Of a DNA stretch of 64,000 bases, positions 1 to 64,000 are shown in pieces. A program made the position numbers and the translations under genes. Below the pieces are notes generated by a model that made no database searches, had not been told where the DNA came from, and saw only the letters and a program-made list of their open reading frames with translations. This stretch comes from Telmatospirillum sp. (lineage in GTDB: Bacteria; Pseudomonadota; Alphaproteobacteria; CACIAM-22H2). Location of the stretch: assembly GCA_020248985.1 (NCBI GenBank), contig JADCGL010000022.1:186001-250000 (forward strand). The letters run 5' to 3'. Position 1 is the stretch's first letter; each line of letters opens with the position of its first letter.

Positions 1-765
1 GAAGCGATCGGCGAAACCCCGCTCGACCGGTTTGCAGCCCTGCCCCCGCCGCCGCCGGTTGCCGCACCGGCGGCGAAAGCGCCGGCACGCACCGCTTCTC
101 TCGTTCCGCCGGCACCCGCCGCAGCGCCGCCGACCTTGGCCGCCCCGCAGCCGGCCGCACAAGCCGAACTCGCGGCGCGGGCAGCCGCAACCGCCGCGCG
201 GACCTTGGCCGAATTGCAGGCGGCCGTGGCCGCGTTCGAGGGCTGCGCGCTCAAAGCCACGGCGACCAACCTGGTTTTTGCCGACGGCAACCCCGCCGCC
301 CCGCTGATGCTGATGGGCGATGCGCCCCGCGCCGACGACGACCGCGCCGGCACGCCGTTCGCCGGCGACATGGGCGTGCTGCTGGACCGGATGCTCGCGG
401 CGATCGGGCGCGGGCGCGACAGCGTCTATATCGCCAATCTGATCCCGTGGCGCCCGCCCGCCGACCGTCAGCCGACGGCGGCCGAGATTGCCGCCTGCCT
501 GCCCTTTGCCCGCCGCCACATCGCCCTTGCCCAGCCCAAAATGCTGGTGCTGTTCGGCGAACTTGCCGCGCGCAGCCTGCTTGGCACCGGCGAAGGCATC
601 ATCAAGCTGCGCGGCCGCTGGAAAAGCTACGAGGACCCGGCGCTGCCGGCCCCGATTCCGGTCCTGGCAACATATCATCCCTGGTATTTGTTGAAGCAGC
701 CGCTGCAAAAACGGGATTCGTGGAGCGATTTATTGTCAATCAAACAAAAGATCGCTGAACTATAA
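1..765 (+). CDS. Uracil-DNA glycosylase, family 4-like (5' end outside window)
   Basis: The frame is open from base 1, so the N terminus lies upstream. The visible part starts with a short conserved segment (EAIGETPLDRF), then an Ala/Pro-rich linker to about codon 75, then the glycosylase domain. Seen motifs: LVFADGNP, GDAPRADDDRAGTPFAG (family-4 motif A, usually GEAPG), YIANLIPWRPP and TYHPWYLLKQP (His motif). The enzyme removes uracil from DNA to start base excision repair. Family-4 enzymes normally bind 4Fe-4S through four cysteines. Here only two candidate cysteines are visible (CALK and AACLPF), and the third ligand position reads Trp (PWRPP), so cluster binding is doubtful. The Slt-type transglycosylase and moaB follow on the same strand. 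Confidence 0.88.
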   Translation, partial: EAIGETPLDRFAALPPPPPVAAPAAKAPARTASLVPPAPAAAPPTLAAPQPAAQAELAARAAATAARTLAELQAAVAAFEGCALKATATNLVFADGNPAAPLMLMGDAPRADDDRAGTPFAGDMGVLLDRMLAAIGRGRDSVYIANLIPWRPPADRQPTAAEIAACLPFARRHIALAQPKMLVLFGELAARSLLGTGEGIIKLRGRWKSYEDPALPAPIPVLATYHPWYLLKQPLQKRDSWSDLLSIKQKIAEL

Positions 766-821
766 ATATAGAACTTCATGAATAAAGCTTCTTATCTTTA
801 GTCTAAATATGTGGAAAACTT

Positions 822-827
822 TATAAT
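822..827 (+). promoter_or_regulatory. Candidate -10 box for the transglycosylase gene
   Basis: A perfect TATAAT lies in an AT-rich stretch (766-830) between the UDG stop and the transglycosylase gene. A weak -35 (TTAGTC, 798-803) sits 18 bp upstream. Transcription would start near 834, which excludes the upstream TTG at 833 as translation start and favours the ATG at 872. Confidence 0.5.
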
Positions 828-871
828 TCTGCTTGCTGCAGCAGGATGTATTGCACTATGACTTTGCCGCC

Positions 872-2977
872 ATGCGCCAGCCAGCCAACTATATTTCGCG
901 GGTCGCAGTATTAGCTGTCAGCAGCTTTTGTGTGCTGACAGTTGGACTTACGTCTTTTGTTTCGAGTCAAACGCGAGCCACCGAGCCGACCGACCGCCGG
1001 GTCCAGACGGCGTCGCTGCCGCGATTCGATGCGCTGGTCGACCGCGCGACCGAGCTGCCGCAGCCTTTGACGGCCGCCGATGCGGCCCTCTATCGCGAGA
1101 TTTTCCAGCTCCAGGCGCGCGGCGCCATCCCGGCCGCGGACCAGCTTTTGGCCAAGCTGCGCGACCGCACCTTGGTGGGCCACGTGCTCGCCGACCGCTA
1201 TTTGGGTCGCCACTACCGCTCCACCGGCGACGAGCTGGCCGCCTGGCTCAAAGACAACGCTGCCCATCCGGATGCGCGCGCGATCTACAATTTGGCGCTC
1301 CGGCGCCCGGGCGTGCGCGCCAATGCGCTGACGCGCCCGCGCGACGAAGCCTCGTTCCTGGAAAAAGCGGCGGCCGACGATCTGGGCCCGTCGCTGACCC
1401 GGCCGATGCCGCCGGGCAACCCGGCGGCGGCGGGCTTGCGCGCCCGGCTGCGCGACCAGATCGGCGACGGGCATTTCGACGCGGTCGAGCGCAGCTTGGC
1501 GTCGCGCGAAACGCAAGCCGCCCTCAATGCGGGCGAGATCGACCATCTGCGCGCCATGCTGGCGGCCGGCTGGTTCGCGCGCGGCGACGATGCGCGCGCC
1601 CTTGCTTTGGCCGAGCCGGCGTTGAAGCGCTCGGGGGCGGCGGTCCCGCGCGCCTATTGGATCGCGGGGCTGGCCCGCTTCCGGCAGGAAAACTACGCGC
1701 AAGCTGCCGGGCATTTCGAAGCTTTGGCCCGCCTGCCGCAGGGCCAGCCTTGGGACATGGCGGCCGGCGCCTTTTGGGCGGCGCGCACGCATCTGCGCAA
1801 TGCGCGGCCCGAACGCTACAACGAATGGATGGCTCTGGCGGCCGAGCATCCGCGCACCTTCTACGGGCTGATGGCGGCGCGAGTGTTGGGCGTGGAGCCC
1901 GGCGTCAATTGGAACCCGCCGGCTTTGAGCCAGGTCGAACTCGACCAGTTGCAGCGCTTCGGCAGCGCGGGCCGCGTGTTCGCGTTGCTGCAGGTGGGCC
2001 AGGACCGCCGCGCGGAAGCCGAATTGCGGCGCATCTCGGCGCAAAGCGCGGGGGCGGCCAACCGCGCCATTCTGGCCGTGTCGATGCGCGCCAACATGCC
2101 GGGCCTGTCGATGCGCCTGGCGCGCGAAATCGCCGACATCGACGGGCGGCGCTACGACGGCGCCTTCTACCCGATCCCGCATTGGCAGCCGGTCGGCGGC
2201 TACGACGTCGATCCGGCACTCGTCTTCGCGTTCATGCGTCTGGAGTCGGCGTTCAACCCGTCGGCCGTGAGCCCGGCAGGTGCGCGCGGCCTTATGCAGC
2301 TGATGCCGGCCACGGCCGCCGCCATGGATACGCGCAGCTTCCGCGGCCGCGGCGATCTGCTGCTCGATCCCGAAATCAACGTGACGCTCGGCCAGCGCTA
2401 TCTGCGCCATCTCATCGACGAGCCGCTGATCGGCGGCGAGCTTGTGCGCCTGGCCGCCGCCTACAATGGCGGCATCGGCAATCTCACGCGCTGGAAGCGG
2501 CTGCAGGACAATCGCGGCGAGAAGCGCGAAGACGCGCTGCTGTTCCTCGAGAGCCTGCCCGCCGCCGAGACGCGCCATTTCATCGCGCGCCTGCTCTATT
2601 CCTACTGGATGTATTCCGAGCGTCTGGGCCAGCCGACCGCGAGCCTCGACCAGATCGCGCAAGGCGAATGGCCGTTCTACGCGCCGCCGGCCGCACTGGC
2701 CAATCGGCCCGCAAGCCCGCTCGTGTCGCTGCAGCCGCCCCCGCCGCCGCCGGCCCCGGGCCCGCGCGTAGCGGTCGAGCTTGCCGCCGTCGCAGCCCCC
2801 GTTGCCGTTCCCGTCGCCGCAGCGGCCCCGGCCGCCGTTGCAGCGCCCGCGGTCGCAGCGCCTGCAGTCGCCGTTTCTGCGGCCGTACCGCCGCCGCCGA
2901 GCCCGAGCCCGCGCATCGCAAACCTGTTGATGCCGGAGCCTGCGCCAGCCCCCAGCCGCACGGTCGTGCGCCGCTAA
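872..2977 (+). CDS. Soluble lytic murein transglycosylase (Slt family)
   Basis: Periplasmic enzyme that cleaves peptidoglycan between MurNAc and GlcNAc to give 1,6-anhydro ends. The protein has about 701 residues. An N-terminal hydrophobic segment (residues about 8-30) acts as signal or anchor. A long alpha-helical superhelix of TPR-like repeats follows. The C-terminal SLT catalytic domain carries the Glu in RLESAFNP (about residue 458), GLMQLMP and AAYNGG. The last 80 or so residues are a low-complexity Pro/Ala/Val tail, probably a flexible wall-spanning segment. The frame extends to a TTG at 833, but a TATAAT at 822-827 makes the ATG at 872 more likely. moaB starts 6 bp downstream, so the two may be co-transcribed. 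Confidence 0.9.
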   Translation: MRQPANYISRVAVLAVSSFCVLTVGLTSFVSSQTRATEPTDRRVQTASLPRFDALVDRATELPQPLTAADAALYREIFQLQARGAIPAADQLLAKLRDRTLVGHVLADRYLGRHYRSTGDELAAWLKDNAAHPDARAIYNLALRRPGVRANALTRPRDEASFLEKAAADDLGPSLTRPMPPGNPAAAGLRARLRDQIGDGHFDAVERSLASRETQAALNAGEIDHLRAMLAAGWFARGDDARALALAEPALKRSGAAVPRAYWIAGLARFRQENYAQAAGHFEALARLPQGQPWDMAAGAFWAARTHLRNARPERYNEWMALAAEHPRTFYGLMAARVLGVEPGVNWNPPALSQVELDQLQRFGSAGRVFALLQVGQDRRAEAELRRISAQSAGAANRAILAVSMRANMPGLSMRLAREIADIDGRRYDGAFYPIPHWQPVGGYDVDPALVFAFMRLESAFNPSAVSPAGARGLMQLMPATAAAMDTRSFRGRGDLLLDPEINVTLGQRYLRHLIDEPLIGGELVRLAAAYNGGIGNLTRWKRLQDNRGEKREDALLFLESLPAAETRHFIARLLYSYWMYSERLGQPTASLDQIAQGEWPFYAPPAALANRPASPLVSLQPPPPPPAPGPRVAVELAAVAAPVAVPVAAAAPAAVAAPAVAAPAVAVSAAVPPPPSPSPRIANLLMPEPAPAPSRTVVRR

Positions 2978-2983
2978 CCGAAC

Positions 2984-3541
2984 ATGCCGAAGATCGACGA
3001 AACGCAGCCGTTTCTGGCGTGCAACATCGCCATCCTGACCGTTTCGGACACGCGCGATGCGGCGAGCGACCGCTCGGGCAATGCGCTGGCCGAAATGATC
3101 GCGCGCGACGGCCACAAGGTTGCCGCCCGCGCCATCGTGCGCGACGACAAAGACCAGATCCAAGCCCAGCTGCGCGCCTGGATCGCCGATCCCGCGATCG
3201 ACGTCGCGATCTCGACCGGCGGCACGGGTGTCACGGGCCGCGACGTGACGCCCGAAGCCTTCGAGCCTTTGTTCGACAAGAAAATCGACGGCTTCGGCGA
3301 AATGTTCCGCATGATCAGCTTCCAGAAAGTCGGCACGTCGGCGCTGCAAAGCCGTGCGGTCGGCGGCGTTGCCGGCGGCACGTATCTGTTCGCCTTGCCG
3401 GGCTCGCCGTCCGCCTGCCGCGACGGCTGGGACGAGATCCTGAAATGGCAGCTCGACGTGCGCCATCGCCCGTGCAACCTGGTCGAGCTGATGCCGCGCC
3501 TGCTCGAACATCTGCCCAAAAAGCCCAAAGCGACGGTCTAG
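2984..3541 (+). CDS. moaB: Molybdenum cofactor biosynthesis protein B
   Basis: 185-residue MoaB/MogA-fold protein. It is expected to adenylylate molybdopterin in the cytoplasm before molybdate insertion. Family signatures seen: AILTVSDTRD at the N terminus, ISTGGTGVTGRDVTPEA (phosphate/pterin-binding loop, near residues 76-92) and LFALPGSPSACRDGW toward the C terminus. Full length for the family. It starts 6 bp after the transglycosylase stop. Its TAG stop overlaps the TAG of the opposing DUF2064 gene within a single CTAG (3538-3541), so no terminator fits between them. Confidence 0.93.
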   Translation: MPKIDETQPFLACNIAILTVSDTRDAASDRSGNALAEMIARDGHKVAARAIVRDDKDQIQAQLRAWIADPAIDVAISTGGTGVTGRDVTPEAFEPLFDKKIDGFGEMFRMISFQKVGTSALQSRAVGGVAGGTYLFALPGSPSACRDGWDEILKWQLDVRHRPCNLVELMPRLLEHLPKKPKATV

Positions 3542-4128
3542 CCTTTCGCGCGGCGCTGCCAGCCGCGCCAATCTTCTGCCGTGTCGATGTCGGCGAGCGT
3601 GCGCAGTTTTGCCACGCGGGCGCGCTTGGCATTGGCGAGCGTGTCGGCCAGCGCATATTCGCTCGACCAGCGCACGCGGTCGAACAGATGGCGCGCAAAT
3701 CGCGCGCTGCGCACGCCCACGAGCCAATAGCCCCCGTCCGCCGCCGGGCCCACGACGATGTCGGCGGCCCCAAGGGCCGCGAATGCGGTAGCGATGTCGC
3801 CGCTCTCCATCTCGGGTATGTCGCCGCCGACGATCACGGCGGAGCTCTTGCTGGATGCCAGGCTGCGCGCCATGCGCTGGCCCAGATCGCCGCGCCCTTG
3901 GCCCACTCGGGGCACGCCGGACGGCCAGACGCGCGAGACGCGCCGCGCGGCATCGGGCGAAACGCACAGCACCGTTTGCCACGGTCCGCCGCGCATTTTG
4001 GCGAGCGTGGCCGCTAGCGTGCGGCGATAGAAGGCCAAGGCCGCCGCCGCCCCGAGCCCTTTGGCGAGCCGCGTTTTGACGCGGCCGATCTGCGGGAATT
4101 TGGCAAACACGATCAGCGTGCGTTTCAT
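3538..4128 (-). CDS. DUF2064 / TIGR04282 glycosyltransferase-like protein
   Basis: 196 residues with a nucleotide-diphospho-sugar transferase-like fold (the CofC/MobA-like group annotated as rSAM/selenodomain-associated transferase 1). Seen: an N-terminal MKRTLIVFAKFPQIGRVKTRL (here only the K-P-P-x-G-R-V-K-T-R-L pattern matters), VIVGGDIPEM (DxP-type sugar-nucleotide motif) and VVGPAADGGYWLVG, all typical. Its ATG overlaps the stop of the GT2 gene upstream (ATGA, 4125-4128), so it is third in a methyltransferase-GT2-DUF2064 operon. In other genomes this family pairs with TIGR04283 glycosyltransferases. The product made is not known, and I do not see a radical SAM gene adjacent to it. Confidence 0.8.
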   Translation of the reverse strand: MKRTLIVFAKFPQIGRVKTRLAKGLGAAAALAFYRRTLAATLAKMRGGPWQTVLCVSPDAARRVSRVWPSGVPRVGQGRGDLGQRMARSLASSKSSAVIVGGDIPEMESGDIATAFAALGAADIVVGPAADGGYWLVGVRSARFARHLFDRVRWSSEYALADTLANAKRARVAKLRTLADIDTAEDWRGWQRRAKG

Positions 4129-4781
4129 CGATAGAGCCTTGCGATCGCCTGCGGCGACACGCCCGCGAAATAGAGAGCAAGGCAAAAGAGATTGCGCAGC
4201 GGCCGCAGCCACCAGCCGTCGCGTTCGTAGCGCCGCGCCGAGGTCACGGCCGTCGCGGCCAGTGCGACGAGGTTCTTCCTGCCGATACGACGCACGAAAT
4301 CGACGTCTTCCATCAGCGGGATCGACCGATAGCCGCCGATCTTTGTGTAGAAGCTGCGCGCCATCAGCAGCCCCTGGTCGCCGTAGGGCAACCCGAAAAC
4401 GCGCGCGCGCCAATTGGCAAGGGCGGCAACGCGGGCCCCGCGCGGATCGGTGGTAGCAAAGGCGAGCCTGAAATAGCCGGCCTTTTCGGCGTTCGCCGGA
4501 TCGGCCGCAAAGGCCGCGACGGCGGCGCGCCAATCGGCCAATAGCGTGGTGTCGGCGTGCAAAAACAGCAGCCAATCGCCGTGCGCCGCCTCGGCCCCGG
4601 CGGCAAGCTGCATCCCGCGTCCGCGCGGGGCCGACAGCACACGCATGCCGGGGCGCGGTTGCGGCGGCGTTTTCGAGCCGCCATCGACGACGAGGATTTC
4701 GCAATCGGTGTCCAAGGTCGCCAGCGTCGCCGCGAGTTCGGCCCCTGCATCCAGCACGGGCAGGACGACTGAAATTTTCAC
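4125..4781 (-). CDS. Glycosyltransferase family 2, TIGR04283 type
   Basis: 218-residue GT-A glycosyltransferase. Seen: KISVVLPVLDAGAEL at the N terminus, ILVVDGGS, a run of AAPRGRGMQLAAG type, LLFLHADT (DxD-like metal/UDP site) and LMEDVDFVRRI (acceptor/catalytic acidic motif near the C terminus). The start is a GTG inside a GTGA overlap (4778-4781) with the methyltransferase stop, and the stop is in an ATGA overlap with the DUF2064 gene. Translational coupling of all three genes is therefore likely. It corresponds to the family named transferase 2, rSAM/selenodomain-associated. Donor and acceptor sugars cannot be told from the sequence. Confidence 0.82.
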   Translation of the reverse strand: MKISVVLPVLDAGAELAATLATLDTDCEILVVDGGSKTPPQPRPGMRVLSAPRGRGMQLAAGAEAAHGDWLLFLHADTTLLADWRAAVAAFAADPANAEKAGYFRLAFATTDPRGARVAALANWRARVFGLPYGDQGLLMARSFYTKIGGYRSIPLMEDVDFVRRIGRKNLVALAATAVTSARRYERDGWWLRPLRNLFCLALYFAGVSPQAIARLYR

Positions 4782-5557
4782 GCGAGCGACAGAATGTGCG
4801 CGTCGACCCGGTGCCGGATCGTGAATTGGGCTGGCGCGATGCGTGCGAGCAAGGCGGCATGTTCCGCATCGAAGGCCGCGACAGCGTCGGGCGGCAGCGT
4901 GGCTGCAACGCCGCGACAGGCGCGCATGCGCCCGCGCCAAGCCTCTTGCGAGAAAGGAATTTCGGCATCGAACCAGAACATGGCCTGCAGCCGAAGGCCA
5001 CGCTCGGCCGCCCAGAGCGGGATCGGCGGAATGTCGCCGGCCCAATCGCCGCCGCGCCAAGCCGGATTGTGCGCAAGGATGAGGGCCTCGCTTGCGCGCG
5101 CGACCGCATCTTCGCGCGGCAACCACGAAAAATGGCAGGTACACAAAAGACCGCCGGGACGCAGCACGCGGCGAAGCTCGGCCAAGGCGCGATCCGCATC
5201 GAAATAGAGCCAACACTGGCTTGCAATGGCTGCATCGTACGATGCCATTGGCAGCGGAATCGCCTCGGCCGACGCGACTATGAATTGCGCCGCCGAAGCC
5301 GCCGATCTGGCGGCCGCAATCTGGCCTGGCGCAATGTCGAGACCCACGACGTCGGCGCCGCGCGCTGCCAGCGCGTGCGCTACGACGCCGGTGCCGGTTC
5401 CCAAATCGACGATGCGCTGACCTTGCCGGCCAATACCCAATGCCGACAAGCGCGCGTAGAGCGCTTCGGGCGGACCTGGGCGATAGCGCGCATAGTCGCC
5501 GCTTGTCTGGCTCCAATCGATCGTTCGGCCAGGATCGGTTTTTGCGATTCCGTGCAT
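4778..5557 (-). CDS. Class I SAM-dependent methyltransferase
   Basis: 259-residue Rossmann-fold methyltransferase of the Methyltransf_11 type. The SAM-binding loop VDLGTGTGVVAHAL is followed by ADVVGLDIAPGQ (acidic residue binding the ribose). IASQCWLYFD and LRRVLRPGGLL are the usual post-motif strands. The frame runs on to 5722, but that would overlap the divergent kinase gene; the ATG at 5557 gives a normal N terminus (MHGIAKTDPG). First gene of a three-gene operon with the GT2 and DUF2064 genes. The methyl acceptor is unknown. The context suggests a glycan or lipid tailoring role, which is inference. Confidence 0.8.
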   Translation of the reverse strand: MHGIAKTDPGRTIDWSQTSGDYARYRPGPPEALYARLSALGIGRQGQRIVDLGTGTGVVAHALAARGADVVGLDIAPGQIAAARSAASAAQFIVASAEAIPLPMASYDAAIASQCWLYFDADRALAELRRVLRPGGLLCTCHFSWLPREDAVARASEALILAHNPAWRGGDWAGDIPPIPLWAAERGLRLQAMFWFDAEIPFSQEAWRGRMRACRGVAATLPPDAVAAFDAEHAALLARIAPAQFTIRHRVDAHILSLA

Positions 5558-5624
5558 TTTTCGGAGTCTGCCGCAGCAATTCCCGTTCGCCAAGGGGTGC
5601 GAAAATGGTCTAAAAATCGTTCTT

Positions 5625-6635
5625 ATGACGCTGCCCACGCTCTCGGCTTTGGCCGCCGCCTTGATCGAAATCCCGCGCTTTGCCGACATGCCGGCAAACG
5701 CCCTGGTCGAAATGCCGCGCAAAGGTCTTGCGCATATGCATTACCGCATGCCGGGCGGACGCACGCTGGTGCGCGTTCCGCTGGCGGCTTTCGGCGGGCT
5801 CGATGCGGCGGAAAGCCTCGCGCGCCAGGAAGCGTGTTTTGCGCGGGCGCAATTGTCGGACGCAACCCCGCGCGTGCTGGCGGCCATCGCCCCGCGCGAG
5901 GGCGTGCCGTTCGGCGCTTTGGTCGTCGACGACATTCCGGGCACCGCCCCCAATCTGCCGACCGAATTGCCCGCACTCGCGACGGCCCTTGCGGCCTTGC
6001 ACAAATTGCGGCTGCCCGATGCAGCCGCACGCGCACCCATCCCCTGGGCCGCCGACCCGCTCGGCGAGACCGTGGCGGGCATTGCCGAGAACATCAAAAT
6101 AGCGCCGCGCGCAAGCCTCGATCCCAAGGTCGAACTCGCTTTGGGCCACGAGCTTGCCTGGGCGCGCGAGTTTTCGACGACCAACGCCAAGCGCTTTGCC
6201 CAGCTCACGCGCGCTTTGTGTTTGGGCGACGCGCACCCCGGCAATTTCGTGGTCGCCCCCGGCGGGCGCGCCTATGCGGTCGATCTCGAGCGCTGCGCCT
6301 ACACGCTGCCGGGCTTCGATCTCGCCCATGCCTGCTCGCTGCCGGCCACAAGCTGGGATCCCGACTGCGCGTGCACGCTCAATGCGAGCCAGGTCGATGC
6401 GTTCATGCGCGTATGGGCCACGCGCGTGGGCGATCCCATCGCGCGCGAAACGGTGGGCCTGTTCCGCCCGTTCCGGCGCCTCATCTGGCTGCGCACGACG
6501 GCCGTGTTCGTGCGCTTCAAAGCCGAGGGAACGCACAAAGCGCTCGAGCAACGTGCGGCCGACCACGCGCAAAAAGCCATCGACGCGGCACTGGACATCG
6601 CCACGATCGTCGCCCAGCGCAAAGCGTGGTCGTAG
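5625..6635 (+). CDS. APH/choline-kinase-like phosphotransferase
   Basis: 336 residues with a protein-kinase-like phosphotransferase fold. The catalytic loop is CLGDAHPGNFVV (Brenner-type HGDxHxxN with Leu for the first His). It is followed by AYAVDLERC, which supplies the Mg-binding Asp, and an N-lobe with VVDDIPG. The family phosphorylates small hydroxylated substrates (aminoglycosides, choline, homoserine). The sequence does not identify this substrate and resistance is not implied. It is divergent from the methyltransferase operon; the 67-bp gap (5558-5624) must hold both promoters. A radical SAM gene follows at 6696. Confidence 0.7.
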   Translation: MTLPTLSALAAALIEIPRFADMPANALVEMPRKGLAHMHYRMPGGRTLVRVPLAAFGGLDAAESLARQEACFARAQLSDATPRVLAAIAPREGVPFGALVVDDIPGTAPNLPTELPALATALAALHKLRLPDAAARAPIPWAADPLGETVAGIAENIKIAPRASLDPKVELALGHELAWAREFSTTNAKRFAQLTRALCLGDAHPGNFVVAPGGRAYAVDLERCAYTLPGFDLAHACSLPATSWDPDCACTLNASQVDAFMRVWATRVGDPIARETVGLFRPFRRLIWLRTTAVFVRFKAEGTHKALEQRAADHAQKAIDAALDIATIVAQRKAWS

Positions 6636-6695
6636 ACGGCGAACAAGCCAATTAGTTCTTGAAATGTTCCGTTGGCGTCGCTAGTTTCCGAAGCC

Positions 6696-7778
6696 ATGGA
6701 CGATGCGATTCCGGATATGGCGCGCAAAGGGCGCGGGGCGGTTTCGAATGCGGCGGGGCGCTTCGAGCGGCACGGCAGCCAGCGCATCGACGACGGTTGG
6801 CACCGCGACGCCGAGGACGATCTGCCGCCTTTACGCACCCACGTAACGCGCGATGCGAGCCGCACGGTCATCGCGCGCAACGAATCGCCGGACATCCCGT
6901 TTGCGCAGTCGATCAACCCCTATCGCGGCTGCGAGCATGGCTGCGTCTATTGCTATGCGCGGCCCACGCACGCTTATTTGGGCCTGTCGCCAGGGCTCGA
7001 TTTCGAGACCAAACTCTTCGCCAAACACGACGCGCCGGAATTGCTCGCGGCCGAACTTCGAAAACCCGGCTACAAGCCGATGGCGATCGCGCTCGGCACC
7101 AACACCGATCCCTACCAGCCGATCGAACGCGATCTCAAAATCACGCGCCGCATTCTCGAGACGCTGGCGGCGTTTTCGCATCCGTTTTCGATCGTCACCA
7201 AATCCGATCTCGTGGCGCGCGACCGCGACATTATCGGTCCGATGGCGCAGCGCAATCTTGCCCATGTGTTCGTGTCGGTCACCACGCTCGACCGCGACTT
7301 GGCGCGCACGCTCGAGCCGCGCGCCCCCACGCCGGCCAAACGCTTGGCCGCGATCCGCGCGCTCGCCGATGCCGGCTGCAAAGTCGGCGTGATGGCAGCC
7401 CCGATGATCCCGGCGCTCAACGATGCCGAACTCGAAGCGATCCTCGAAGCATCGCGCGATGCGGGCGCGACCAGTGCCGGCTACACGCTGCTGCGCCTGC
7501 CGTTGGAGCTCAAAGAAATCTTCGACGAATGGCTCGAAGCGCACGCGCCCCTCAAAAAGAAGCACGTGCTGTCGCTGGTGCGCGACACGCGCGGCGGGGC
7601 GCTCAATTCGGCCGAATTCGGCACGCGCTTCGTGGGCAACGGGCCTTATGCGGCCTTGCTCAACCAGCGTTTCAAAAAAGCGCGCGCGCGCCTGGGCCTC
7701 GACCGCAACGACTGGTCGACCGACCTCACCCAGTTCAAACCGCCGCCGCAGAAGGGCGACCAGCTCGCGTTTTTCTAG
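6696..7778 (+). CDS. PA0069-family radical SAM protein (SplB-like)
   Basis: 360-residue radical SAM protein. The cluster motif CEHGCVYC (Cys79, Cys83, Cys86) follows the hallmark INPYRGC. The SAM-binding elements IALGTNTDPYQP and FSIVTKSDLVARD are present, as in the PA0069/Rv2578c group related to spore photoproduct lyase. The reaction of this group is not established to my knowledge. The TTG at 6672 is in frame, but the ATG at 6696 is the more natural start. The stop codon is shared with the opposing pheA in a CTAG (7775-7778). Confidence 0.87.
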   Translation: MDDAIPDMARKGRGAVSNAAGRFERHGSQRIDDGWHRDAEDDLPPLRTHVTRDASRTVIARNESPDIPFAQSINPYRGCEHGCVYCYARPTHAYLGLSPGLDFETKLFAKHDAPELLAAELRKPGYKPMAIALGTNTDPYQPIERDLKITRRILETLAAFSHPFSIVTKSDLVARDRDIIGPMAQRNLAHVFVSVTTLDRDLARTLEPRAPTPAKRLAAIRALADAGCKVGVMAAPMIPALNDAELEAILEASRDAGATSAGYTLLRLPLELKEIFDEWLEAHAPLKKKHVLSLVRDTRGGALNSAEFGTRFVGNGPYAALLNQRFKKARARLGLDRNDWSTDLTQFKPPPQKGDQLAFF

Positions 7779-8647
7779 CGCCCCTTGAAGCGATACGGGT
7801 GGGCCGGATAGACGCCGATGATCTTCACGAAATCCGAGAAGAAGCCGAGCTCTTCGAGCGCATGCGCGAAATTGGTTTCGCTCGGATGGCCTTCGACGTC
7901 GGCGTAGAACTGCGTGGCCGTGAACACGCCGCCGAGCATGTAGCTCTCGAGCTTGGTCATGTTCACGCCGTTGGTGGCAAATCCGCCCATCGCCTTGTAG
8001 AGCGCGGCCGGGCGGTTCTTCACGCGGAACACGAAGGTGGTGACAGCCGGGCCCTTTTTGGGATCGGCCTCTTGCGGCTTTTTGGACAGAACCACGAAGC
8101 GCGTGGTGTTGTGCGCGACGTCTTCGAGATCTTTTTTGAGCGATTTGAGGCCGTAGATTTCGCCCGCCAGCGACGAGGCGATGGCCGCCCGCGTGGGGTC
8201 GTTCGCCTTGGCGATTTCGGCGGCCGAACCGGCCGTGTCGGCACCCACCACGCGCTTCAGCCCGAGCTTCTTCGTCGTCTCGCGGCACTGATCGAGCGCT
8301 TGGATGTGGCTCTGCACCGTGCGCAGCGTGGCGAGCGTTGCCCCACGTGGGGCCAGCAGATGGTGGTTCACGCGCTGGAAATGCTCGCCCACGATATGGA
8401 GGCCCGCACTCGGGATGAGATGATGGATTTCGGCCACGCGGCCCGCGAGCGAGTTTTCGATCGGGATCATGCCGAGTTCCGCCCGGCCGCTGCGCACGGC
8501 CTCGAACGCCTCCTCGAAACTCGGGCACGGCAGCGGCTCGAAATCGGGGCGCGCGGCCTTGCAGGCGAGGTGCGAATAGGCGCCCGGCACGCCTTGAAAC
8601 GCAATGCGAGGAATGGCGGGGCGGGGCGACTTTTTGGACTTGGGCAT
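7775..8647 (-). CDS. pheA: Prephenate dehydratase
   Basis: 290-residue monofunctional enzyme converting prephenate to phenylpyruvate in phenylalanine synthesis. Periplasmic-binding-like catalytic lobes: RIAFQGVPGAYSH, GMIPIENSLAGRV, ADTAGSAAE and the NTTRFVVL segment with the catalytic Thr-Arg-Phe. A C-terminal ACT domain (KNRPAALYKAMGGFA, LESYMLGG) binds phenylalanine for feedback control; the usual ESRP reads ESYM. The ATG at 8647 is preferred over the in-frame TTG at 8656. The gene is divergent from the cytochrome gene across 211 bp and convergent with the radical SAM gene. Confidence 0.93.
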   Translation of the reverse strand: MPKSKKSPRPAIPRIAFQGVPGAYSHLACKAARPDFEPLPCPSFEEAFEAVRSGRAELGMIPIENSLAGRVAEIHHLIPSAGLHIVGEHFQRVNHHLLAPRGATLATLRTVQSHIQALDQCRETTKKLGLKRVVGADTAGSAAEIAKANDPTRAAIASSLAGEIYGLKSLKKDLEDVAHNTTRFVVLSKKPQEADPKKGPAVTTFVFRVKNRPAALYKAMGGFATNGVNMTKLESYMLGGVFTATQFYADVEGHPSETNFAHALEELGFFSDFVKIIGVYPAHPYRFKGR

Positions 8648-8858
8648 GGCGACCAATTCGGCTCACGGGGAAAAGGGCGCGGAGTATCCGGGGCCAAGCG
8701 GGCCGACGTCAACAGCGCACCTGCGGCAGACTGTCGCAGGCCGGCGGTGCGTGCCGCGGCTTGGACGGCGTTGGTTTGAGTTGCGCAGGCCCGACCGGGC
8801 CTCTAAATTGCCGCACACTTCTCAATCGCCAATTCAGCACGAGTCGGGGCCCACGACC

Positions 8859-9413
8859 ATGAACTCCTACGAACTCAACAAGATTTTCGGCGCCGTTGTC
8901 GGTTCGGTACTCGTCGTGACGGTCCTTGGGTTCATCGCCAACATGCTGGTGCATCCGCACCAGCTCGAAAAATCCGTGCTCGACATCAAGCTGCCGGAGA
9001 CCGCCGTCGCCGCTGCCCCGACTGAACCGGCCGTCGCACTCCCCCCGATCGCCCCGCTGCTGGCTTCGGCCGACATCGAGGCAGGCAAGGCCGCCACGCG
9101 CAACTGCACCTCGTGCCACACTTTCGAGAAGGGCGGCCGCAACGGGGTGGGTCCCAATCTGTGGGACGTCGTCGCCAAGAAGAAGGCGCATATCGACGGC
9201 TTCAACTATTCGCAGGCGCTGACGGCCGCTGCCGGCCGCGCGGGCGAAGACGGCCAGTGGGGCTACGAACAGCTCAACGGCTTCCTTGCCAATCCGCGCG
9301 GCTATCTTACCGGCACGCGCATGGCGTTCGCCGGCATTCGTCGTGCCGAAGACCGCGCCAATCTGATCGCCTATATGCGCACGCTGTCGGACAGCCCGGC
9401 AGCGCTGCCGTAA
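8859..9413 (+). CDS. Membrane-anchored class I cytochrome c (CycM-like)
   Basis: 184 residues. An uncleaved N-terminal membrane anchor (residues about 9-32) is followed by an Ala/Pro-rich linker and a c-type domain. Heme attaches at CTSCH (Cys83, Cys86, His87); TGTRMAF supplies the axial Met. The insert GRNGVGPNLWDVVAKKK is typical of mitochondrial-like c552/CycM proteins, which carry electrons from bc1 to the aa3 oxidase on the periplasmic face. Divergent from pheA, a common alphaproteobacterial arrangement. The small ORF at 9428 starts 14 bp after its stop. Confidence 0.9.
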   Translation: MNSYELNKIFGAVVGSVLVVTVLGFIANMLVHPHQLEKSVLDIKLPETAVAAAPTEPAVALPPIAPLLASADIEAGKAATRNCTSCHTFEKGGRNGVGPNLWDVVAKKKAHIDGFNYSQALTAAAGRAGEDGQWGYEQLNGFLANPRGYLTGTRMAFAGIRRAEDRANLIAYMRTLSDSPAALP

Positions 9414-9427
9414 CGAAAAGCCCGACC

Positions 9428-9697
9428 GTGGCCGGCCAGACCTACAATGTCGCCGTGGTGCCCGTCGGCGGCCTCGAGATCGTGGTCGTCCATGTCGATG
9501 CCGCCTCGTGCTCGACGCCGGAAATGCAGACGCGCTCGATGAAGTTTTTCCAAGCGCGCCTGCTCGGCAAGCACGTGGTGCTGATGTACGTCGATCTGAT
9601 GCGCAAGCCCGTCTATCTGGGCGCGCCCAATCTCGTGGCCTCGCTGCGCGGCAAGGGCATGTCGGATCTCCGATGGCAGAAAGTGGCGATGGCGTAA
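9428..9697 (+). CDS. Small hypothetical protein
   Basis: 89 residues from a GTG 14 bp downstream of the cytochrome stop. I do not recognise the family. The product is compact and mixed, with an N-terminal hydrophobic beta-rich stretch (VAVVPVGGLEIVVVHV), one Cys, and an amphipathic middle (FFQARLLGKHVVLMYVDL); it has no signal peptide or clear membrane helix. It lies in the same orientation as the cytochrome and may share its transcript. There is no good Shine-Dalgarno before the GTG, so the start is uncertain. Coding is supported by normal third-position GC bias rather than by homology. Confidence 0.5.
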   Translation: MAGQTYNVAVVPVGGLEIVVVHVDAASCSTPEMQTRSMKFFQARLLGKHVVLMYVDLMRKPVYLGAPNLVASLRGKGMSDLRWQKVAMA

Positions 9698-9768
9698 GCG
9701 GCACGCCGCTTGCGTAACCTGCGCCGCGAGTCTGGAATTCTCCCGACGCAACCGAGGCGGTGCCCCAA

Positions 9769-10572
9769 ATGTCGAAACTGCCGAAACGCCACTGGCACGA
9801 AATGACGTGGCCGGATTTTGCGGCCCTCGATGCGGAACGCGCGATCGCCGTGCTGCCGGTGGGTGCCATCGAGCAGCACGGGCCGCATCTGCCCGTCTAT
9901 GTCGATGCCTGCATCAATGCGGGCGTGATCGCCAAAGCCATCGAAACGATGCCGGCCGACTTGCCGGTCACGTTCCTGCCGCCGATGCCGGTCGGCAAAT
10001 CGAACGAACACATCTCGTATCCGGGCACGCTGACGCTCTCGGCCGAAACGCTGATCCGGCTGTGGACCGAAATCGGCGAGTCCGTGGCGCGCGCGGGCAT
10101 TCGCAAATTCGTGATCTTCAACAGCCATGGCGGCCAGCCGCAGGTCTCCGACATCGTGTGCCGCGAGCTGCGCGTTCGCCACAAAATGTTTGCCGTCGCG
10201 ATCAACTACTACGCGCTCGGCAAACCGCCCAATCTGTTCCCAGAGGGCGAACTCAAACACGGCATCCATGGCGGGTCGGGCGAAACCTCGATGATGATGC
10301 ATCTGCGCGGCGACCTCGTGAAGACCGCCGAATGCCGCAATTTCGAGCCTTTGTCGGTGCGCATGGAAAAAGACTACGAAATTCTGGCCCCGGAGGGACG
10401 CATCGGCTTCGGCTGGGAAACCCAGGACCTGCATCCGATGGGGGCGTGCGGCAATGCCGCCGACGCGGATGCCGCGCGGGGCAAAATCCTGGTCGAGCAT
10501 TTTGCGGCGCGCTTCGTCAAAGCCCTGCAGGAGATCGACCGCTATCCCCTGTCCAACATCGTCTCGCGCTGA
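9769..10572 (+). CDS. Creatininase-family amidohydrolase
   Basis: 267 residues. Zn-binding motifs of the creatininase superfamily are present: LPVGAIEQHGPHLP (Glu and His ligands), VYVDACINA (Asp), FNSHGGQPQV (His) and HGGSGETSMMM (Glu). Members hydrolyse C-N bonds in small cyclic amides such as creatinine or in F420/mycofactocin precursors. Nothing here points to mycofactocin, and the context (ABC importer, cytosine-deaminase-like enzyme, FAD oxidases) suggests catabolism of a small N-compound. The ATG at 9769 is preferred over the GTG at 9760 because GAGGCGG (9754-9760) sits 8 bp before it. Confidence 0.83.
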   Translation: MSKLPKRHWHEMTWPDFAALDAERAIAVLPVGAIEQHGPHLPVYVDACINAGVIAKAIETMPADLPVTFLPPMPVGKSNEHISYPGTLTLSAETLIRLWTEIGESVARAGIRKFVIFNSHGGQPQVSDIVCRELRVRHKMFAVAINYYALGKPPNLFPEGELKHGIHGGSGETSMMMHLRGDLVKTAECRNFEPLSVRMEKDYEILAPEGRIGFGWETQDLHPMGACGNAADADAARGKILVEHFAARFVKALQEIDRYPLSNIVSR

Positions 10573-10575
10573 CAT

Positions 10576-10614
10576 CTGCCGCAATAGCTGGCGCATTGCC
10601 TATATTTGCGGCAG
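10576..10614. promoter_or_regulatory. 9-bp inverted repeat upstream of the ABC/oxidase operon
   Basis: CTGCCGCAA (10576-10584) and TTGCGGCAG (10606-10614) form a perfect inverted repeat with a 21-bp spacer, right after the creatininase stop and 135 bp before the substrate-binding protein gene. A second short pair, CCGAC/GTCGG, lies at 10639-10657. No T-run follows, so a regulator site or leader structure is more likely than a terminator. Confidence 0.35.
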
Positions 10615-10748
10615 CTTGCTAGGATGATGGCGGAACGACCGACCGGCTCTTTGTCGGGCGGCAATGGTACGGGTTTTGCTGCTTTCATGGACCGGAAAAG
10701 ACTGCCCGAAACCGTGTTTTACCCCCCTCCCCGAACAGGAGCATCGCA

Positions 10749-11762
10749 ATGAGCGAAACAAAAATTTCGCGCCGCCATTCGCTTGGTTTGTTTGGCGCCG
10801 CTGCGGCCTTCGGCACCTTGGCGGCCCCCGCCTTGCGCGCCCAGACGCTCGACAAGTTTTCGTACCAGACCAACTGGCGCGCCCAGGCCGAGCATGGCGG
10901 CTTCTACCAAGCGGTCGCGACCGGCATCTACCGCAAATACGGCATCGACGCCGAAATCCGCATGGGCGGCCCGCAGCAGGATCCCAACACGCTGCTGGTC
11001 GGCGGCCGGGTCGATGCGATCATGTCGAACTCGTTTGCGGGCTTCAATTACGCGTCCGAGAACCTGCCCTTCGTGGTGGTCGCGGCCGTCATGCAGAAAG
11101 ACCCGCAGGTGCTGATCTCGCACCCTGGCATGGGCAACGACACGCTGCCGGCCCTCAAGGGCAAGCCGATCCTGATCGGTGCCGGCGGGCGCACCTCGTA
11201 CTGGCCGTGGCTCAAGTCGAAATTCGGCTTCACCGACGAGCAGGCGCGCCCCTACACCTTCAACATGGCGCCGTTCCTGGCCGACAAGACGCTCTCGCAG
11301 CAGGGCTTCCTGTCGAGCGAACCGTTCGCGATCGAACAGGCGGGCGTGAAGCCGGTCGTGCATCTGATGGCCAATTACGGCTTCGACAACTACCAGACCA
11401 CGATCAACACCTCGTGGAAGCTCGTGAACGAGAAGCCCGACCTGCTGCAGCGCTTCGTGAGCGCTTCGATCGAGGGCTGGGTTTCGTACCTGAACAGCGA
11501 TCCGGCCCCGGCCAATGCGCTGATCAAGCGCGACAACCCCGACATGGACGACGTGAAGATCGCCTACGCGATCAAGGCCATGAAGGAAAACGGCATCGTG
11601 CAGTCTGGCGACGCTGCCACGCTGGGCGTGGGTGCGATGACCGACGCGCGCTGGAAGAGCTTCTACGACGCGATGGTCGCAGCCGGCGCCGTCAAGGCCG
11701 GGCTCGATCTCTCGAAGGCCTACACGCTGCGCTTCGTCAACAAGCGCGTCGGGATGGGCTGA
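10749..11762 (+). CDS. ABC transporter substrate-binding protein, NMT1/ThiY type
   Basis: 337-residue periplasmic binding protein. It begins with a twin-arginine-type signal (SRRHSLGLFGAAAAFG, cleavage near ALRAQT). The mature part opens with the NMT1/SsuA-like pattern YQTNWRAQAEHGGFYQAVATGIY, here split by its conserved Phe-Tyr pair, followed by a GGPQQDP loop. Family members bind pyrimidines (thiamine precursors), sulfonates, nitrate or riboflavin. The neighbouring cytosine-deaminase-like enzyme makes an N-heterocycle plausible, which is inference. AGGAG (10738-10742) gives a good ribosome site. First gene of a probable seven-gene operon ending at 18970. Confidence 0.87.
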   Translation: MSETKISRRHSLGLFGAAAAFGTLAAPALRAQTLDKFSYQTNWRAQAEHGGFYQAVATGIYRKYGIDAEIRMGGPQQDPNTLLVGGRVDAIMSNSFAGFNYASENLPFVVVAAVMQKDPQVLISHPGMGNDTLPALKGKPILIGAGGRTSYWPWLKSKFGFTDEQARPYTFNMAPFLADKTLSQQGFLSSEPFAIEQAGVKPVVHLMANYGFDNYQTTINTSWKLVNEKPDLLQRFVSASIEGWVSYLNSDPAPANALIKRDNPDMDDVKIAYAIKAMKENGIVQSGDAATLGVGAMTDARWKSFYDAMVAAGAVKAGLDLSKAYTLRFVNKRVGMG

Positions 11763-11764
11763 AC

Positions 11765-12598
11765 TTGATCGCTGCCGACAACGCGGCCGCGCAAGCGCGA
11801 CCGGCCGGGCTTTCCGCCCGGCCGGTCGTTGCCGTTCGCGGCGTCGCCAAGCTGTTTTCCAACGGCACCTTGGCGCTCCAGAACGTCGATCTCGATATCG
11901 GGCGGCACCAGTTCATGTCGCTGCTCGGCCCGTCTGGCTGCGGCAAATCGACCTTGCTTCGCATGATCGCAGGCCTCGGTTCGGCTTCGGCCGGCACCAT
12001 CGACTGGCCCGAAGCCGACCACGACGCGCAAGGGGCGGCCCTACCGCGCCTCTCCTTCGTGTTCCAGGAACCCACGCTGATGCCGTGGGCGACCGCTATC
12101 AAAAACGTGATGCTGCCTTTGAAACTCGCGGGCGTGCCCAAAGAAGAACGCCGCGCGCGCGCGGCCGAAGCGCTCGCCATGGTGGGCCTGGGCGCGTTCG
12201 AAAACGCGTATCCGCGCGAGCTTTCGGGCGGCATGAAGATGCGCGTGTCGATCGCGCGCGGCATGGTGACCAAACCCGACGTGCTGCTGATGGACGAGCC
12301 GTTCGCGGCTTTGGACGAAATCACGCGCTTCAAGCTCAACAACGACCTGCTCGAATTGTGGCACGCCTCGAACTTCACGGTCGTGTTCGTGACGCACTCG
12401 GTGTTCGAAAGCGTGTATCTCTCGCAGCGCATCGTGGTGATGGCGGCCCGGCCCGGGCGCATCATCGCCGATCTCGACACGACAGCGCCCTATCCGCGCG
12501 CCTCCGACTATCGCACCTCGCCGCTCTACAACGACCATTGCCGCCGTGCTTCGCAAGCGCTCGAAGTCGCGATGGGCCACGCGCTGGGAGCGCATTGA
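11765..12598 (+). CDS. ABC transporter ATP-binding protein (SsuB/TauB-like)
   Basis: 277 residues. Walker A LLGPSGCGKST, Q-loop FVFQEPTLMPW, signature ELSGGMKMRVSIARG, Walker B VLLMDEPFAALD and H-loop VTHSVFE are all intact, matching the nitrate/sulfonate/taurine importer class. The only start upstream of the first beta strand is a TTG at 11765, 2 bp after the previous stop; no ATG or GTG is available without losing core structure. The first 20 codons contain a perfect 13-bp hairpin (11798-11828) that could damp translation relative to the binding protein. The permease gene follows after 2 bp. Confidence 0.87.
   Translation: MIAADNAAAQARPAGLSARPVVAVRGVAKLFSNGTLALQNVDLDIGRHQFMSLLGPSGCGKSTLLRMIAGLGSASAGTIDWPEADHDAQGAALPRLSFVFQEPTLMPWATAIKNVMLPLKLAGVPKEERRARAAEALAMVGLGAFENAYPRELSGGMKMRVSIARGMVTKPDVLLMDEPFAALDEITRFKLNNDLLELWHASNFTVVFVTHSVFESVYLSQRIVVMAARPGRIIADLDTTAPYPRASDYRTSPLYNDHCRRASQALEVAMGHALGAH
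11798..11828 (+). other. Strong intercistronic RNA hairpin in the ATPase start region
   Basis: CGACCGGCCGGGC (11798-11810) pairs perfectly with GCCCGGCCGGTCG (11816-11828) around a 5-nt loop TTTCC: 13 bp, almost all G-C. It lies 36 bp after the stop of the binding-protein gene, within codons 12-22 of the ATPase gene. No U-run follows. A mRNA-stabilising or expression-damping element between a binding-protein gene and its transporter genes is the likely role. Confidence 0.6.
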
Positions 12599-12600
12599 AA

Positions 12601-13470
12601 ATGGCCGAAGCCGCCCGCCCCGCCATCACGATCGGCGACGACGCCCCGCCCGTCATCCTGCAGCACAAGCGCGTGCTCGGCGTGTCGGTCGCGACCTGGC
12701 CCAAGATTCTGATGCCGATGGCCGTCGGCATTCTGGCGCTCGCGGGCTGGGAACTCGCCGTGCGCCTGCAGGGCATTCCCGTCTATATCCTGCCGGGCCC
12801 GATCCTGATCGCCAAAACCATGGTGGCGGATTGGGGCACGCTCTCGGGCTCTTTGTGGATCACGCTGTCGATCAGCTTGGCCGCCTTGAGTGCTGCCGTG
12901 GTGCTCGGCGTGAGCCTGTCGGTGCTTTTCGCGCAATCCAAATGGGTCGAGCTTTCGTTTTTCCCCTATGCGGTCATCCTGCAGGTGACGCCCATCGTGG
13001 CGATCGCGCCCTTGATCATCATCTGGGTCAACGACGTCAAATTGTCGCTGCTGATCTGCGCTTGGATCGTCGCGTTTTTCCCGATCCTGTCGAACACCAC
13101 GCTGGGCCTCAATTCGGCCGACCACAATCTGCTCAATCTGTTCCAGCTCTACAAAGCCACGCGCTTCCAGACGCTGATGAATCTACGTCTGCCCTCGGCC
13201 CTGCCCTATTTCCTGGGCGGGCTCAAGATTTCGGGCGGGCTTGCGCTGATCGGCGCCGTCGTTGCCGAATTCGTGGCCGGGACCGGCGGCAGCCAATCGG
13301 GCCTTGCCTATCGCATTCTCGAATCGGGCTACCAGCTGCGCATCCCGCGCATGTTCGCGGCCCTGTTCATGATTTCGATTTCGGGCATCGTGATTTTCAT
13401 GTGCCTGTCGCTGCTGTCGCACCTGACGCTGCGGCGCTGGCACGAGAGCGCGCTCAAGCGGGAAAACTGA
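12601..13470 (+). CDS. ABC transporter permease (SsuC/TauC-like)
   Basis: 289-residue inner-membrane permease of the BPD_transp_1 class with about six membrane helices (first at residues about 36-56). The ATPase-contact EAA-type loop is around MNLRLPSALPYFLGGLKIS. It follows the ATPase gene by 2 bp and precedes the amidohydrolase ATG by 1 bp (TGA-C-ATG). With the preceding two genes it makes a complete importer. The imported compound is unknown; the nearby catabolic genes suggest a cyclic amide or pyrimidine-like substrate. Confidence 0.88.
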   Translation: MAEAARPAITIGDDAPPVILQHKRVLGVSVATWPKILMPMAVGILALAGWELAVRLQGIPVYILPGPILIAKTMVADWGTLSGSLWITLSISLAALSAAVVLGVSLSVLFAQSKWVELSFFPYAVILQVTPIVAIAPLIIIWVNDVKLSLLICAWIVAFFPILSNTTLGLNSADHNLLNLFQLYKATRFQTLMNLRLPSALPYFLGGLKISGGLALIGAVVAEFVAGTGGSQSGLAYRILESGYQLRIPRMFAALFMISISGIVIFMCLSLLSHLTLRRWHESALKREN

Positions 13471-13471
13471 C

Positions 13472-14806
13472 ATGCGAACCGGATTCTTCGTGCCGCCAGC
13501 GGGCGCACGCTATGCGCTGCGCCAAGTGCGCGTTCCTGCGGCTTTGGTGTCGGGCGTCGCAGCGCCGCAGACCGCCGACGGCCATCTCGAACTCGACATC
13601 GCGGTCGCCGACGGGCGCATCGCGGGCTTGGCGCCTGCGGGCAGCATGGATGCGGGTGCGGGCCCCGATCTGCGCCAAGCGAGCGTGTGGCCGACCTTCG
13701 CCGATCTGCACACGCATCTCGACAAGGGCCATATCTGGCCGCGCTCGCCCAATCCGGACGGCTCGTTTGCGGGCGCTTTTGCCGCCGTCGCCGCCGACCG
13801 CAAGAGAAACTGGCTCGCCGCCGACATCGAGCCGCGTTTCGAATTCGCGCTGCGCTGCGCCTATGCGCACGGCGTGTCGGCGATCCGCACGCATCTCGAC
13901 AGTTTTTCGCCGCAGGCCGAAATTTCGTGGCCCGTGTTCGCCAAGCTGCGCGACCGCTGGGCCGGGCGCATCACGCTGCAAGCCTCCTCGATCGTGGCGA
14001 TGGATCCGATCGCGACCGACGACGGCCCCAAGCTCGCCGATCTCGTCGCCAAGACCGGCGGCCAACTCGGCGTGGTCACGCGCCTCACCGGCCAAGATCA
14101 CGTGGGCGTGCCCGCCAATTTCGACGACTACATGCAGCGCGTGTTCGAGCTTGCCGAAGAGCGCGGCCTCAATCTCGATCTGCATGTCGACGAGACGGGC
14201 GATCCGACGGCACGCACCTTGATCCGCATCGCGCGCATGGCCGCCAAGCGCGGCTTCAAGCGCCCGATCCTGGTCGGCCATTGCTGCTCGCTGTCGGTGC
14301 AGCCCGACGAAGCGGTCGAAGAAACGCTGAAACTCTGCGCCGACGCGCGCATCGACATGGTGAGCCTGCCGATGTGCAACATGTATCTGCAGGGCCGCAC
14401 ACCGGCGCGCACGCCGCGCTGGCGCGGCGTGACCGTGCTGCACGAGGCGCGCGCGGCGGGCCTGCGTGTGGCCGTGGCCGGCGACAATGTGCGCGATCCT
14501 TTCTACGCCTACGGCGACCACGACATGCTCGAAACCTTCGTGCAGTCGGTGCGCATCGCCCAGCTCGACCATCCGCTCGGCGACTGGGTCAAGACCGTGA
14601 CGACGACCCCCGCCGACATCATGAAACTGCCCGAGACGGGCCGCATTGCGGCAGGCTTGCCCGCCGACCTCGTGGTGCTGCAGGCGCGCAGCTTCTCCGA
14701 ATTGCTGTCCCGCCAGCAGCACGACCGCGTGGTGATCCGCAACGGTCGCGCCATCGACACGAGCCTGCCGGACTATCGCGAACTCGACACGATCGTAGGA
14801 GCCTGA
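13472..14806 (+). CDS. Cytosine deaminase-type amidohydrolase
   Basis: 444 residues, amidohydrolase superfamily, closest in layout to CodA. Metal and catalytic residues visible: DLHTHLDKG (HxH), LHVDE (His and Glu near the middle), GHCCSL (His) and GDNVRDPF (metal Asp). GLPADLVVL is the usual C-terminal strand. CodA hydrolyses cytosine to uracil and ammonia; relatives act on isoguanine, creatinine or triazines. It overlaps no neighbour but starts 1 bp after the permease stop, so transport and hydrolysis of the same compound is a reasonable inference. Exact substrate not assignable. Confidence 0.8.
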   Translation: MRTGFFVPPAGARYALRQVRVPAALVSGVAAPQTADGHLELDIAVADGRIAGLAPAGSMDAGAGPDLRQASVWPTFADLHTHLDKGHIWPRSPNPDGSFAGAFAAVAADRKRNWLAADIEPRFEFALRCAYAHGVSAIRTHLDSFSPQAEISWPVFAKLRDRWAGRITLQASSIVAMDPIATDDGPKLADLVAKTGGQLGVVTRLTGQDHVGVPANFDDYMQRVFELAEERGLNLDLHVDETGDPTARTLIRIARMAAKRGFKRPILVGHCCSLSVQPDEAVEETLKLCADARIDMVSLPMCNMYLQGRTPARTPRWRGVTVLHEARAAGLRVAVAGDNVRDPFYAYGDHDMLETFVQSVRIAQLDHPLGDWVKTVTTTPADIMKLPETGRIAAGLPADLVVLQARSFSELLSRQQHDRVVIRNGRAIDTSLPDYRELDTIVGA

Positions 14807-14808
14807 AC

Positions 14809-16167
14809 ATGGATGCGGGCGGCCACGGCTACGATCTTGCCGGTTTTCGCAAAGCGGTCGCCGGCATTGCGTTGATCGACGACCCGCAGCTCGTGCGCCA
14901 GCGCAGCCGCGATTTTTTCTGGTACAGCCCGATCCTGAAGGCCGAGCTCAACCGCAAATCGGCCGATCTCGTGGTCCTGCCGAAGGACCAAGACGAAGCT
15001 TTGCGCATCTTGGGTGCCTGCGCGCAGTTCCGCATTCCGCTCGTGGCCCGCGGCGGGGCGACCGGCAATTACGGCCAGCTCGTGCCCCTCAAAGGCGGCA
15101 TCGTACTCGACACCGAAAAGCTCGACCGCACGCTGTTCGTGAAACCCGGTGTCGCCCGCTTCGAAGCCGGCGCCAATCTCGTGGCGATCGATGCCGAGAC
15201 GCGAAAGATCGGCTGGGAACTGCGCATGCATCCCTCGACCAAGCGCCAGTCCGCCCTCGGCGGCTTCGTCGCCGGCGGGGCCGCGGGCGTGGGCTCGGCG
15301 ATGTTGGGCCAGTTGCGCGATTGGGGCAGCATCCCGGCCGTGCGCGTCGCCACATGCGAGAACGTGCCGCGCGTGTTCGATTTCCGCGGCCGCGACGTCG
15401 CCGCCGCCACGCATGCCTACGGCACCACGGGCGTGCTGCTCGAAGTCGAGATCGCACTTTCGCCCGTCTATCCGTGGCGCGACGCGATCGTCGCCTTCGA
15501 CGATTTCATGGATGCGGCTCGCTTCGGACAAGCGCTCGGCGAAGCCGACGGCATCGTCAAAAAAGAGATCGCGGTCATCGCGGGTTCGATCGCCGTCTAT
15601 TTCAAGGCGCTCAAAGCCCATTGCCCCGAGGGCAAACATTTTGCGTTCTGCATGATCGCCGACAGCGAGCGCGCCGCGTTCGAGACGCTGGCGGCCGAGC
15701 ATCGCGGCACGGTCACGCTGTGGAAAGACACGCCCGACGAAACCGTCGGCAACGACGTGCCGCTCTACGAATATTGCTGGAACCACACGACTTTGCAGGT
15801 GCTGAAACTCGACAAGGGCGTCACGTATCTCCAGACCGTGTTCCCGATCGGGCGCAATCTCGAAACCGTCGAGACGATGTACAAGCGCTACGGCGACGAG
15901 GTGATGCTGCATCTCGAATTCCAGCGCCGCTTCGGGCGCGTCAACAATTCGGCGCTGCAGGTGGTTCGCTGGACGACGCAAGAGCGCCTCTACGACATCA
16001 TTCGCGACCACGAGGCGGCGGGCTGCATCGTGCCCAATCCGCACACCTACATTCTCGAAGACAAAGGCCCGAAGGTGATCGCCGGCGACGCCCAGCTTGC
16101 GTTCAAGAAACAATCCGATCCCTACGGCCTGCTCAATCCCGGCAAAATGACGCGGTGGACCGCATGA
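14809..16167 (+). CDS. FAD-linked oxidase, GlcD-like, first of three tandem paralogues
   Basis: 452-residue flavoprotein with a PCMH-type FAD-binding domain (VARGGATGNYGQLVPLKGG, about residues 82-100; HPSTKRQSALGGFVAGGAAG, about 142-161) and a C-terminal substrate domain. It shares with the next two genes the N-terminal SRDFFWYSPIL block, a PLYEYCWNHTTL block and NPHTYILED near the C terminus. No histidine is placed for the covalent 8-alpha link of many VAO-family oxidases, so FAD is probably non-covalent. AGGAG (14797-14801) gives a strong ribosome site before the ATG. It likely oxidises a hydroxyl or C-N bond; the substrate is unknown. Confidence 0.8.
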   Translation: MDAGGHGYDLAGFRKAVAGIALIDDPQLVRQRSRDFFWYSPILKAELNRKSADLVVLPKDQDEALRILGACAQFRIPLVARGGATGNYGQLVPLKGGIVLDTEKLDRTLFVKPGVARFEAGANLVAIDAETRKIGWELRMHPSTKRQSALGGFVAGGAAGVGSAMLGQLRDWGSIPAVRVATCENVPRVFDFRGRDVAAATHAYGTTGVLLEVEIALSPVYPWRDAIVAFDDFMDAARFGQALGEADGIVKKEIAVIAGSIAVYFKALKAHCPEGKHFAFCMIADSERAAFETLAAEHRGTVTLWKDTPDETVGNDVPLYEYCWNHTTLQVLKLDKGVTYLQTVFPIGRNLETVETMYKRYGDEVMLHLEFQRRFGRVNNSALQVVRWTTQERLYDIIRDHEAAGCIVPNPHTYILEDKGPKVIAGDAQLAFKKQSDPYGLLNPGKMTRWTA

Positions 16168-17579
16168 CGAACGAATGGAAAGACCCGCCCGCCCCGGTTT
16201 CGCACAAGGCGGACTGGGACGCTTTCAAGGCCGCGATCGCCCCCGTCGAGACGATCGACGAGCCCGCCCTCGTCAAACAGAAATCACGCGATTTCTACTG
16301 GTACTCGCCGGTGCTGAAACGCCAGCTCGGCAAGCATTTCGGCGATCTCGTCGTGATCCCAAAGAGCGAAGCCGAAGTGATCACGGTCGCATCCGAATGC
16401 GCCAAGCGCCGCATTCCGCTGACCGTGCGCGGGGCGGGGACCGGCAATTACGGCCAGGCGATGCCGCTCGCGGGCGGCGTGGTCCTCGACATGACGGCGA
16501 TGGACAAAATCGTGTCGCTCGACAAGGGCACCCTCAAGGTCCAGCCCGGCATGAAGCTCATCGATCTCGAAGCCGAGACCGTGCCGCAAGGCTGGGAAAT
16601 GCGCTTCCATCCCTCGACGCGCCGCACCGCCACCATCGGCGGCTTCATCGCCGGCGGCTCGGGCGGTATTGGCTCGATCAATTTCGGCGTGCTGCGCGAC
16701 CGCGGCAACGTGAAATCCTTGCGCGTGGTGACGGTCGAGGAAAGTCCGCGCATCGTCACCCTCGTGGGCGACGACGCGCAGAAGGTCGTGCATGCCTACG
16801 GCACCAACGGCATCGTGACCGAGCTCGAAATCGCGATGGCGCGCGCGTGGCCTTGGACCGATTGCGTCGCCAGCTTCCCCGATTTCATGGCGAGCGTGCG
16901 CTTTGCGCAGGCTTTGTGCGAAGCCGACGCGATCGTGAAGAAAGAGGTGGCGCCCATCGCCTGGGGTGCGGCCAAATATTTCAAGCCGCTCTTGGGCCAT
17001 CTCAAAGAGGGCGAGCATATCGTGGTCTGCATGATCGCCGATCCGAGCCTCGAGGCCTTCAAGGATCTGCTGGCCGAGCATGGCGGCAGCCTCGTCTACA
17101 GCCGCGAACTTGCCGACGAGGCGGGCGAGATTCCCCCGCTCTACGAATTCACGTGGAACCATACGACGCTGCAGGCCCTCAAAGTCGACAAGACCATCAC
17201 CTATCTGCAGACCTTGTTCCCGCCGCCGCAGCACGTGGCGTTGGTCGAGAAGCTGTACAAGGAGTTCGGCGACGAGGTGCCGATGCATCTGGAATTCGTG
17301 CGATTGGGCGGCCAGGTCGCGTGTTTCGGGCTGCAGCTCGTGCGCTACACCACGCAAGAGCGCCTGGCCGAAATCATTGCAGCGCACGAAGCGGCGGGTG
17401 CGCCGATCTTCGATCCGCACACCTATCTGCTCGAAGACGGCGGCATGCGCGTGGTCGACGAGGCGCAGTACGAATTCAAGCGCGCCGCCGATCCGCACGG
17501 GCTTCTGAACAAGTTCAAAATGCGCGCCTGGGACGAACGCACGCCGACCGAAGGCAAGTGGGCCGAGGTCAATCTGTGA
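16164..17579 (+). CDS. FAD-linked oxidase, GlcD-like, second paralogue
   Basis: 471 residues, same architecture as its two neighbours: KSRDFYWYSPVL at the N terminus, then VRGAGTGNYGQAMPLAGG for the FAD pyrophosphate. HPSTRRTATIGGFIAGGSGG, PLYEFTWNHTTL and DPHTYLLEDGG follow. An N-terminal extension (about 45 residues) distinguishes it from the third copy. The ATG lies in an ATGA overlap with the previous stop (16164-16167), and its own stop overlaps the GTG of the third oxidase (GTGA, 17576-17579), so equimolar synthesis is likely. No Fe-S subunit of GlcF type is encoded nearby. Confidence 0.8.
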   Translation: MTNEWKDPPAPVSHKADWDAFKAAIAPVETIDEPALVKQKSRDFYWYSPVLKRQLGKHFGDLVVIPKSEAEVITVASECAKRRIPLTVRGAGTGNYGQAMPLAGGVVLDMTAMDKIVSLDKGTLKVQPGMKLIDLEAETVPQGWEMRFHPSTRRTATIGGFIAGGSGGIGSINFGVLRDRGNVKSLRVVTVEESPRIVTLVGDDAQKVVHAYGTNGIVTELEIAMARAWPWTDCVASFPDFMASVRFAQALCEADAIVKKEVAPIAWGAAKYFKPLLGHLKEGEHIVVCMIADPSLEAFKDLLAEHGGSLVYSRELADEAGEIPPLYEFTWNHTTLQALKVDKTITYLQTLFPPPQHVALVEKLYKEFGDEVPMHLEFVRLGGQVACFGLQLVRYTTQERLAEIIAAHEAAGAPIFDPHTYLLEDGGMRVVDEAQYEFKRAADPHGLLNKFKMRAWDERTPTEGKWAEVNL

Positions 17580-18970
17580 GCGATCTCGCCGGTTTTCGCG
17601 ACCGGCTCGGCGACGTGCCGGTGCGCGACGACGCGGCGAGCCTGCGCCTCAAAAGCCGCGATTTCTTCTGGTTCTCGCCGATCCTGCGCGAAGAGCTCGG
17701 CGCCCTCTCGGCCGATCTTGTTGTGATGCCGCGAAACGAGACCGACGTTCTCGCCATATTGCAGGCAGCCGCCGCGACCGACATGCCGCTCACGCCGCGC
17801 GGCGGCGGGACCGGCAATTACGGCCAGGCCATGCCGCTGGCAGGCGGGGCCATCGTCGATCTCTCGGCCCTCGAGGGCATTCGCGCGGTCACGCCGGGCC
17901 GCGTGCGCGCAGGCGCCGGCACCAAGATCATGGCGCTCGATTTCGAGCTGCGGCTGCAGCACGGGGCAGAGCTGCGCCTGCATCCTTCGACCGCGCGCAC
18001 GGCAACGCTCGGCGGCTACATCGCCGGCGGCTCGGGCGGGATCGGTTCGATCCAATGGGGCATGCTGCGCGACCGCGGCAACGTTTTGGGTTTGCGCGTG
18101 GCGACGTTGGGGCCGAGCCCGCAGATCGTCGATCTCGAAGGCGACGCGGTGCAGCAGGCGAACCACGCCTACGGCACCAACGGGCTTATTCTTTCGGTCG
18201 ATATGCCGACGCAAAACGCGATCGATTGGCGCGAAGGGATCGTCGCGTTTTCCGGCTTCGAAAGTGCCTTGCGCTTCGGATTGGCCCTTGCAGCATCCGA
18301 CGGCATTTCCAAGAAGCTTGCGAGTGTGGTGCATCCCGCCCTTGCCGCGAATTTCGGGCCCATTCGCGAGGCATGCCCGGCCGGGCGCTGGGTCGTGCTG
18401 ACGATGGTCGCCGAGTCCGCGCACATGGGCTGGCAGGATCTTGTGCGCGAATGCGGCGGGGAGATCACGCTCGACCGGCTTGCGGGCGAAGCGCCCGGCG
18501 AGCCGCCGCTCTACGAGTATTCGTGGGGCCACACGACCTTGCACACGATCCGCAAGGACCGCAGCGTGACCTATCTGCAGAGCATGCTGCCGCCCGGCGA
18601 CACGGTGGCGCGGGCCCTCGCCCTCGAAGCCGCGACGGGCTCCGAGATGATGCACCATTACGAATGCGTGCGCTTCAACGGGGCGGTCACGTGCCAGGGC
18701 GTGCCGGTCTTCAAATGGCAGGACCGCGCGCAGCTCGACCGGCTCGTGCGCGCGCACGAAGAGCTCGGCATTCGCATCGCCAATCCGCACACATGGCTGC
18801 TGCAGAATGGCGGCATGAAGCGCATCGACGAAGCGCAAATCGAATTCCGCCGCCGCCACGATCCCAAGGGCCTCATGAATCCCGGCAAGATGGCCGGTTG
18901 GCCGACGGGCCCCGCCCTCAACAAGCTGGGCGGCGGGGCGGACGCGCTCGAAACGACGGGCTGGACCTAA
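17576..18970 (+). CDS. FAD-linked oxidase, GlcD-like, third paralogue
   Basis: 464 residues from a GTG in a GTGA overlap. Conserved blocks: LKSRDFFWFSPIL, PRGGGTGNYGQAMPLAGG, HPSTARTATLGGYIAGGSGG, PLYEYSWGHTTL and NPHTWLLQNGG. It is closer to the second copy than to the first in the FAD loop (both read GTGNYGQAMPLAGG). The three may form a hetero-oligomer or act on successive intermediates; the sequence alone cannot decide. Its TAA ends inside CTAA (18967-18970), shared with the TAG of the opposing reductase gene. Confidence 0.8.
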   Translation: MSDLAGFRDRLGDVPVRDDAASLRLKSRDFFWFSPILREELGALSADLVVMPRNETDVLAILQAAAATDMPLTPRGGGTGNYGQAMPLAGGAIVDLSALEGIRAVTPGRVRAGAGTKIMALDFELRLQHGAELRLHPSTARTATLGGYIAGGSGGIGSIQWGMLRDRGNVLGLRVATLGPSPQIVDLEGDAVQQANHAYGTNGLILSVDMPTQNAIDWREGIVAFSGFESALRFGLALAASDGISKKLASVVHPALAANFGPIREACPAGRWVVLTMVAESAHMGWQDLVRECGGEITLDRLAGEAPGEPPLYEYSWGHTTLHTIRKDRSVTYLQSMLPPGDTVARALALEAATGSEMMHHYECVRFNGAVTCQGVPVFKWQDRAQLDRLVRAHEELGIRIANPHTWLLQNGGMKRIDEAQIEFRRRHDPKGLMNPGKMAGWPTGPALNKLGGGADALETTGWT

Positions 18971-19548
18971 AACTTCTCGAACGTCCGTCGTACTTTTTCG
19001 AGGAAGGCCGTACGCTGTTCGTGCGTGCGGCTGTCCATGCGCCCGAGCCCGCGCCACAGGAAGCGGCAGCCGGGTTTGCACATGGCGCGCACGCCGCGCG
19101 ACAGGAACATGCGGCCCGGATGGGCCATGTACCAGGAGAACCACCAGGGTGCGCCCATCGTGGTGACGACCGCGACGGTCTCGATATTGCCCATCAAGGG
19201 ACGGATCACGCCGCCATTGATGTCGAACGCCACACCGGGCGCCCAGACGCGGTCGAACCAGCCTTTGAGCATGGCCGGCAGCCCGTACCACCAGGTCGGA
19301 TAGACGAAGACCAGGGCCTGCGCCTGCTGCAGCCGTTCGATTTCGCTTTCGATGCCGACGCGGTTTTTTTCGAGGTCGTGGTAGTTCAGGCGCTCCTCGG
19401 CCGTCAGCACGGGCTGGAAATTCTCGGCATAAAGATCGGCGAGCGCCACCTTGTGGCCCGCCTTGCCGAGTGCGGCCACGACCGTTTCTTTGAGCGCATG
19501 CACAAAGGAATCGGTGCGCGGATGGCAATAGACGACAAGAACGTTCAT
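18967..19548 (-). CDS. NAD(P)H oxidoreductase, flavodoxin-2 fold (copy A)
   Basis: 193 residues of the NQO1/KefF/MdaB class. MNVLVVYCHPRTDSF gives the FMN/FAD phosphate loop, FVYPTWWYGLPAMLKGWFDRV (read around the YGLPAMLKGW core) the flavin ring contact, and VTTMGAPWW the third loop. Such enzymes transfer two electrons from NAD(P)H to quinones or other acceptors. It is last of a CocE-reductase-reductase operon joined by ATGA overlaps. About 40-50 percent of positions look shared with copy B just upstream, so this is a local duplication. The start at 19548 is set by the overlap. Confidence 0.82.
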   Translation of the reverse strand: MNVLVVYCHPRTDSFVHALKETVVAALGKAGHKVALADLYAENFQPVLTAEERLNYHDLEKNRVGIESEIERLQQAQALVFVYPTWWYGLPAMLKGWFDRVWAPGVAFDINGGVIRPLMGNIETVAVVTTMGAPWWFSWYMAHPGRMFLSRGVRAMCKPGCRFLWRGLGRMDSRTHEQRTAFLEKVRRTFEKF

Positions 19549-20135
19549 CGGAACGACTTCATCTCGGTTGCGACGCGCGCCAGGAATTTGCCGCGGCTCG
19601 CGGGCGTGGAGCGGTTCATGTCGTAATGCGCCAACCACTTGGTGCGTGCACGCCCGCCCGAAAGCAGCTTGAAATAGCGCAGGATGTGGCGCTTAGGAAG
19701 ATTGCTGATCACGAACGTCGCCACCCACCAGGGCCGCCCGTAGGTGGAAATGCCGACAATGCTTTTGATGTTGCGCAAGGCGGGTACGGCAATACCTTCG
19801 TCCGTCAATTCGAACGACACGCCGGGCAGCAGCACGCGGTCGAACCAGCCTTTGAGCATTGCCGGCAGGCCGTAGCACCAGGTCGGGAACACGAAGACTA
19901 GCCCCTCGGCCCATTGCAGCAGGTCGACATAGCGCTGCACCTTCAGCCGGTTGACGCTTTGGTCGTGATAGCTGAGCCGGTCTTCGCGCGACAGCACAGG
20001 ATCGAAACCTTCGGCATAGAGATCGACGTCTTCCACGTCGTGTCCGCCTTCGCGCAAGGCGGCAACGGCAGTGCGATGGATCTCGGCATTGAAGCTGGTT
20101 TCGACCGGATGGCAGTAGACGACGAGGATTTTCAT
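19545..20135 (-). CDS. NAD(P)H oxidoreductase, flavodoxin-2 fold (copy B)
   Basis: 196 residues, paralogue of the adjacent copy A: MKILVVYCHPVETSF, the VFPTWCYGLPAMLKGWFDR region and ISTYGRPWW are the three flavin-contact segments. Cytoplasmic, no signal. The ATG overlaps the CocE stop (20132-20135) and its stop overlaps the start of copy A (19545-19548). Two diverged copies in one operon suggest either a heterodimer or two acceptor specificities. They could recycle reduced cofactors or reduce quinoid or nitro intermediates of the neighbouring catabolic block; this is inference. Confidence 0.82.
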   Translation of the reverse strand: MKILVVYCHPVETSFNAEIHRTAVAALREGGHDVEDVDLYAEGFDPVLSREDRLSYHDQSVNRLKVQRYVDLLQWAEGLVFVFPTWCYGLPAMLKGWFDRVLLPGVSFELTDEGIAVPALRNIKSIVGISTYGRPWWVATFVISNLPKRHILRYFKLLSGGRARTKWLAHYDMNRSTPASRGKFLARVATEMKSFR

Positions 20136-21760
20136 TCGGGCACGACCGGCAAAAGGATCGCGGAGGGGGCAGCCGCACCGCTGGCGATGGAGAGACAGAG
20201 GATGCGCTGGGCATCGACCGTCTCCGTGCCGGGCATGTTGCCCGTCCCCGGATTGACCGCGAAGGCCGGAAACGCGCCGGCCGACAGCGACAGGCGCAGG
20301 CGATGGCCCGGTTTCAATACCGCACAGGTGGCGCGCATCGCAACCCGCACCGGTGATTGTGCAGTCTCGACGCGCACAATGCCTTGCGTGAGGTTCCACA
20401 CCTTGCCGTCGGGGGCGACGTCCGACAGCACCGCGAACAGATCGAAGCAGGGTGCGTCGGCCGTCACATGGATTTCAGCGGCGACATCGCCCGCCAGATG
20501 CAAAGCGCGTTCGAGCACCGGGCCGGTATAGGTCGCGACATCCGTGCGCGCATCGATGGCAGCACGGTCATAGGCCCCCGAGACGGGGCCTGTATGGCCG
20601 CCATGGCTCGGCGTCGGGCGCCACGGATCGAACACGACCCGGTCGATCGCGGTCGCAGAACCGGGCGAGGCGCCAAGTATGCCCGCTGCGATGTCGCTCG
20701 CGGCAAGCCCGTCGCTCGCCAAAAAATGGCGCGTAGGCTGGGGTTCGGGCCACGCCGAAAAGCCGCGCCAGCGATCGCCGCCCATCTCGAACAGTTCGAC
20801 GGCCGGTTCGTCGGGAAGCGGTGCGCCTTTGAGCCAATGGTCGAACCAGGCCAGCTGCACGCGGTCCATGCCGCGTGCGGCGGATTGGCCGAAATCGCGC
20901 TCGCCGACTTTGCGGCCCCAGGGCAGGTGCGTCCACGGCCCGATCTTGAGGCGCTGCGGCGCGCCGCTTTCGGCCATGTGCTTCCACAGGCCGAGCGTGC
21001 CGGTCAGCAGAGAATCGAACCAGCCGCCGATATGCAGCATCGGCAGATCGCATTTTCCAAGCTGCGCCGACGCGGACATCGCCGCCCAATACGGCCCGGG
21101 CTTGGGATGCTTCAGCCAATTTGCGTAATGGCCGTACTTCTCAAGCAGAGCCAGAACCGGCGGGCGTTCCGGGATGGCCGCACTCAACGGCAAACCGCGC
21201 GACGCCGCGATGAAAGCGGCAAAGGCGTCGCAGTCGCCGGCACGCCGCGCATTGTCGGCGGCCATTTGCACGCCCCACAGCAGCGCTTGGTGCAGGCGGA
21301 AGGCCCCGCCCTCGTAGGCCATGTCGGCATAGACATCGAAGGCCGGCATGGCGGGCGACAGGCACGCAAGGCCCGTGGCGCCCGCGGCAGCGGCGAGCAA
21401 CTGCGTGCTGGCCTGGTACGAAAACCCGTACATGCCGACCTTGCCGGTCGTGTCGGGCAAAGTCGCGATCCAGTCGAATGTCGCTTTGCCGTCGGCCACT
21501 TCGTCTTGCCAAAGTCGAAAATCGCCGCCCGAGCTGCCGCGGCCGCGCACGTCCTGGATCACCACAGTATAGCCCTGGGCGGCGTACCAGGCCGGATGTG
21601 CCCAGACCACGGTCGAGGCGATTGCCCGCCCGTAAGGCTGGCGCATCAGCAGCACCGGGAACGGCCCGGGTGCAGCCGGGCGCCACAGATCGGCATCCAG
21701 GCGCACGCCATCCGGCGTGGTCATTGAAATCGTTTGCGGTTTGGCAACTTCGAACGTCAT
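20132..21760 (-). CDS. CocE/NonD-family hydrolase (X-Pro peptidase S15-like)
   Basis: 542-residue alpha/beta hydrolase. The nucleophile elbow GMYGFSYQAS holds the catalytic Ser. VVIQDVRGRGSSGG is the oxyanion segment typical of the family. The second domain includes LKIGPWTHLPWG (candidate catalytic His) and ends in the jelly-roll PepX_C domain. Members cleave acyl esters, amides or N-acyl bonds (cocaine esterase, glutaryl-acylase, X-Pro peptidases). The ATG at 21760 has AAGGA just upstream; the frame's extension to 21802 adds nothing conserved. First gene of an operon with the two reductases and divergent from the Rieske gene. Confidence 0.83.
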   Translation of the reverse strand: MTFEVAKPQTISMTTPDGVRLDADLWRPAAPGPFPVLLMRQPYGRAIASTVVWAHPAWYAAQGYTVVIQDVRGRGSSGGDFRLWQDEVADGKATFDWIATLPDTTGKVGMYGFSYQASTQLLAAAAGATGLACLSPAMPAFDVYADMAYEGGAFRLHQALLWGVQMAADNARRAGDCDAFAAFIAASRGLPLSAAIPERPPVLALLEKYGHYANWLKHPKPGPYWAAMSASAQLGKCDLPMLHIGGWFDSLLTGTLGLWKHMAESGAPQRLKIGPWTHLPWGRKVGERDFGQSAARGMDRVQLAWFDHWLKGAPLPDEPAVELFEMGGDRWRGFSAWPEPQPTRHFLASDGLAASDIAAGILGASPGSATAIDRVVFDPWRPTPSHGGHTGPVSGAYDRAAIDARTDVATYTGPVLERALHLAGDVAAEIHVTADAPCFDLFAVLSDVAPDGKVWNLTQGIVRVETAQSPVRVAMRATCAVLKPGHRLRLSLSAGAFPAFAVNPGTGNMPGTETVDAQRILCLSIASGAAAPSAILLPVVPE

Positions 21761-21834
21761 TTTCTGTCCTTGCCCGATTGGCCGGAAGCTTGCAACGATC
21801 ATGCAAGCTTGTTTCCTTTCGCCAAGGCTTTGCC

Positions 21835-22851
21835 ATGCTCGTGACCCAACAGAAAGTCCTGCGCCGCTTCTGGTACCCGGTTTTGCCGCTGGATCGGCTT
21901 GGGCAGGAGCCGGTGCCCTTTATGCTGCTGGGCGAGGCGATCGTGCTGTGGCGAAACGAGGCCGGCGAACCGGCCGCCGCCATCGACCGCTGCTGCCATC
22001 GCACGGCCAAGCTTTCGAAAGGTTTCTGCCAGCAGGGCCGCCTTGTGTGCGGCTATCACGGCTGGGAATTCGACAGCACCGGGGCGTGCGTGCGCATCCC
22101 GCAGCACAAAGACCCGACGCGCACGCCCAAATTCAAGATCGACAGCTATCGCACCCAGGCGCGCTACGGCTATGTGTGGGTGGCGCTGGACGAACCGTTG
22201 TTCGACATCCCGGCGATCCCCGAGGCCGACGATCCTTCCTTCCGCCACATCCCCGAATTCTACGAAACCTGGAATGCGGGCGCTTTGCGCGTGCTCGAAA
22301 ACTCGTTCGACAACGCGCATTTCACTTTCGTGCACAAATCGAGCTTCGGCGATCCCGATCCTTCGCCTTCGGAGATGACCTACACCGACTATCCGTGGGG
22401 CTTCGAGACGCACTCGATCGTGCACGTCAAGAATCCGGCTCTGCAGAAGAAGAATCTCGGCCTCGCCGACGAGATGACCGTGCGCGACAATACGCGCACC
22501 TGGTACATGCCGTTCTTCCGCAAGCTGCGCATCAAATATCCAAACGGCCTGGTGCACGCGATCCTGACGGGAGCGACACCCATCGACGACCGCACGAGCC
22601 AGCTCGTGCAGTTCGTCTACCGCAACGACACCGAGGCCGACACGCCGGCCGCTTCCGTCGTGGCGTTCGACCGGCAGGTCACGCAAGAGGACCGCGCCGT
22701 GCTCGAAGCGTGCGACTGGGACGTGCCGCTGCAGCGCATGTCGGGCGAAGAATTCCACATGCCGTCGGACAAGCCGGGCTTGCTGATGCGCGACAAGCTC
22801 GCGGCCCTGCTCGCAGAAGCCGGCGAAACGGAAATCCGCCGCAGCGCCTAA
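21835..22851 (+). CDS. Rieske-type aromatic ring-hydroxylating oxygenase, alpha subunit
   Basis: 338-residue oxygenase of the VanA/TsaM/PobA-like single-subunit group. The Rieske 2Fe-2S site reads RCCHRTAKLSKG then LVCGYHGWEFD (Cys-x-His ... Cys-x2-His). The mononuclear iron site is in ENSFDNAHFTFVH (D-x2-H-x4-H). It would hydroxylate or O/N-demethylate an aromatic or heterocyclic acid using electrons from a separate reductase. No ferredoxin or reductase of the usual type lies within the window, so the partner must be elsewhere. A 74-bp gap separates it from the divergent CocE operon. Its stop shares CTAA (22848-22851) with the opposing gene. Confidence 0.87.
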   Translation: MLVTQQKVLRRFWYPVLPLDRLGQEPVPFMLLGEAIVLWRNEAGEPAAAIDRCCHRTAKLSKGFCQQGRLVCGYHGWEFDSTGACVRIPQHKDPTRTPKFKIDSYRTQARYGYVWVALDEPLFDIPAIPEADDPSFRHIPEFYETWNAGALRVLENSFDNAHFTFVHKSSFGDPDPSPSEMTYTDYPWGFETHSIVHVKNPALQKKNLGLADEMTVRDNTRTWYMPFFRKLRIKYPNGLVHAILTGATPIDDRTSQLVQFVYRNDTEADTPAASVVAFDRQVTQEDRAVLEACDWDVPLQRMSGEEFHMPSDKPGLLMRDKLAALLAEAGETEIRRSA

Positions 22852-23783
22852 CCGTCGAGGTCGAGCTTCGCCTGATCGAGGCTGCGCAACGCGTTGGCGC
22901 GCATCACGCTGCGCACGTCGCGCACATAGTCCATGCGCCGCTCGGAATAGCGGTGCAGATGCTGGGCGAGGCTGTGGCCGTCGAGCGGCTTGCCCTCGGC
23001 CCGCAAGGCCGCCCGCGCGCGGCGGAATTCGGCATAGGCGCGGTGCGTGTTGAGATTGAGCGCGTAGGCCTCGACCGCGGTCGGCAGATCGGCGAAATGC
23101 CGCACGCGGCCTTCGTCGTCGACGCCGAAGCGCATATGGCCAAACACCGAATGCCCGTCCTTGGCCCCGCGGCTCGTGCCCCAGCCGCTTTCGAGCGCGG
23201 CCTGCGCCAGCGCCAGCGACACCGGCACCACGTCGACCCGCCGCAGCAATTCGCGCAGATTGCCGGGGGCGGTGTCGTAGCGCTCGGCAAGCTCTTCGAG
23301 GAAGGCGGCGTCTTTTGCGTCCGGCGGACCGGCTTTTTCAACGACGGCCAAGAGCTTTTCGCGCTCGGTCGAGATGCGCTCGTTTTCGAGCAGCAGCAGC
23401 GGCAGCAGCGATTTGATGAACACCGATTTGCGCAGATCGATCGAGTCGAGCTCGGCCAAATCGCCGGGCAGCTGTTCGACCACGAGCCGCGGCACGGGCT
23501 CGCCGCCGCGCCGCAAGGCGCCGAGCTCGTAGCCGCGTTCGACGAACAGCGCGTAGAGATCGCCCGCCGCCATGCGCGCAAAGCGCGGCATGTCGGGCAC
23601 GAGGGCGGCTTGCGTGTCCGGCAGCTGTTCGACGAACGCATGCGTGAGCCCCGGCGCGCGCGCGCTCGGCGGCACGAGAGCAAGGGCGAGCGCGATCGGG
23701 ACCAGAATCGCGGCGACAAGAACGGTGCCGCCGGCGCGAAAGCTGCCCGACGGCGCCGCACGAAGTGCGGTGTCGTATGCCAT
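22848..23783 (-). CDS. Bax-like glucosaminidase domain protein
   Basis: 311 residues. A single N-terminal membrane helix (about residues 18-40) places the rest in the periplasm. The GH73/glucosaminidase core shows SLALAQAALESGWGTS with the catalytic Glu and VFGHMRF, then YAEFRRARAALRAEGKPLDG typical of E. coli Bax. Predicted to trim peptidoglycan glycan strands. The frame extends upstream to 23927, but the ATG at 23783 keeps it clear of the NfuA gene, which ends 41 bp upstream on the same strand. The pair is probably co-transcribed. Confidence 0.85.
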   Translation of the reverse strand: MAYDTALRAAPSGSFRAGGTVLVAAILVPIALALALVPPSARAPGLTHAFVEQLPDTQAALVPDMPRFARMAAGDLYALFVERGYELGALRRGGEPVPRLVVEQLPGDLAELDSIDLRKSVFIKSLLPLLLLENERISTEREKLLAVVEKAGPPDAKDAAFLEELAERYDTAPGNLRELLRRVDVVPVSLALAQAALESGWGTSRGAKDGHSVFGHMRFGVDDEGRVRHFADLPTAVEAYALNLNTHRAYAEFRRARAALRAEGKPLDGHSLAQHLHRYSERRMDYVRDVRSVMRANALRSLDQAKLDLDG

Positions 23784-23824
23784 ATCGATGGAAATGCCTT
23801 TCGAAGATGTCGCGGCAGCGCCTA

Positions 23825-24382
23825 TCAGGCGACTGCGCGAACCTCGACGATTTCGGGGATGTAGTGGCGCAGCATGTTTTCGATGCCCATTTTGAGCGTC
23901 GCCGTCGAAGACGGGCAGCCCGAGCACGAACCCTGCATGGTGAGATAGACCACGCCGTCTTCGTATTTGTGGAACAGAATGTCGCCGCCGTCCTGCGCCA
24001 CGGCCGGGCGCACGCGCGTGTCGAGCAGTTCGATGATCTGCTGCACAAGCTCGCCGTCCGCGCCTTCGGCCGCCCCGTGCGCCGTTTCCCCGCCCGCCGC
24101 CAGCGTGGCCGCACCGGACGTGAAATGCTCCATGATCGCACCCAGCAAAGCGGGCTTCATCAGGTGCCAGTCTTTGTCGTCGGTCTTGGTCACGGTCACG
24201 AAGTCCGAGCCCAGGAACACGCCCGTGACACCCTCGACGCCGAACAATTTGGCGGCGAGCGGCGAGCGGGCGGCGGCATCGTCGGCACTGGCGAAATCGG
24301 CGGAGCCCGCGGCCAGCACTTCGCGGCCGGGCAGGAATTTCAGCGTCGCCGGATTCGGCGTGGTTTCCGTCTGGATGAACAT
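23825..24382 (-). CDS. NfuA/NifU-like iron-sulfur scaffold protein
   Basis: 185 residues. N-terminal Nfu_N domain (MFIQTETTPNPATLKFLPG, a hallmark start) and a C-terminal NifU domain with the cluster-binding pair in GSCSGCPSS. It carries 4Fe-4S clusters to apo-proteins in the cytoplasm. GGAG 8 bp before the ATG supports the start at 24382 over the in-frame 24400. In many alphaproteobacteria this gene follows murJ-trpS-usp directly; here the usp gene is nearly 4 kb away, separated by a cyclase gene and a low-GC module, which suggests an insertion. Confidence 0.92.
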   Translation of the reverse strand: MFIQTETTPNPATLKFLPGREVLAAGSADFASADDAAARSPLAAKLFGVEGVTGVFLGSDFVTVTKTDDKDWHLMKPALLGAIMEHFTSGAATLAAGGETAHGAAEGADGELVQQIIELLDTRVRPAVAQDGGDILFHKYEDGVVYLTMQGSCSGCPSSTATLKMGIENMLRHYIPEIVEVRAVA

Positions 24383-24402
24383 TCGATTTACTCCGGTCAT
24401 GC

Positions 24403-24423
24403 GCAGCGCTAAGAGCAGCGCTA
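24403..24423. repeat. Paired GCAGCGCTA sites in the nfuA/cyclase divergent region
   Basis: GCAGCGCTA occurs at 24403-24411 and again at 24415-24423, 12 bp apart, each containing the palindrome AGCGCT. The pair lies 20 bp upstream of the nfuA ATG and about 100 bp before the cyclase start, so it could be a regulator site for either gene. This rests only on the repeat. Confidence 0.3.
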
Positions 24424-24522
24424 TGAACTGAAGGGGGGCAGCTGGGTTATGCTGTCACTTGGCGCCGAACGCCGACCCTGTCAAGCCTTGCACTGCAACA
24501 TATTGAAACAGAAAGAGTTAAA

Positions 24523-25818
24523 TTGAGCACAACGTTGCCGAATCGGATCAATGCGCGCCCGGCCGGCGTGCACGGCCATCGCCGCTATGTGCGCCCGGTC
24601 GGCCAGCGGCCCAAACACGCCACGCGCGATTCGGTGCTGTTGTGGCTGCGCGGGCCCGCCCACGCCGTCGGCAGTCCGCTTAAACTGATCGACGGTCTGT
24701 GCTGGCGGCTGGTCGCCGCGGGCGTGCCCATCGACAGGTCCGTCGTTTCGGTGTCGCTGCTGCATCCGCAATTCGCGGGCTACGGCATTCGCTGGCGGCG
24801 CGACAGCGGCGAGGCGGAAGAGTCGCTGATCGAGCACAGCGTGCGCGACAGCGACGCCTACCGCAACAGCCCGTTCCCGGCCGTGGTCGAGCGCGGCGAG
24901 ACAGTGCGCCTCAAGATCGGCCCGCTTCAGAACAGCGATCCCTATCCGGTGATCGCCGAATTGCGCGTGCAGGGCTTCACCGACTACCTGACGCAGCCTT
25001 TGTCGCTCTATGGTTTTCTGCCGTCCACGTTCGAACGGCCGTTCCAGGCGGTCAATTGGGCGACCAAACGCGACGGCGGTTTCGAAGATGCGGACGTGGC
25101 ATACCTCGCCCATGTGCTGGCCGAGCTCGCCGCCCCGCTCACGCTCGTGACCGAACGGCGGATTGCGCGCGATCTCTTGTCGATCTATCTCGGCCGCTCG
25201 ACAGGCCCGCGCGTGCTGGCGGGCGAGATCAAGCGCGGGGCCGGCGAGCCTTTGCGCGCCGCGATCCTGGCGACCGACATGCGCGGCTTCACGACCTTGA
25301 GCGACCGACTGCCGGCCGAACGCATGGTCGAAATCGTCAATGGCTGGTTCGAGCGCCAAGTGGGGGCGGTGCACGCGCATGGCGGCGAGGTGATCAAATT
25401 CATCGGCGACGGCATGCTCGCGATCTTCCCGATCGCCGATATCGAACTTTCCCGCATGGCCGCACGCGACGCACTCGGTGCGGCCCGCGACGCGATCAAG
25501 GCGGCACACGCGATGAACGCCGACCCGGCTTTTGCCGATGCACTCCCCTTGCGCGCCGTGGCCGCCCTCCACACGGGCGAGATTTTCCTCGGCAATATCG
25601 GCGCCCCCGACCGGCTCGATTTCACGGCGATCGGCCCGTCGGTCAATGTGGTTTCGCGCCTCGAGCAACTCGTCAAGTCGCTCGACCGCGAATTGATCGT
25701 GTCGGCCGCCTTCGCCGCGATCAGCTCGGAAAAACTCGCCTCGCTCGGCAGCCACCAATTGAAGGGTGTCGCCGAACCGGTCGAGGTCTTCACCTGCCCG
25801 ACGATGGCGCCCGCCTGA
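24523..25818 (+). CDS. Class III adenylate/guanylate cyclase
   Basis: 431 residues. The N-terminal 230 or so residues form a helical region seen in other rhizobial-type cyclases, without membrane segments. The C-terminal cyclase homology domain starts at AAILATDMRGFTTLSDRL (metal Asp). It continues with GGEVIKFIGDGMLAIFP (adenine-specifying Lys, second metal Asp), LDFTAIGPSVNVVSRLEQL (Asn and Arg of the transition state) and LKGVAEPVEVF. All key residues are present, so it should make cAMP. The start is a TTG with GAAAGAG (24511-24517) upstream; no better start exists nearby. It ends exactly where an 11-bp tandem repeat begins. Confidence 0.85.
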   Translation: MSTTLPNRINARPAGVHGHRRYVRPVGQRPKHATRDSVLLWLRGPAHAVGSPLKLIDGLCWRLVAAGVPIDRSVVSVSLLHPQFAGYGIRWRRDSGEAEESLIEHSVRDSDAYRNSPFPAVVERGETVRLKIGPLQNSDPYPVIAELRVQGFTDYLTQPLSLYGFLPSTFERPFQAVNWATKRDGGFEDADVAYLAHVLAELAAPLTLVTERRIARDLLSIYLGRSTGPRVLAGEIKRGAGEPLRAAILATDMRGFTTLSDRLPAERMVEIVNGWFERQVGAVHAHGGEVIKFIGDGMLAIFPIADIELSRMAARDALGAARDAIKAAHAMNADPAFADALPLRAVAALHTGEIFLGNIGAPDRLDFTAIGPSVNVVSRLEQLVKSLDRELIVSAAFAAISSEKLASLGSHQLKGVAEPVEVFTCPTMAPA

Positions 25819-25894
25819 CGCGACATTTGCGCGACCTCTGCGCAACATCCGTGCGACATCGACGCAACACGCACGCGACATAGACGCGACATTT
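25818..25894. repeat. Seven tandem 11-bp repeats
   Basis: From the last base of the cyclase stop codon the sequence reads as seven head-to-tail 11-mers with consensus ACGCGACATNN. The units start at 25818, 25829, 25840, 25851, 25862, 25873 and 25884. The first and last units are identical (ACGCGACATTT). The others keep GCRACMT with one or two changes. There is no spacer and no length variation. The period is close to one DNA turn, so any bound protein would sit on one face of the helix. Iteron-like regulator site, minisatellite or decayed coding repeat are all possible. Confidence 0.8.
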
Positions 25895-26177
25895 TTTAGA
25901 TCAAGCCATTGAAATAGCTAGATTCTACGCGCAGTTTCGCCGAAATTTCGGCGCTACGGCACGAAGCATCTTTATTCACTCTTCAAACAGCGCCTGCCTG
26001 GACGGGCATTGAGGTTAGCATAGTATGTTCGTTTTTTGTTTTCAATAAGAATTTGCAGCAATTGACTCCGCAAGCTTCGTGAATTGACGATTGACAACCG
26101 ACGGCAATCGACGACACTCCTTTAAGTAGCGAAGCGCCAAGCAGCGGCAAAGCGGTCGGCAACTGCAAGGGCCGAAA
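25895..26177. other. Non-coding stretch with a 16-bp palindrome
   Basis: No credible gene between the repeat array and the HTH gene. GC content drops visibly. A perfect 16-bp palindrome CGCCGAAATTTCGGCG lies at 25938-25953; its AT-rich centre and lack of loop fit a protein-binding site better than a terminator. Three TTGAC(R/T) hexamers (26062, 26084, 26091) could be -35 elements for the gene at 26178, but no convincing -10 is spaced correctly. Confidence 0.5.
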
Positions 26178-26744
26178 ATGAAGAACTTCGAATTCACGCT
26201 CCACTTCAAGCTGCCGCCGGAGCGCCCTGATCCAAAATCATGGCTCGATGCGCTCTTCGAAGCGGGGTGCGACGACGCGACGGTCGGTGTCGGGCGTTTG
26301 GGCCAAATCGCGCTCGACTTCGCGCGCGACGCGACCACGGCGCGCAAGGCCGTAGCGTCGGCCATCGCCGACGTCGAACGCGCGATCCCGAAGGGTGCCT
26401 TCATTGCGGCCGATCCGGATCTTGTCGGCCTTGCCGACATTGCGGCCCTCGTCGGCATGACGCGGCAAAATCTGCAGAAATTTGCGACCAACGCCATCAA
26501 GGCGCCGGCAGTCGCGTTTCCGCCGCCGGTTGTGCTCGGCAACGACGCCAAATGGCGTCTCGCCGAGATCGAGCCCTGGCTGCAGCAGGTGAAACCCGGC
26601 GCCTTGACGCCGGAAAAAATCGGGTGTCGATCGCGACGGCCGAACTCAACATTAAGAACCAAGCGCAAAGGCTTCAGCGCGCGGTCGGTTGATTTGCGGC
26701 GCACACGTGCGCCGACCGTCATGCGCCGCCACGCATCGGATTGA
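26178..26744 (+). CDS. HTH DNA-binding protein, copy 1, with frameshifted C terminus
   Basis: 188 residues as read. N-terminal part (FEFTLHFKLP, LFEAGCDDATVGVGRLG, IALDFARDA) plus a helix-turn-helix (DLVGLADIAALVGMTRQNLQKF, residues about 80-101, with the turn at LVGM) and a VAFPPPVVLGNDAKWRL wing-like segment match a family of small putative regulators in alphaproteobacteria and cyanobacteria whose targets are unknown to me. Compared with copy 2 (27674-28015) one base is missing near 26622-26624. Residues after about 148 are therefore out of frame, and the original end would be the TGA at 26692. AAGGG (26167-26171) provides a ribosome site. The N terminus and HTH remain intact. Confidence 0.7.
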   Translation: MKNFEFTLHFKLPPERPDPKSWLDALFEAGCDDATVGVGRLGQIALDFARDATTARKAVASAIADVERAIPKGAFIAADPDLVGLADIAALVGMTRQNLQKFATNAIKAPAVAFPPPVVLGNDAKWRLAEIEPWLQQVKPGALTPEKIGCRSRRPNSTLRTKRKGFSARSVDLRRTRAPTVMRRHASD

Positions 26745-26837
26745 GGGAATCTCGAAACGCCATCGACGGTCATGCAGTGACAGTAAAGATTGTAGCCAAA
26801 TTGTGAAGGGATCGAGCCCTTGATATTCTGGACGCGT

Positions 26838-27539
26838 ATGTCGGAGTTCGACGAGAACCGCAAGAATGCGGGTTGTTTGCGAATCGTTGTCTATTGCGTT
26901 TTAGGTACGCCGTATACGATGTCATATAGAATCACCCAAGATAGTCTGGCTTTCGCCATTGCATTTGTGATTTTGCTCGAAAGTTGGATCGCACCCGCTG
27001 CGGGACGAGCGCAGCATCGCTTCTTCGCGATCCTGCTTTTTGTCGGCGCGCTTAGTTCGATGGTTCTTGGAGTCCTGATCGACCTCTACTATTTTTCGTT
27101 TGTTCTGCCTCCCTGGGTCGATTGGAGCATCGATTGGCTGCCGCGTTTTCGTCGCGCCGCAGATTCGTATATTGCCTCGAGCTTTTCGCAACACCTCGAA
27201 GTTCTTCGCCTGAAGTATGCCGCGTGCGTCGCTATCGCCTGTGCAATTTTGGCCGTTCAGGCCGTCAGATGGCGGAGGTATCTTGAGCAAGCAGCGGAGA
27301 TCATTGCGTTTCGCGGCAAGGAAAAGCCCGTCCGCAGTTTGGCCGTTGGACACATTCTTCTAGGTCTGTTCTTTCTTGCCTTTGGAATATTCGATTTCGG
27401 TTTGGGCTTGCATTCTTGGCGAGCGAGCTTGTCGCATTGGTTCGACTTTCCAGCACCGATTGCAGTTCTAGTCGGTCTGGTGGTTGGACCGTCGATATTG
27501 GCATCGGCATGGGCACTGCTGCATCTTGAAGAGTATTGA
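26838..27539 (+). CDS. Five-helix membrane protein of unknown function
   Basis: 233 residues from the ATG at 26838; the ATG at 26919 (MSYRITQDS) is an alternative. Five hydrophobic segments are visible, for example LAFAIAFVILLESWIA, FAILLFVGALSSMVLGVLI, YAACVAIACAILAVQAV, ILLGLFFLAFGIFDFGLG and PIAVLVGLVVGPSILASA. I do not recognise the family. Base composition is well below that of the surrounding genes and codon choice is relaxed (many A/T third positions), which points to recent acquisition. It is flanked by two copies of a HTH gene, so a regulator-membrane protein pair is suggested. Confidence 0.6.
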   Translation: MSEFDENRKNAGCLRIVVYCVLGTPYTMSYRITQDSLAFAIAFVILLESWIAPAAGRAQHRFFAILLFVGALSSMVLGVLIDLYYFSFVLPPWVDWSIDWLPRFRRAADSYIASSFSQHLEVLRLKYAACVAIACAILAVQAVRWRRYLEQAAEIIAFRGKEKPVRSLAVGHILLGLFFLAFGIFDFGLGLHSWRASLSHWFDFPAPIAVLVGLVVGPSILASAWALLHLEEY

Positions 27540-27577
27540 TGTCGGGCTGCCGCGCCCAGCGCTCCCGCTCCTGAAGA

Positions 27578-28015
27578 GTGCAGGCGTTCAGGCAATGGGC
27601 GGGCGCAAACTCGCTTTGCGAGATTTTCAGCCGCATGCGGGTGGCCCGCGAATCGACCCCACCGCTGAAAACCGTTGCGTCCGCCATTGCCGACGTCAAA
27701 CGCGCGATCCCGAATGGTGCCTTCATTGCGGCCGATCCGGATCTTGCCGGCCTTGCGGATATTGCGAAACTCGCCGACATGACGCGGCAGAATCTGCAGA
27801 AATACGCGACCAATGCGATCAAAGTGTCCGTCGTCGCGTTTCCGCCGCCGGTCGTGCTCGGCAATGACCCCAAATGGCGCCTCGCTGAGGTGGAGCCCTG
27901 GCTGCAGCAGATCAACTCCGGCGCGTTGACCCCGGAAAAAATCGACGTGTCGCTCGCGACGGCCGAATTCAACATCAAACACCAGTTGCAAAGGCTTCAG
28001 CGCGCGGTCGGTTGA
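27578..28015 (+). pseudogene. HTH DNA-binding protein, copy 2, 5'-decayed
   Basis: From 27674 to 28015 the sequence aligns with copy 1 (26352-26692) with high identity by eye: GAFIAADPDLAGLADIAKLADM, TRQNLQKYATNAIK, VAFPPPVVLGNDPKWRL and the intact tail TAEFNIKHQLQRLQRAVG. Upstream the similarity fades. Remnants of the copy 1 N terminus can be followed in shifting frames back to about 27620 (ARESTPPLKTVAS against ARDATTARKAVAS, and GRKLAL against GQIAL), so the 5' half carries indels and there is no matching start codon. The ATG at 27578 is fortuitous. This copy preserves the C terminus that copy 1 has lost. Confidence 0.7.
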
Positions 28016-28290
28016 TGCGGGGCCATGTGCGACGAATTTCTATACCAACGCCTAAGCCACAGCCGGCTTCGGATTGAAAGCGCCAGCAATTTCTGTGTCG
28101 CACAGCTCGCGCATCATAACCGGATTTTGCGGCCGGTCGTGCACACGCGCGTGAAATCGAGATCGGCGCCTACCAAGGGCGAGCGGCGCAAGCTGGCGCT
28201 GCTTTGACGGCTTCGCGCGGGGCTGCGATTTCCTTTGCCGTCAGCCCTTCGGTTTGCGTCAGACAGCGCATTAAAGTTCGTCGCCGGCCC
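28016..28290. other. Gene-free stretch after HTH copy 2
   Basis: No supported gene. A 60-codon plus-strand frame (28025-28207) has no recognisable features, and short open pieces on the minus strand are interrupted by stops. It looks like eroded sequence at the right edge of the low-GC module; the conserved universal stress gene begins immediately after on the other strand. Confidence 0.5.
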
Positions 28291-28773
28291 TCACGTAATC
28301 GCGTCGATCTCGTCTTCGGCCAAGCTGCCGGGCACGATGGTCAGCGGGACGCGCAGTTTGTTGGCGTATTTGCCGGTCAATGCCGACACGAGCGGGCCCG
28401 GGCCCTTGGCCGACGTGCCCGCCCCCAGCACCAGGATCGAGATCGAGGGTTCTTCTTCGAGAAGTTTCAAAAGCTCGTCGCGCACGTCGCCTTCGCGCAC
28501 ATGCAGCATCGGCATCTGGCCCGAGAGTTCCTGCACGAGGCTCGAGAGTTCCTGCAGGCGCGCTTCGGCTTCCTGGCGGCGCTCCTCGCGCATCAGTTCG
28601 CCCACGCCCATCCATTCCACGCCCTCGGCGGGCTCGGTCACGAACAGCATCGCCACGCGCCCGCCCGAATGGAAGGCGCGGCGACACGCGAAGCGCAGCG
28701 CGATTTTGAGCTCCGGCGTCTGGTCGACGACGACCAGAAAGATGCGCTGCGTATGCGGCTGACGTGTCGGCAT
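28291..28773 (-). CDS. Universal stress protein (UspA family)
   Basis: 160-residue single-domain Usp. RIFLVVVDQTPE is the usual first strand and Asp. LVLGAGTSAKGPGPLVSALTG carries the G-x2-G-x9-G-(S/T)-like ATP loop, slightly altered. A Glu/Leu-rich amphipathic helix (REERRQEAEARLQEL) occupies the middle. A purine-rich ribosome site (GGGGGA) precedes the ATG at 28773. It lies last in the minus-strand run that starts at glnD and is 26 bp downstream of the TIGR02186 gene. Confidence 0.83.
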   Translation of the reverse strand: MPTRQPHTQRIFLVVVDQTPELKIALRFACRRAFHSGGRVAMLFVTEPAEGVEWMGVGELMREERRQEAEARLQELSSLVQELSGQMPMLHVREGDVRDELLKLLEEEPSISILVLGAGTSAKGPGPLVSALTGKYANKLRVPLTIVPGSLAEDEIDAIT

Positions 28774-28799
28774 TTGTCCCCCCGTCTCCGGCTTGCGGG

Positions 28800-29528
28800 T
28801 TACTTCCTGAAGATGGCGCCGGCGGCCCAGCCGGCGAAGACGGCAATCAGCACGGCGAGGAGGCCGTAGATCGCCGCCCAATCATGCGCGAAGTCATAGA
28901 TGTCCGCACCCACGCCGACTTTGTTCACGAACATCGGCGTGGTCTGCGCCCCGATCACCTGGCCGCCGCGCACGAGCAGCACTTCGACCGAATAGGCTCC
29001 CGTCGGCACGTTGGCCGGAAACACGATGCGCGTGCGGAACAGGCGCGGGCCCAGGAACGACACGCGGCCGATCTCCGCATCGTAGAGAGCCTGCGCTTCC
29101 TTGTTGCGCAGGAGGCCTGCGCGGAACGCGGCGACCTCGTCCGGGTTCGCGTCGGCAGGGGCTTGCAGGCGCAGATACTCGGTGCCGATCTGGTAGCGCT
29201 GGCGCAGAGCGGGCGGTACGAACTCGGCAAGCGGCTTCGAGGCCGCCACGCGATAGAAGGCGGGTGCGCCCGCAAAGCGCATCTCGTCGCGGTTGATCCA
29301 CAAGCCCGCCACGCGCGCCTTGCGCCGTACGCTGGTTTCGCTGTCGGGCCCGCGCACGATGACGACCACGTCGCCCTCGCCTTCGGTCGCCCCGAACAGC
29401 AACAGCTCGGTGCCGGCAAAACCCGTGGTGATCGCGATCAGATGGCTCGAAAGATCGGCCACCAACGGCTGCGCCTTGGCCGTCGGCATAAAGGCCAGCA
29501 GCGCCAGCAATGCGAGAAACGCGCGCAT
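28800..29528 (-). CDS. TIGR02186 family membrane-anchored protein
   Basis: 242 residues. N-terminal signal (MRAFLALLALLAFMPTAKA), a periplasmic beta-rich domain (LIAITTGFAGTELLLFGA, VVVIVRGP, then GLWINRDEMRFAGAPAFY), and one C-terminal membrane helix (YGLLAVLIAVFAGWAAGAIF). This family habitually sits beside TSUP permeases, as here. Its function is not established; a role with sulfur-compound export is inference from linkage. Its ATG overlaps the TAA of the upstream permease by one base (29528). Confidence 0.82.
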   Translation of the reverse strand: MRAFLALLALLAFMPTAKAQPLVADLSSHLIAITTGFAGTELLLFGATEGEGDVVVIVRGPDSETSVRRKARVAGLWINRDEMRFAGAPAFYRVAASKPLAEFVPPALRQRYQIGTEYLRLQAPADANPDEVAAFRAGLLRNKEAQALYDAEIGRVSFLGPRLFRTRIVFPANVPTGAYSVEVLLVRGGQVIGAQTTPMFVNKVGVGADIYDFAHDWAAIYGLLAVLIAVFAGWAAGAIFRK

Positions 29529-30502
29529 TACGGCGTTTCCCCCTGCGGCGGCGGGGCGAGATCGAAGCGGATCGAATAAAGATCGTCCGGCCGTTCGACA
29601 AGGCCGTAGCCGAGCTGGCCCGCAACGGCGAGCACAAGCAGAGCAAGCAGCACGCGCAAGCGGGCCGCACCCAGTTTGGCACCCAGCCTCGCACCCAACG
29701 GCGCGGCCACGACGCTGCCAGCGATCAGCAGGCCCGCCAGAACGATATCGACTGTCTGGTGCGAGACCGCCTGCAGGAACGTGACATTGGCCGACACGAA
29801 CACGATCTGGAACAAGGACGTGCCGACGACGACGGAGGTCGGCATGGCCAACAGATAGATCATCGCAGGGACGAGCAGAAAACCGCCGCCCACACCCATG
29901 AGGCCGGTGAGCACGCCGATGAATATGCCGAGCAGGAGCGGGGCGAGCACGCTCGTCTCGATGCCGGATTTCGGGAACTGCATCTGCCACGGCAACCCGC
30001 GCAGCCAGCGCCCGCGCGGTTTGGACAGGGCGGTCTTTCCGGACGCTGCCTTGGCGGGCCCTGCCTTTGCGGATGGGGCCAGCATCGCGCGCAGGCTTTC
30101 GGCGAACATCAAAATGCCGACGCCGCCCAGCAGCAGCACATAGCACAGCGCCACCACGAGATCGATTTGGCCGAGCCGCGTGAGCCAGCCGAACACCCAC
30201 ACGCTCGCACCCGAGCCCGCAAATCCGCCGCCGACCAGCAGCACCCCCATTTTGAGGTCGAGCGTGCCGCGCCGCCAATGCGCGATCGCCCCTGCGGCCG
30301 ACGAAGCCACGACCGTGTTGGCGCCCGTCGCCGCCGCGATCGGCGGCGGGACGCCCAAAAAGATCAGCATCGGCGTGATCAGAAACCCGCCGCCCACGCC
30401 GAACATGCCCGACATCAACCCCACGCCCGCCCCGATCGCGACGAGCATGAGCCCGTCGATCGCGGTTTCGGCCAGCGGCAGGTAGACAGGCAGCAGCGCC
30501 AT
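29528..30502 (-). CDS. TSUP (TauE/SafE) family permease, copy 2
   Basis: 324-residue integral membrane protein with two halves of about four helices each. The repeated signature appears twice: GLMSGMFGVGGGFLITPML and GVLTGLMGVGGGFLLVPAM. AMPTSVVVGTSLFQIVF follows the second. A polar cytoplasmic linker (about residues 143-175) separates the halves. The family exports or imports sulfite, sulfoacetate, taurine-derived or similar anions. The ATG lies 3 bp after the stop of the paralogous permease. The pair and the TIGR02186 protein likely form one system. Confidence 0.85.
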   Translation of the reverse strand: MALLPVYLPLAETAIDGLMLVAIGAGVGLMSGMFGVGGGFLITPMLIFLGVPPPIAAATGANTVVASSAAGAIAHWRRGTLDLKMGVLLVGGGFAGSGASVWVFGWLTRLGQIDLVVALCYVLLLGGVGILMFAESLRAMLAPSAKAGPAKAASGKTALSKPRGRWLRGLPWQMQFPKSGIETSVLAPLLLGIFIGVLTGLMGVGGGFLLVPAMIYLLAMPTSVVVGTSLFQIVFVSANVTFLQAVSHQTVDIVLAGLLIAGSVVAAPLGARLGAKLGAARLRVLLALLVLAVAGQLGYGLVERPDDLYSIRFDLAPPPQGETP

Positions 30503-30505
30503 GGC

Positions 30506-31435
30506 TCAGACCCCCGCCTTGCCGAGCGTGCCGAGCGAATAGAGATCGTCCGGCATCGAGACGAGATCGACGAGCAGCTTGCCCGCGACCGCCAGCACCA
30601 TCAGCGCCAGCAGGCCGCGCAATTGTTCGCCGCGCAGTTTGGCCCCTGCGCGCACGCCGAACTGCGCCCCCACCACGCCGCCCACGAGCAGCAGCAAGGC
30701 CAGCACGATATCGACCGTCTGGTTCTGCCACGCCTGCAGGAAGGTGACGTTGGCGGTGACGAACACAATCTGGAAAAGCGACGTGCCGACCACGACGGAA
30801 GTCGGCATGCCCAAGAGATAGATCATGGCCGGCACCATGATGAAGCCGCCGCCAACCCCCATGAGGGCGGCGAGCATGCCCACGCCGAGCCCGATCGCGA
30901 AGGGGGCGATGGCGCTGATATAGAGCATCGAATGCGGGAAGCGCATTTTGAGCGGCAGCCCGTGGATCCACAGATGCTGGTGGCGTTTGACGGGGGCGGC
31001 CCGCCGGCCGCTGCTGCGCCGACGCAAAGCCCGCGCCGACTCGACCAGCATCAGAAGGCCGATGGCGCCCAGAACGGCCACAAACGCCAGCGACACGAAC
31101 AGGTCGATCTGGCCGAGGCCCTGCAGCACTTTGAAAATCTGCACGCCGAGCGTGGAGCCGACGAGACCGCCCGCCAGCAGCACGCCGCCCATGCGGAAAT
31201 CGACATTGCCGCGCCGCATATGGGCGAGCACGCCCGAAACGGAAGCCGCCACGATCTGGGCCGCTTCCGAGCCCACGGCCACGGCCGGCGGAATGCCGAC
31301 GAAAATCAATAGCGGCGTCATCAAGAAGCCGCCGCCGACGCCGAACAAACCCGACAGAAACCCGACGCCGCCGCCCAGCAGCAGCAGCAAAAACACGTCG
31401 ACCGAAACTTCGGCAAGGGGCAGATAGATCAGCAC
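30506..31435 (-). CDS. TSUP (TauE/SafE) family permease, copy 1
   Basis: 309 residues, paralogue of the next gene: GFLSGLFGVGGGFLMTPLL and GMLAALMGVGGGFIMVPAM are the two half-repeats, with LGMPTSVVVGTSLFQIVF. The frame is open to a TTG at 31474, but the GTG at 31435 (MLIYLPLAE) aligns with the start of copy 2 (LPVYLPLAE) and is preferred. It starts 69 bp downstream of the trpS stop, so it may belong to the same long transcript. Two adjacent full-length TSUP genes may form a heteromeric carrier or handle different anions. Confidence 0.84.
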   Translation of the reverse strand: MLIYLPLAEVSVDVFLLLLLGGGVGFLSGLFGVGGGFLMTPLLIFVGIPPAVAVGSEAAQIVAASVSGVLAHMRRGNVDFRMGGVLLAGGLVGSTLGVQIFKVLQGLGQIDLFVSLAFVAVLGAIGLLMLVESARALRRRSSGRRAAPVKRHQHLWIHGLPLKMRFPHSMLYISAIAPFAIGLGVGMLAALMGVGGGFIMVPAMIYLLGMPTSVVVGTSLFQIVFVTANVTFLQAWQNQTVDIVLALLLLVGGVVGAQFGVRAGAKLRGEQLRGLLALMVLAVAGKLLVDLVSMPDDLYSLGTLGKAGV

Positions 31436-31504
31436 GCGAGCGCCAGAATGCGCCCGCAAACCCCGAACGGGCAAGCGCTTTGGGGCAAGCGCCGGGGCCG
31501 GTTT

Positions 31505-32503
31505 TTAGGGCGCCAGAAAGCCGATCAGCTCGTAGACTTGGCGCAGATTGGGCTTGGCAATCGCGTTGGCCTTCTCGGCCCCCCGTTTGAGGATCGCGTC
31601 GATGGCCCCCGGATCGGCCATCAGCCGGTTCATCTCGGCCGTGATCGGCGACAGCACGGCCACGGCCATGTCGGCCAAAGCGCCCTTGAAGGTCGAGAAC
31701 TGCGCGCCCGCGAATTCCGTCACGACGGCTTCGAGCGTCTTGTCGGTCAAGGCCGCGTAGATGCCGAGCAGGTTTTCGGCTTCCGGCCGGCCTTCGAGGC
31801 CCGCCACGCTGTCGGGCAGCGCATGCGGGTCGGTCTTGGCCTTGCGGATCTTGGACGCGATCGTGTCCGCGTCGTCGGTCAAGTTGATGCGGCTCTGCTC
31901 CGACGGCTCGGACTTGCTCATCTTCTTGGTGCCGTCGCGCAGGCTCATCACGCGCGTGGCCGCGCCGAAAATCTGTGGCTCGGGCAGCGGGAAAAACTCG
32001 ACGCCGTAGCGGTGGTTGAACGCCCCCGCAATGTCGCGCGCGAGTTCGAGATGCTGCTTCTGATCCTCGCCGACCGGCACGTGCGTCGCTTTGTAGAGCA
32101 GAATGTCGGCCGCCATCAGCACCGGATAGGCGTAGAGGCCGAGGCCCGCATTGTCGCGCTGCTTGCCGGCCTTCTCCTTGAACTGGGTCATGCGGTTGAG
32201 CCAGCCGAGCGGCGCATAGCAGCCGAGCGTCCAGCCGAGTTCCGCATGGCCCGACACGGTCGACTGGTTAAAGATCGTGCAGGCGACGGGATCGATGCCG
32301 CAGGCGATGTAGGCGGCCGTCACTTCGCGCGTGGCTTTGCGCAAGGCGGCCGGATCCTGCGGCATCGTGATCGCGTGCAGATCGACGATGCAGAAAATGC
32401 ATTCGTAGTCGCGCTGCAGCTTCACCCAGTTGCGGATCGCACCGAGATAGTTGCCGAGATGCAGGTTGCCGGTGGGCTGAATGCCCGAGAAAATGCGGTT
32501 CAT
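31505..32503 (-). CDS. trpS: Tryptophanyl-tRNA synthetase
   Basis: 332-residue class I synthetase charging tRNA-Trp. HIGH-like motif in [14 protein letters not shown] (residues about 9-22), the KMSKS loop [11 protein letters not shown] (about 190-200), and the tryptophan pocket segment [12 protein letters not shown]. Length is normal. It lies 46 bp downstream of murJ, the usual alphaproteobacterial order. Confidence 0.97.
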
Positions 32504-32549
32504 GGGGCGCAGCTTATGGCGGCCTTTTCGGCGTTAATCAAGTGCGGCC

Positions 32550-34100
32550 TCACGGCGTTCGACGCGACAGGAGTGCGCGCAGATCCGCGCGGTCGGCCGC
32601 CCCGCAAGCCCAGGCAGCGACGGCGTAGAGCGCCAGCCCCAACGCGATCAGGGCGGCGAGCACGGCCAAGCGCAAAATGCCGGGCTCGGCCATGAAGGGG
32701 GCTGCGGCTTGCAAGGCGAGCCACAGGCCCAGCGCCATCGCCGCCGTCGCCGCCGCTTGGCGCGGCAGGCGTTGGCGGAGTCTGGCACTGGCGACAAATT
32801 GCCCGCGGGCGGCAAGCGCGCGCAGCAGCAGCAGCGCGTTGAGCGTGGCCGACAAGGCGGTCGCGAGCGCCAGGCCGACATGGCCGACGAACTGCATCGA
32901 AACGAAGCCGACAACGCTGTTCAGGGCCACACAGAAGACAGCGATCTTGACCGGCGTTTTGGTGTCTTCGCGCGCATAGAAGGCGGGAGCCAGCACCTTC
33001 ACCGCCACATAGGCCGGCAGGCCCGCCGTGTACGCAATGAGGGCCGCGGCCGTGGCGGCAACGTCGGCTGCGGCAAATGCACCGCGCTCGAACAGGCCCG
33101 CGACGATGGGCTCGGCCAGCACCACGAGGGCGGCCGTTGCGGGCAGCGTGAGCAGGCCGGCGGCTTCGAGCGCGCGGTTCTGCGTGGCAAGGGCGGCGGC
33201 TTCGTCGCCGCTGCGCACCTGTTTGGACATCAGCGGCAGCAAGGCCGTGCCGATCGCAATACCGATCACGGCAAGCGGCAGTTCGTAGACGCGGTCGGCG
33301 TAGTAGAGCCAGCTGATCGAGCCGGCCGCGAGCAGCGAGGCCAGCATCACGTCGACCACAAGATTGATCTGCACGGCCCCCGAACCGAGCGCCACCGGCG
33401 CCATGCGCTTCAAGAGCGTTTTTGCGTTGCCGCTCAAGCGCGGCCAGCGCAGGCGCAAGGACATGTCGGCCCGGCTGCACGCATAGGCAAGGAACAAAAA
33501 TTGTGCGAGGCCCGCCGCAAGCACGCCCCACGAGGCGGCGTGGCCGGCCGTGGGCACGCGGCCCACAAGGCCCAGCAACGCGCCGATCATGCACAGATTG
33601 AGCAGGATCGGCGTCGCCGCCACGGCCGCGAATTTGTCGAGCGAGTTGAGCACGCCCCCTTGCAGCGACACGAGGCTGATGAACAGCAGATACGGAAACG
33701 TGATGCGCGTGAATTCGACCGCAAGGCCGAAACGCGTCGGCTCGTCGGCAAAACCCGGCGCGACGATGCGCAGAACATACGGCATGCCGAATTCGCACGC
33801 GACCACGAGAGCGAACAGCGCCACGAGAAGCACGGCAAGCGCTTCCTCGGCGAATTCGCGCGCCGCCGCCTTGCTCTTGGTCGCGACCGTGCCCGCGAAC
33901 ATCGGCACGAAGGCGGCGGCGAACGCACCCTCGGCGAACAGGCGGCGGAAAAAGTTCGGAAACTTGAACGCGACGAAAAACGCGTCGGCGACGGGCCCGG
34001 CCCCGAGATAGGCCGCGATCAGCATGTCGCGCACGAAGCCCAGCACGCGGCTCAGCAGCGTGTAGGCGCCGACCGTCGCGATGGGGCGCGCAAGCGACAT
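32550..34100 (-). CDS. murJ: Lipid II flippase MurJ
   Basis: 516-residue MOP-superfamily membrane protein with about 14 helices. It starts ARPIATVGAYTLLSRVLGFVRD, a hallmark of MurJ/MviN (conserved Arg-Gly-Phe-Arg-Asp core), followed by ADAFFVAFKFPNFFRRLFAEGAF with the essential Arg cluster. It flips lipid II across the inner membrane for peptidoglycan synthesis. The frame runs to 34187, but the ATG at 34100 gives the conserved start and clears the small gene upstream by 11 bp. Confidence 0.95.
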   Translation of the reverse strand: MSLARPIATVGAYTLLSRVLGFVRDMLIAAYLGAGPVADAFFVAFKFPNFFRRLFAEGAFAAAFVPMFAGTVATKSKAAAREFAEEALAVLLVALFALVVACEFGMPYVLRIVAPGFADEPTRFGLAVEFTRITFPYLLFISLVSLQGGVLNSLDKFAAVAATPILLNLCMIGALLGLVGRVPTAGHAASWGVLAAGLAQFLFLAYACSRADMSLRLRWPRLSGNAKTLLKRMAPVALGSGAVQINLVVDVMLASLLAAGSISWLYYADRVYELPLAVIGIAIGTALLPLMSKQVRSGDEAAALATQNRALEAAGLLTLPATAALVVLAEPIVAGLFERGAFAAADVAATAAALIAYTAGLPAYVAVKVLAPAFYAREDTKTPVKIAVFCVALNSVVGFVSMQFVGHVGLALATALSATLNALLLLRALAARGQFVASARLRQRLPRQAAATAAMALGLWLALQAAAPFMAEPGILRLAVLAALIALGLALYAVAAWACGAADRADLRALLSRRTP

Positions 34101-34111
34101 CGCGACGATGG

Positions 34112-34351
34112 CTAGCGTTTCTCGGGGAGGGCGATCCCCCACAAAGCCAGCCACGGCGCCCAGATCTGGCGCTGCGTCTCGTACCACAGCCCCATCGGAT
34201 CGAAGGCCAGGGCGGGAAGATGCGGCTCGCCCGTCAGCACGATGCCCATCGTCTCGGGCGAATCTGCGCGCGCCGGACGGTGCAGAATCTCGAGCGTCAT
34301 GCCCGGCAGCTTGGCGCGCGCGCGCAGTTCTTCGGGAAAAGAGGACGCCAT
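34112..34351 (-). CDS. Small conserved-looking protein between glnD and murJ
   Basis: 79 residues, MASSFPEELRARAKLPGM at the start, with a Trp-rich C terminus (GLWYETQRQIWAPWLALWG). No signal peptide; the final hydrophobic stretch is short. The ATG lies 4 bp after the glnD stop and the gene ends 11 bp before murJ, so it is translated from the same message. I do not recognise a named family. Tight spacing on both sides and normal codon bias support it as real. Confidence 0.7.
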   Translation of the reverse strand: MASSFPEELRARAKLPGMTLEILHRPARADSPETMGIVLTGEPHLPALAFDPMGLWYETQRQIWAPWLALWGIALPEKR

Positions 34352-34355
34352 CTTG

Positions 34356-37220
34356 CTATTCCGCCGCTTCGGAGCCTGCGCGTTTGCGCGGTTTGGCGGG
34401 ATCCGCCGCCTCGGGATCGACGAGCGCTTGCAGCAGCGTCTCGCGGATGCGCTCGAGCTTGTCGTCTTCGACGATCTTCTGGCCGAACACGTCGACGACG
34501 TAGAACACGTCGACCGCGCGCTCGCCGTAGGTCGTGATCTTGGCCATGCGGATCGACAGGCCCAAGGCCGTGATCGCGGCCGTGACGTCGTAGAGGAATC
34601 CCACGCGGTCCCGGCCATTCACTTCCACAAGCGTGTGGTACTTGGACGCAAGATTGTCGATCAGCACGCGCGGCGGCACGGTGAAGACCTGCATGCGGCT
34701 CGGGATCGCGGGCCGCTTGCGCAGCTGCTCGCGCAGGCGCAGGCGCCCGCCCAGTGCGCCCTCGATGTGCGTTGCGAGGCGCGCGAGCTTCTCGGGCCGC
34801 GCATAGGCGGCCGGCTGCGCGTCGAGATCGCCCGCCGCTTCCTGGATCGAAAACGTGTCGAGCGCGCGGCCGTTCGACAGCGTGAACACGTTGGCCGCCA
34901 CGATGTTGGCCCCGCCATAGGCGATGGCCCCTGCGATGCGCGAGAACAGGCCCGGATGGTCGTCGGTATAGATCGTGATCTCGGTGATCGAGCGCGCACG
35001 GTCGATGCGCGTGTCGATGGCGAGCGGCAGATGCGCCTGCTCGGCTTCGCGCACGAAGCGGGCATGGCGGGCTTGCGAGCCCGCATCGAGCGACAGCCAG
35101 TAGGCCGGATAGGCGAGACCCGAGAACCACGCGAAATCGGCGTCGTTCCAATCGCGCAATTCCTCGCGCAGGCGCGCTTGCGCGACCGCCACGCGCTGCA
35201 AGGTGCCCGTCTCGCCGTAATTGCCGGCGAGCGCTTCGGCCGTGCGCGCATAAAGCTCGCGCAGCAAAGTCGCCTTCCAATTGTTCCACACGCCGGGACC
35301 GACCGCGCGAATGTCCGCGACCGTCAGGCACAGCAAGAGGCGCAGGCGCTCGGGGCTCTGCACATGCTCGGCAAACGCGCGGATCGCCTGCGGGTCCTGG
35401 ATGTCGCGCTTGAAGGCGGTCGCCGACATGGCCAAATGCCAACGCACGAGCCAAGCACAGGTCTCGGTTTCTTCTTCCGTGAGGCCCAGGCGCGGCCCGA
35501 GCTTCAGCGCGATCTCGGCGCCCAGGATCGAATGGTCGCCGCCGCGGCCTTTGGCGATGTCGTGCAAAAGCACGGCGAGATAAAGCGCGCGACGCGAGGC
35601 GACCTGATGGATCACCTCGCTCGCAAGCGGATGGTCGGCGACAAGTTCGCCCGCTTCGATGCGGTGCAGGATGCCGATCGCGAAGATCGTGTGCTCGTCG
35701 ACCGTGTACACATGGTACATGTCGTGCTGCATCTGGGCCACGACGCGGCCGAAATCGGGCACGAAGCGGCCGAACACGCCGGCCTCGTTCAAGCGCCGCA
35801 GCGTGGTCTCCGCCCGGCTGTCGGTCAGCATGTCGAGGAACAGCTTGTTGGCTTCCGGATCGGCGCGCAGGGCCCCGTCCACGCGCCGCAGCGACTGGCG
35901 CACGAGGCGCAGCGCATAGGGGTGGATGTCGATCTCGCTTTCCTGCGCCACGCGGAACAGGCGCAGGAAATTGACCGGATCTTTTTCGAACACGTCGGCG
36001 CGCGCCACCGTCAAGCGCCCGCTTTCGACCGCAAAACGCCCGTCGCCGAGCTTCTTGGCGCGGCTCTTGAACACCGATTTCCAGCCGCCCACGCCGAGCG
36101 TGGCGCGCTTGCCCTCTTCGATCTCGAGGGCCGAGCAGAAGATGCGCGTCAAGTCGCCGACGTCCTTGGCGACGAGGAAATAGTGCTTCATGAAACGCTC
36201 GACGCCGCGCGTCCCGCGATGGTCGGTGTAGCCCATGCGCCGGCCGATCTCGCCCTGCACGTCGAAAGTGAGCCGGTCTTCGGGCCGGCCCGCGACATAG
36301 TGCAGATGGCAGCGCACGCTGGTGAGGAACTCCTGGCACTTGTCGAATTTGGCCGCCTCGTCGGACGTGAAGACGCCCTTCAAGACGAGATCGGCCACCT
36401 GGTCGACGCGGTGCACGTATTTGCCGATCCAGAACAGCGTGTGGAGATCGCGCAGGCCGCCTTTGCCGTCCTTGACGTTGGGCTCGAGCACGTAGCGCGA
36501 ATCGCCGGTGCGCTGGTGGCGCTTGTTGCGCTCGTCGAGCTTGGCTTCCACGAAGTCGGCCGCCGTCGATTTGGCGATTTCGGCGAAGAAGCGCTTCTTC
36601 AGTTCCAGAAACAGCTTGTCGTCGCCCCACAGATAGCGGCTCTCGAGCAGGGCCGTGCGGATCGTGTGGTCCTCGCGCGCGAGACGCAGGCATTCCTCGA
36701 TCGAGCGCGTCGCGTGCCCGACCTTGAGGCCCAAATCCCACAGCAGATAGAGCACGAATTCGACGAGCTGCTCGATGCGCGGATTGGATTTGTAGGGCCG
36801 CACAAACAGAAGATCGATGTCGGATTGCGGGGCAAGCTCGGCGCGCCCATAGCCGCCGACGGCCGCGATCGTCACGCGCTCGGCCGTGGTCGGATTGGGC
36901 AACGGGTAGACATGGCGGTCGGCGAAGTCGTAGACGAGCCGCACGATCTGGTCGATCAGGAACGAGCCCGCGCGCACGGTCTGGCCGCCGCTCGCTTCGC
37001 GACCCTCGAAGCGACGGCGAATTTCCGCGCGGCCCGCCTGCAACGCAGCCTTGAGCACGTCGCGCATCGCCGCACGCCGCTGCTCGGGCTCGCGCGCCAA
37101 GCGCTGGGCAAGCGCTTCAAGCTCCGCATCGACCGTGCGCCGATCCAAAATGGCGCGCTGGTTCGGAACTTCCTTGGACGGAGCTGCAGGCAGCTCGTCG
37201 ATGATTTCGGCCGTTTCCAT
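34356..37220 (-). CDS. glnD: Bifunctional uridylyltransferase/uridylyl-removing enzyme GlnD
   Basis: 954 residues. Nucleotidyltransferase domain with GGYGRAELAPQSDIDLLF (about residues 118-135, catalytic Asp-x-Asp). GlnD-UR helical region and HD hydrolase domain follow with VLLHDIAKGRGGDHS. Two C-terminal ACT domains (ITIYTDDHPGLFSRIAGAI and VEVNGRDRVGFLYDVTAAI) sense glutamine. It uridylylates PII proteins under nitrogen limitation and deuridylylates them when glutamine is high. First gene of the run glnD-small ORF-murJ-trpS. It is divergent from the lipoprotein gene across only 45 bp. Confidence 0.97.
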   Translation of the reverse strand: METAEIIDELPAAPSKEVPNQRAILDRRTVDAELEALAQRLAREPEQRRAAMRDVLKAALQAGRAEIRRRFEGREASGGQTVRAGSFLIDQIVRLVYDFADRHVYPLPNPTTAERVTIAAVGGYGRAELAPQSDIDLLFVRPYKSNPRIEQLVEFVLYLLWDLGLKVGHATRSIEECLRLAREDHTIRTALLESRYLWGDDKLFLELKKRFFAEIAKSTAADFVEAKLDERNKRHQRTGDSRYVLEPNVKDGKGGLRDLHTLFWIGKYVHRVDQVADLVLKGVFTSDEAAKFDKCQEFLTSVRCHLHYVAGRPEDRLTFDVQGEIGRRMGYTDHRGTRGVERFMKHYFLVAKDVGDLTRIFCSALEIEEGKRATLGVGGWKSVFKSRAKKLGDGRFAVESGRLTVARADVFEKDPVNFLRLFRVAQESEIDIHPYALRLVRQSLRRVDGALRADPEANKLFLDMLTDSRAETTLRRLNEAGVFGRFVPDFGRVVAQMQHDMYHVYTVDEHTIFAIGILHRIEAGELVADHPLASEVIHQVASRRALYLAVLLHDIAKGRGGDHSILGAEIALKLGPRLGLTEEETETCAWLVRWHLAMSATAFKRDIQDPQAIRAFAEHVQSPERLRLLLCLTVADIRAVGPGVWNNWKATLLRELYARTAEALAGNYGETGTLQRVAVAQARLREELRDWNDADFAWFSGLAYPAYWLSLDAGSQARHARFVREAEQAHLPLAIDTRIDRARSITEITIYTDDHPGLFSRIAGAIAYGGANIVAANVFTLSNGRALDTFSIQEAAGDLDAQPAAYARPEKLARLATHIEGALGGRLRLREQLRKRPAIPSRMQVFTVPPRVLIDNLASKYHTLVEVNGRDRVGFLYDVTAAITALGLSIRMAKITTYGERAVDVFYVVDVFGQKIVEDDKLERIRETLLQALVDPEAADPAKPRKRAGSEAAE

Positions 37221-37265
37221 GCCCCGAGTATATAGTGCCTTCTCGCGTCGCCGGGAGTTCGATCT

Positions 37266-37709
37266 TTGCGCCCTGTTTTTGTCCTCTTTATGGCCCTTCT
37301 GGCGGCCCTGCTTGCAGGGGCCTGCACCGCCCCCGCCCCGCAGATCCGCACGCAGCTTGCCGACGGCGGCCGGACCATCGAGATCGTCGCGAACGGGGCC
37401 GAACGCCTGCTGCGCGCGACTTTAATCGCCCCCGACGGTGCCCGCATCGCAGCCGAAATCGCGCCGGCAATCGCGGCGGCGTCCGAACGCCCGCGCATCG
37501 GGGTAGGTGCGTCGGGCGGCTCAAGCTCGGGCATCGATCCCGGTATCGGGATATCCGTCCCGCTCGGCTGGCTTAGCGGCGGCGGTGCCGCCCAAATCGA
37601 GTCGCGCGCGCGCATCCCATTGCCGCCCGACGCGACCCCGCCCTATGGCCGCCTGGAGCTGGTCTTTGCGCGCGCCGGAACAGTGGCAATGCCGGCCCCG
37701 CGCCGCTAG
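37266..37709 (+). CDS. Putative lipoprotein
   Basis: 147 residues from a TTG with GGGAG (37253-37257) 8 bp upstream; the in-frame ATG at 37290 has no such site. Signal peptide with lipobox LLAGAC (lipidated Cys20), then a small domain with a [19 protein letters not shown] glycine/serine-rich loop flanked by beta-like strands. I do not recognise the family. The FKBP gene begins 10 bp after its stop, so the two are probably co-expressed at the envelope. Confidence 0.72.
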
Positions 37710-37719
37710 AGTGCGGCGC

Positions 37720-38169
37720 ATGAAAAAGCCCGCCCTCACCCGCCGCCTTTTGCTGGGAAGTCTCCTCGCCATGACCGCGATCGACCCTTCGGACGCCCAA
37801 ACCCCCGATCTTGCGACAGCCACGCGCACACGCTCGGGCCTCGGCATCCTCGACACGGTCGAAGGGACCGGTGCCGCCCCCACGGCGGGCCAAACCGCGC
37901 GCGTGCACTACACGGGCTGGCTGCTGCAAGACGGCAAACGGGGTGCGAAATTCGACTCCTCGGTCGATCGCGGCCAGCCGTTCGAATTTCCGCTCGGCCA
38001 GGGCCGCGTCATCCGCGGCTGGGACGAAGGTGTCGCGACGATGAAAATCGGCGGCAAACGCACGCTCGTGATCCCGCCCGAGCTCGGCTACGGTGCGCGC
38101 GGTGCCGGCAACGTGATCCCGCCCAATGCGACGCTGGTGTTCGACGTGGAACTGCTCGGCGCGCGCTAA
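37720..38169 (+). CDS. FKBP-type peptidyl-prolyl cis-trans isomerase
   Basis: 149 residues. Signal region with paired Arg ([12 protein letters not shown]) and cleavage near SDAQT places it in the periplasm. The FKBP fold follows: [22 protein letters not shown], here with the key Tyr and Asp, [16 protein letters not shown] and [19 protein letters not shown]. These are the active-site Tyr, Trp and the flap. It assists folding of exported proteins. The ATG is 10 bp after the lipoprotein gene; its TAA overlaps the TAG of the opposing SDR (38166-38169, CTAA). Confidence 0.92.
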
Positions 38170-38861
38170 ACCCCGCGCGTAATCCCGCCGTCGACGCGCA
38201 GATTCTGGCCGGTGATGTAGCCGGCATCGTCGGACAAGAGAAACGCGGCGGTCTTGGCGATTTCTTCGGCTTTGCCGTAGCGACCCAACGGGATGCGCGG
38301 CAGCAGCGCTTCTTTGACGGGAAGCGAATCGACGAAGCCGGGCAGCAAATTGTTCATGCGAATGCCGACCTTGGCGTAGCGGTCGGCGTAGAGTTTGGCG
38401 AAGGCGCCCAGACCTGCACGCATCGCGCACGAGATCGGGAACATGAGATCGGGCTCGAAGGCCGCGAAGGTCGAGATATTGACCCAAGCGCCCGAGCCTT
38501 GTTTTTCCATGATGGGCGTGACGAGGCGTGCGAGGCGCACGACGTCGAGGATCACAAGCTCGAGGCCCTTGGCCCAATCTTCGTCGCTGAGCGCCAAGAG
38601 ATCGCCTTTGGGCGGATGGCCGGTCGAGGTGACCACGCCGTCGATGCGGCCCCATTTTGCCATCGCGGCATCGACGAGCTTCTGGAGGTCGGCGGTTTCC
38701 AAGACCGAGCCGGTCACACCCACGCCGCCAAGTTCGGCCGCAAGTTCGACCGCTCGGCCCGACGGCGACAGGAGGGCCACACCCCAGCCGCGGGCGGCGA
38801 GTTCGCGGGCGCACGCAGCGCCCATTCCTTTGCCGGCACCCGTCAGCAATGCGACTTTCAT
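38166..38861 (-). CDS. Atypical short-chain dehydrogenase/reductase-like protein
   Basis: 231 residues, Rossmann fold. [17 protein letters not shown] is the dinucleotide loop and [10 protein letters not shown] the catalytic-Ser strand. Where Tyr-x3-Lys is expected the sequence is [13 protein letters not shown]: counting back from the Arg that occupies the Lys position, the Tyr position is Ser. [11 protein letters not shown] and [11 protein letters not shown] complete the fold. It may bind NAD(P) but a normal Tyr/Lys mechanism is not possible. The ATG overlaps the mutS stop (38858-38861), so it is translated after mutS. Confidence 0.78.
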
Positions 38862-41545
38862 TCGGCCTTCTCCTTCAGCAAAAGCGCTTTGAGCGCATAA
38901 AGCGCCTCGAGCGCTTGTTTGGGCGCAAGTTCGTCGGGATTGAGATCGGCGAGCGCTTTGGACACAGCGCTCGGTGCGGACGCATCAGCAACCGGTCCGC
39001 CTTTGGGGCGTGCGGCAAACAGCGGCAGATCCTCGGCGAGCTGGCCGAGATTGCGCTGTTCGGGGCTACGCTCGAGGGCCGCCAATACGGTTTCCGCGCG
39101 TGCGACGGCGGCGGCCGGCAGGCCCGCGAGCTTCGCCACATGGATGCCATAGGAGCGGTCGGCCGTACCGGCCGCAACCTCGTGCAGGAACACGACCTCA
39201 CCCTTCCATTCCTTGACGCGCATCGTGCGGCAGGCGAGGCCCGAGAGTTTCGCGGCAAGGGCGGTGAGCTCGTGATAATGCGTGGCGAACAAAGCGCGCG
39301 CGCGATTGACGTCGTGCAGATGCTCGACACACGCCCACGCGATCGAGAGGCCGTCATAGGTCGCGGTCCCGCGCCCGATCTCGTCGAGAATCACAAGCGA
39401 GCGTTCGGTCGCAAGATTGAGGATTGCGGCGGTCTCGACCATTTCGACCATGAAGGTCGAGCGCCCGCGCGCCAGATCGTCGGCCGCCCCCACGCGGCTG
39501 AACAGCCGGTCGGCGACACCAATATGCGCGGATTTGGCGGGCACATAAGCCCCGCTCTGCGCCAAGATCGCGATCAGCGCGTTCTGGCGCAGATATGTGG
39601 ATTTGCCGGCCATGTTGGGCCCGGTGACGAGCCACAAAAAATGTCCACCATCGGCATCCAAGCGGCAATCGTTGGCAACGAAACCTTGCGCCTGCTCGGC
39701 CAAGGCCGCTTCGACGACCGGATGGCGCCCGCCTTCGACCGCGAACACGCGACTGTCGTCCACGACCGGCCGGCACCATTCGCGCTCGACCGCGAGATCG
39801 GCCAAGCTTGCGGCGACGTCGAGCTCGGCCAGGGCGCGTGCGGCGCGCAGGATCGCGTCGCTGTGCGCCAACACGTCGCGCACGAGATCGGCGAAGATGG
39901 AAAGCTCGAGGGCAAGCGCTTTGTCGCGGGCACCCACGACGGCGTTTTCAAGCTCGCCGAGTTCGACCGTGGTGAAGCGCACCGCTCCCGCCATCGTCTG
40001 GCGATGGATGAAGATGCCGCCGGGCTTCAGAAGTTTGTCGGCGACGTTGGCGTTCGCTTCGACGAAATAGCCGATCACATTGTTGTGCTTGATGCGCAAT
40101 GTGGAGATGCCGGTCGCCTCAACATAACGCTGCTGCAATGCGGCCACGAGGCGGCGGCTTTCGTCGCGCAGTTCAAGGATGCGGTCGAGCTCGGGCGCGA
40201 AACCGGCGCGCACAAAGCCGCCGTCGCGCATGTCGAGCGGCAGGTCCGTACCCAGTGCACGCGCCAACAGATCGGCGAGGGCCGAATGTTCGCCCAAATC
40301 GTCGAGCGCTTGGCCGATCCCTTCGGGTGCGGCATCGAGCCCTTGCGCGCGCACTTGCGCGCGCACCTGCGGCAGACGAGAAAGACCCTGCCCCAACGCC
40401 GCCAAATCGCGCGGGCCGCCACGCTGCAGCGCCAAGCGCTGCACCGCGCGCTCGAGATCGGGAAAGCCCTTCAGCGTTTCGCGCAAAGAGCCGCGCGCAT
40501 GTTCGGACTCGACGAAATAGCCGAGCATGTCGAGCCGGCGGCCGATCGCGCGCGCATCGGCGAGCGGTGCGGCGAGGCGTGCGGCAAGCAGGCGCGCACC
40601 GGCTGCGGTCTGCGTGCGGTCGATCGTGGCGAGCAGCGAGCCTTTGCGCTCGCCGGTTTGGGTTTCGGCGATTTCGAGCGAGCGGCGCGTGGCGGGATCG
40701 ATCTCGAGCAGGCCTGCGGCCGATTGGCGCTGCGGCGTTTGCAGGCGGCCAACGCGCCCCTTTTGCGTGAGCTCCACGTAATCGACGAGCGCCCCCGCCG
40801 CGGCGATTTCCGCACGTGCGAAGGCGCCGAAACCGTCGAGCGATTTGACGCCGTAGAGCGCTTCGAGGCGCCGCTTGGCGTTTTCACTGTCGAAGCGCGC
40901 GGACGGCAATGGCGTGAGCGCACGTTTCAGCGGTGCAACGGCAGCCGCGATGTCGTCGCGCGCCAAGAGCCGGTCGGCGAGCAGCAATTCGCCGGGGGCA
41001 ATGCGCGCGAGCGCTGCCGACAGGCCGGCGGCCGTCGCGGTCTCGACGCGGAAATCGCCGGTCGAAAGATCGAGCCACGCAAGGCCAAGCGCACCGGCGG
41101 CTTCCGCGAGGCAGCACAGATAGTTGTTCGCGCGCGCATCGAGCAGTGTGTCTTCGGTGAGCGTGCCGGGGGTGACGACGCGCACGACGTCGCGCCGCAC
41201 GAGGCTTTTGCCGCTGCCGCGCTTTTTGGCCTCGGCCGGGTCTTCGATCTGCTCGCAGATCGCCACGCGAAAGCCCTGTCGGATCAGCCGGGCCAAATAG
41301 GCTTCGTGCGCGTGCCACGGCACGCCGCACATCGGGATCGGTTCGCCCGCATGCGTGCCGCGGCGCGTGAGCGTGATGTCGAGCGCTTTGGATGCCGCCA
41401 CCGCATCCTCGAAGAACAGCTCGTAGAAATCGCCCATGCGGTAGAACAGCAGCGCGCCTTCATGCTGGCGCTTCAGTTCCAGATACTGCGCCATCATCGG
41501 CGTGGGCGCTTGGTCGCTTTGCGGTGGTTGGACAGCGTCAGACAT
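38858..41545 (-). CDS. mutS: DNA mismatch repair protein MutS
   Basis: 895 residues. Mismatch-binding domain I with [16 protein letters not shown] (Phe-x-Glu type contact), connector, lever and clamp regions. The ATPase domain has Walker [11 protein letters not shown] (about residues 640-650), Walker [11 protein letters not shown] (about 720) and the [11 protein letters not shown] His. Recognises mispairs and recruits MutL. The frame runs on to 41617; the ATG at 41545 gives the usual short acidic start. Divergent from maeB across 113 bp and overlapping the SDR gene downstream by ATGA. Confidence 0.97.
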
Positions 41546-41577
41546 TGCAGTGCAGCATTCCCATCGATTCGTGCGTT

Positions 41578-41607
41578 TTGACGAACGGCACCCGTTCCCC
41601 GTACCAT
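41578..41607 (+). promoter_or_regulatory. Candidate sigma-70 promoter of maeB with an operator-like inverted repeat
   Basis: TTGACG (41578-41583) and TACCAT (41602-41607) are 18 bp apart, 50 bp before the maeB ATG. The spacer holds a perfect inverted repeat GAACGG-CAC-CCGTTC (41583-41597), placed where a repressor would block RNA polymerase. Confidence 0.4.
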
Positions 41608-41658
41608 GGCGAACCAAAGCCTAGCAAAACGAACTTCAGAGGGAAGGCAACCGCAACT

Positions 41659-43956
<2,298 letters not shown>

Positions 43957-43959
43957 CGC

Positions 43960-44805
43960 TCAGCCCCGCAGACCCCGCACGACCGCGAGATAATCGGGGT
44001 CGTCGGGGCTGTAGAGGCCGTGGCGCACGAAGAAGTCGATCAGCACGAGATTGCAGTTGTATTTGAATTCGTTCGTGTCGGCGACGATGCGCGCCACGTC
44101 GCGCCACGGCCACAGATAGAATTCTTCGATTTCGCCGTCGGTGTTGCGCGGGCTGAAATCGGCCGGCATCTCGAGATCGTAGCAGAACTGCACGTCGGGC
44201 TTGAGCCCGTCGGGCGCATCCATTTTGTAGGCGATCGCACCCACGCTGATCGCCTGGTCCGCAAGCGCCTTCGGGATGCCCGCTTCCTCGGCGCATTCTT
44301 TGGCGAGATTTTCGCGAAGACCCAATCCCACAGGCTGGCCGCCCGCGACCGTGTTGTCGAGCATGCCGGGATAGGTGGGCTTCACGCGCGAGCGGCGGGC
44401 CACCCAAACATGGATGCCGTCCGCCTTGCGCACATAACCCGTCATATGCACGCCGAAGCTGCGCATGCCGAAATGCGGGGCGGCCGCGCGCTCGATCTGA
44501 AAAAGCGGGGCGTGGCCCCATTCGAGCAGCGCCGGATAGGCTTCGTTGCGCCGCCCGGCGACGATGCCTTCGGCTTCGAGCGTGCGCACGACCGTATCGA
44601 GGGCCGCCGTGCGCGCTTCCGGCGTTGCGAGCGCATCGACCAACGCCACGCGCTCGGCCGCGACGTCGAACACCGAAGGAAACCCGCGCAGGCGCTCGGC
44701 GAATTTGTGGCGCACGGCCCCCACTTTGTGCGCGCCCGCAAAAAACGGCCGAAAGGCGGCGGGGTCGTGGGCGTTGCATTCGGCAATGCGGTCGAGAAAC
44801 GACAT
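43960..44805 (-). CDS. Nudix hydrolase with DUF4743 N-terminal domain
   Basis: 281 residues. The first half is a DUF4743-like domain (GMRSFGVHMTGYVRK just before the Nudix fold), as in the Tnr3-like group that can act on oxidised thiamine diphosphate. The Nudix box reads GGQPVGLGLRENLAKECAEEAGI (split for reading: the core is KECAEEAGI). The catalytic EE pair is intact, but the first conserved Glu of the box (G-x5-E) is Leu and the Arg is Lys. Activity may be altered. The gene is divergent from the acyl-CoA dehydrogenase across 61 bp and convergent with maeB. Confidence 0.82.
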   Translation of the reverse strand: MSFLDRIAECNAHDPAAFRPFFAGAHKVGAVRHKFAERLRGFPSVFDVAAERVALVDALATPEARTAALDTVVRTLEAEGIVAGRRNEAYPALLEWGHAPLFQIERAAAPHFGMRSFGVHMTGYVRKADGIHVWVARRSRVKPTYPGMLDNTVAGGQPVGLGLRENLAKECAEEAGIPKALADQAISVGAIAYKMDAPDGLKPDVQFCYDLEMPADFSPRNTDGEIEEFYLWPWRDVARIVADTNEFKYNCNLVLIDFFVRHGLYSPDDPDYLAVVRGLRG

Positions 44806-44866
44806 GGAACGGCTCCGCGGACAAGGCTGGCTCGAGCAGGGGCCGTTCTATAGCATAGGTGTTTCG

Positions 44867-46480
44867 ATGTTTTCCTCCGCCCTTGTCGCGTGCCGAAATC
44901 TTGAAGAAGCTGCGCGTGCCGCGTTGGCCGCGCGCGTTGTGCGCGACGGGCGCGTGGACGCGGACGCACTTGCGCAGCACCAGATGGCGGCCCATGGCTA
45001 TGCGTGGCTGGCCGCCAATGTGGCGGGGCTCGACGCGTTGGCCGAATGGGCCGTGCGTGCGGCAGGCGATCCGGCCGCTGCAATCCTCGCGCGGCTCGGG
45101 TTTGCCGAAGGGTTGGCCCGCCTCGCCTTCGGCATAGCGATCAGCCAAAGCGAGTCGGTGCGGCCCGCCGAAATGCGCATTGCAGCTGAGGCGGCTGATT
45201 TTGCCGCCGATCCGGCCGTCGCGAGCCTGATGCACGACACGACTTTGCCCGAATTGCGCCGCCGCCTCGTCGAGAGCATCGCTGCCGAACGGCTCGCTTC
45301 CGACCCCGACCTCGAAGACGAGTCGTTGGCGCAGATGCACGCCACGCTGCGGCGCTTCGCAAAGGCGGAAATAGCGCCGCACGCCAACGACTGGCACCGG
45401 CACAACCGCGAAATTCCGCTCGATGTGATCGAAAAACTCGGCAAGCTCGGCGTATTCGGCCTGTGCGTGCCCGAAGAATATGGCGGACTCGGGCTCGGCA
45501 AGATCGCCATGTGCGTGGCGTCCGAAGAACTGTCGGCGGCCCATCTCGCGACGGGGTCGCTTGCCACACGCGCCGAAATCGCAGCCGAGCTTGTGCGCAG
45601 CGGCGGCACTGAAGCCCAGCGCGCACGCTGGCTGCCCGCACTCGCATCGGGGCAGTGCCTCGCCGCGGCATGTTTCACCGAGCCCGATACGGGTTCCGAT
45701 CTGGGTGCGATCACGACGCGCGCTTCGTTCGACGGGCGTGTGTGGCGCCTCACCGGCGCGAAGAGCTGGGCCACGCATGCCGCACGCGCCGATCTGCTCG
45801 TGGTGTTGGCGCGCACCGATCCCGCAAGCCGCGACCATCGCGGCCTGTCGATTTTCTTGGCGCCCAAGCCGCGCGGGCACGCCGAAAATCCGTTTCCGGT
45901 GGCGGGGCTCGAGGGCAGCGAGATCGCCACACTCGGCTATCGCGGCATGGGCGAATACGAACTCGCCTTCGACGGCTTCGAAGTGCCGGCCGACGGTCTG
46001 CTCGGCGACGCAACCGGCGAAGGTTTTCGTCAGTTGATGGCGACGTTCGAGACCGCGCGTATCCAGACGGCCGCACGCGCCGTCGGTGTGGCGCAAGCGG
46101 CCACGCTTTCCGCCCTTGCCTATGCGCGCGCGCGGCGCCAATTCGGCAAAGCGATCGTCGAATTTCCGCGCGTGCACGGCAAAATCGCCGCCATGGCCGT
46201 CGAAACCACGGTGGCACGCCTGCTCACGAGGCGGGCGGCCCGCGCGAAGGATTCGGGCCGGCGCTGCGATATCGAAGCCGGGATGGCCAAGCTCTATGCC
46301 GCGCGCGCGGCATGGGCGGCGGCCGACGATGGCGTGCAGGTCCATGGCGGCAACGGCTACGCGCTCGAATACGATGCCGCCCGCCTGTTGGCGGATGCGC
46401 GCATTCTGAATATCTTCGAGGGTGCTGCCGAAATCCAAGCCAACATCGTGGCGCGCGGCCTGCTCGAACGGAGAAACTGA
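44867..46480 (+). CDS. mcd: Acyl-CoA dehydrogenase, (2S)-methylsuccinyl-CoA dehydrogenase type
   Basis: 537 residues, about 150 longer at the N terminus than ordinary acyl-CoA dehydrogenases. That extension (AAHGYAWLAANVAGLDALAEW, read by its Gly-Tyr-Ala-Trp core, and AFGIAISQSESVRPAEM) is the mark of methylsuccinyl-CoA dehydrogenase of the ethylmalonyl-CoA pathway. Core motifs: FTEPDTGSDLGAI, YARARRQFGKAI, QVHGGNGYALEYDA and ILNIFEGAAEIQ (catalytic Glu region). It would oxidise methylsuccinyl-CoA to mesaconyl-CoA and pass electrons to ETF, encoded 1.6 kb downstream. The start ATG at 44867 has AGGTG 6 bp upstream. The barnase gene begins 5 bp after its stop. Confidence 0.8.
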   Translation: MFSSALVACRNLEEAARAALAARVVRDGRVDADALAQHQMAAHGYAWLAANVAGLDALAEWAVRAAGDPAAAILARLGFAEGLARLAFGIAISQSESVRPAEMRIAAEAADFAADPAVASLMHDTTLPELRRRLVESIAAERLASDPDLEDESLAQMHATLRRFAKAEIAPHANDWHRHNREIPLDVIEKLGKLGVFGLCVPEEYGGLGLGKIAMCVASEELSAAHLATGSLATRAEIAAELVRSGGTEAQRARWLPALASGQCLAAACFTEPDTGSDLGAITTRASFDGRVWRLTGAKSWATHAARADLLVVLARTDPASRDHRGLSIFLAPKPRGHAENPFPVAGLEGSEIATLGYRGMGEYELAFDGFEVPADGLLGDATGEGFRQLMATFETARIQTAARAVGVAQAATLSALAYARARRQFGKAIVEFPRVHGKIAAMAVETTVARLLTRRAARAKDSGRRCDIEAGMAKLYAARAAWAAADDGVQVHGGNGYALEYDAARLLADARILNIFEGAAEIQANIVARGLLERRN

Positions 46481-46485
46481 CGAAG

Positions 46486-46923
46486 ATGCGGTTTTTGTTT
46501 TCGGCCCTTGTCGCCCTGCTGCTGCTCGCCGCAGGCCCGACCTTCGCCAACGAAGCCGAATGGCGGCGCATCGGCACCGAGCTGCGCTTGCGCGACATCG
46601 ACGGTTTCGTGGCGACCGTCAAAAGCATCAGCGAAACCGGTCGCCTGCCGCGCGAACGCTATCTCGACAAGGATGCGGCCGAAAAAGCCGGCTGGCGGCC
46701 GGGAGCGGACCTCTGCCGCGTGGCACCCGGCAAAGCGATCGGCGGCGACCGCTTCTGGAACCGCGAAGGCCGTCTGCCCAATGCCGCCAATCGGCGCTGG
46801 ACCGAGGCCGATCTCGATTATGCGTGCGGGCGACGCAACGCCAAGCGGCTGGTTTTTTCGAACGACCGTCTGATTTTCGTAACGATCGACCATTACGACT
46901 CGTTCCGCGAGGTGCCGCGATGA
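46486..46923 (+). CDS. Secreted barnase-type ribonuclease
   Basis: 145 residues. Signal peptide (LFSALVALLLLAAGPTFA) then a microbial RNase N1/Ba domain. Matches to barnase: LPRERYLDKDAAEKAGW, then the APGKAIGGDRFWNREGRLP block and WTEADLDYACGRRNAKRL, and IDHYDSF at the end. These place the catalytic Glu73, Arg83, Arg87 and His102 equivalents; the Lys27 position is Arg (GRLP). Expected to cleave RNA after purines. The next gene is a barstar homologue overlapping by ATGA (46920-46923), which would protect the cytoplasm. It lies 5 bp downstream of mcd, an unusual location. Confidence 0.87.
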   Translation: MRFLFSALVALLLLAAGPTFANEAEWRRIGTELRLRDIDGFVATVKSISETGRLPRERYLDKDAAEKAGWRPGADLCRVAPGKAIGGDRFWNREGRLPNAANRRWTEADLDYACGRRNAKRLVFSNDRLIFVTIDHYDSFREVPR

Positions 46924-47189
46924 AACGCGCAAAACTAGGTCCCGAACACGACACGATGGACAAGGTATATCGCCAGATCGCGGACGATCTGCAGTTCTCA
47001 GCGCATTTCGCCCCCAATCTCGACGCGCTGTGGGACGCGCTCTTGCGCGACGTCGAAGGCCCGTTCGAGATCGTGTGGCCGCAGGCCGCGACCGCGGGCA
47101 AAGCCATCGGCCCCAAATTCAAGGCATTGCTGGCGCTGCTGGGCGAGCTCGAAGAGGCGCGCGGCGATTTCAAATTCAAGCGGCGCTAG
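46920..47189 (+). CDS. Barstar-type ribonuclease inhibitor
   Basis: 89 residues, cytoplasmic. The barstar core helix is seen in FAPNLDALWDALLRDVEG, equivalent to the barnase-binding Asp35-Ala-Leu-Trp-Asp39 segment; PFEIVWPQA is the following strand. The C terminus (GDFKFKRR) is basic rather than the usual hydrophobic strand. The ATG overlaps the barnase stop, so toxin and inhibitor are translationally coupled. An internal ATG at 46956 could give a 77-residue form. Downstream, the HIG1-like gene begins after 32 bp. Confidence 0.85.
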   Translation: MKRAKLGPEHDTMDKVYRQIADDLQFSAHFAPNLDALWDALLRDVEGPFEIVWPQAATAGKAIGPKFKALLALLGELEEARGDFKFKRR

Positions 47190-47221
47190 ACTTCCGCCGA
47201 TCCGCGGCCTACATCGTGGCC

Positions 47222-47434
47222 ATGGATATGCTGCTTGTCGTTCTGCCCTACGCGATCGGTGCCGCCATTCTCGGCGTGATCGTGTCGCTGTTCACCGGCC
47301 TTGGCGGCATGGCCCAGGGCGGGGCTTTCAACAAGCGCCACGGCAACCGCATGATGCGCTGGCGCGTGGGCCTGCAGGGCCTCGCACTGGTGCTGCTGCT
47401 TTTCTACGTTTGGGTCAAAAGAAACCATGGTTAG
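47222..47434 (+). CDS. HIG1-domain twin-transmembrane protein
   Basis: 70 residues with two membrane helices (MLLVVLPYAIGAAILGVIV and VGLQGLALVLLLFYVWV) joined by a basic loop FNKRHGNRMMRWR. This is the HIG_1_N pattern found in small bacterial relatives of respiratory supercomplex factors. Location inner membrane; function in bacteria largely inferred. The ATG at 47228 is a possible alternative start. Its 3' end overlaps the adenosyltransferase start by 8 bp. Confidence 0.8.
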   Translation: MDMLLVVLPYAIGAAILGVIVSLFTGLGGMAQGGAFNKRHGNRMMRWRVGLQGLALVLLLFYVWVKRNHG

Positions 47435-47990
47435 GCTGACGCGCATCTACACCAAAGGCGGCGACGCGGGCCAAACGTCGCTGGGCGACGGCGAACGCGT
47501 CGACAAGTTCGACGACCGCGTGGCCGCCTACGGCACAGTCGACGAGGCCAACGCTTGCATCGGCCTCGCCCGCTTGCATGCGACGGGCCCGATCGACGCG
47601 ATGCTGGCAGCCATCCAGAACGATCTGTTCGACCTCGGCGCCGATCTCTGCACGCCCGAAGCCGCGGAGCCCAAATACCCGCCCTTGCGCATCGTCGAAG
47701 CGCAGGTCGAGCGACTCGAGCGCGAGATCGACGCGATGAACGCGGCCCTTGCCCCGCTCAATTCCTTCATCCTGCCCGGCGGCAGTGCGCTTGCGGCCAA
47801 TCTGCATCTGGCACGCACCGTCGCCCGCCGCGCCGAGCGCGAAATTGTGCGGCTGGCCGCACACACGCAAATCAACCCGGCCGCGATCCGCTACATCAAC
47901 CGCCTGTCGGACCATCTCTTCGTGCTGTCGCGCCACGCCAACGAAGACGGCGCCAGCGACGTGCTGTGGGTCCCGGGCAAAAACCGCTAG
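47427..47990 (+). CDS. Cob(I)alamin adenosyltransferase, PduO type
   Basis: 187 residues of the five-helix-bundle ATR family. TRIYTKGGDAGQTSLGDG is the N-terminal ATP loop, VDEANACIG and LGADLC follow, and RYINRLSDHLFVLSRHAN is the conserved active-site helix with Arg and Asn. It makes adenosylcobalamin, the cofactor of ethylmalonyl-CoA and methylmalonyl-CoA mutases, which suits its place between mcd and etfBA. An 8-bp overlap with the HIG1 gene indicates co-transcription. Confidence 0.93.
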   Translation: MVRLTRIYTKGGDAGQTSLGDGERVDKFDDRVAAYGTVDEANACIGLARLHATGPIDAMLAAIQNDLFDLGADLCTPEAAEPKYPPLRIVEAQVERLEREIDAMNAALAPLNSFILPGGSALAANLHLARTVARRAEREIVRLAAHTQINPAAIRYINRLSDHLFVLSRHANEDGASDVLWVPGKNR

Positions 47991-48021
47991 CGCAGCGATC
48001 GTCGGCCCAACCGGCGCCAGA

Positions 48022-48050
48022 TTGACGGGCGCGGGCGGCCCGCCTATTGT
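48022..48050 (+). promoter_or_regulatory. Candidate sigma-70 promoter of etfB
   Basis: TTGACG (48022-48027) and TATTGT (48045-48050) are separated by 17 bp and lie 41 bp before the etfB ATG. A good match to consensus in a GC-rich setting; it would let etfBA be transcribed apart from the upstream operon. Confidence 0.5.
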
Positions 48051-48091
48051 CCGCCTCCTGTTTTTCGAGACAACGAGCCGGGTTCTGCCAA

Positions 48092-48841
48092 ATGAAAGTG
48101 CTGGTCGCGGTCAAGCGGGTTGTCGACTACAACGTCAAAATCCGCGTGAAGGCCGACAAAACGGGCGTCGAGCTTGCCAACGTCAAAATGTCGATGAATC
48201 CGTTCGACGAAATCGGCGTCGAAGAAGCGGTGCGCCTCAAAGAAAAGGGTGCCGCCACCGAGATCGTCGCGGTGTCGCTGGGTGCGGCCCAATGCCAGGA
48301 AACGCTGCGCACCGCCCTTGCGATGGGTGCGGATCGCGGCATCCTCGTGCAGACGGATGCGGAGCTGCAGCCGCTCGCCGTCGCCAAGTGCCTGAAGGCC
48401 ATCATCGACAAGGAACAACCGGCCCTCGTCATCCTCGGCAAGCAGGCGATCGACGACGATTGCAACCAAACCGGCCAGATGTTGGCGGGGCTGCTCGGTT
48501 GGCCGCAAGGCACGTTCGCTTCGAAAGTGACGCCTACCGACGGCGGGCTTGAAGTGGTCCGCGAGATCGACGGCGGGCTCGAGACGGTGGCCCTCAAGCT
48601 TCCGGCCATCGTGACGACGGATCTGCGCTTGAACGAGCCGCGCTATGCGAGCCTGCCCAACATCATGAAGGCCAAGAAGAAGCCCATCGAAACGCTGACG
48701 CCCGAAGCGCTCGGCGTGGATGTGAGCCCTCGCCTCGTCACGCTCAAAGTCGAAGAGCCGCCCAAGCGCAGCGGCGGCATCAAGGTGCCGGATATTGCCG
48801 CACTCGTCGACAAGCTCAAGAACGAAGCCAAGGTGATCTGA
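48092..48841 (+). CDS. etfB: Electron transfer flavoprotein beta subunit
   Basis: 249 residues. [20 protein letters not shown] is the family start (the ATG at 48092; the upstream frame to 48047 is not conserved). [21 protein letters not shown] and [20 protein letters not shown] (the ETF-beta signature) are clear. It binds AMP and, with EtfA, carries electrons from acyl-CoA dehydrogenases such as the Mcd upstream to ETF-ubiquinone oxidoreductase. etfA starts after 1 bp. Confidence 0.96.
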
Positions 48842-48842
48842 C

Positions 48843-49784
48843 ATGTCCGTGCTGGTTCTCGCCGACCACGACAATGCGGCCCTGAAGCCCGCCACGCGCA
48901 ATGCCGTGACGGCCGCCCTCAAGATGGGCGGACCTGTCGAAATCCTCGTCGCAGGTGCGGGCATTGCGGCCGTTGCCGCCGAAGCCGCGGCGGTCGCGGG
49001 TGTGGCCAAAGTGCGAACGGCCGACGATGCGAGCCTTGGCCATGCATTGCCTGAAAATCTCGCGGCTTTGATCGTGAAGCTCGCCCCCGGCTACACGCAT
49101 ATCGTGGCGGCGGCGACCGCGACGGGCAAAAACGCGATGCCGCGCGCGGCCGCCCTGCTCGACACGATGCAAATTTCAGAAATCGTCGAGGTCGTGTCGC
49201 CCGATACGTTCGTGCGCCCGATCTATGCCGGCAACGCGCTCGCGACCGTTCAGTCCAAAGACGCGACCAAGCTCGTGACCGTGCGCGCAACGGCATTTGC
49301 CGCGGCCGGCAGCGGCGGATCGGCCGCCATCGAAGCGGTGGCGGGTGCGGCCGACAGCGGCCTTGCGCGCTTCGTCAAACAGGAATTGTCGAAATCCGAG
49401 CGGCCGGAACTGACGGCGGCCAAGATCGTCGTCTCGGGCGGGCGCGGCATGGCATCGGGCGAGAATTTCAAGACGCTGATCGAGCCTTTGGCCGACAGGC
49501 TGGGGGCGGCCGTCGGTGCAAGCCGCGCTGCCGTCGATGCGGGCTTTGCGCCCAACGACTACCAGGTGGGCCAGACCGGCAAGGTCGTGGCCCCCGATCT
49601 CTACGTCGCGGTCGGCATTTCGGGTGCGATCCAGCATCTCGCCGGCATGTCGGCCTCCAAGACCATCGTTGCGATCAACAAGGACGAAGAAGCACCGATC
49701 TTCCAGATCGCCGATTACGGCGTGGTCGGCGATCTGTTCAAGCTGGTGCCCGAACTCACCGCCGCCTTGCCGCCGCGCAAATAG
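48843..49784 (+). CDS. etfA: Electron transfer flavoprotein alpha subunit
   Basis: 313 residues. The N-terminal half is a Rossmann-like domain. The C-terminal FAD domain holds [37 protein letters not shown] and [17 protein letters not shown], the standard ETF-alpha flavin site. Separated from etfB by 1 bp and followed by the hydroxybutyryl-CoA dehydrogenase gene after 24 bp, an order widespread in alphaproteobacteria. Confidence 0.97.
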
Positions 49785-49808
49785 CGCCAGAAACCGGGGA
49801 CAAAGACC

Positions 49809-50681
49809 ATGATCCAGAAAATCGGCGTCATCGGCGCAGGCCAGATGGGCAACGGCATTGCGCATGTGTGCGCGATGAACGGCTTCGAAGTGCGTCTGCT
49901 CGACGCCAATCCCGACTCGCTCGCCAAGGCGCTCGCGACCATCGCGGGTAACATGGACCGCCAGATCAAGAAGGGTGCGATGACGCAGGAGGCCAAGGAC
50001 ACGGCCCTCGCGCGCATCTCGACCGGCACCGACTTCGCGATCTTCTCGGACAGCGATCTCGTGATCGAAGCGGCGACCGAAAACGAAGCGGTCAAGCGCG
50101 AGATCTTCAAGAAACTCTGCCCGCATCTGAAGAAGGCGGCGCTGATCGCGTCCAACACCTCGTCGATCTCGATCACGCGCCTGGGCGCTTCGACCGACCG
50201 GGCAGCGCAGTTCATGGGCATGCATTTCATGAACCCCGTGCCCGTGATGCAGCTCGTCGAGCTCATTCGCGGCATCGCGACGTCGAACGAGACCTACGAG
50301 TCGGTCAAGGAACTCACCGCCAAGCTCGGCAAGATTTCGGCGACGGCCGAGGATTTCCCGGCCTTCATCGTAAACCGCATCCTGCTGCCGATGATCAACG
50401 AAGCCGTCTACACGCTCTACGAAGGCGTGGGCTCGGTCGAATCGATCGACACGGCCATGAAGCTCGGCACCAACCATCCGATGGGCCCGCTCGAGCTTGC
50501 CGATTTCATCGGCCTCGATACGTGCCTTGCGGTGATGCACGTGCTTTATGACGGGTTGTCGGACTCGAAATACCGCCCGTGCCCGCTCTTGGTGAAATAC
50601 GTCGAAGCGGGCTGGCTCGGCCGCAAGACCAAGCGCGGCTTCTACGATTATTCGGGACCGAAGCCCGTTCCCACGCGCTGA
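49809..50681 (+). CDS. 3-hydroxybutyryl-CoA dehydrogenase
   Basis: 290 residues. IGVIGAGQMGNGIAHVCAMNG is the NAD loop. SNTSSISITRLG and FMGMHFMNPVPVMQLVELI contain the catalytic Ser and His; the C-terminal 3HCDH domain has DFPAFIVNRILLPMINEAV. Oxidises or reduces 3-hydroxybutyryl-CoA/acetoacetyl-CoA in butyrate, PHB or ethylmalonyl-CoA-linked metabolism. Downstream of etfBA by 24 bp, so probably one transcript. Confidence 0.95.
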   Translation: MIQKIGVIGAGQMGNGIAHVCAMNGFEVRLLDANPDSLAKALATIAGNMDRQIKKGAMTQEAKDTALARISTGTDFAIFSDSDLVIEAATENEAVKREIFKKLCPHLKKAALIASNTSSISITRLGASTDRAAQFMGMHFMNPVPVMQLVELIRGIATSNETYESVKELTAKLGKISATAEDFPAFIVNRILLPMINEAVYTLYEGVGSVESIDTAMKLGTNHPMGPLELADFIGLDTCLAVMHVLYDGLSDSKYRPCPLLVKYVEAGWLGRKTKRGFYDYSGPKPVPTR

Positions 50682-50688
50682 GGCGCCG

Positions 50689-51474
50689 ATGGCCGTCGAC
50701 GCCGACGATATCGCGTTTGCAGGGCGCCTCGCCGATGCGGCCGCCGCCATCGTGCTGCGCTATTTCCGCACCGGCGTTGCGGTCGACGACAAAGCGGATT
50801 CCTCGCCCGTGACGGTCGCCGACCGCGCGGCCGAAGAGGCGATGCGCAATCTCATCGCCAAAGAACGCCCGCAGGACGGCATCATCGGCGAAGAATACGG
50901 GCGCGAACGCACGGATGCTGCGCGCGTGTGGGTGCTCGATCCGATCGACGGTACCAAATCTTTCATCAGTGGCCGGCCGATGTTCGGCACGCTGGTAGGC
51001 TTGGCCGTGGACGGCATGCCGCAACTGGGCGTGATCGATTGTGCGGCCGTGGGCGAGCGCTGGACGGGAACGGTCGGCGGCCAAACCGTGCATCGCTTGC
51101 GCGACGGCACGGCACGGCCCGTACACACGCGCAGCTGCGCCACGCTCGACAAGGCCACGCTCTATTGTTCGTCGCCGCTGATGTTCAAAGAGCACTTTCC
51201 GGCCTTCGAGCGCGTGCGCACGCAAGTAAAACTGCCGATGTACGGGGGCGATTGTTACGCCTACGGCCTCGTGGCCTCAGGCTACGCCGATCTCGACATC
51301 GAAGCGGGGCTTGGGATCTACGACTATGTCGCCGTGGTGCCCGTGCTGGCGGGGGCCGGCGGCTTGATGACCGATTGGCGCGGCAACAAACTTACTTTGG
51401 AAAGCGACGGGCGCGTGGTGGCGGCAGGCGATGCGCGCGTGCATGCGGCCGCGATCGCCGCCCTCGCAGGCTAG
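50689..51474 (+). CDS. hisN: Histidinol-phosphatase, inositol monophosphatase family (HisN type)
   Basis: 261 residues. Metal-binding IMPase motifs: IIGEEYG (Glu), [15 protein letters not shown] (Asp-Pro-Ile-Asp-Gly-Thr) and [19 protein letters not shown], with a [14 protein letters not shown] stretch typical of the HisN subgroup. Predicted to dephosphorylate histidinol phosphate in histidine synthesis, though other small phosphates are possible. It begins 7 bp after the hydroxybutyryl-CoA dehydrogenase gene and shares CTAG (51471-51474) with the opposing sugar dehydrogenase gene. Confidence 0.85.
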
Positions 51475-52220
51475 ACCCAGCCGCCATCCACGATCAGCTG
51501 CTGGCACGTGATCGCCGAGGCGGCATCGGACGCCAGAAACAGAACGGTCTTGGCGATTTCGGGCGGTTGCAGTTTCCGCTTCAGGCACTGGCGTTCCATG
51601 ATCTCGCGCTCGCCGTCGGGCGTGAGCCATTTTTCGATCTGGCGCTGCGTCATGATCCAGCCCGGGATCACGCAATTGACGCGGATATTGTCGGGGCCGA
51701 ATTCGCGCGCGAGCACGCGCGTGAGTCCGTAAGCCGCAGATTTGAGCGTGGCATAAGCACTGAGATCCGCCGAGCCCGACATCCACGATACCGAGCCCAG
51801 ATTGACGATGGCCCCGCCGCCGGCCGCCTGCATGTCCGGGATCGCGGCTTGGGCGGCGAAATAAGCAGGCTTCAGATTGACGGCGACACGGTCGTCGAAA
51901 TAGTCGGGGGTCACGTCCAAAAACTTATGGCGCTCGTCGTTGGCGGCGTTGTTCACGAGAACTTGGACGGGCCCGAATTTCGCGCGCAGGCTCTGCATGG
52001 CCGCTTTCAACGCGGCAATGTCGCGCAGATCGCATTTTGCGTAGGCGACGTTCGCACCCAGTTCGGCTGCGATCGCTTGCGAGGGGGCTTCGGCCACATC
52101 GACAAAACTCACCTTGGCGTTTTGGGCCGCAAAGGCGCGCACCGTGTCGGCCCCAATGCCCGAGCCGCCGCCGGTGATGAATACGTGTTTGCCGGCGAGG
52201 TCGGAATAGACGGTGCTCAT
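51471..52220 (-). CDS. xylB: SDR aldose dehydrogenase, Caulobacter XylB-like
   Basis: 249-residue [16 protein letters not shown] is the NAD loop; LGSVSW and [13 protein letters not shown] give the catalytic Ser, Tyr and Lys. Segments [16 protein letters not shown], then WLTPDGE and QCLK match Caulobacter D-xylose 1-dehydrogenase as I recall it, and the gene is last in a xylose-type ABC operon. It would oxidise D-xylose (or a related aldose) to the lactone, the first step of non-phosphorylating catabolism. The remaining Weimberg/Dahms genes are not in this window. The ATG overlaps the xylG stop (52217-52220). Confidence 0.75.
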
Positions 52221-52993
52221 GCGTCCGCACTCGCACCCGGGCCGGGGACAGCGCCCGGCGGGCATTTGCCCAGAATGATCATGCCCAAAACCTCGTCCTT
52301 CGTGACGTCTTCGACGCGTGCTGTGCCGACCAAGCGGCCGTTTTTCATGACGCTGACCCGGTCGGCGAGGTCAAACACGTCGTGGATGTCGTGGCTGATC
52401 AGGAAAATGCCGATTCCCTGGCGCTTGAGTTCCAACACCAATTCGCCGACCTGTTTGGTTTCGGCGGGGCCCAGGGCCGCCGTCGGCTCGTCCATGATCA
52501 GGATCTTGGCGTCGAAATAGATCGCGCGCGCAATGGCGACCGATTGGCGCTGGCCGCCCGACAAAGCGCGCACCGGCTCTTTGAAGCGGCGGAAATGCGG
52601 GTTGAGGCGCGCCATCACTTTGCGGGTCTGCGATTCCATTGCCGCATCGTCGAGCGTGCCCCAGCGCGTGACGATCTCGCGGCCGAGGAACACGTTTGCT
52701 GCCGCATCGACATTGTCGGCGAGCGCCAGCGTTTGGTAGATCGTTTCGATGCCGTAGGTCTTGGCGTCGCGCGGGCTTGCGATCCGCGCTTGCTGCCCGC
52801 GCACACGGATTTCGCCCGCGTCCGCAGGATAGGCACCGGACAGAATTTTGATCAGCGTCGATTTGCCGGCCCCGTTGTGGCCGAGCAGGGCCACAACCTC
52901 GCCCGCATGCAGATCGACCGACACGCTGTCGACGGCCTTGATGCCGCCGAACGCGATCGAGATGTCGCGCATTTCCACGAGCGGCACGCTCAT
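52217..52993 (-). CDS. xylG: Sugar ABC transporter ATP-binding protein (single-domain XylG/FrcA type)
   Basis: 258 residues with one ABC domain rather than the tandem pair of E. coli XylG. Walker [13 protein letters not shown]-loop [12 protein letters not shown], signature [15 protein letters not shown], Walker [14 protein letters not shown] and [10 protein letters not shown]. Single-domain sugar ATPases of this size occur in rhizobia (FrcA type). ATGA overlaps join it to the permease (52990-52993) and to the dehydrogenase (52217-52220). Confidence 0.88.
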
Positions 52994-54243
52994 CTTATCC
53001 CCCGGCGATAGACCGTATCGACCCAAACGGCAAACACGAGCACCAAGCCCACGACGATATTCTGCATCGGCGCATCCACGCCGAGCAATACCATGCCGGA
53101 CTGCAGCGACTGCATCACGAGCGCACCCAGCATCGCCCCCGCGATCGTGCCGAGCCCGCCTGCGAGCGATGTACCCCCGATTACGGCGGCGGCGATCACA
53201 TAGAGCTCGTCGAGCGTGCCGGCGGCGTTGGTTGCGGCATTGAGGCGGGCGGTCGAAATGCACGCGGCAATGCCGCACAAAACGCCCATGAGACCGAACA
53301 CTTTCATCAAAGTGCGGCGCGTGTTCACACCCGACAATTCGGCCGCCTCCGGATTGCCGCCGATCGCGAACACGTAGCGGCCGAAGCGCGTGCGCATTGC
53401 CAGCACCGTCATCGCCAGGCCCACGCCGAGGGCGACGAGTACGGGGACTGCTAGCCCGTGACCGATGAAGAGCCCGCCTTCGGGGATGGCGAGGCCTTGC
53501 GCTTGCGCCAGACGCTCGGCCACGCGCGGCGGCAGATAGTAGGCGTTGGCGATAGCGACGGCACCGACGACGGCCCCGCACGAAAGCAATGCGACCGTCG
53601 CTTCGGCCCAAGCGGGCCGGACGGCGAAGCCGAAACGCATCTTGCGTTGGCGCGCAAACCACAAAGCCGCGAGGATCGCTGCACAGCCCACGGCCGCGAT
53701 CGCCCACGAGAGCGGTGCGCCGATCGCCCCCTCGATGCCGCCGCCGAGCTTGCGGAAGGTGCTGTCCATGGGCGCAACCGTCTGGCCTTGCGTGACCCAC
53801 CACGCCGCCCCGCGCCACACGAGCAGGCCGCCCAGCGTGACGATGAAAGACGGAATGCCGAGATAGGCGATGAGCGCGCCCTGAAACAGGCCGATGGCCC
53901 CGCCCGCAACGATCGCCGCCGCAACGGCGATGAGCCACGTCGCCGGATGCTCGAGCCCGAGGAGCTCGGGCAACAGGCGTGCTTGCAGCACGCCCACGAG
54001 CATGCTGACGAAACCGAGAATGGCGCCGACGGAGAGATCGATATTGCGCGTGACGATGATCAGAACCATGCCGCACGCCATGACCGCGATCGAGGCGGTC
54101 TGCACCGACAGGTTCCACAAATTGCGCGGCGTGACGAACGCCCCGCCCGACAGAAGATCGAAACCGATCCAGATTGCGGCGAGCGCGCCCAACATGCCCA
54201 CCAGCCGCGGATCGATTTCAAGCGCGCGCAGCTGGTGGGTCAT
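52990..54243 (-). CDS. xylH: Sugar ABC transporter permease XylH
   Basis: 417 residues, BPD_transp_2 class with about ten helices. [35 protein letters not shown] and [22 protein letters not shown] (the EAA-like loop around GGNPEAA) are typical of ribose/xylose permeases. Follows xylF by 23 bp and overlaps xylG by 4 bp. Forms the D-xylose importer with XylF and XylG. Confidence 0.93.
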
Positions 54244-54266
54244 GGGGAGCGGTCGGACTTAGCGTC

Positions 54267-55331
54267 TCAGTTGCAGGCCGCGACGCGACCGGCGGGCACG
54301 CCCTGGCAGACGGCCGCCTTGGTGGCCCAGCCCGCATCGATCACGACGCCGAGATTGGCGGATGTGATCGGCACAGGGCGCAGGAAGATCGAGTGCATGT
54401 TGGCCTTGTTGGGGCCCTGGTTCCAAACCATCGAACCCGGGATTTCGGCGAGCTTCTTGCCGCTGGCCAACTGCACCGCGATTTCGGCCGCCGTACGGCC
54501 AAGCTCGCGCGCATCCTTCCAGATCGTCACAGTCTGCGTGCCGAGTGCCACGCGGTTGAGCGCCGCACGGTCCGCATCCTGGCCCGAGACAGGCACGGAA
54601 CCGGCCATGCCTTGGGCGGCCAAGGCCGCGATCGCACCGCCGCCCGTCCCGTCGTTGGCGGCCACGACTGCATCGACCTTGTTTTGGTTGCGCGTCAGGA
54701 ACTGCTCCATGTTGCGCTGGGCGTTGGCAGGCAGCCAACCGTCGGTGAAGGCTTCGCCGACATTCTTGATCTTGCCCGAGTCGATATGCGGCTTGAGGAT
54801 TTCCATCGAGCCCTGGAACAGGAAATTGGCGTTGGGGTCGGCACCCGAGCCCTTGATGAACACGTAGTTGCCTTCGGGCTTCGCCTTCAGCACTTCGCGC
54901 GCCATCATGCGGCCAACCTCGACATTGTCGAAGGTGAGGTAGAACACGTTCGGATTTTCGATGAGGCGGTCGTAGCCGACGACGGCAATGCCTTCGTTGA
55001 CGGCCTTCTCGACCGCCGGGCGCACGGCTTGCGCATCCTGCGCCAGCACGATCAGGGCCTTCGCGCCGCGCGAAATCAGGCTTTCGATGTCGGTGAGCTG
55101 CTTGGCGGGCGAGGATTGCGCATCGGCCGAGAGGTACGTGCCGCCGGCACGCTCGATCGCGGTCTTCATGGCCGCTTCGTCGGTCTTCCAGCGCTCTTCC
55201 TGGAAGTTCGACCAGCTCACGCCGATCACCGGCCCGCGCGCTTGCGCGAAAACCGAACCCGAAACGGTCAGCGAAGCCGCGACCATGCCTGCTGCGAGCA
55301 AATGACGACGGTTCATTGTGACGCGTTGCAT
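54267..55331 (-). CDS. xylF: D-xylose ABC transporter substrate-binding protein
   Basis: 354 residues. Signal peptide with paired Arg ([14 protein letters not shown], cleavage near SVFAQA). The mature part matches XylF closely: [50 protein letters not shown] and [27 protein letters not shown]-like purine tract (GGGAGG) 7 bp before the ATG at 55331 supports that start over the ATG at 55316. First gene of xylFHGB, read away from the ROK regulator; expression is expected to rise with xylose when the repressor releases the shared 170-bp region. Confidence 0.93.
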
Positions 55332-55404
55332 TGCACGTTCCTCCCGTTGTGATTGTTCTGCAGACTTGATGCCTGCGTTGCGCCTATTCAGCGACAGCGC
55401 GCGC

Positions 55405-55479
55405 AGCTTGTCAATTTTTATTTTTTGTATAGAATTAAATACAAGCTGCTTCTTACGTTTATGGCAAGAAAATTACAAT
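55405..55479. promoter_or_regulatory. Operator/promoter region between xylF and the ROK regulator
   Basis: An AT-rich island. TTGTAT (55425-55430) and ATACAA (55439-55444) flank 8 bp, and a wider pair AGCTTGT (55405-55411)/ACAAGCT (55441-55447) encloses it. On the minus strand a perfect TTGACA -35 for xylF lies at 55414-55409, directly beside the palindrome. On the plus strand TACAAT (55474-55479) is a good -10 for the regulator gene. A ROK repressor bound here could control both directions. Confidence 0.5.
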
Positions 55480-55501
55480 AATAAAGCGTGAATGGGAGAA
55501 A

Positions 55502-56719
55502 ATGGTCGATTTTAGTTCGGCTTACGAAGAAAATTCGGCGCGATTTCGGCCCGAACGGCTAGTGCTGAGCCATTTGCGCCAGCTCGGGGCGACGGCGCGC
55601 GCCGATTTGGCGCGCCAATTGGGGTTGAGCCCGGCGACCGTTTCGGCGGCGACGGCTGCCCTTGCCGCGCGCGGCGTGCTGCGCGAGGTTGCGGACGACG
55701 ACACCCCACCCTTGCGCAATATCCGCGGCCGGCCCTCGGTGCGGCTCGATTTCGCGCCCGACGCCGGCACGGTTGCGAGCCTGCGCGTGGGTTATGCGCG
55801 CGTGGAACTTGCGCTGGCCGATGCGCAAGGCAATCTGCGTGCGCCTGTAGTCGAGGATCTGCCGTTGCGCAGGCGCAATGCCGACGAGGTGTGCGCAGCC
55901 CTTGCCGCCTTTATCGACCGCGCATTGGCGCAATTGCAGGCGCCGCGCATCGATGCCCTTGCCGTTGCGTTCCAAGGTTTCGTCGATGCCGAACGCGGCA
56001 TGGTCGTGTGGAGCCCGGTGCTTGATTGCCGCGATGTGGCGCTCGCGGCAGCGTTGCGCGCGCATTTGGGCTGCCCGGTTGCGGTCGAAAACGATGCCGG
56101 CGCCTTGGCGCTGGGCTTGGCGCAACGCGACCGGCGCTATGCGCGCGGGCGCACGGCAGCGATATTGCTCGGCGAGGGCGTCGGTCTCGGCCTTCTGTTC
56201 GACGGCAAACTCTATCGCGGCGTGCGGGCGGGCGGCAGCGAATACGGCCATATCCGCATCGGCGCGCACGGACCGCAATGCCGCTGCGGGGCGCGCGGCT
56301 GCATCGAGGCCTCGATCGCCGACTACGCGCTCTATCGCGACGTGCGGCTCGCGTTGGGCACGGCGGCCACCGCACCCGCGGACGAAAGCGAGATGGTGGC
56401 ACTCGTCGAGATGGCCGCCACTGGCAATGCGCGTGCGGCTGCGGTGTTCGACGGGGCTGCCCAAGTGCTGGCCGAGGGTGTTTCGATCCTACTGCAGCTT
56501 CTGCAGCCCGAGAACGTTGTGGTGGCGGGCCCCGGCGTGCGCGCGCGCGCGCTGCTCGAGCCCGCTTTGCGCCGCCATCTGGCACAGCTCGCAACACCGG
56601 GAATACTCGAACATACGACGGTCGAATTCGCCGATTTCGACGCAGCGCAGTTTCTCGAGGGCGCTTTGCGCCGCGGCCTTGAAATTCTCGACGATTCGCT
56701 GGCGGCCCGCAGCCCCTAA
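55502..56719 (+). CDS. xylR: ROK-family transcriptional regulator (XylR-like)
   Basis: 405 residues. An N-terminal winged HTH (ARADLARQLGLSPATVSAATAALAARG, helix-turn-helix centred on LSPATVS) is followed by a ROK sugar-kinase-like domain with AILLGEGVGLGLLFDG and the zinc motif CRCGARGCIE. AVENDAGALALG holds the sugar-contact Asn-Asp. Divergent from xylF, so a xylose-responsive repressor of the transport genes is the natural reading. GGGAG lies just before the ATG. Confidence 0.85.
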   Translation: MVDFSSAYEENSARFRPERLVLSHLRQLGATARADLARQLGLSPATVSAATAALAARGVLREVADDDTPPLRNIRGRPSVRLDFAPDAGTVASLRVGYARVELALADAQGNLRAPVVEDLPLRRRNADEVCAALAAFIDRALAQLQAPRIDALAVAFQGFVDAERGMVVWSPVLDCRDVALAAALRAHLGCPVAVENDAGALALGLAQRDRRYARGRTAAILLGEGVGLGLLFDGKLYRGVRAGGSEYGHIRIGAHGPQCRCGARGCIEASIADYALYRDVRLALGTAATAPADESEMVALVEMAATGNARAAAVFDGAAQVLAEGVSILLQLLQPENVVVAGPGVRARALLEPALRRHLAQLATPGILEHTTVEFADFDAAQFLEGALRRGLEILDDSLAARSP

Positions 56720-56808
56720 GCCCCCTTGTTTCTTCGCATTGGTTGAAGCCAAAATCGGGCTAGTGTCTGTGCCTACTCCCCTGGCCCCCCCCGGTATTGG
56801 ACAAACCC

Positions 56809-58659
56809 ATGCGCGCCGTTGCCCCCGCTGCTTTTGCGCTCACTGCCTTCGCCCTTGCGGCTCTTGCCCTGCCCGCCGCCGCCCAGACGCTCGCACCGGG
56901 GACCGGACCCAAACACGCGATCGCCATGCACGGCGACATCAAGTACCCGGCCGGCTTCGCCAATTTCCAGCATGTAAATCCGAACGCGCCCAAAGGCGGC
57001 GAAGCGCGCCTGCACGCGATCGGCAGCTTCGACAATTTCAATCCCTGGATCATCCGGGGCCTGGCTGCGGGCTCGGTCGGCCTCACGGTCGAATCGATGA
57101 TGGCAAGCTCGGACGACGAGCCCTTCACGATGTATTGCCTCGTCTGCACGACGGTCGAAACGCCCGCCGACCGCTCGTGGGTCGAATTCGAACTCAACCC
57201 CAACGCCCGCTTCCACGACGGCTCGCAAATCGAGCCTGAAGACGCGATCTGGACCTTCGAAACGCTGAAGGCCAAGGGCCGGCCCTTCTACCGCGCCTAT
57301 TATGCCGACGTGGTGCGGGCCGAAAAGTCGGGACCGCGCAAAGTGCGCTTCGTGTTCCGCAACGGCGAGAACCGCGAACTTGCCCTGATCGTGGGCCAGA
57401 TTCCGATTCTGTCGCGCAAATGGTGGGAGGGCAAAGAATTCGACCGCCCGCTCGGCGAGCCGCCGCTGGGCTCGGGCCCGTACCGCATCGAAAGTTTCGA
57501 AATGGGCCGCACCGTAACTTTGCGCCGTGTGGCCGACTATTGGGGCCGCGACCTGGGCCTCAATCGCGGCCGGCACAATTTCGACACGCTGCGCACCGAA
57601 TGGTTCCGCGACCCGACCGTGGCGCACGAAGCGTTCCTCGCGGGCGCGTTCGACCTCAAGCTCGAGAACATCGCGCGCCAATGGGCGCAAGGCTACGAAA
57701 CGCCCGCCTTGCGCGACGGGCTGTTGCGCAAAATCGAAATCCCCGAAACGCGCGTGGCCGGCATGCAAGCGCTCGCGATGAACGCGCGGCGCAAACCTTT
57801 CGACGACCGGCGCGTGCGCCAAGCGCTCGCCCACGCGTTCGATTTCGAATGGTCGAACAAGAACCTGTTCTTCGACGCCTATGTGCGTACGCGCAGCTAT
57901 TTCGACAATTCCGAACTTGCCGCGCGCGGTCTGCCGCAGGGCGAAGAATTGGCGATCCTCGAACGCCTGCGCGGCCAGCTGCCGACCGAGCTTTTCACAG
58001 CCGAATACAATCCGCCAAAGACCGACGGTAGCGGCAATATCCGCGACGGTTTGCGCGAAGCCACGCGCCTGCTGCGCGAAGCGGGCTGGCGCATCGACAA
58101 CCAGCGCCTGGTCGACGCCAGCGGCAAGCAGATGGAGTTCGAAATCCTGATCCACCAGGGTCAGGGCGGCTTCGAGCGCGTGATCGGGCCTTTCATCGCG
58201 AACCTGAAGCGCCTCGGCATCGAAGCGCGCCTGCGCAACGTCGATGTGGCGCAGTACCAAAATCGCACCGACGAGTTCGACTTCGACATGATCGTCTCGG
58301 GCTGGGGCCAGGCGGAATCGCCCGGCAACGAACAGCGCGACTATTGGACGTCGGCCAAGGCCGACCAGAAGGGCTCGCGCAATCTCGTCGGCATCAAGGA
58401 TCCGGCGATCGACGAACTCGTCGAGTTGCTGATCGCCGCCCCCGACCGCGAAAGCCTGATCCAGCGCACGCGCGCCCTCGACCGCACGCTGCAATGGGGC
58501 CATTGGGTGATCCCGAACTGGTACACCGACAAGGACCGCGTTGCGGCGTGGGACAAGTTCGGCGTGCCGGCGACCACACCCAAAAGCGGCTTCGATCTCA
58601 GCGTCTGGTGGTTCGACGCGGCCAAGGACGCAAATCTGCGCGCGCGCCGCGGCCGCTGA
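56809..58659 (+). CDS. yejA: Peptide/oligopeptide ABC transporter substrate-binding protein (YejA-like)
   Basis: 616-residue SBP_bac_5 protein. Signal peptide ([19 protein letters not shown]). YejA-type features: the early [20 protein letters not shown] segment (core HGDIKYP), [30 protein letters not shown] and [10 protein letters not shown]. The in-frame TTG at 56797 is less likely than the ATG at 56809. First of a yejABEF-type operon with all genes overlapping by 1-4 bp. It imports peptides or peptide-like compounds (microcin C in E. coli). Confidence 0.9.
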
Positions 58660-59750
58660 TGCTCGGATACCTGTTCCGCCGCCTGCTGCTGATCGTGCCG
58701 ACTTTGCTCGGCATCATGATCGTCAATTTCGCGATCATCCAAGCCGCTCCCGGCGGCCCGATCGACGTGGTGCTAGCCGAACTGCGCGGCGTTTCGACCG
58801 ATCCCACGCAGCGCATTACCGGCGGTGCAGGCTCGGAAGTGCAGGCGCGCGAACAAAGCTCGGGCGAAGGGCGCTATCGCGGCGCCCAAGGCATCGACCC
58901 CGCCTTCCTCAAGGAGCTCGAGCGCGAATTCGGCTTCGACAAGCCGCCGGTCGAGCGCTTCCTCAATATGCTCGTCAAATACGCGACGTTCGATTTCGGG
59001 CGCTCGTTTTTCAAGGACCGGCCCGTCGTCGATCTGGTGCTCGAGAAAATGCCGGTGTCGATCTCGCTGGGACTGTGGACGACGCTCATCGTCTATTTCG
59101 TGTCGATCCCGCTCGGCATTCGCAAAGCGGTCAAAGACGGCTCGCGCTTCGACGTGTGGACGTCTGGCGTGATCATCGTCGGCTACGCGATCCCGAGCTT
59201 TCTGTTCGCCGTGCTGCTGATCGTGCTGTTCGCGGGCGGGCGCTTTTTCGACATCTTCCCGCTGCGCGGCCTGGTGTCCGACGGGTTCGCCGGCTTTCCG
59301 TGGTGGCGCCAAGTGCTCGACTATCTGTGGCACATGGCGCTGCCGGTTTTTGCGATGACGATCGGCGGATTCGCGAGCCTCACCATGCTGACCAAAAACT
59401 CGTTCCTCGACGAGATCGGCAAACAATATGTGGTGACGGCGCGCGCCAAGGGCTTGAGCGAACGCGGCGTGCTCTACGGCCACGTGTTCCGCAACGCGAT
59501 GCTGATCGTGATCGCGGGGTTCCCGGCCGCCTTCGTTTCGATCTTCTTCACCGGCTCGCTGCTGATCGAAATCATCTTCTCGCTCGACGGGCTCGGCCTG
59601 CTCGGCTTCGAGGCCGCCATCAACCGCGACTATCCGCTGATGTTCGCCACGCTCTATTTTTTCACGCTGCTGGGCCTCGTGATGAAAATCGTGTCGGACG
59701 TGGCCTATACGGCCGTCGATCCGCGCATCGATTTCGAGCGCCGGGCATGA
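58659..59750 (+). CDS. yejB: ABC transporter permease YejB-like
   Basis: 363 residues, six helices. [19 protein letters not shown] opens it, followed by the YejB insertion with [19 protein letters not shown]-type loop (about residues 40-75), a long periplasmic stretch with [15 protein letters not shown], and the EAA loop [24 protein letters not shown] (core TARAKGLSE). TGATG overlap with yejA (one base, 58659). Confidence 0.92.
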
Positions 59751-60787
59751 AGTTGAGCGAGCTCAACCGGCGACGGCTCGCCAATTTCCGCGCCAACCGG
59801 CGCGGCTTTTGGTCGCTGTGGATTTTCCTGGCGCTGTTCGGCGTGTCGCTGGCAAGCGAGCTTGTCGCCAACGACAATCCGATCCTCGTGCGCTACGACG
59901 GCGCCTTCTTCGCGCCGTTCGCGAAAAACTATCCCGAGACGGCGTTCGGCGGCGAGTTCGAAACCGAGGCCGACTATCGCGACCCAGCCGTCGTCGAACT
60001 CATCGAGGCCAAAGGCTGGATCCTGTGGCCGCCGATCCGCTTCTCCTACCGCACGGTCAATCTCAACCTGCCCGTACCCGCGCCGGCCCCACCCTCGGCC
60101 GAAAACTGGCTCGGCACCGACGACCAAGGCCGCGACGTGGTCGCGCGCCTGCTCTACGGCTTCCGTATTTCGGTGCTGTTCGGGCTTACGTTGACCGTGC
60201 TTTCTTCGATCGTGGGCGTGGTCGCAGGGGCCGTGCAAGGCTATTACGGCGGCTGGGTCGATCTTGCGTTCCAGCGTTTCATCGAAATCTGGGACGGGCT
60301 GCCGCAGCTCTACATGCTGATCATCTTGGCCGCCTTCGTGGAGCCCAATTTCTTTTGGCTCCTGGGCCTGCTGCTGCTGTTCCAGTGGATGGGGCTCGTG
60401 GGCGTGGTGCGCGCCGAATTTCTGCGCGCGCGCAATTTCGACTATGTGCGCGCCGCCCGCGCGCTCGGGGCAGGCGACGCTGCGATCATGTATCGCCATG
60501 TGCTGCCCAATGCGATGGTGGCCACGCTCACCTTCATGCCGTTCATCCTGTCGGGGTCGGTCGTGGCGCTGACTTCGCTCGATTTCCTCGGCTTCGGCCT
60601 GCCGCCCGGTTCGGCGTCGCTGGGCGAGTTGTTGGCGCAGGGCAAATCCAACGTCAACGCGCCGTGGCTGGGGCTGACGGCATTTTTGACGCTGGCGATC
60701 CTGCTGTCGCTGCTCGTCTTCATCGGCGAGGCGGTGCGCGACGCCTTCGACCCGCGCAAAACCTTCCGCGTCGAGCTCGACACATGA
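59747..60787 (+). CDS. yejE: ABC transporter permease YejE-like
   Basis: 346 residues. N-terminal helix after [18 protein letters not shown], then the YejE periplasmic insertion ([20 protein letters not shown] region) and [19 protein letters not shown] before five more helices. The EAA loop is [21 protein letters not shown] overlaps with yejB (59747-59750) and yejF (60784-60787). Confidence 0.93.
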
Positions 60788-62421
60788 CCGAACAAGCCTT
60801 GCTGTCCGTGCGCGATTTGAGCGTTGTGTTCGCCGCCGGAAAACGCGCGCCGATCGTCGCGGTCGACCGCGTATCGTTCGAAATCGCGCGCGGCGAAACG
60901 CTCGCGCTTGTCGGCGAATCGGGCTCGGGAAAATCGGTCACGGCCCTTTCGATCCTGCAATTGCTGCCCTATCCGGCGGCAAGCCATCCGGCGCCCTCGT
61001 CGGTGCGCTTTGCAGGATCCGAGCTTGTGGGGGCAAGCGAACACGATTTGCGCGCCGTGCGCGGCAACCGCATTTCGATGATCTTCCAAGAGCCGATGAC
61101 GAGCCTCAATCCGCTCCACACGATCGAAAAACAGATCGGCGAAGCGCTGCTGCTGCACAAGGGCCTCACGGGCGCACCGGCGCGCGCGCGCATCGTCGAA
61201 CTGCTGAAGCTCGTGGGCTTGGGTGCGCAGGCCGAAAAGCGGCTCGACGCCTATCCGCACCAATTGTCCGGCGGCCAGCGCCAGCGCGTGATGATCGCCA
61301 TGGCGCTCGCCAACGAGCCCGACCTGCTGATCGCCGACGAACCCACGACGGCCGTGGACGTAACCATCCAAGCCCAGCTGCTCGTGCTGCTCAAAGAACT
61401 GCAAGCCAAACTCGGCATGGCGATGCTGTTCATCACGCACGATCTCGGCATCGTGCGCAAACTCGCCCATCGCGTCTGCGTAATGCAGCGCGGCCGCATC
61501 GTCGAGACCGGCCCGACCGCGGCAGTTTTCGGCCATCCGCAGCACGACTACACGCAGCATCTGCTCGCAGCCGAGCCCAAGGGCAAGGCGGGCACGCGCG
61601 ATCCCAATTCCCCGGAAATCTTGCGTGCGGGCGACGTCAAAGTCTGGTTCCCGATCAAGTCGGGCTTCCTCCGGCGCACGACGGGCCATGTCAAAGCCGT
61701 GGACGGCGTCAGCTTCGCGCTCAAAGCCGGGCACACGCTGGGCGTGGTCGGCGAATCGGGCTCGGGCAAGACGACGCTGGGCCTCGCCCTGCTGCGCTTG
61801 ACGCAAGCGCAGGGCCGCATCGTTTTCGGCGGCCAGGATCTGGCGGGCCTGTCGGCGCACCAGCTGCGCCCGCTGCGCCGCGAGATGCAGATCGTGTTCC
61901 AGGATCCGTACGGTTCTTTGAGCCCGCGCATGTCGGTCGCCGAGATCGTGGCCGAGGGCCTCAAAATCCACGGCATCGGCGATGCGGCCGCGCGCGATGC
62001 CGCCGTCGTCGCAGCGCTCGAAGAGGTGCGCCTCGACGCGGCCACGCGCCATCGCTATCCGCACGAATTTTCGGGCGGCCAGCGCCAGCGCATCGCGATC
62101 GCGCGCGCCCTCGTGCTCAAACCGAAATTCCTGGTGCTCGACGAGCCCACCTCGGCGCTCGACATGTCGGTGCAGGCGCAGATCGTCGATCTGCTGCGCG
62201 AATTGCAGGACCGCCACAAGCTCGCCTACCTTTTCATCAGCCACGACCTCAAAGTCGTGCGCGCATTGGCCGACGAGGTGATGGTGATGAAAGACGGTGC
62301 GGTGGTCGAACACGGACCCGCCGAACGGATTTTCGAAGCCCCGCAGATGCCCTATACGCGCGCCCTCATCGCCGCGGCCTTCGCACACGACGTGGTCGAT
62401 CACGACGGGGCGCGCCTATGA
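60784..62421 (+). CDS. yejF: ABC transporter ATP-binding protein YejF-like (two ABC domains)
   Basis: 545 residues, two complete ABC domains. Domain 1: Walker [14 protein letters not shown], signature [15 protein letters not shown], Walker [14 protein letters not shown]. Domain 2: [42 protein letters not shown]. The linker has the [12 protein letters not shown] oligopeptide-type signature. Energises the importer with YejB and YejE. Its stop overlaps the reductase ATG (62418-62421). Confidence 0.95.
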
Positions 62422-63347
62422 AACTCCTTTTCATGTCCGGCAGCGACCGGATTGCCGCGTGGCGCGCGGTGCTGGCCGATCTTGCCCCCGAGATCGAGCT
62501 TGTCGATGCGAACGGCCCGCACGATCCCGACGAAATCGAATTCGCCCTCGTCTGGCAGTATCCGCCGGGGGCGCTCAAGCGCTATCGCAATTTGCGACTC
62601 GTCTCGTCGCTGGGGGCCGGCATCGACCATCTGCTGCGCGACCCGGATTTTCCGGCGGGCGTGCCGTTTGTGCGGCTCGTCGATCCGACGTTGACCTCGG
62701 GCATGGTCGAATACGCGCTGGCGGCGACTTTGCGCTACCACCGCCAGATGGTCGAATACGCCGCGTTCCAGGCCCAAGCGCAATGGCACCCGCTGCCGGC
62801 CCCGACCACGTCCAAACGCCGCGTCGGCGTGGCGGGGGTCGGCGAGATCGGCGGGGCCGTGGCGCGCGCCATCGCTGGTTTGGGATTCGACGTGGCCGGC
62901 TGGTCGCGGCGCGCCAAAACCGATCTGCCGTTCCCGGTTTTTGCCGGCAGCAACGGGTGGAAGCCCTTTTTGGCGCGCACGGACATTCTGATCTGCGTGC
63001 TGCCTTTGACGGATGCCACGCGCGGCCTGCTCGACGCGGCCTGTTTTGCTGCCCTGCCGCCCGGGGCCTTTGTCGTGAACATCGCGCGCGGCAAACATGT
63101 GAATGCAGCCGATCTGCTGGCGGCGCTCGACAGCGGCCATCTGGCCCATGCCACGCTCGACGTGACCGACCCCGAACCGCTGCCTGCCGAGCACCCGTTC
63201 TGGCGTCATCCGAAGGTGACGCTGACCCCCCATATCGCCAGCCTTACCGATCCGCGAACGGCCGCCCCTCAGGTCGTGGCAAATATCCGCAATTGCCTGG
63301 CCGGAAAGCCTTTGGCGAACGTCGTCGACCGCGCGAACGGGTATTGA
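62418..63347 (+). CDS. Glyoxylate/hydroxypyruvate reductase A-type D-2-hydroxyacid dehydrogenase
   Basis: 309 residues. NAD(P) loop VGVAGVGEIGGAVARAI; catalytic Arg in VVNIARGKHV, Glu in TDPEPLP, His in LTPHIASLTDP. GhrA-like by length and by the short N-terminal domain. Reduces glyoxylate or hydroxypyruvate. It is translationally coupled to yejF by an ATGA overlap, which is an unusual partner; perhaps it acts on a product of the imported compound. Confidence 0.88.
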   Translation: MKLLFMSGSDRIAAWRAVLADLAPEIELVDANGPHDPDEIEFALVWQYPPGALKRYRNLRLVSSLGAGIDHLLRDPDFPAGVPFVRLVDPTLTSGMVEYALAATLRYHRQMVEYAAFQAQAQWHPLPAPTTSKRRVGVAGVGEIGGAVARAIAGLGFDVAGWSRRAKTDLPFPVFAGSNGWKPFLARTDILICVLPLTDATRGLLDAACFAALPPGAFVVNIARGKHVNAADLLAALDSGHLAHATLDVTDPEPLPAEHPFWRHPKVTLTPHIASLTDPRTAAPQVVANIRNCLAGKPLANVVDRANGY

Positions 63348-63428
63348 ACATCGGACAAATGACACCATTGTAGTATCGGCGTTTCGAGGCTATATGCAGG
63401 GGTCGCATCGTCCCCGTCCCCAGGCGCC

Positions 63429-64000
63429 ATGACCGAACCAGCCGTCAAAACCGAAGTTCCCGCCGAACTTCCCCCGCCCAAAAAGGCCGACAAGTCGAAG
63501 ACCTTCAGCTTCGACCACGCGGTTTTTCAGGTGAAGGGTGCCTATTTCGGTTTCGGCAAGGACGGCGATTCGGTCTGCCTGCACGTGCCGCTCGGCGACA
63601 TCATGGCAGCCTTGCCGATGGACGCGGTCAAGATCCAGTTCCAGATCCCCAAAGACAGCGAAGACGCCGCCCTTCTCGAAATCGTCGAGAAATCGATGAA
63701 ATTCGTGAAGCGCATCGTGCCCGGCGATTCGATCCCGGCCGAAATTCTCGACGGCACGGCCTCGTGGCGGGTCGAACCGCACCATATCGCGCGCGCCAAT
63801 GCGCGCATCTCGCTGCAGATCATCAGCTGGATGTCGGGCAAGCCCGTCGAAGTCGGCGATTCGCACGAGCTCGAAGGCTTGGCCAACAATCCCGAGACCA
63901 AAAAGAAGGTCCAGGAAGCGTTCGAGCTTTTGGCCGAACGGCTCGGCCTCGGCCGCGCCAACAAAAACCAGATCGTCGAAATGATCGAGCAGCTGGCGCG
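63429..64000 (+). CDS. Hypothetical protein (3' end outside window)
   Basis: 190 codons visible without a stop. Begins with a charged Pro-rich tail (VPAELPPPKKADKSK), then a predicted mixed domain: FSFDHAVFQVKGAYFGFGK, SVCLHVPLGDIMAALPMDAV, FVKRIVPGDSIPAEILDG, HHIARANARISLQIISWMSG. No signal peptide or membrane helix. I do not recognise a family. Codon usage is normal for this genome, so it should be a genuine gene. It starts 81 bp after the reductase stop. Confidence 0.75.
   Translation, partial: MTEPAVKTEVPAELPPPKKADKSKTFSFDHAVFQVKGAYFGFGKDGDSVCLHVPLGDIMAALPMDAVKIQFQIPKDSEDAALLEIVEKSMKFVKRIVPGDSIPAEILDGTASWRVEPHHIARANARISLQIISWMSGKPVEVGDSHELEGLANNPETKKKVQEAFELLAERLGLGRANKNQIVEMIEQLA

Follow-up and report, generated by a model that had tools for sequence, protein, structure and literature searches.

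The window, a 64,000-nt stretch of contig JADCGL010000022.1 from Telmatospirillum sp., carries two direct copies of one helix-turn-helix (HTH) gene with an open reading frame (ORF) for a predicted membrane protein between them. The block lies between a cyclase gene and the universal stress protein gene usp, and its parts were compared with the same junction in other genomes of the genus, including those designated G002 and G003. The features are as follows.

23825-24400, minus strand: nfuA (Pfam Nfu_N, 2e-31), one gene beyond the cyclase gene
24523-25818, plus strand: class III adenylate/guanylate cyclase gene bordering the cargo site on the left (Pfam PF00211, 6.3e-8)
25819-26050, no strand: intergenic left flank, common to G002 and G003 whatever the cargo (blastn, alignment)
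26134-26180, plus strand: PDC-M06A relic comprising the final 10 or so codons plus the ATGA that overlaps copy 1 (alignment with the intact G002 M06A)
26178-26744, plus strand: copy 1, PDC-M06B (PADLOC PDLC04388, 1.9e-48; alignment)
26820-27539, plus strand: ORFan for a predicted membrane protein of 239 aa, with a TTG start (ORF, hydropathy, GC)
27644-28023, plus strand: copy 2, PDC-M06B without codons 1-48 (PADLOC PDLC04388, 5.3e-28, profile positions 46-164; alignment)
28024-28290, no strand: about 270 bp without assignment between copy 2 and usp, missing from the M06-usp junction of G002 (sequence comparison)
28291-28776, minus strand: usp, which encodes a universal stress protein and borders the cargo site on the right (Pfam PF00582, 1.8e-10)

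Two incomplete copies of a regulator gene

The duplication described in an earlier note on this DNA is real. The copies align in a 300-nt block (26322-26621 with 27644-27943, 84% identity) and a 77-nt block (26624-26700 with 27947-28023, 86%), spaced by 1322 and 1323 nt, respectively; two blocks at these spacings are far above chance, and both copies match one profile. At 84-86% over about 378 nt (26322-26700 versus 27644-28023), they are not the near-identical sequences that the note had reported.

The one-base difference in spacing marks a deletion near 26622 in copy 1, where the note had placed it. Residues 1-148 of copy 1 are in frame up to the resulting frameshift, and the reading frame then runs past the original stop (about 26692) to a shifted one at 26744. 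What is lost is a tail of 23 native residues rather than the 40 given earlier; this tail includes N158, a nearly invariant residue, and the C-terminal helix. Copy 2 has indeed lost its 5′ part, but codons 1-48 are missing rather than decayed in place, and the remaining frame is open between about codon 49 and its stop at 28015. This copy lacks the invariant AGCDDA region.

The ORF between the copies, which could also start at an ATG at 26838 or 26919, encodes about five hydrophobic segments and has a GC content of 52% (65% for the window), in agreement with the lower-GC membrane gene described earlier. It has no family at useful significance and no relatives in 96 related genomes, 385 genomes of the class, plasmids or viral contigs, and no further copies of the stretch 26700-27643 were found in the genome.

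A PDC-M06 relic at a variable cargo site

PADLOC assigned both copies to PDC-M06B; the phage-defence candidate PDC-M06 consists of two genes, of which M06B is the second. Pfam and NCBIfam yielded nothing useful for the copies. Copy 1 scores 162.7 bits against the PDC-M06B profile, versus 170.1 for an intact M06B. At the same junction G002, a draft metagenome assembly of the same genus, holds an intact unit, in which an 80-aa PDC-M06A (5e-36) precedes a 171-aa PDC-M06B (1e-50) and the M06A stop overlaps the M06B start by ATGA. Of the HTH-membrane gene pair that the earlier note had proposed to look for in relatives, G002 thus has the full-length, single-copy HTH gene, but its unit contains no membrane gene.

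M06A is present in 75 of 80 M06B loci from many phyla, nearly always directly upstream. In approximately eight M06A genes elsewhere, an in-frame stop or a frameshift interrupts the coding sequence beside an M06B gene, which could represent toxin inactivation or sequencing error; among the interrupted genes followed by M06B, in-frame stops occur in L048, L054, L089 and L104, and frame changes in L047, L061, L077 and L120.

Comparison of the window with G002 revealed that the post-cyclase flank is kept, that nearly all of M06A is missing, and that the blastn match resumes at 26134. A profile search found no M06A elsewhere in the window's genome, and the remainder of 25001-29000, including the sequence before copy 2, has no credible second relic. 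An 11-bit M06A-like stretch near 28900 was judged to reflect biased composition. Because the upstream M06A that characterizes the family is represented in the window by a C-terminal stub only, we file the locus as a PDC-M06 relic and not as a working member. It resembles PDC-M06 in that both copies are M06B by profile and the two-gene unit occupies the same locus in G002, and differs in the missing M06A, the incompleteness of both M06B copies and the duplication of the regulator around an ORFan. A literature search found no paper naming PDC-M06 and no functional data on it.

The genes flanking the block, the cyclase gene and usp, are found in all 11 genomes of the genus. The block had been placed between usp and nfuA; usp does adjoin it, whereas nfuA does not, since the cyclase gene intervenes. 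That it looks inserted is borne out by the cargo-free junctions sought in relatives: in 7 of the 11 genomes the cyclase gene and usp abut or overlap within 10 bp, with 4, 9, -4 or -8 bp between their stop codons. Where cargo is present, it is M06 in G002 and an RmrA-like system in G003, the latter comprising an HTH-ImmA/IrrE protein matching RmrA (3.2e-54) and a 201-aa partner without family (L037, 5677-7361); the contigs of G006 end at the junction. The cyclase/usp junction is thus a variable cargo site within the genus, at which empty, intact M06, RmrA-like and decayed M06 states together document turnover of defence cargo.

On a second contig of G002, a different cargo precedes usp, so that two contig ends at the junction carry unlike cargo beside this gene (L036, 5620-5940; L007, 10538-10691). 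Identity between the two usp fragments is 92%, and the two ends may reflect a strain mixture, partial duplication or more than one cargo.

The cyclase (24523-25818) matches PADLOC PycC profiles (1.6e-22), yet its gene occurs in 11 of 11 genomes, with cargo or none. Following it, 25819-25930 is occupied by a degenerate array of short GCGACAT-like repeats with a period of about 11; about 12 other sites in the genome have similar stretches. A motif around TTCACTTTTCAAACAGCG at 25966-26010, common to G002 and G003, recurs at few other genome sites.

Predicted folds of M06A and M06B

The M06A model (pLDDT 83) displays an alpha-beta-beta-beta-alpha order, which is also that of HicA toxins (PMC10865869). 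When the model was realigned to solved structures, HicA chains ranked on top (5yrz_B, Z 5.0; 6g26_F, 4.6; 1whz, 4.6), followed by further ones (6hpb_A, Z 4.0; another, 3.8), aligned over nearly the whole length; unrelated aminotransferase domains reach Z 4.3, and HicA scores of 4-5 are therefore weak. Foldseek returned no significant PDB match for M06A, and none of 39 M06A members matches a HicA Pfam family. The invariant residues of M06A are His6, Trp23, His31, Gly34, Cys38, Cys51, Thr58, Pro59, Ala66 and Cys76; one invariant His sits at the turn from strand 1 to strand 2. The modelled resemblance to HicA is weak and suggestive only.

The M06B model (pLDDT 94) combines a beta-alpha-beta-beta-alpha-beta ferredoxin-like domain with a winged HTH. 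HicB is absent among its structural matches, and no HicB Pfam match occurs among 43 M06B members. A sequence search of solved structures produced no useful match for M06A and, for M06B, a weak match to AlpA alone.

The predicted unit shares with type II HicAB toxin-antitoxin systems a small upstream protein modelled with the HicA strand and helix order, a conserved His and an adjacent DNA-binding partner, and in Escherichia phage Cyrano a homologous pair is annotated as HicA toxin and putative antitoxin HicB. It differs from them in that M06A has conserved Cys residues and lacks a HicA Pfam match, and in that modelled M06B, judged by strand and helix order, is ferredoxin-like plus winged HTH, in contrast to the partial RNase H fold of HicB. 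In its C-terminal part, M06B bears a weak resemblance to the AlpA and phage excisionase-regulator families; unlike these excisionase-type winged HTH regulators, M06B has an additional N-terminal ferredoxin-like domain and stands in an operon with M06A. These comparisons offer a testable hypothesis on the function of the uncharacterised candidate PDC-M06, namely that a HicA-like toxin is paired with a regulator other than HicB.

Probable decay of the unit and alternative readings

The block is very probably a decayed PDC-M06 unit, a candidate toxin-antitoxin-like phage-defence system at a variable cargo site, from which M06A was deleted and in which M06B is eroding. In the intact unit, we infer, the small M06A would act as a HicA-like RNA-targeting toxin, while the overlapping M06B would neutralise it and repress the operon. 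The synonymous divergence between the copies (dS 0.36) is that of the cyclase genes between species (0.35), which suggests that the duplication dates from roughly the species split; in the 3′ part common to the sequences, dS to G002 is 0.42 for copy 1 and 0.60 for copy 2. On this reconstruction, M06B would have been duplicated at about the time when the lineage separated from the G002 species, the unrelated membrane ORF would have come to lie between the copies, and M06A would have been deleted save for its last codons. As M06A is gone from the window, decay of its partner is expected: left with no toxin to hold back, both copies would be degrading into presumably functionless remnants, copy 2 having lost its N-terminal domain and copy 1 bearing a recent frameshift.

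The frameshift in copy 1 rests on one assembly, and since both this assembly and that of G002 are drafts, it could be an assembly error. Read in the original frame, the codons of copy 1 beyond the frameshift still show conservation (over 18 codons, dN/dS against G002 is 0.13), which indicates that the deletion either is recent or arose in sequencing or assembly. A recent mutation would look alike, and the adjacent A run has the same length in copy 1 as in copy 2, which speaks against an error. We regard a full-length copy 1 as rather unlikely; even then, M06A would still have been lost.

Copy 1, and perhaps copy 2, might alternatively still work on its own, as a regulator of the site or as an anti-addiction antitoxin that neutralises the M06A of incoming elements. 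Copy 1 retains both its ferredoxin-like domain and its HTH, having lost the C-terminal helix alone; its profile score (above) and its mostly synonymous divergence from G002 before the frameshift (dN/dS 0.13) fit such a role, and solitary hicB genes have been reported from defence islands (PMC10865869). This constraint, however, may be older than the loss of M06A, and the copies have lost N158 and the C-terminal helix in one case and the AGCDDA region in the other, so that we consider continued function unlikely. The third-position lean of copy-specific changes (9 of 16 in copy 1, 16 of 31 in copy 2 and 18 of 31 in G002) is consistent with past constraint. Less probable still is a broader version, in which the antitoxin of PDC-M06, built of a ferredoxin-like domain and an AlpA-type winged HTH and distinct from HicB, would partner a HicA-like toxin that contains cysteines; the window would then record the loss of this system, with a solitary anti-addiction regulator kept beside a new membrane gene.

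That the membrane ORF and the flanking copies form one new functional module, a membrane effector with duplicated regulators, appears very improbable: the ORF is open over 239 codons with several hydrophobic segments and lies on the same strand between the copies, but it lacks both relatives (in the genomes, plasmids and viral contigs searched) and a family, and the intact M06 unit of G002 has no such gene. The repair by gene conversion suggested in the earlier note, whereby complementary damaged copies would now and then restore an intact gene, is scarcely credible, for although direct repeats with non-overlapping lesions would permit it, the copies have diverged as much as the species, no conversion tract was detected (identity sites between copies are unclustered, longest run 5, permutation 0.31), and the operon partner M06A is missing. 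The locus reflects ordinary decay of a defence locus and not a gene-repair device.

Separately, the 5′ part of copy 1 (26178-26336) has a dS to G002 of 1.2, compared with 0.42 for its 3′ part, and is possibly mosaic.
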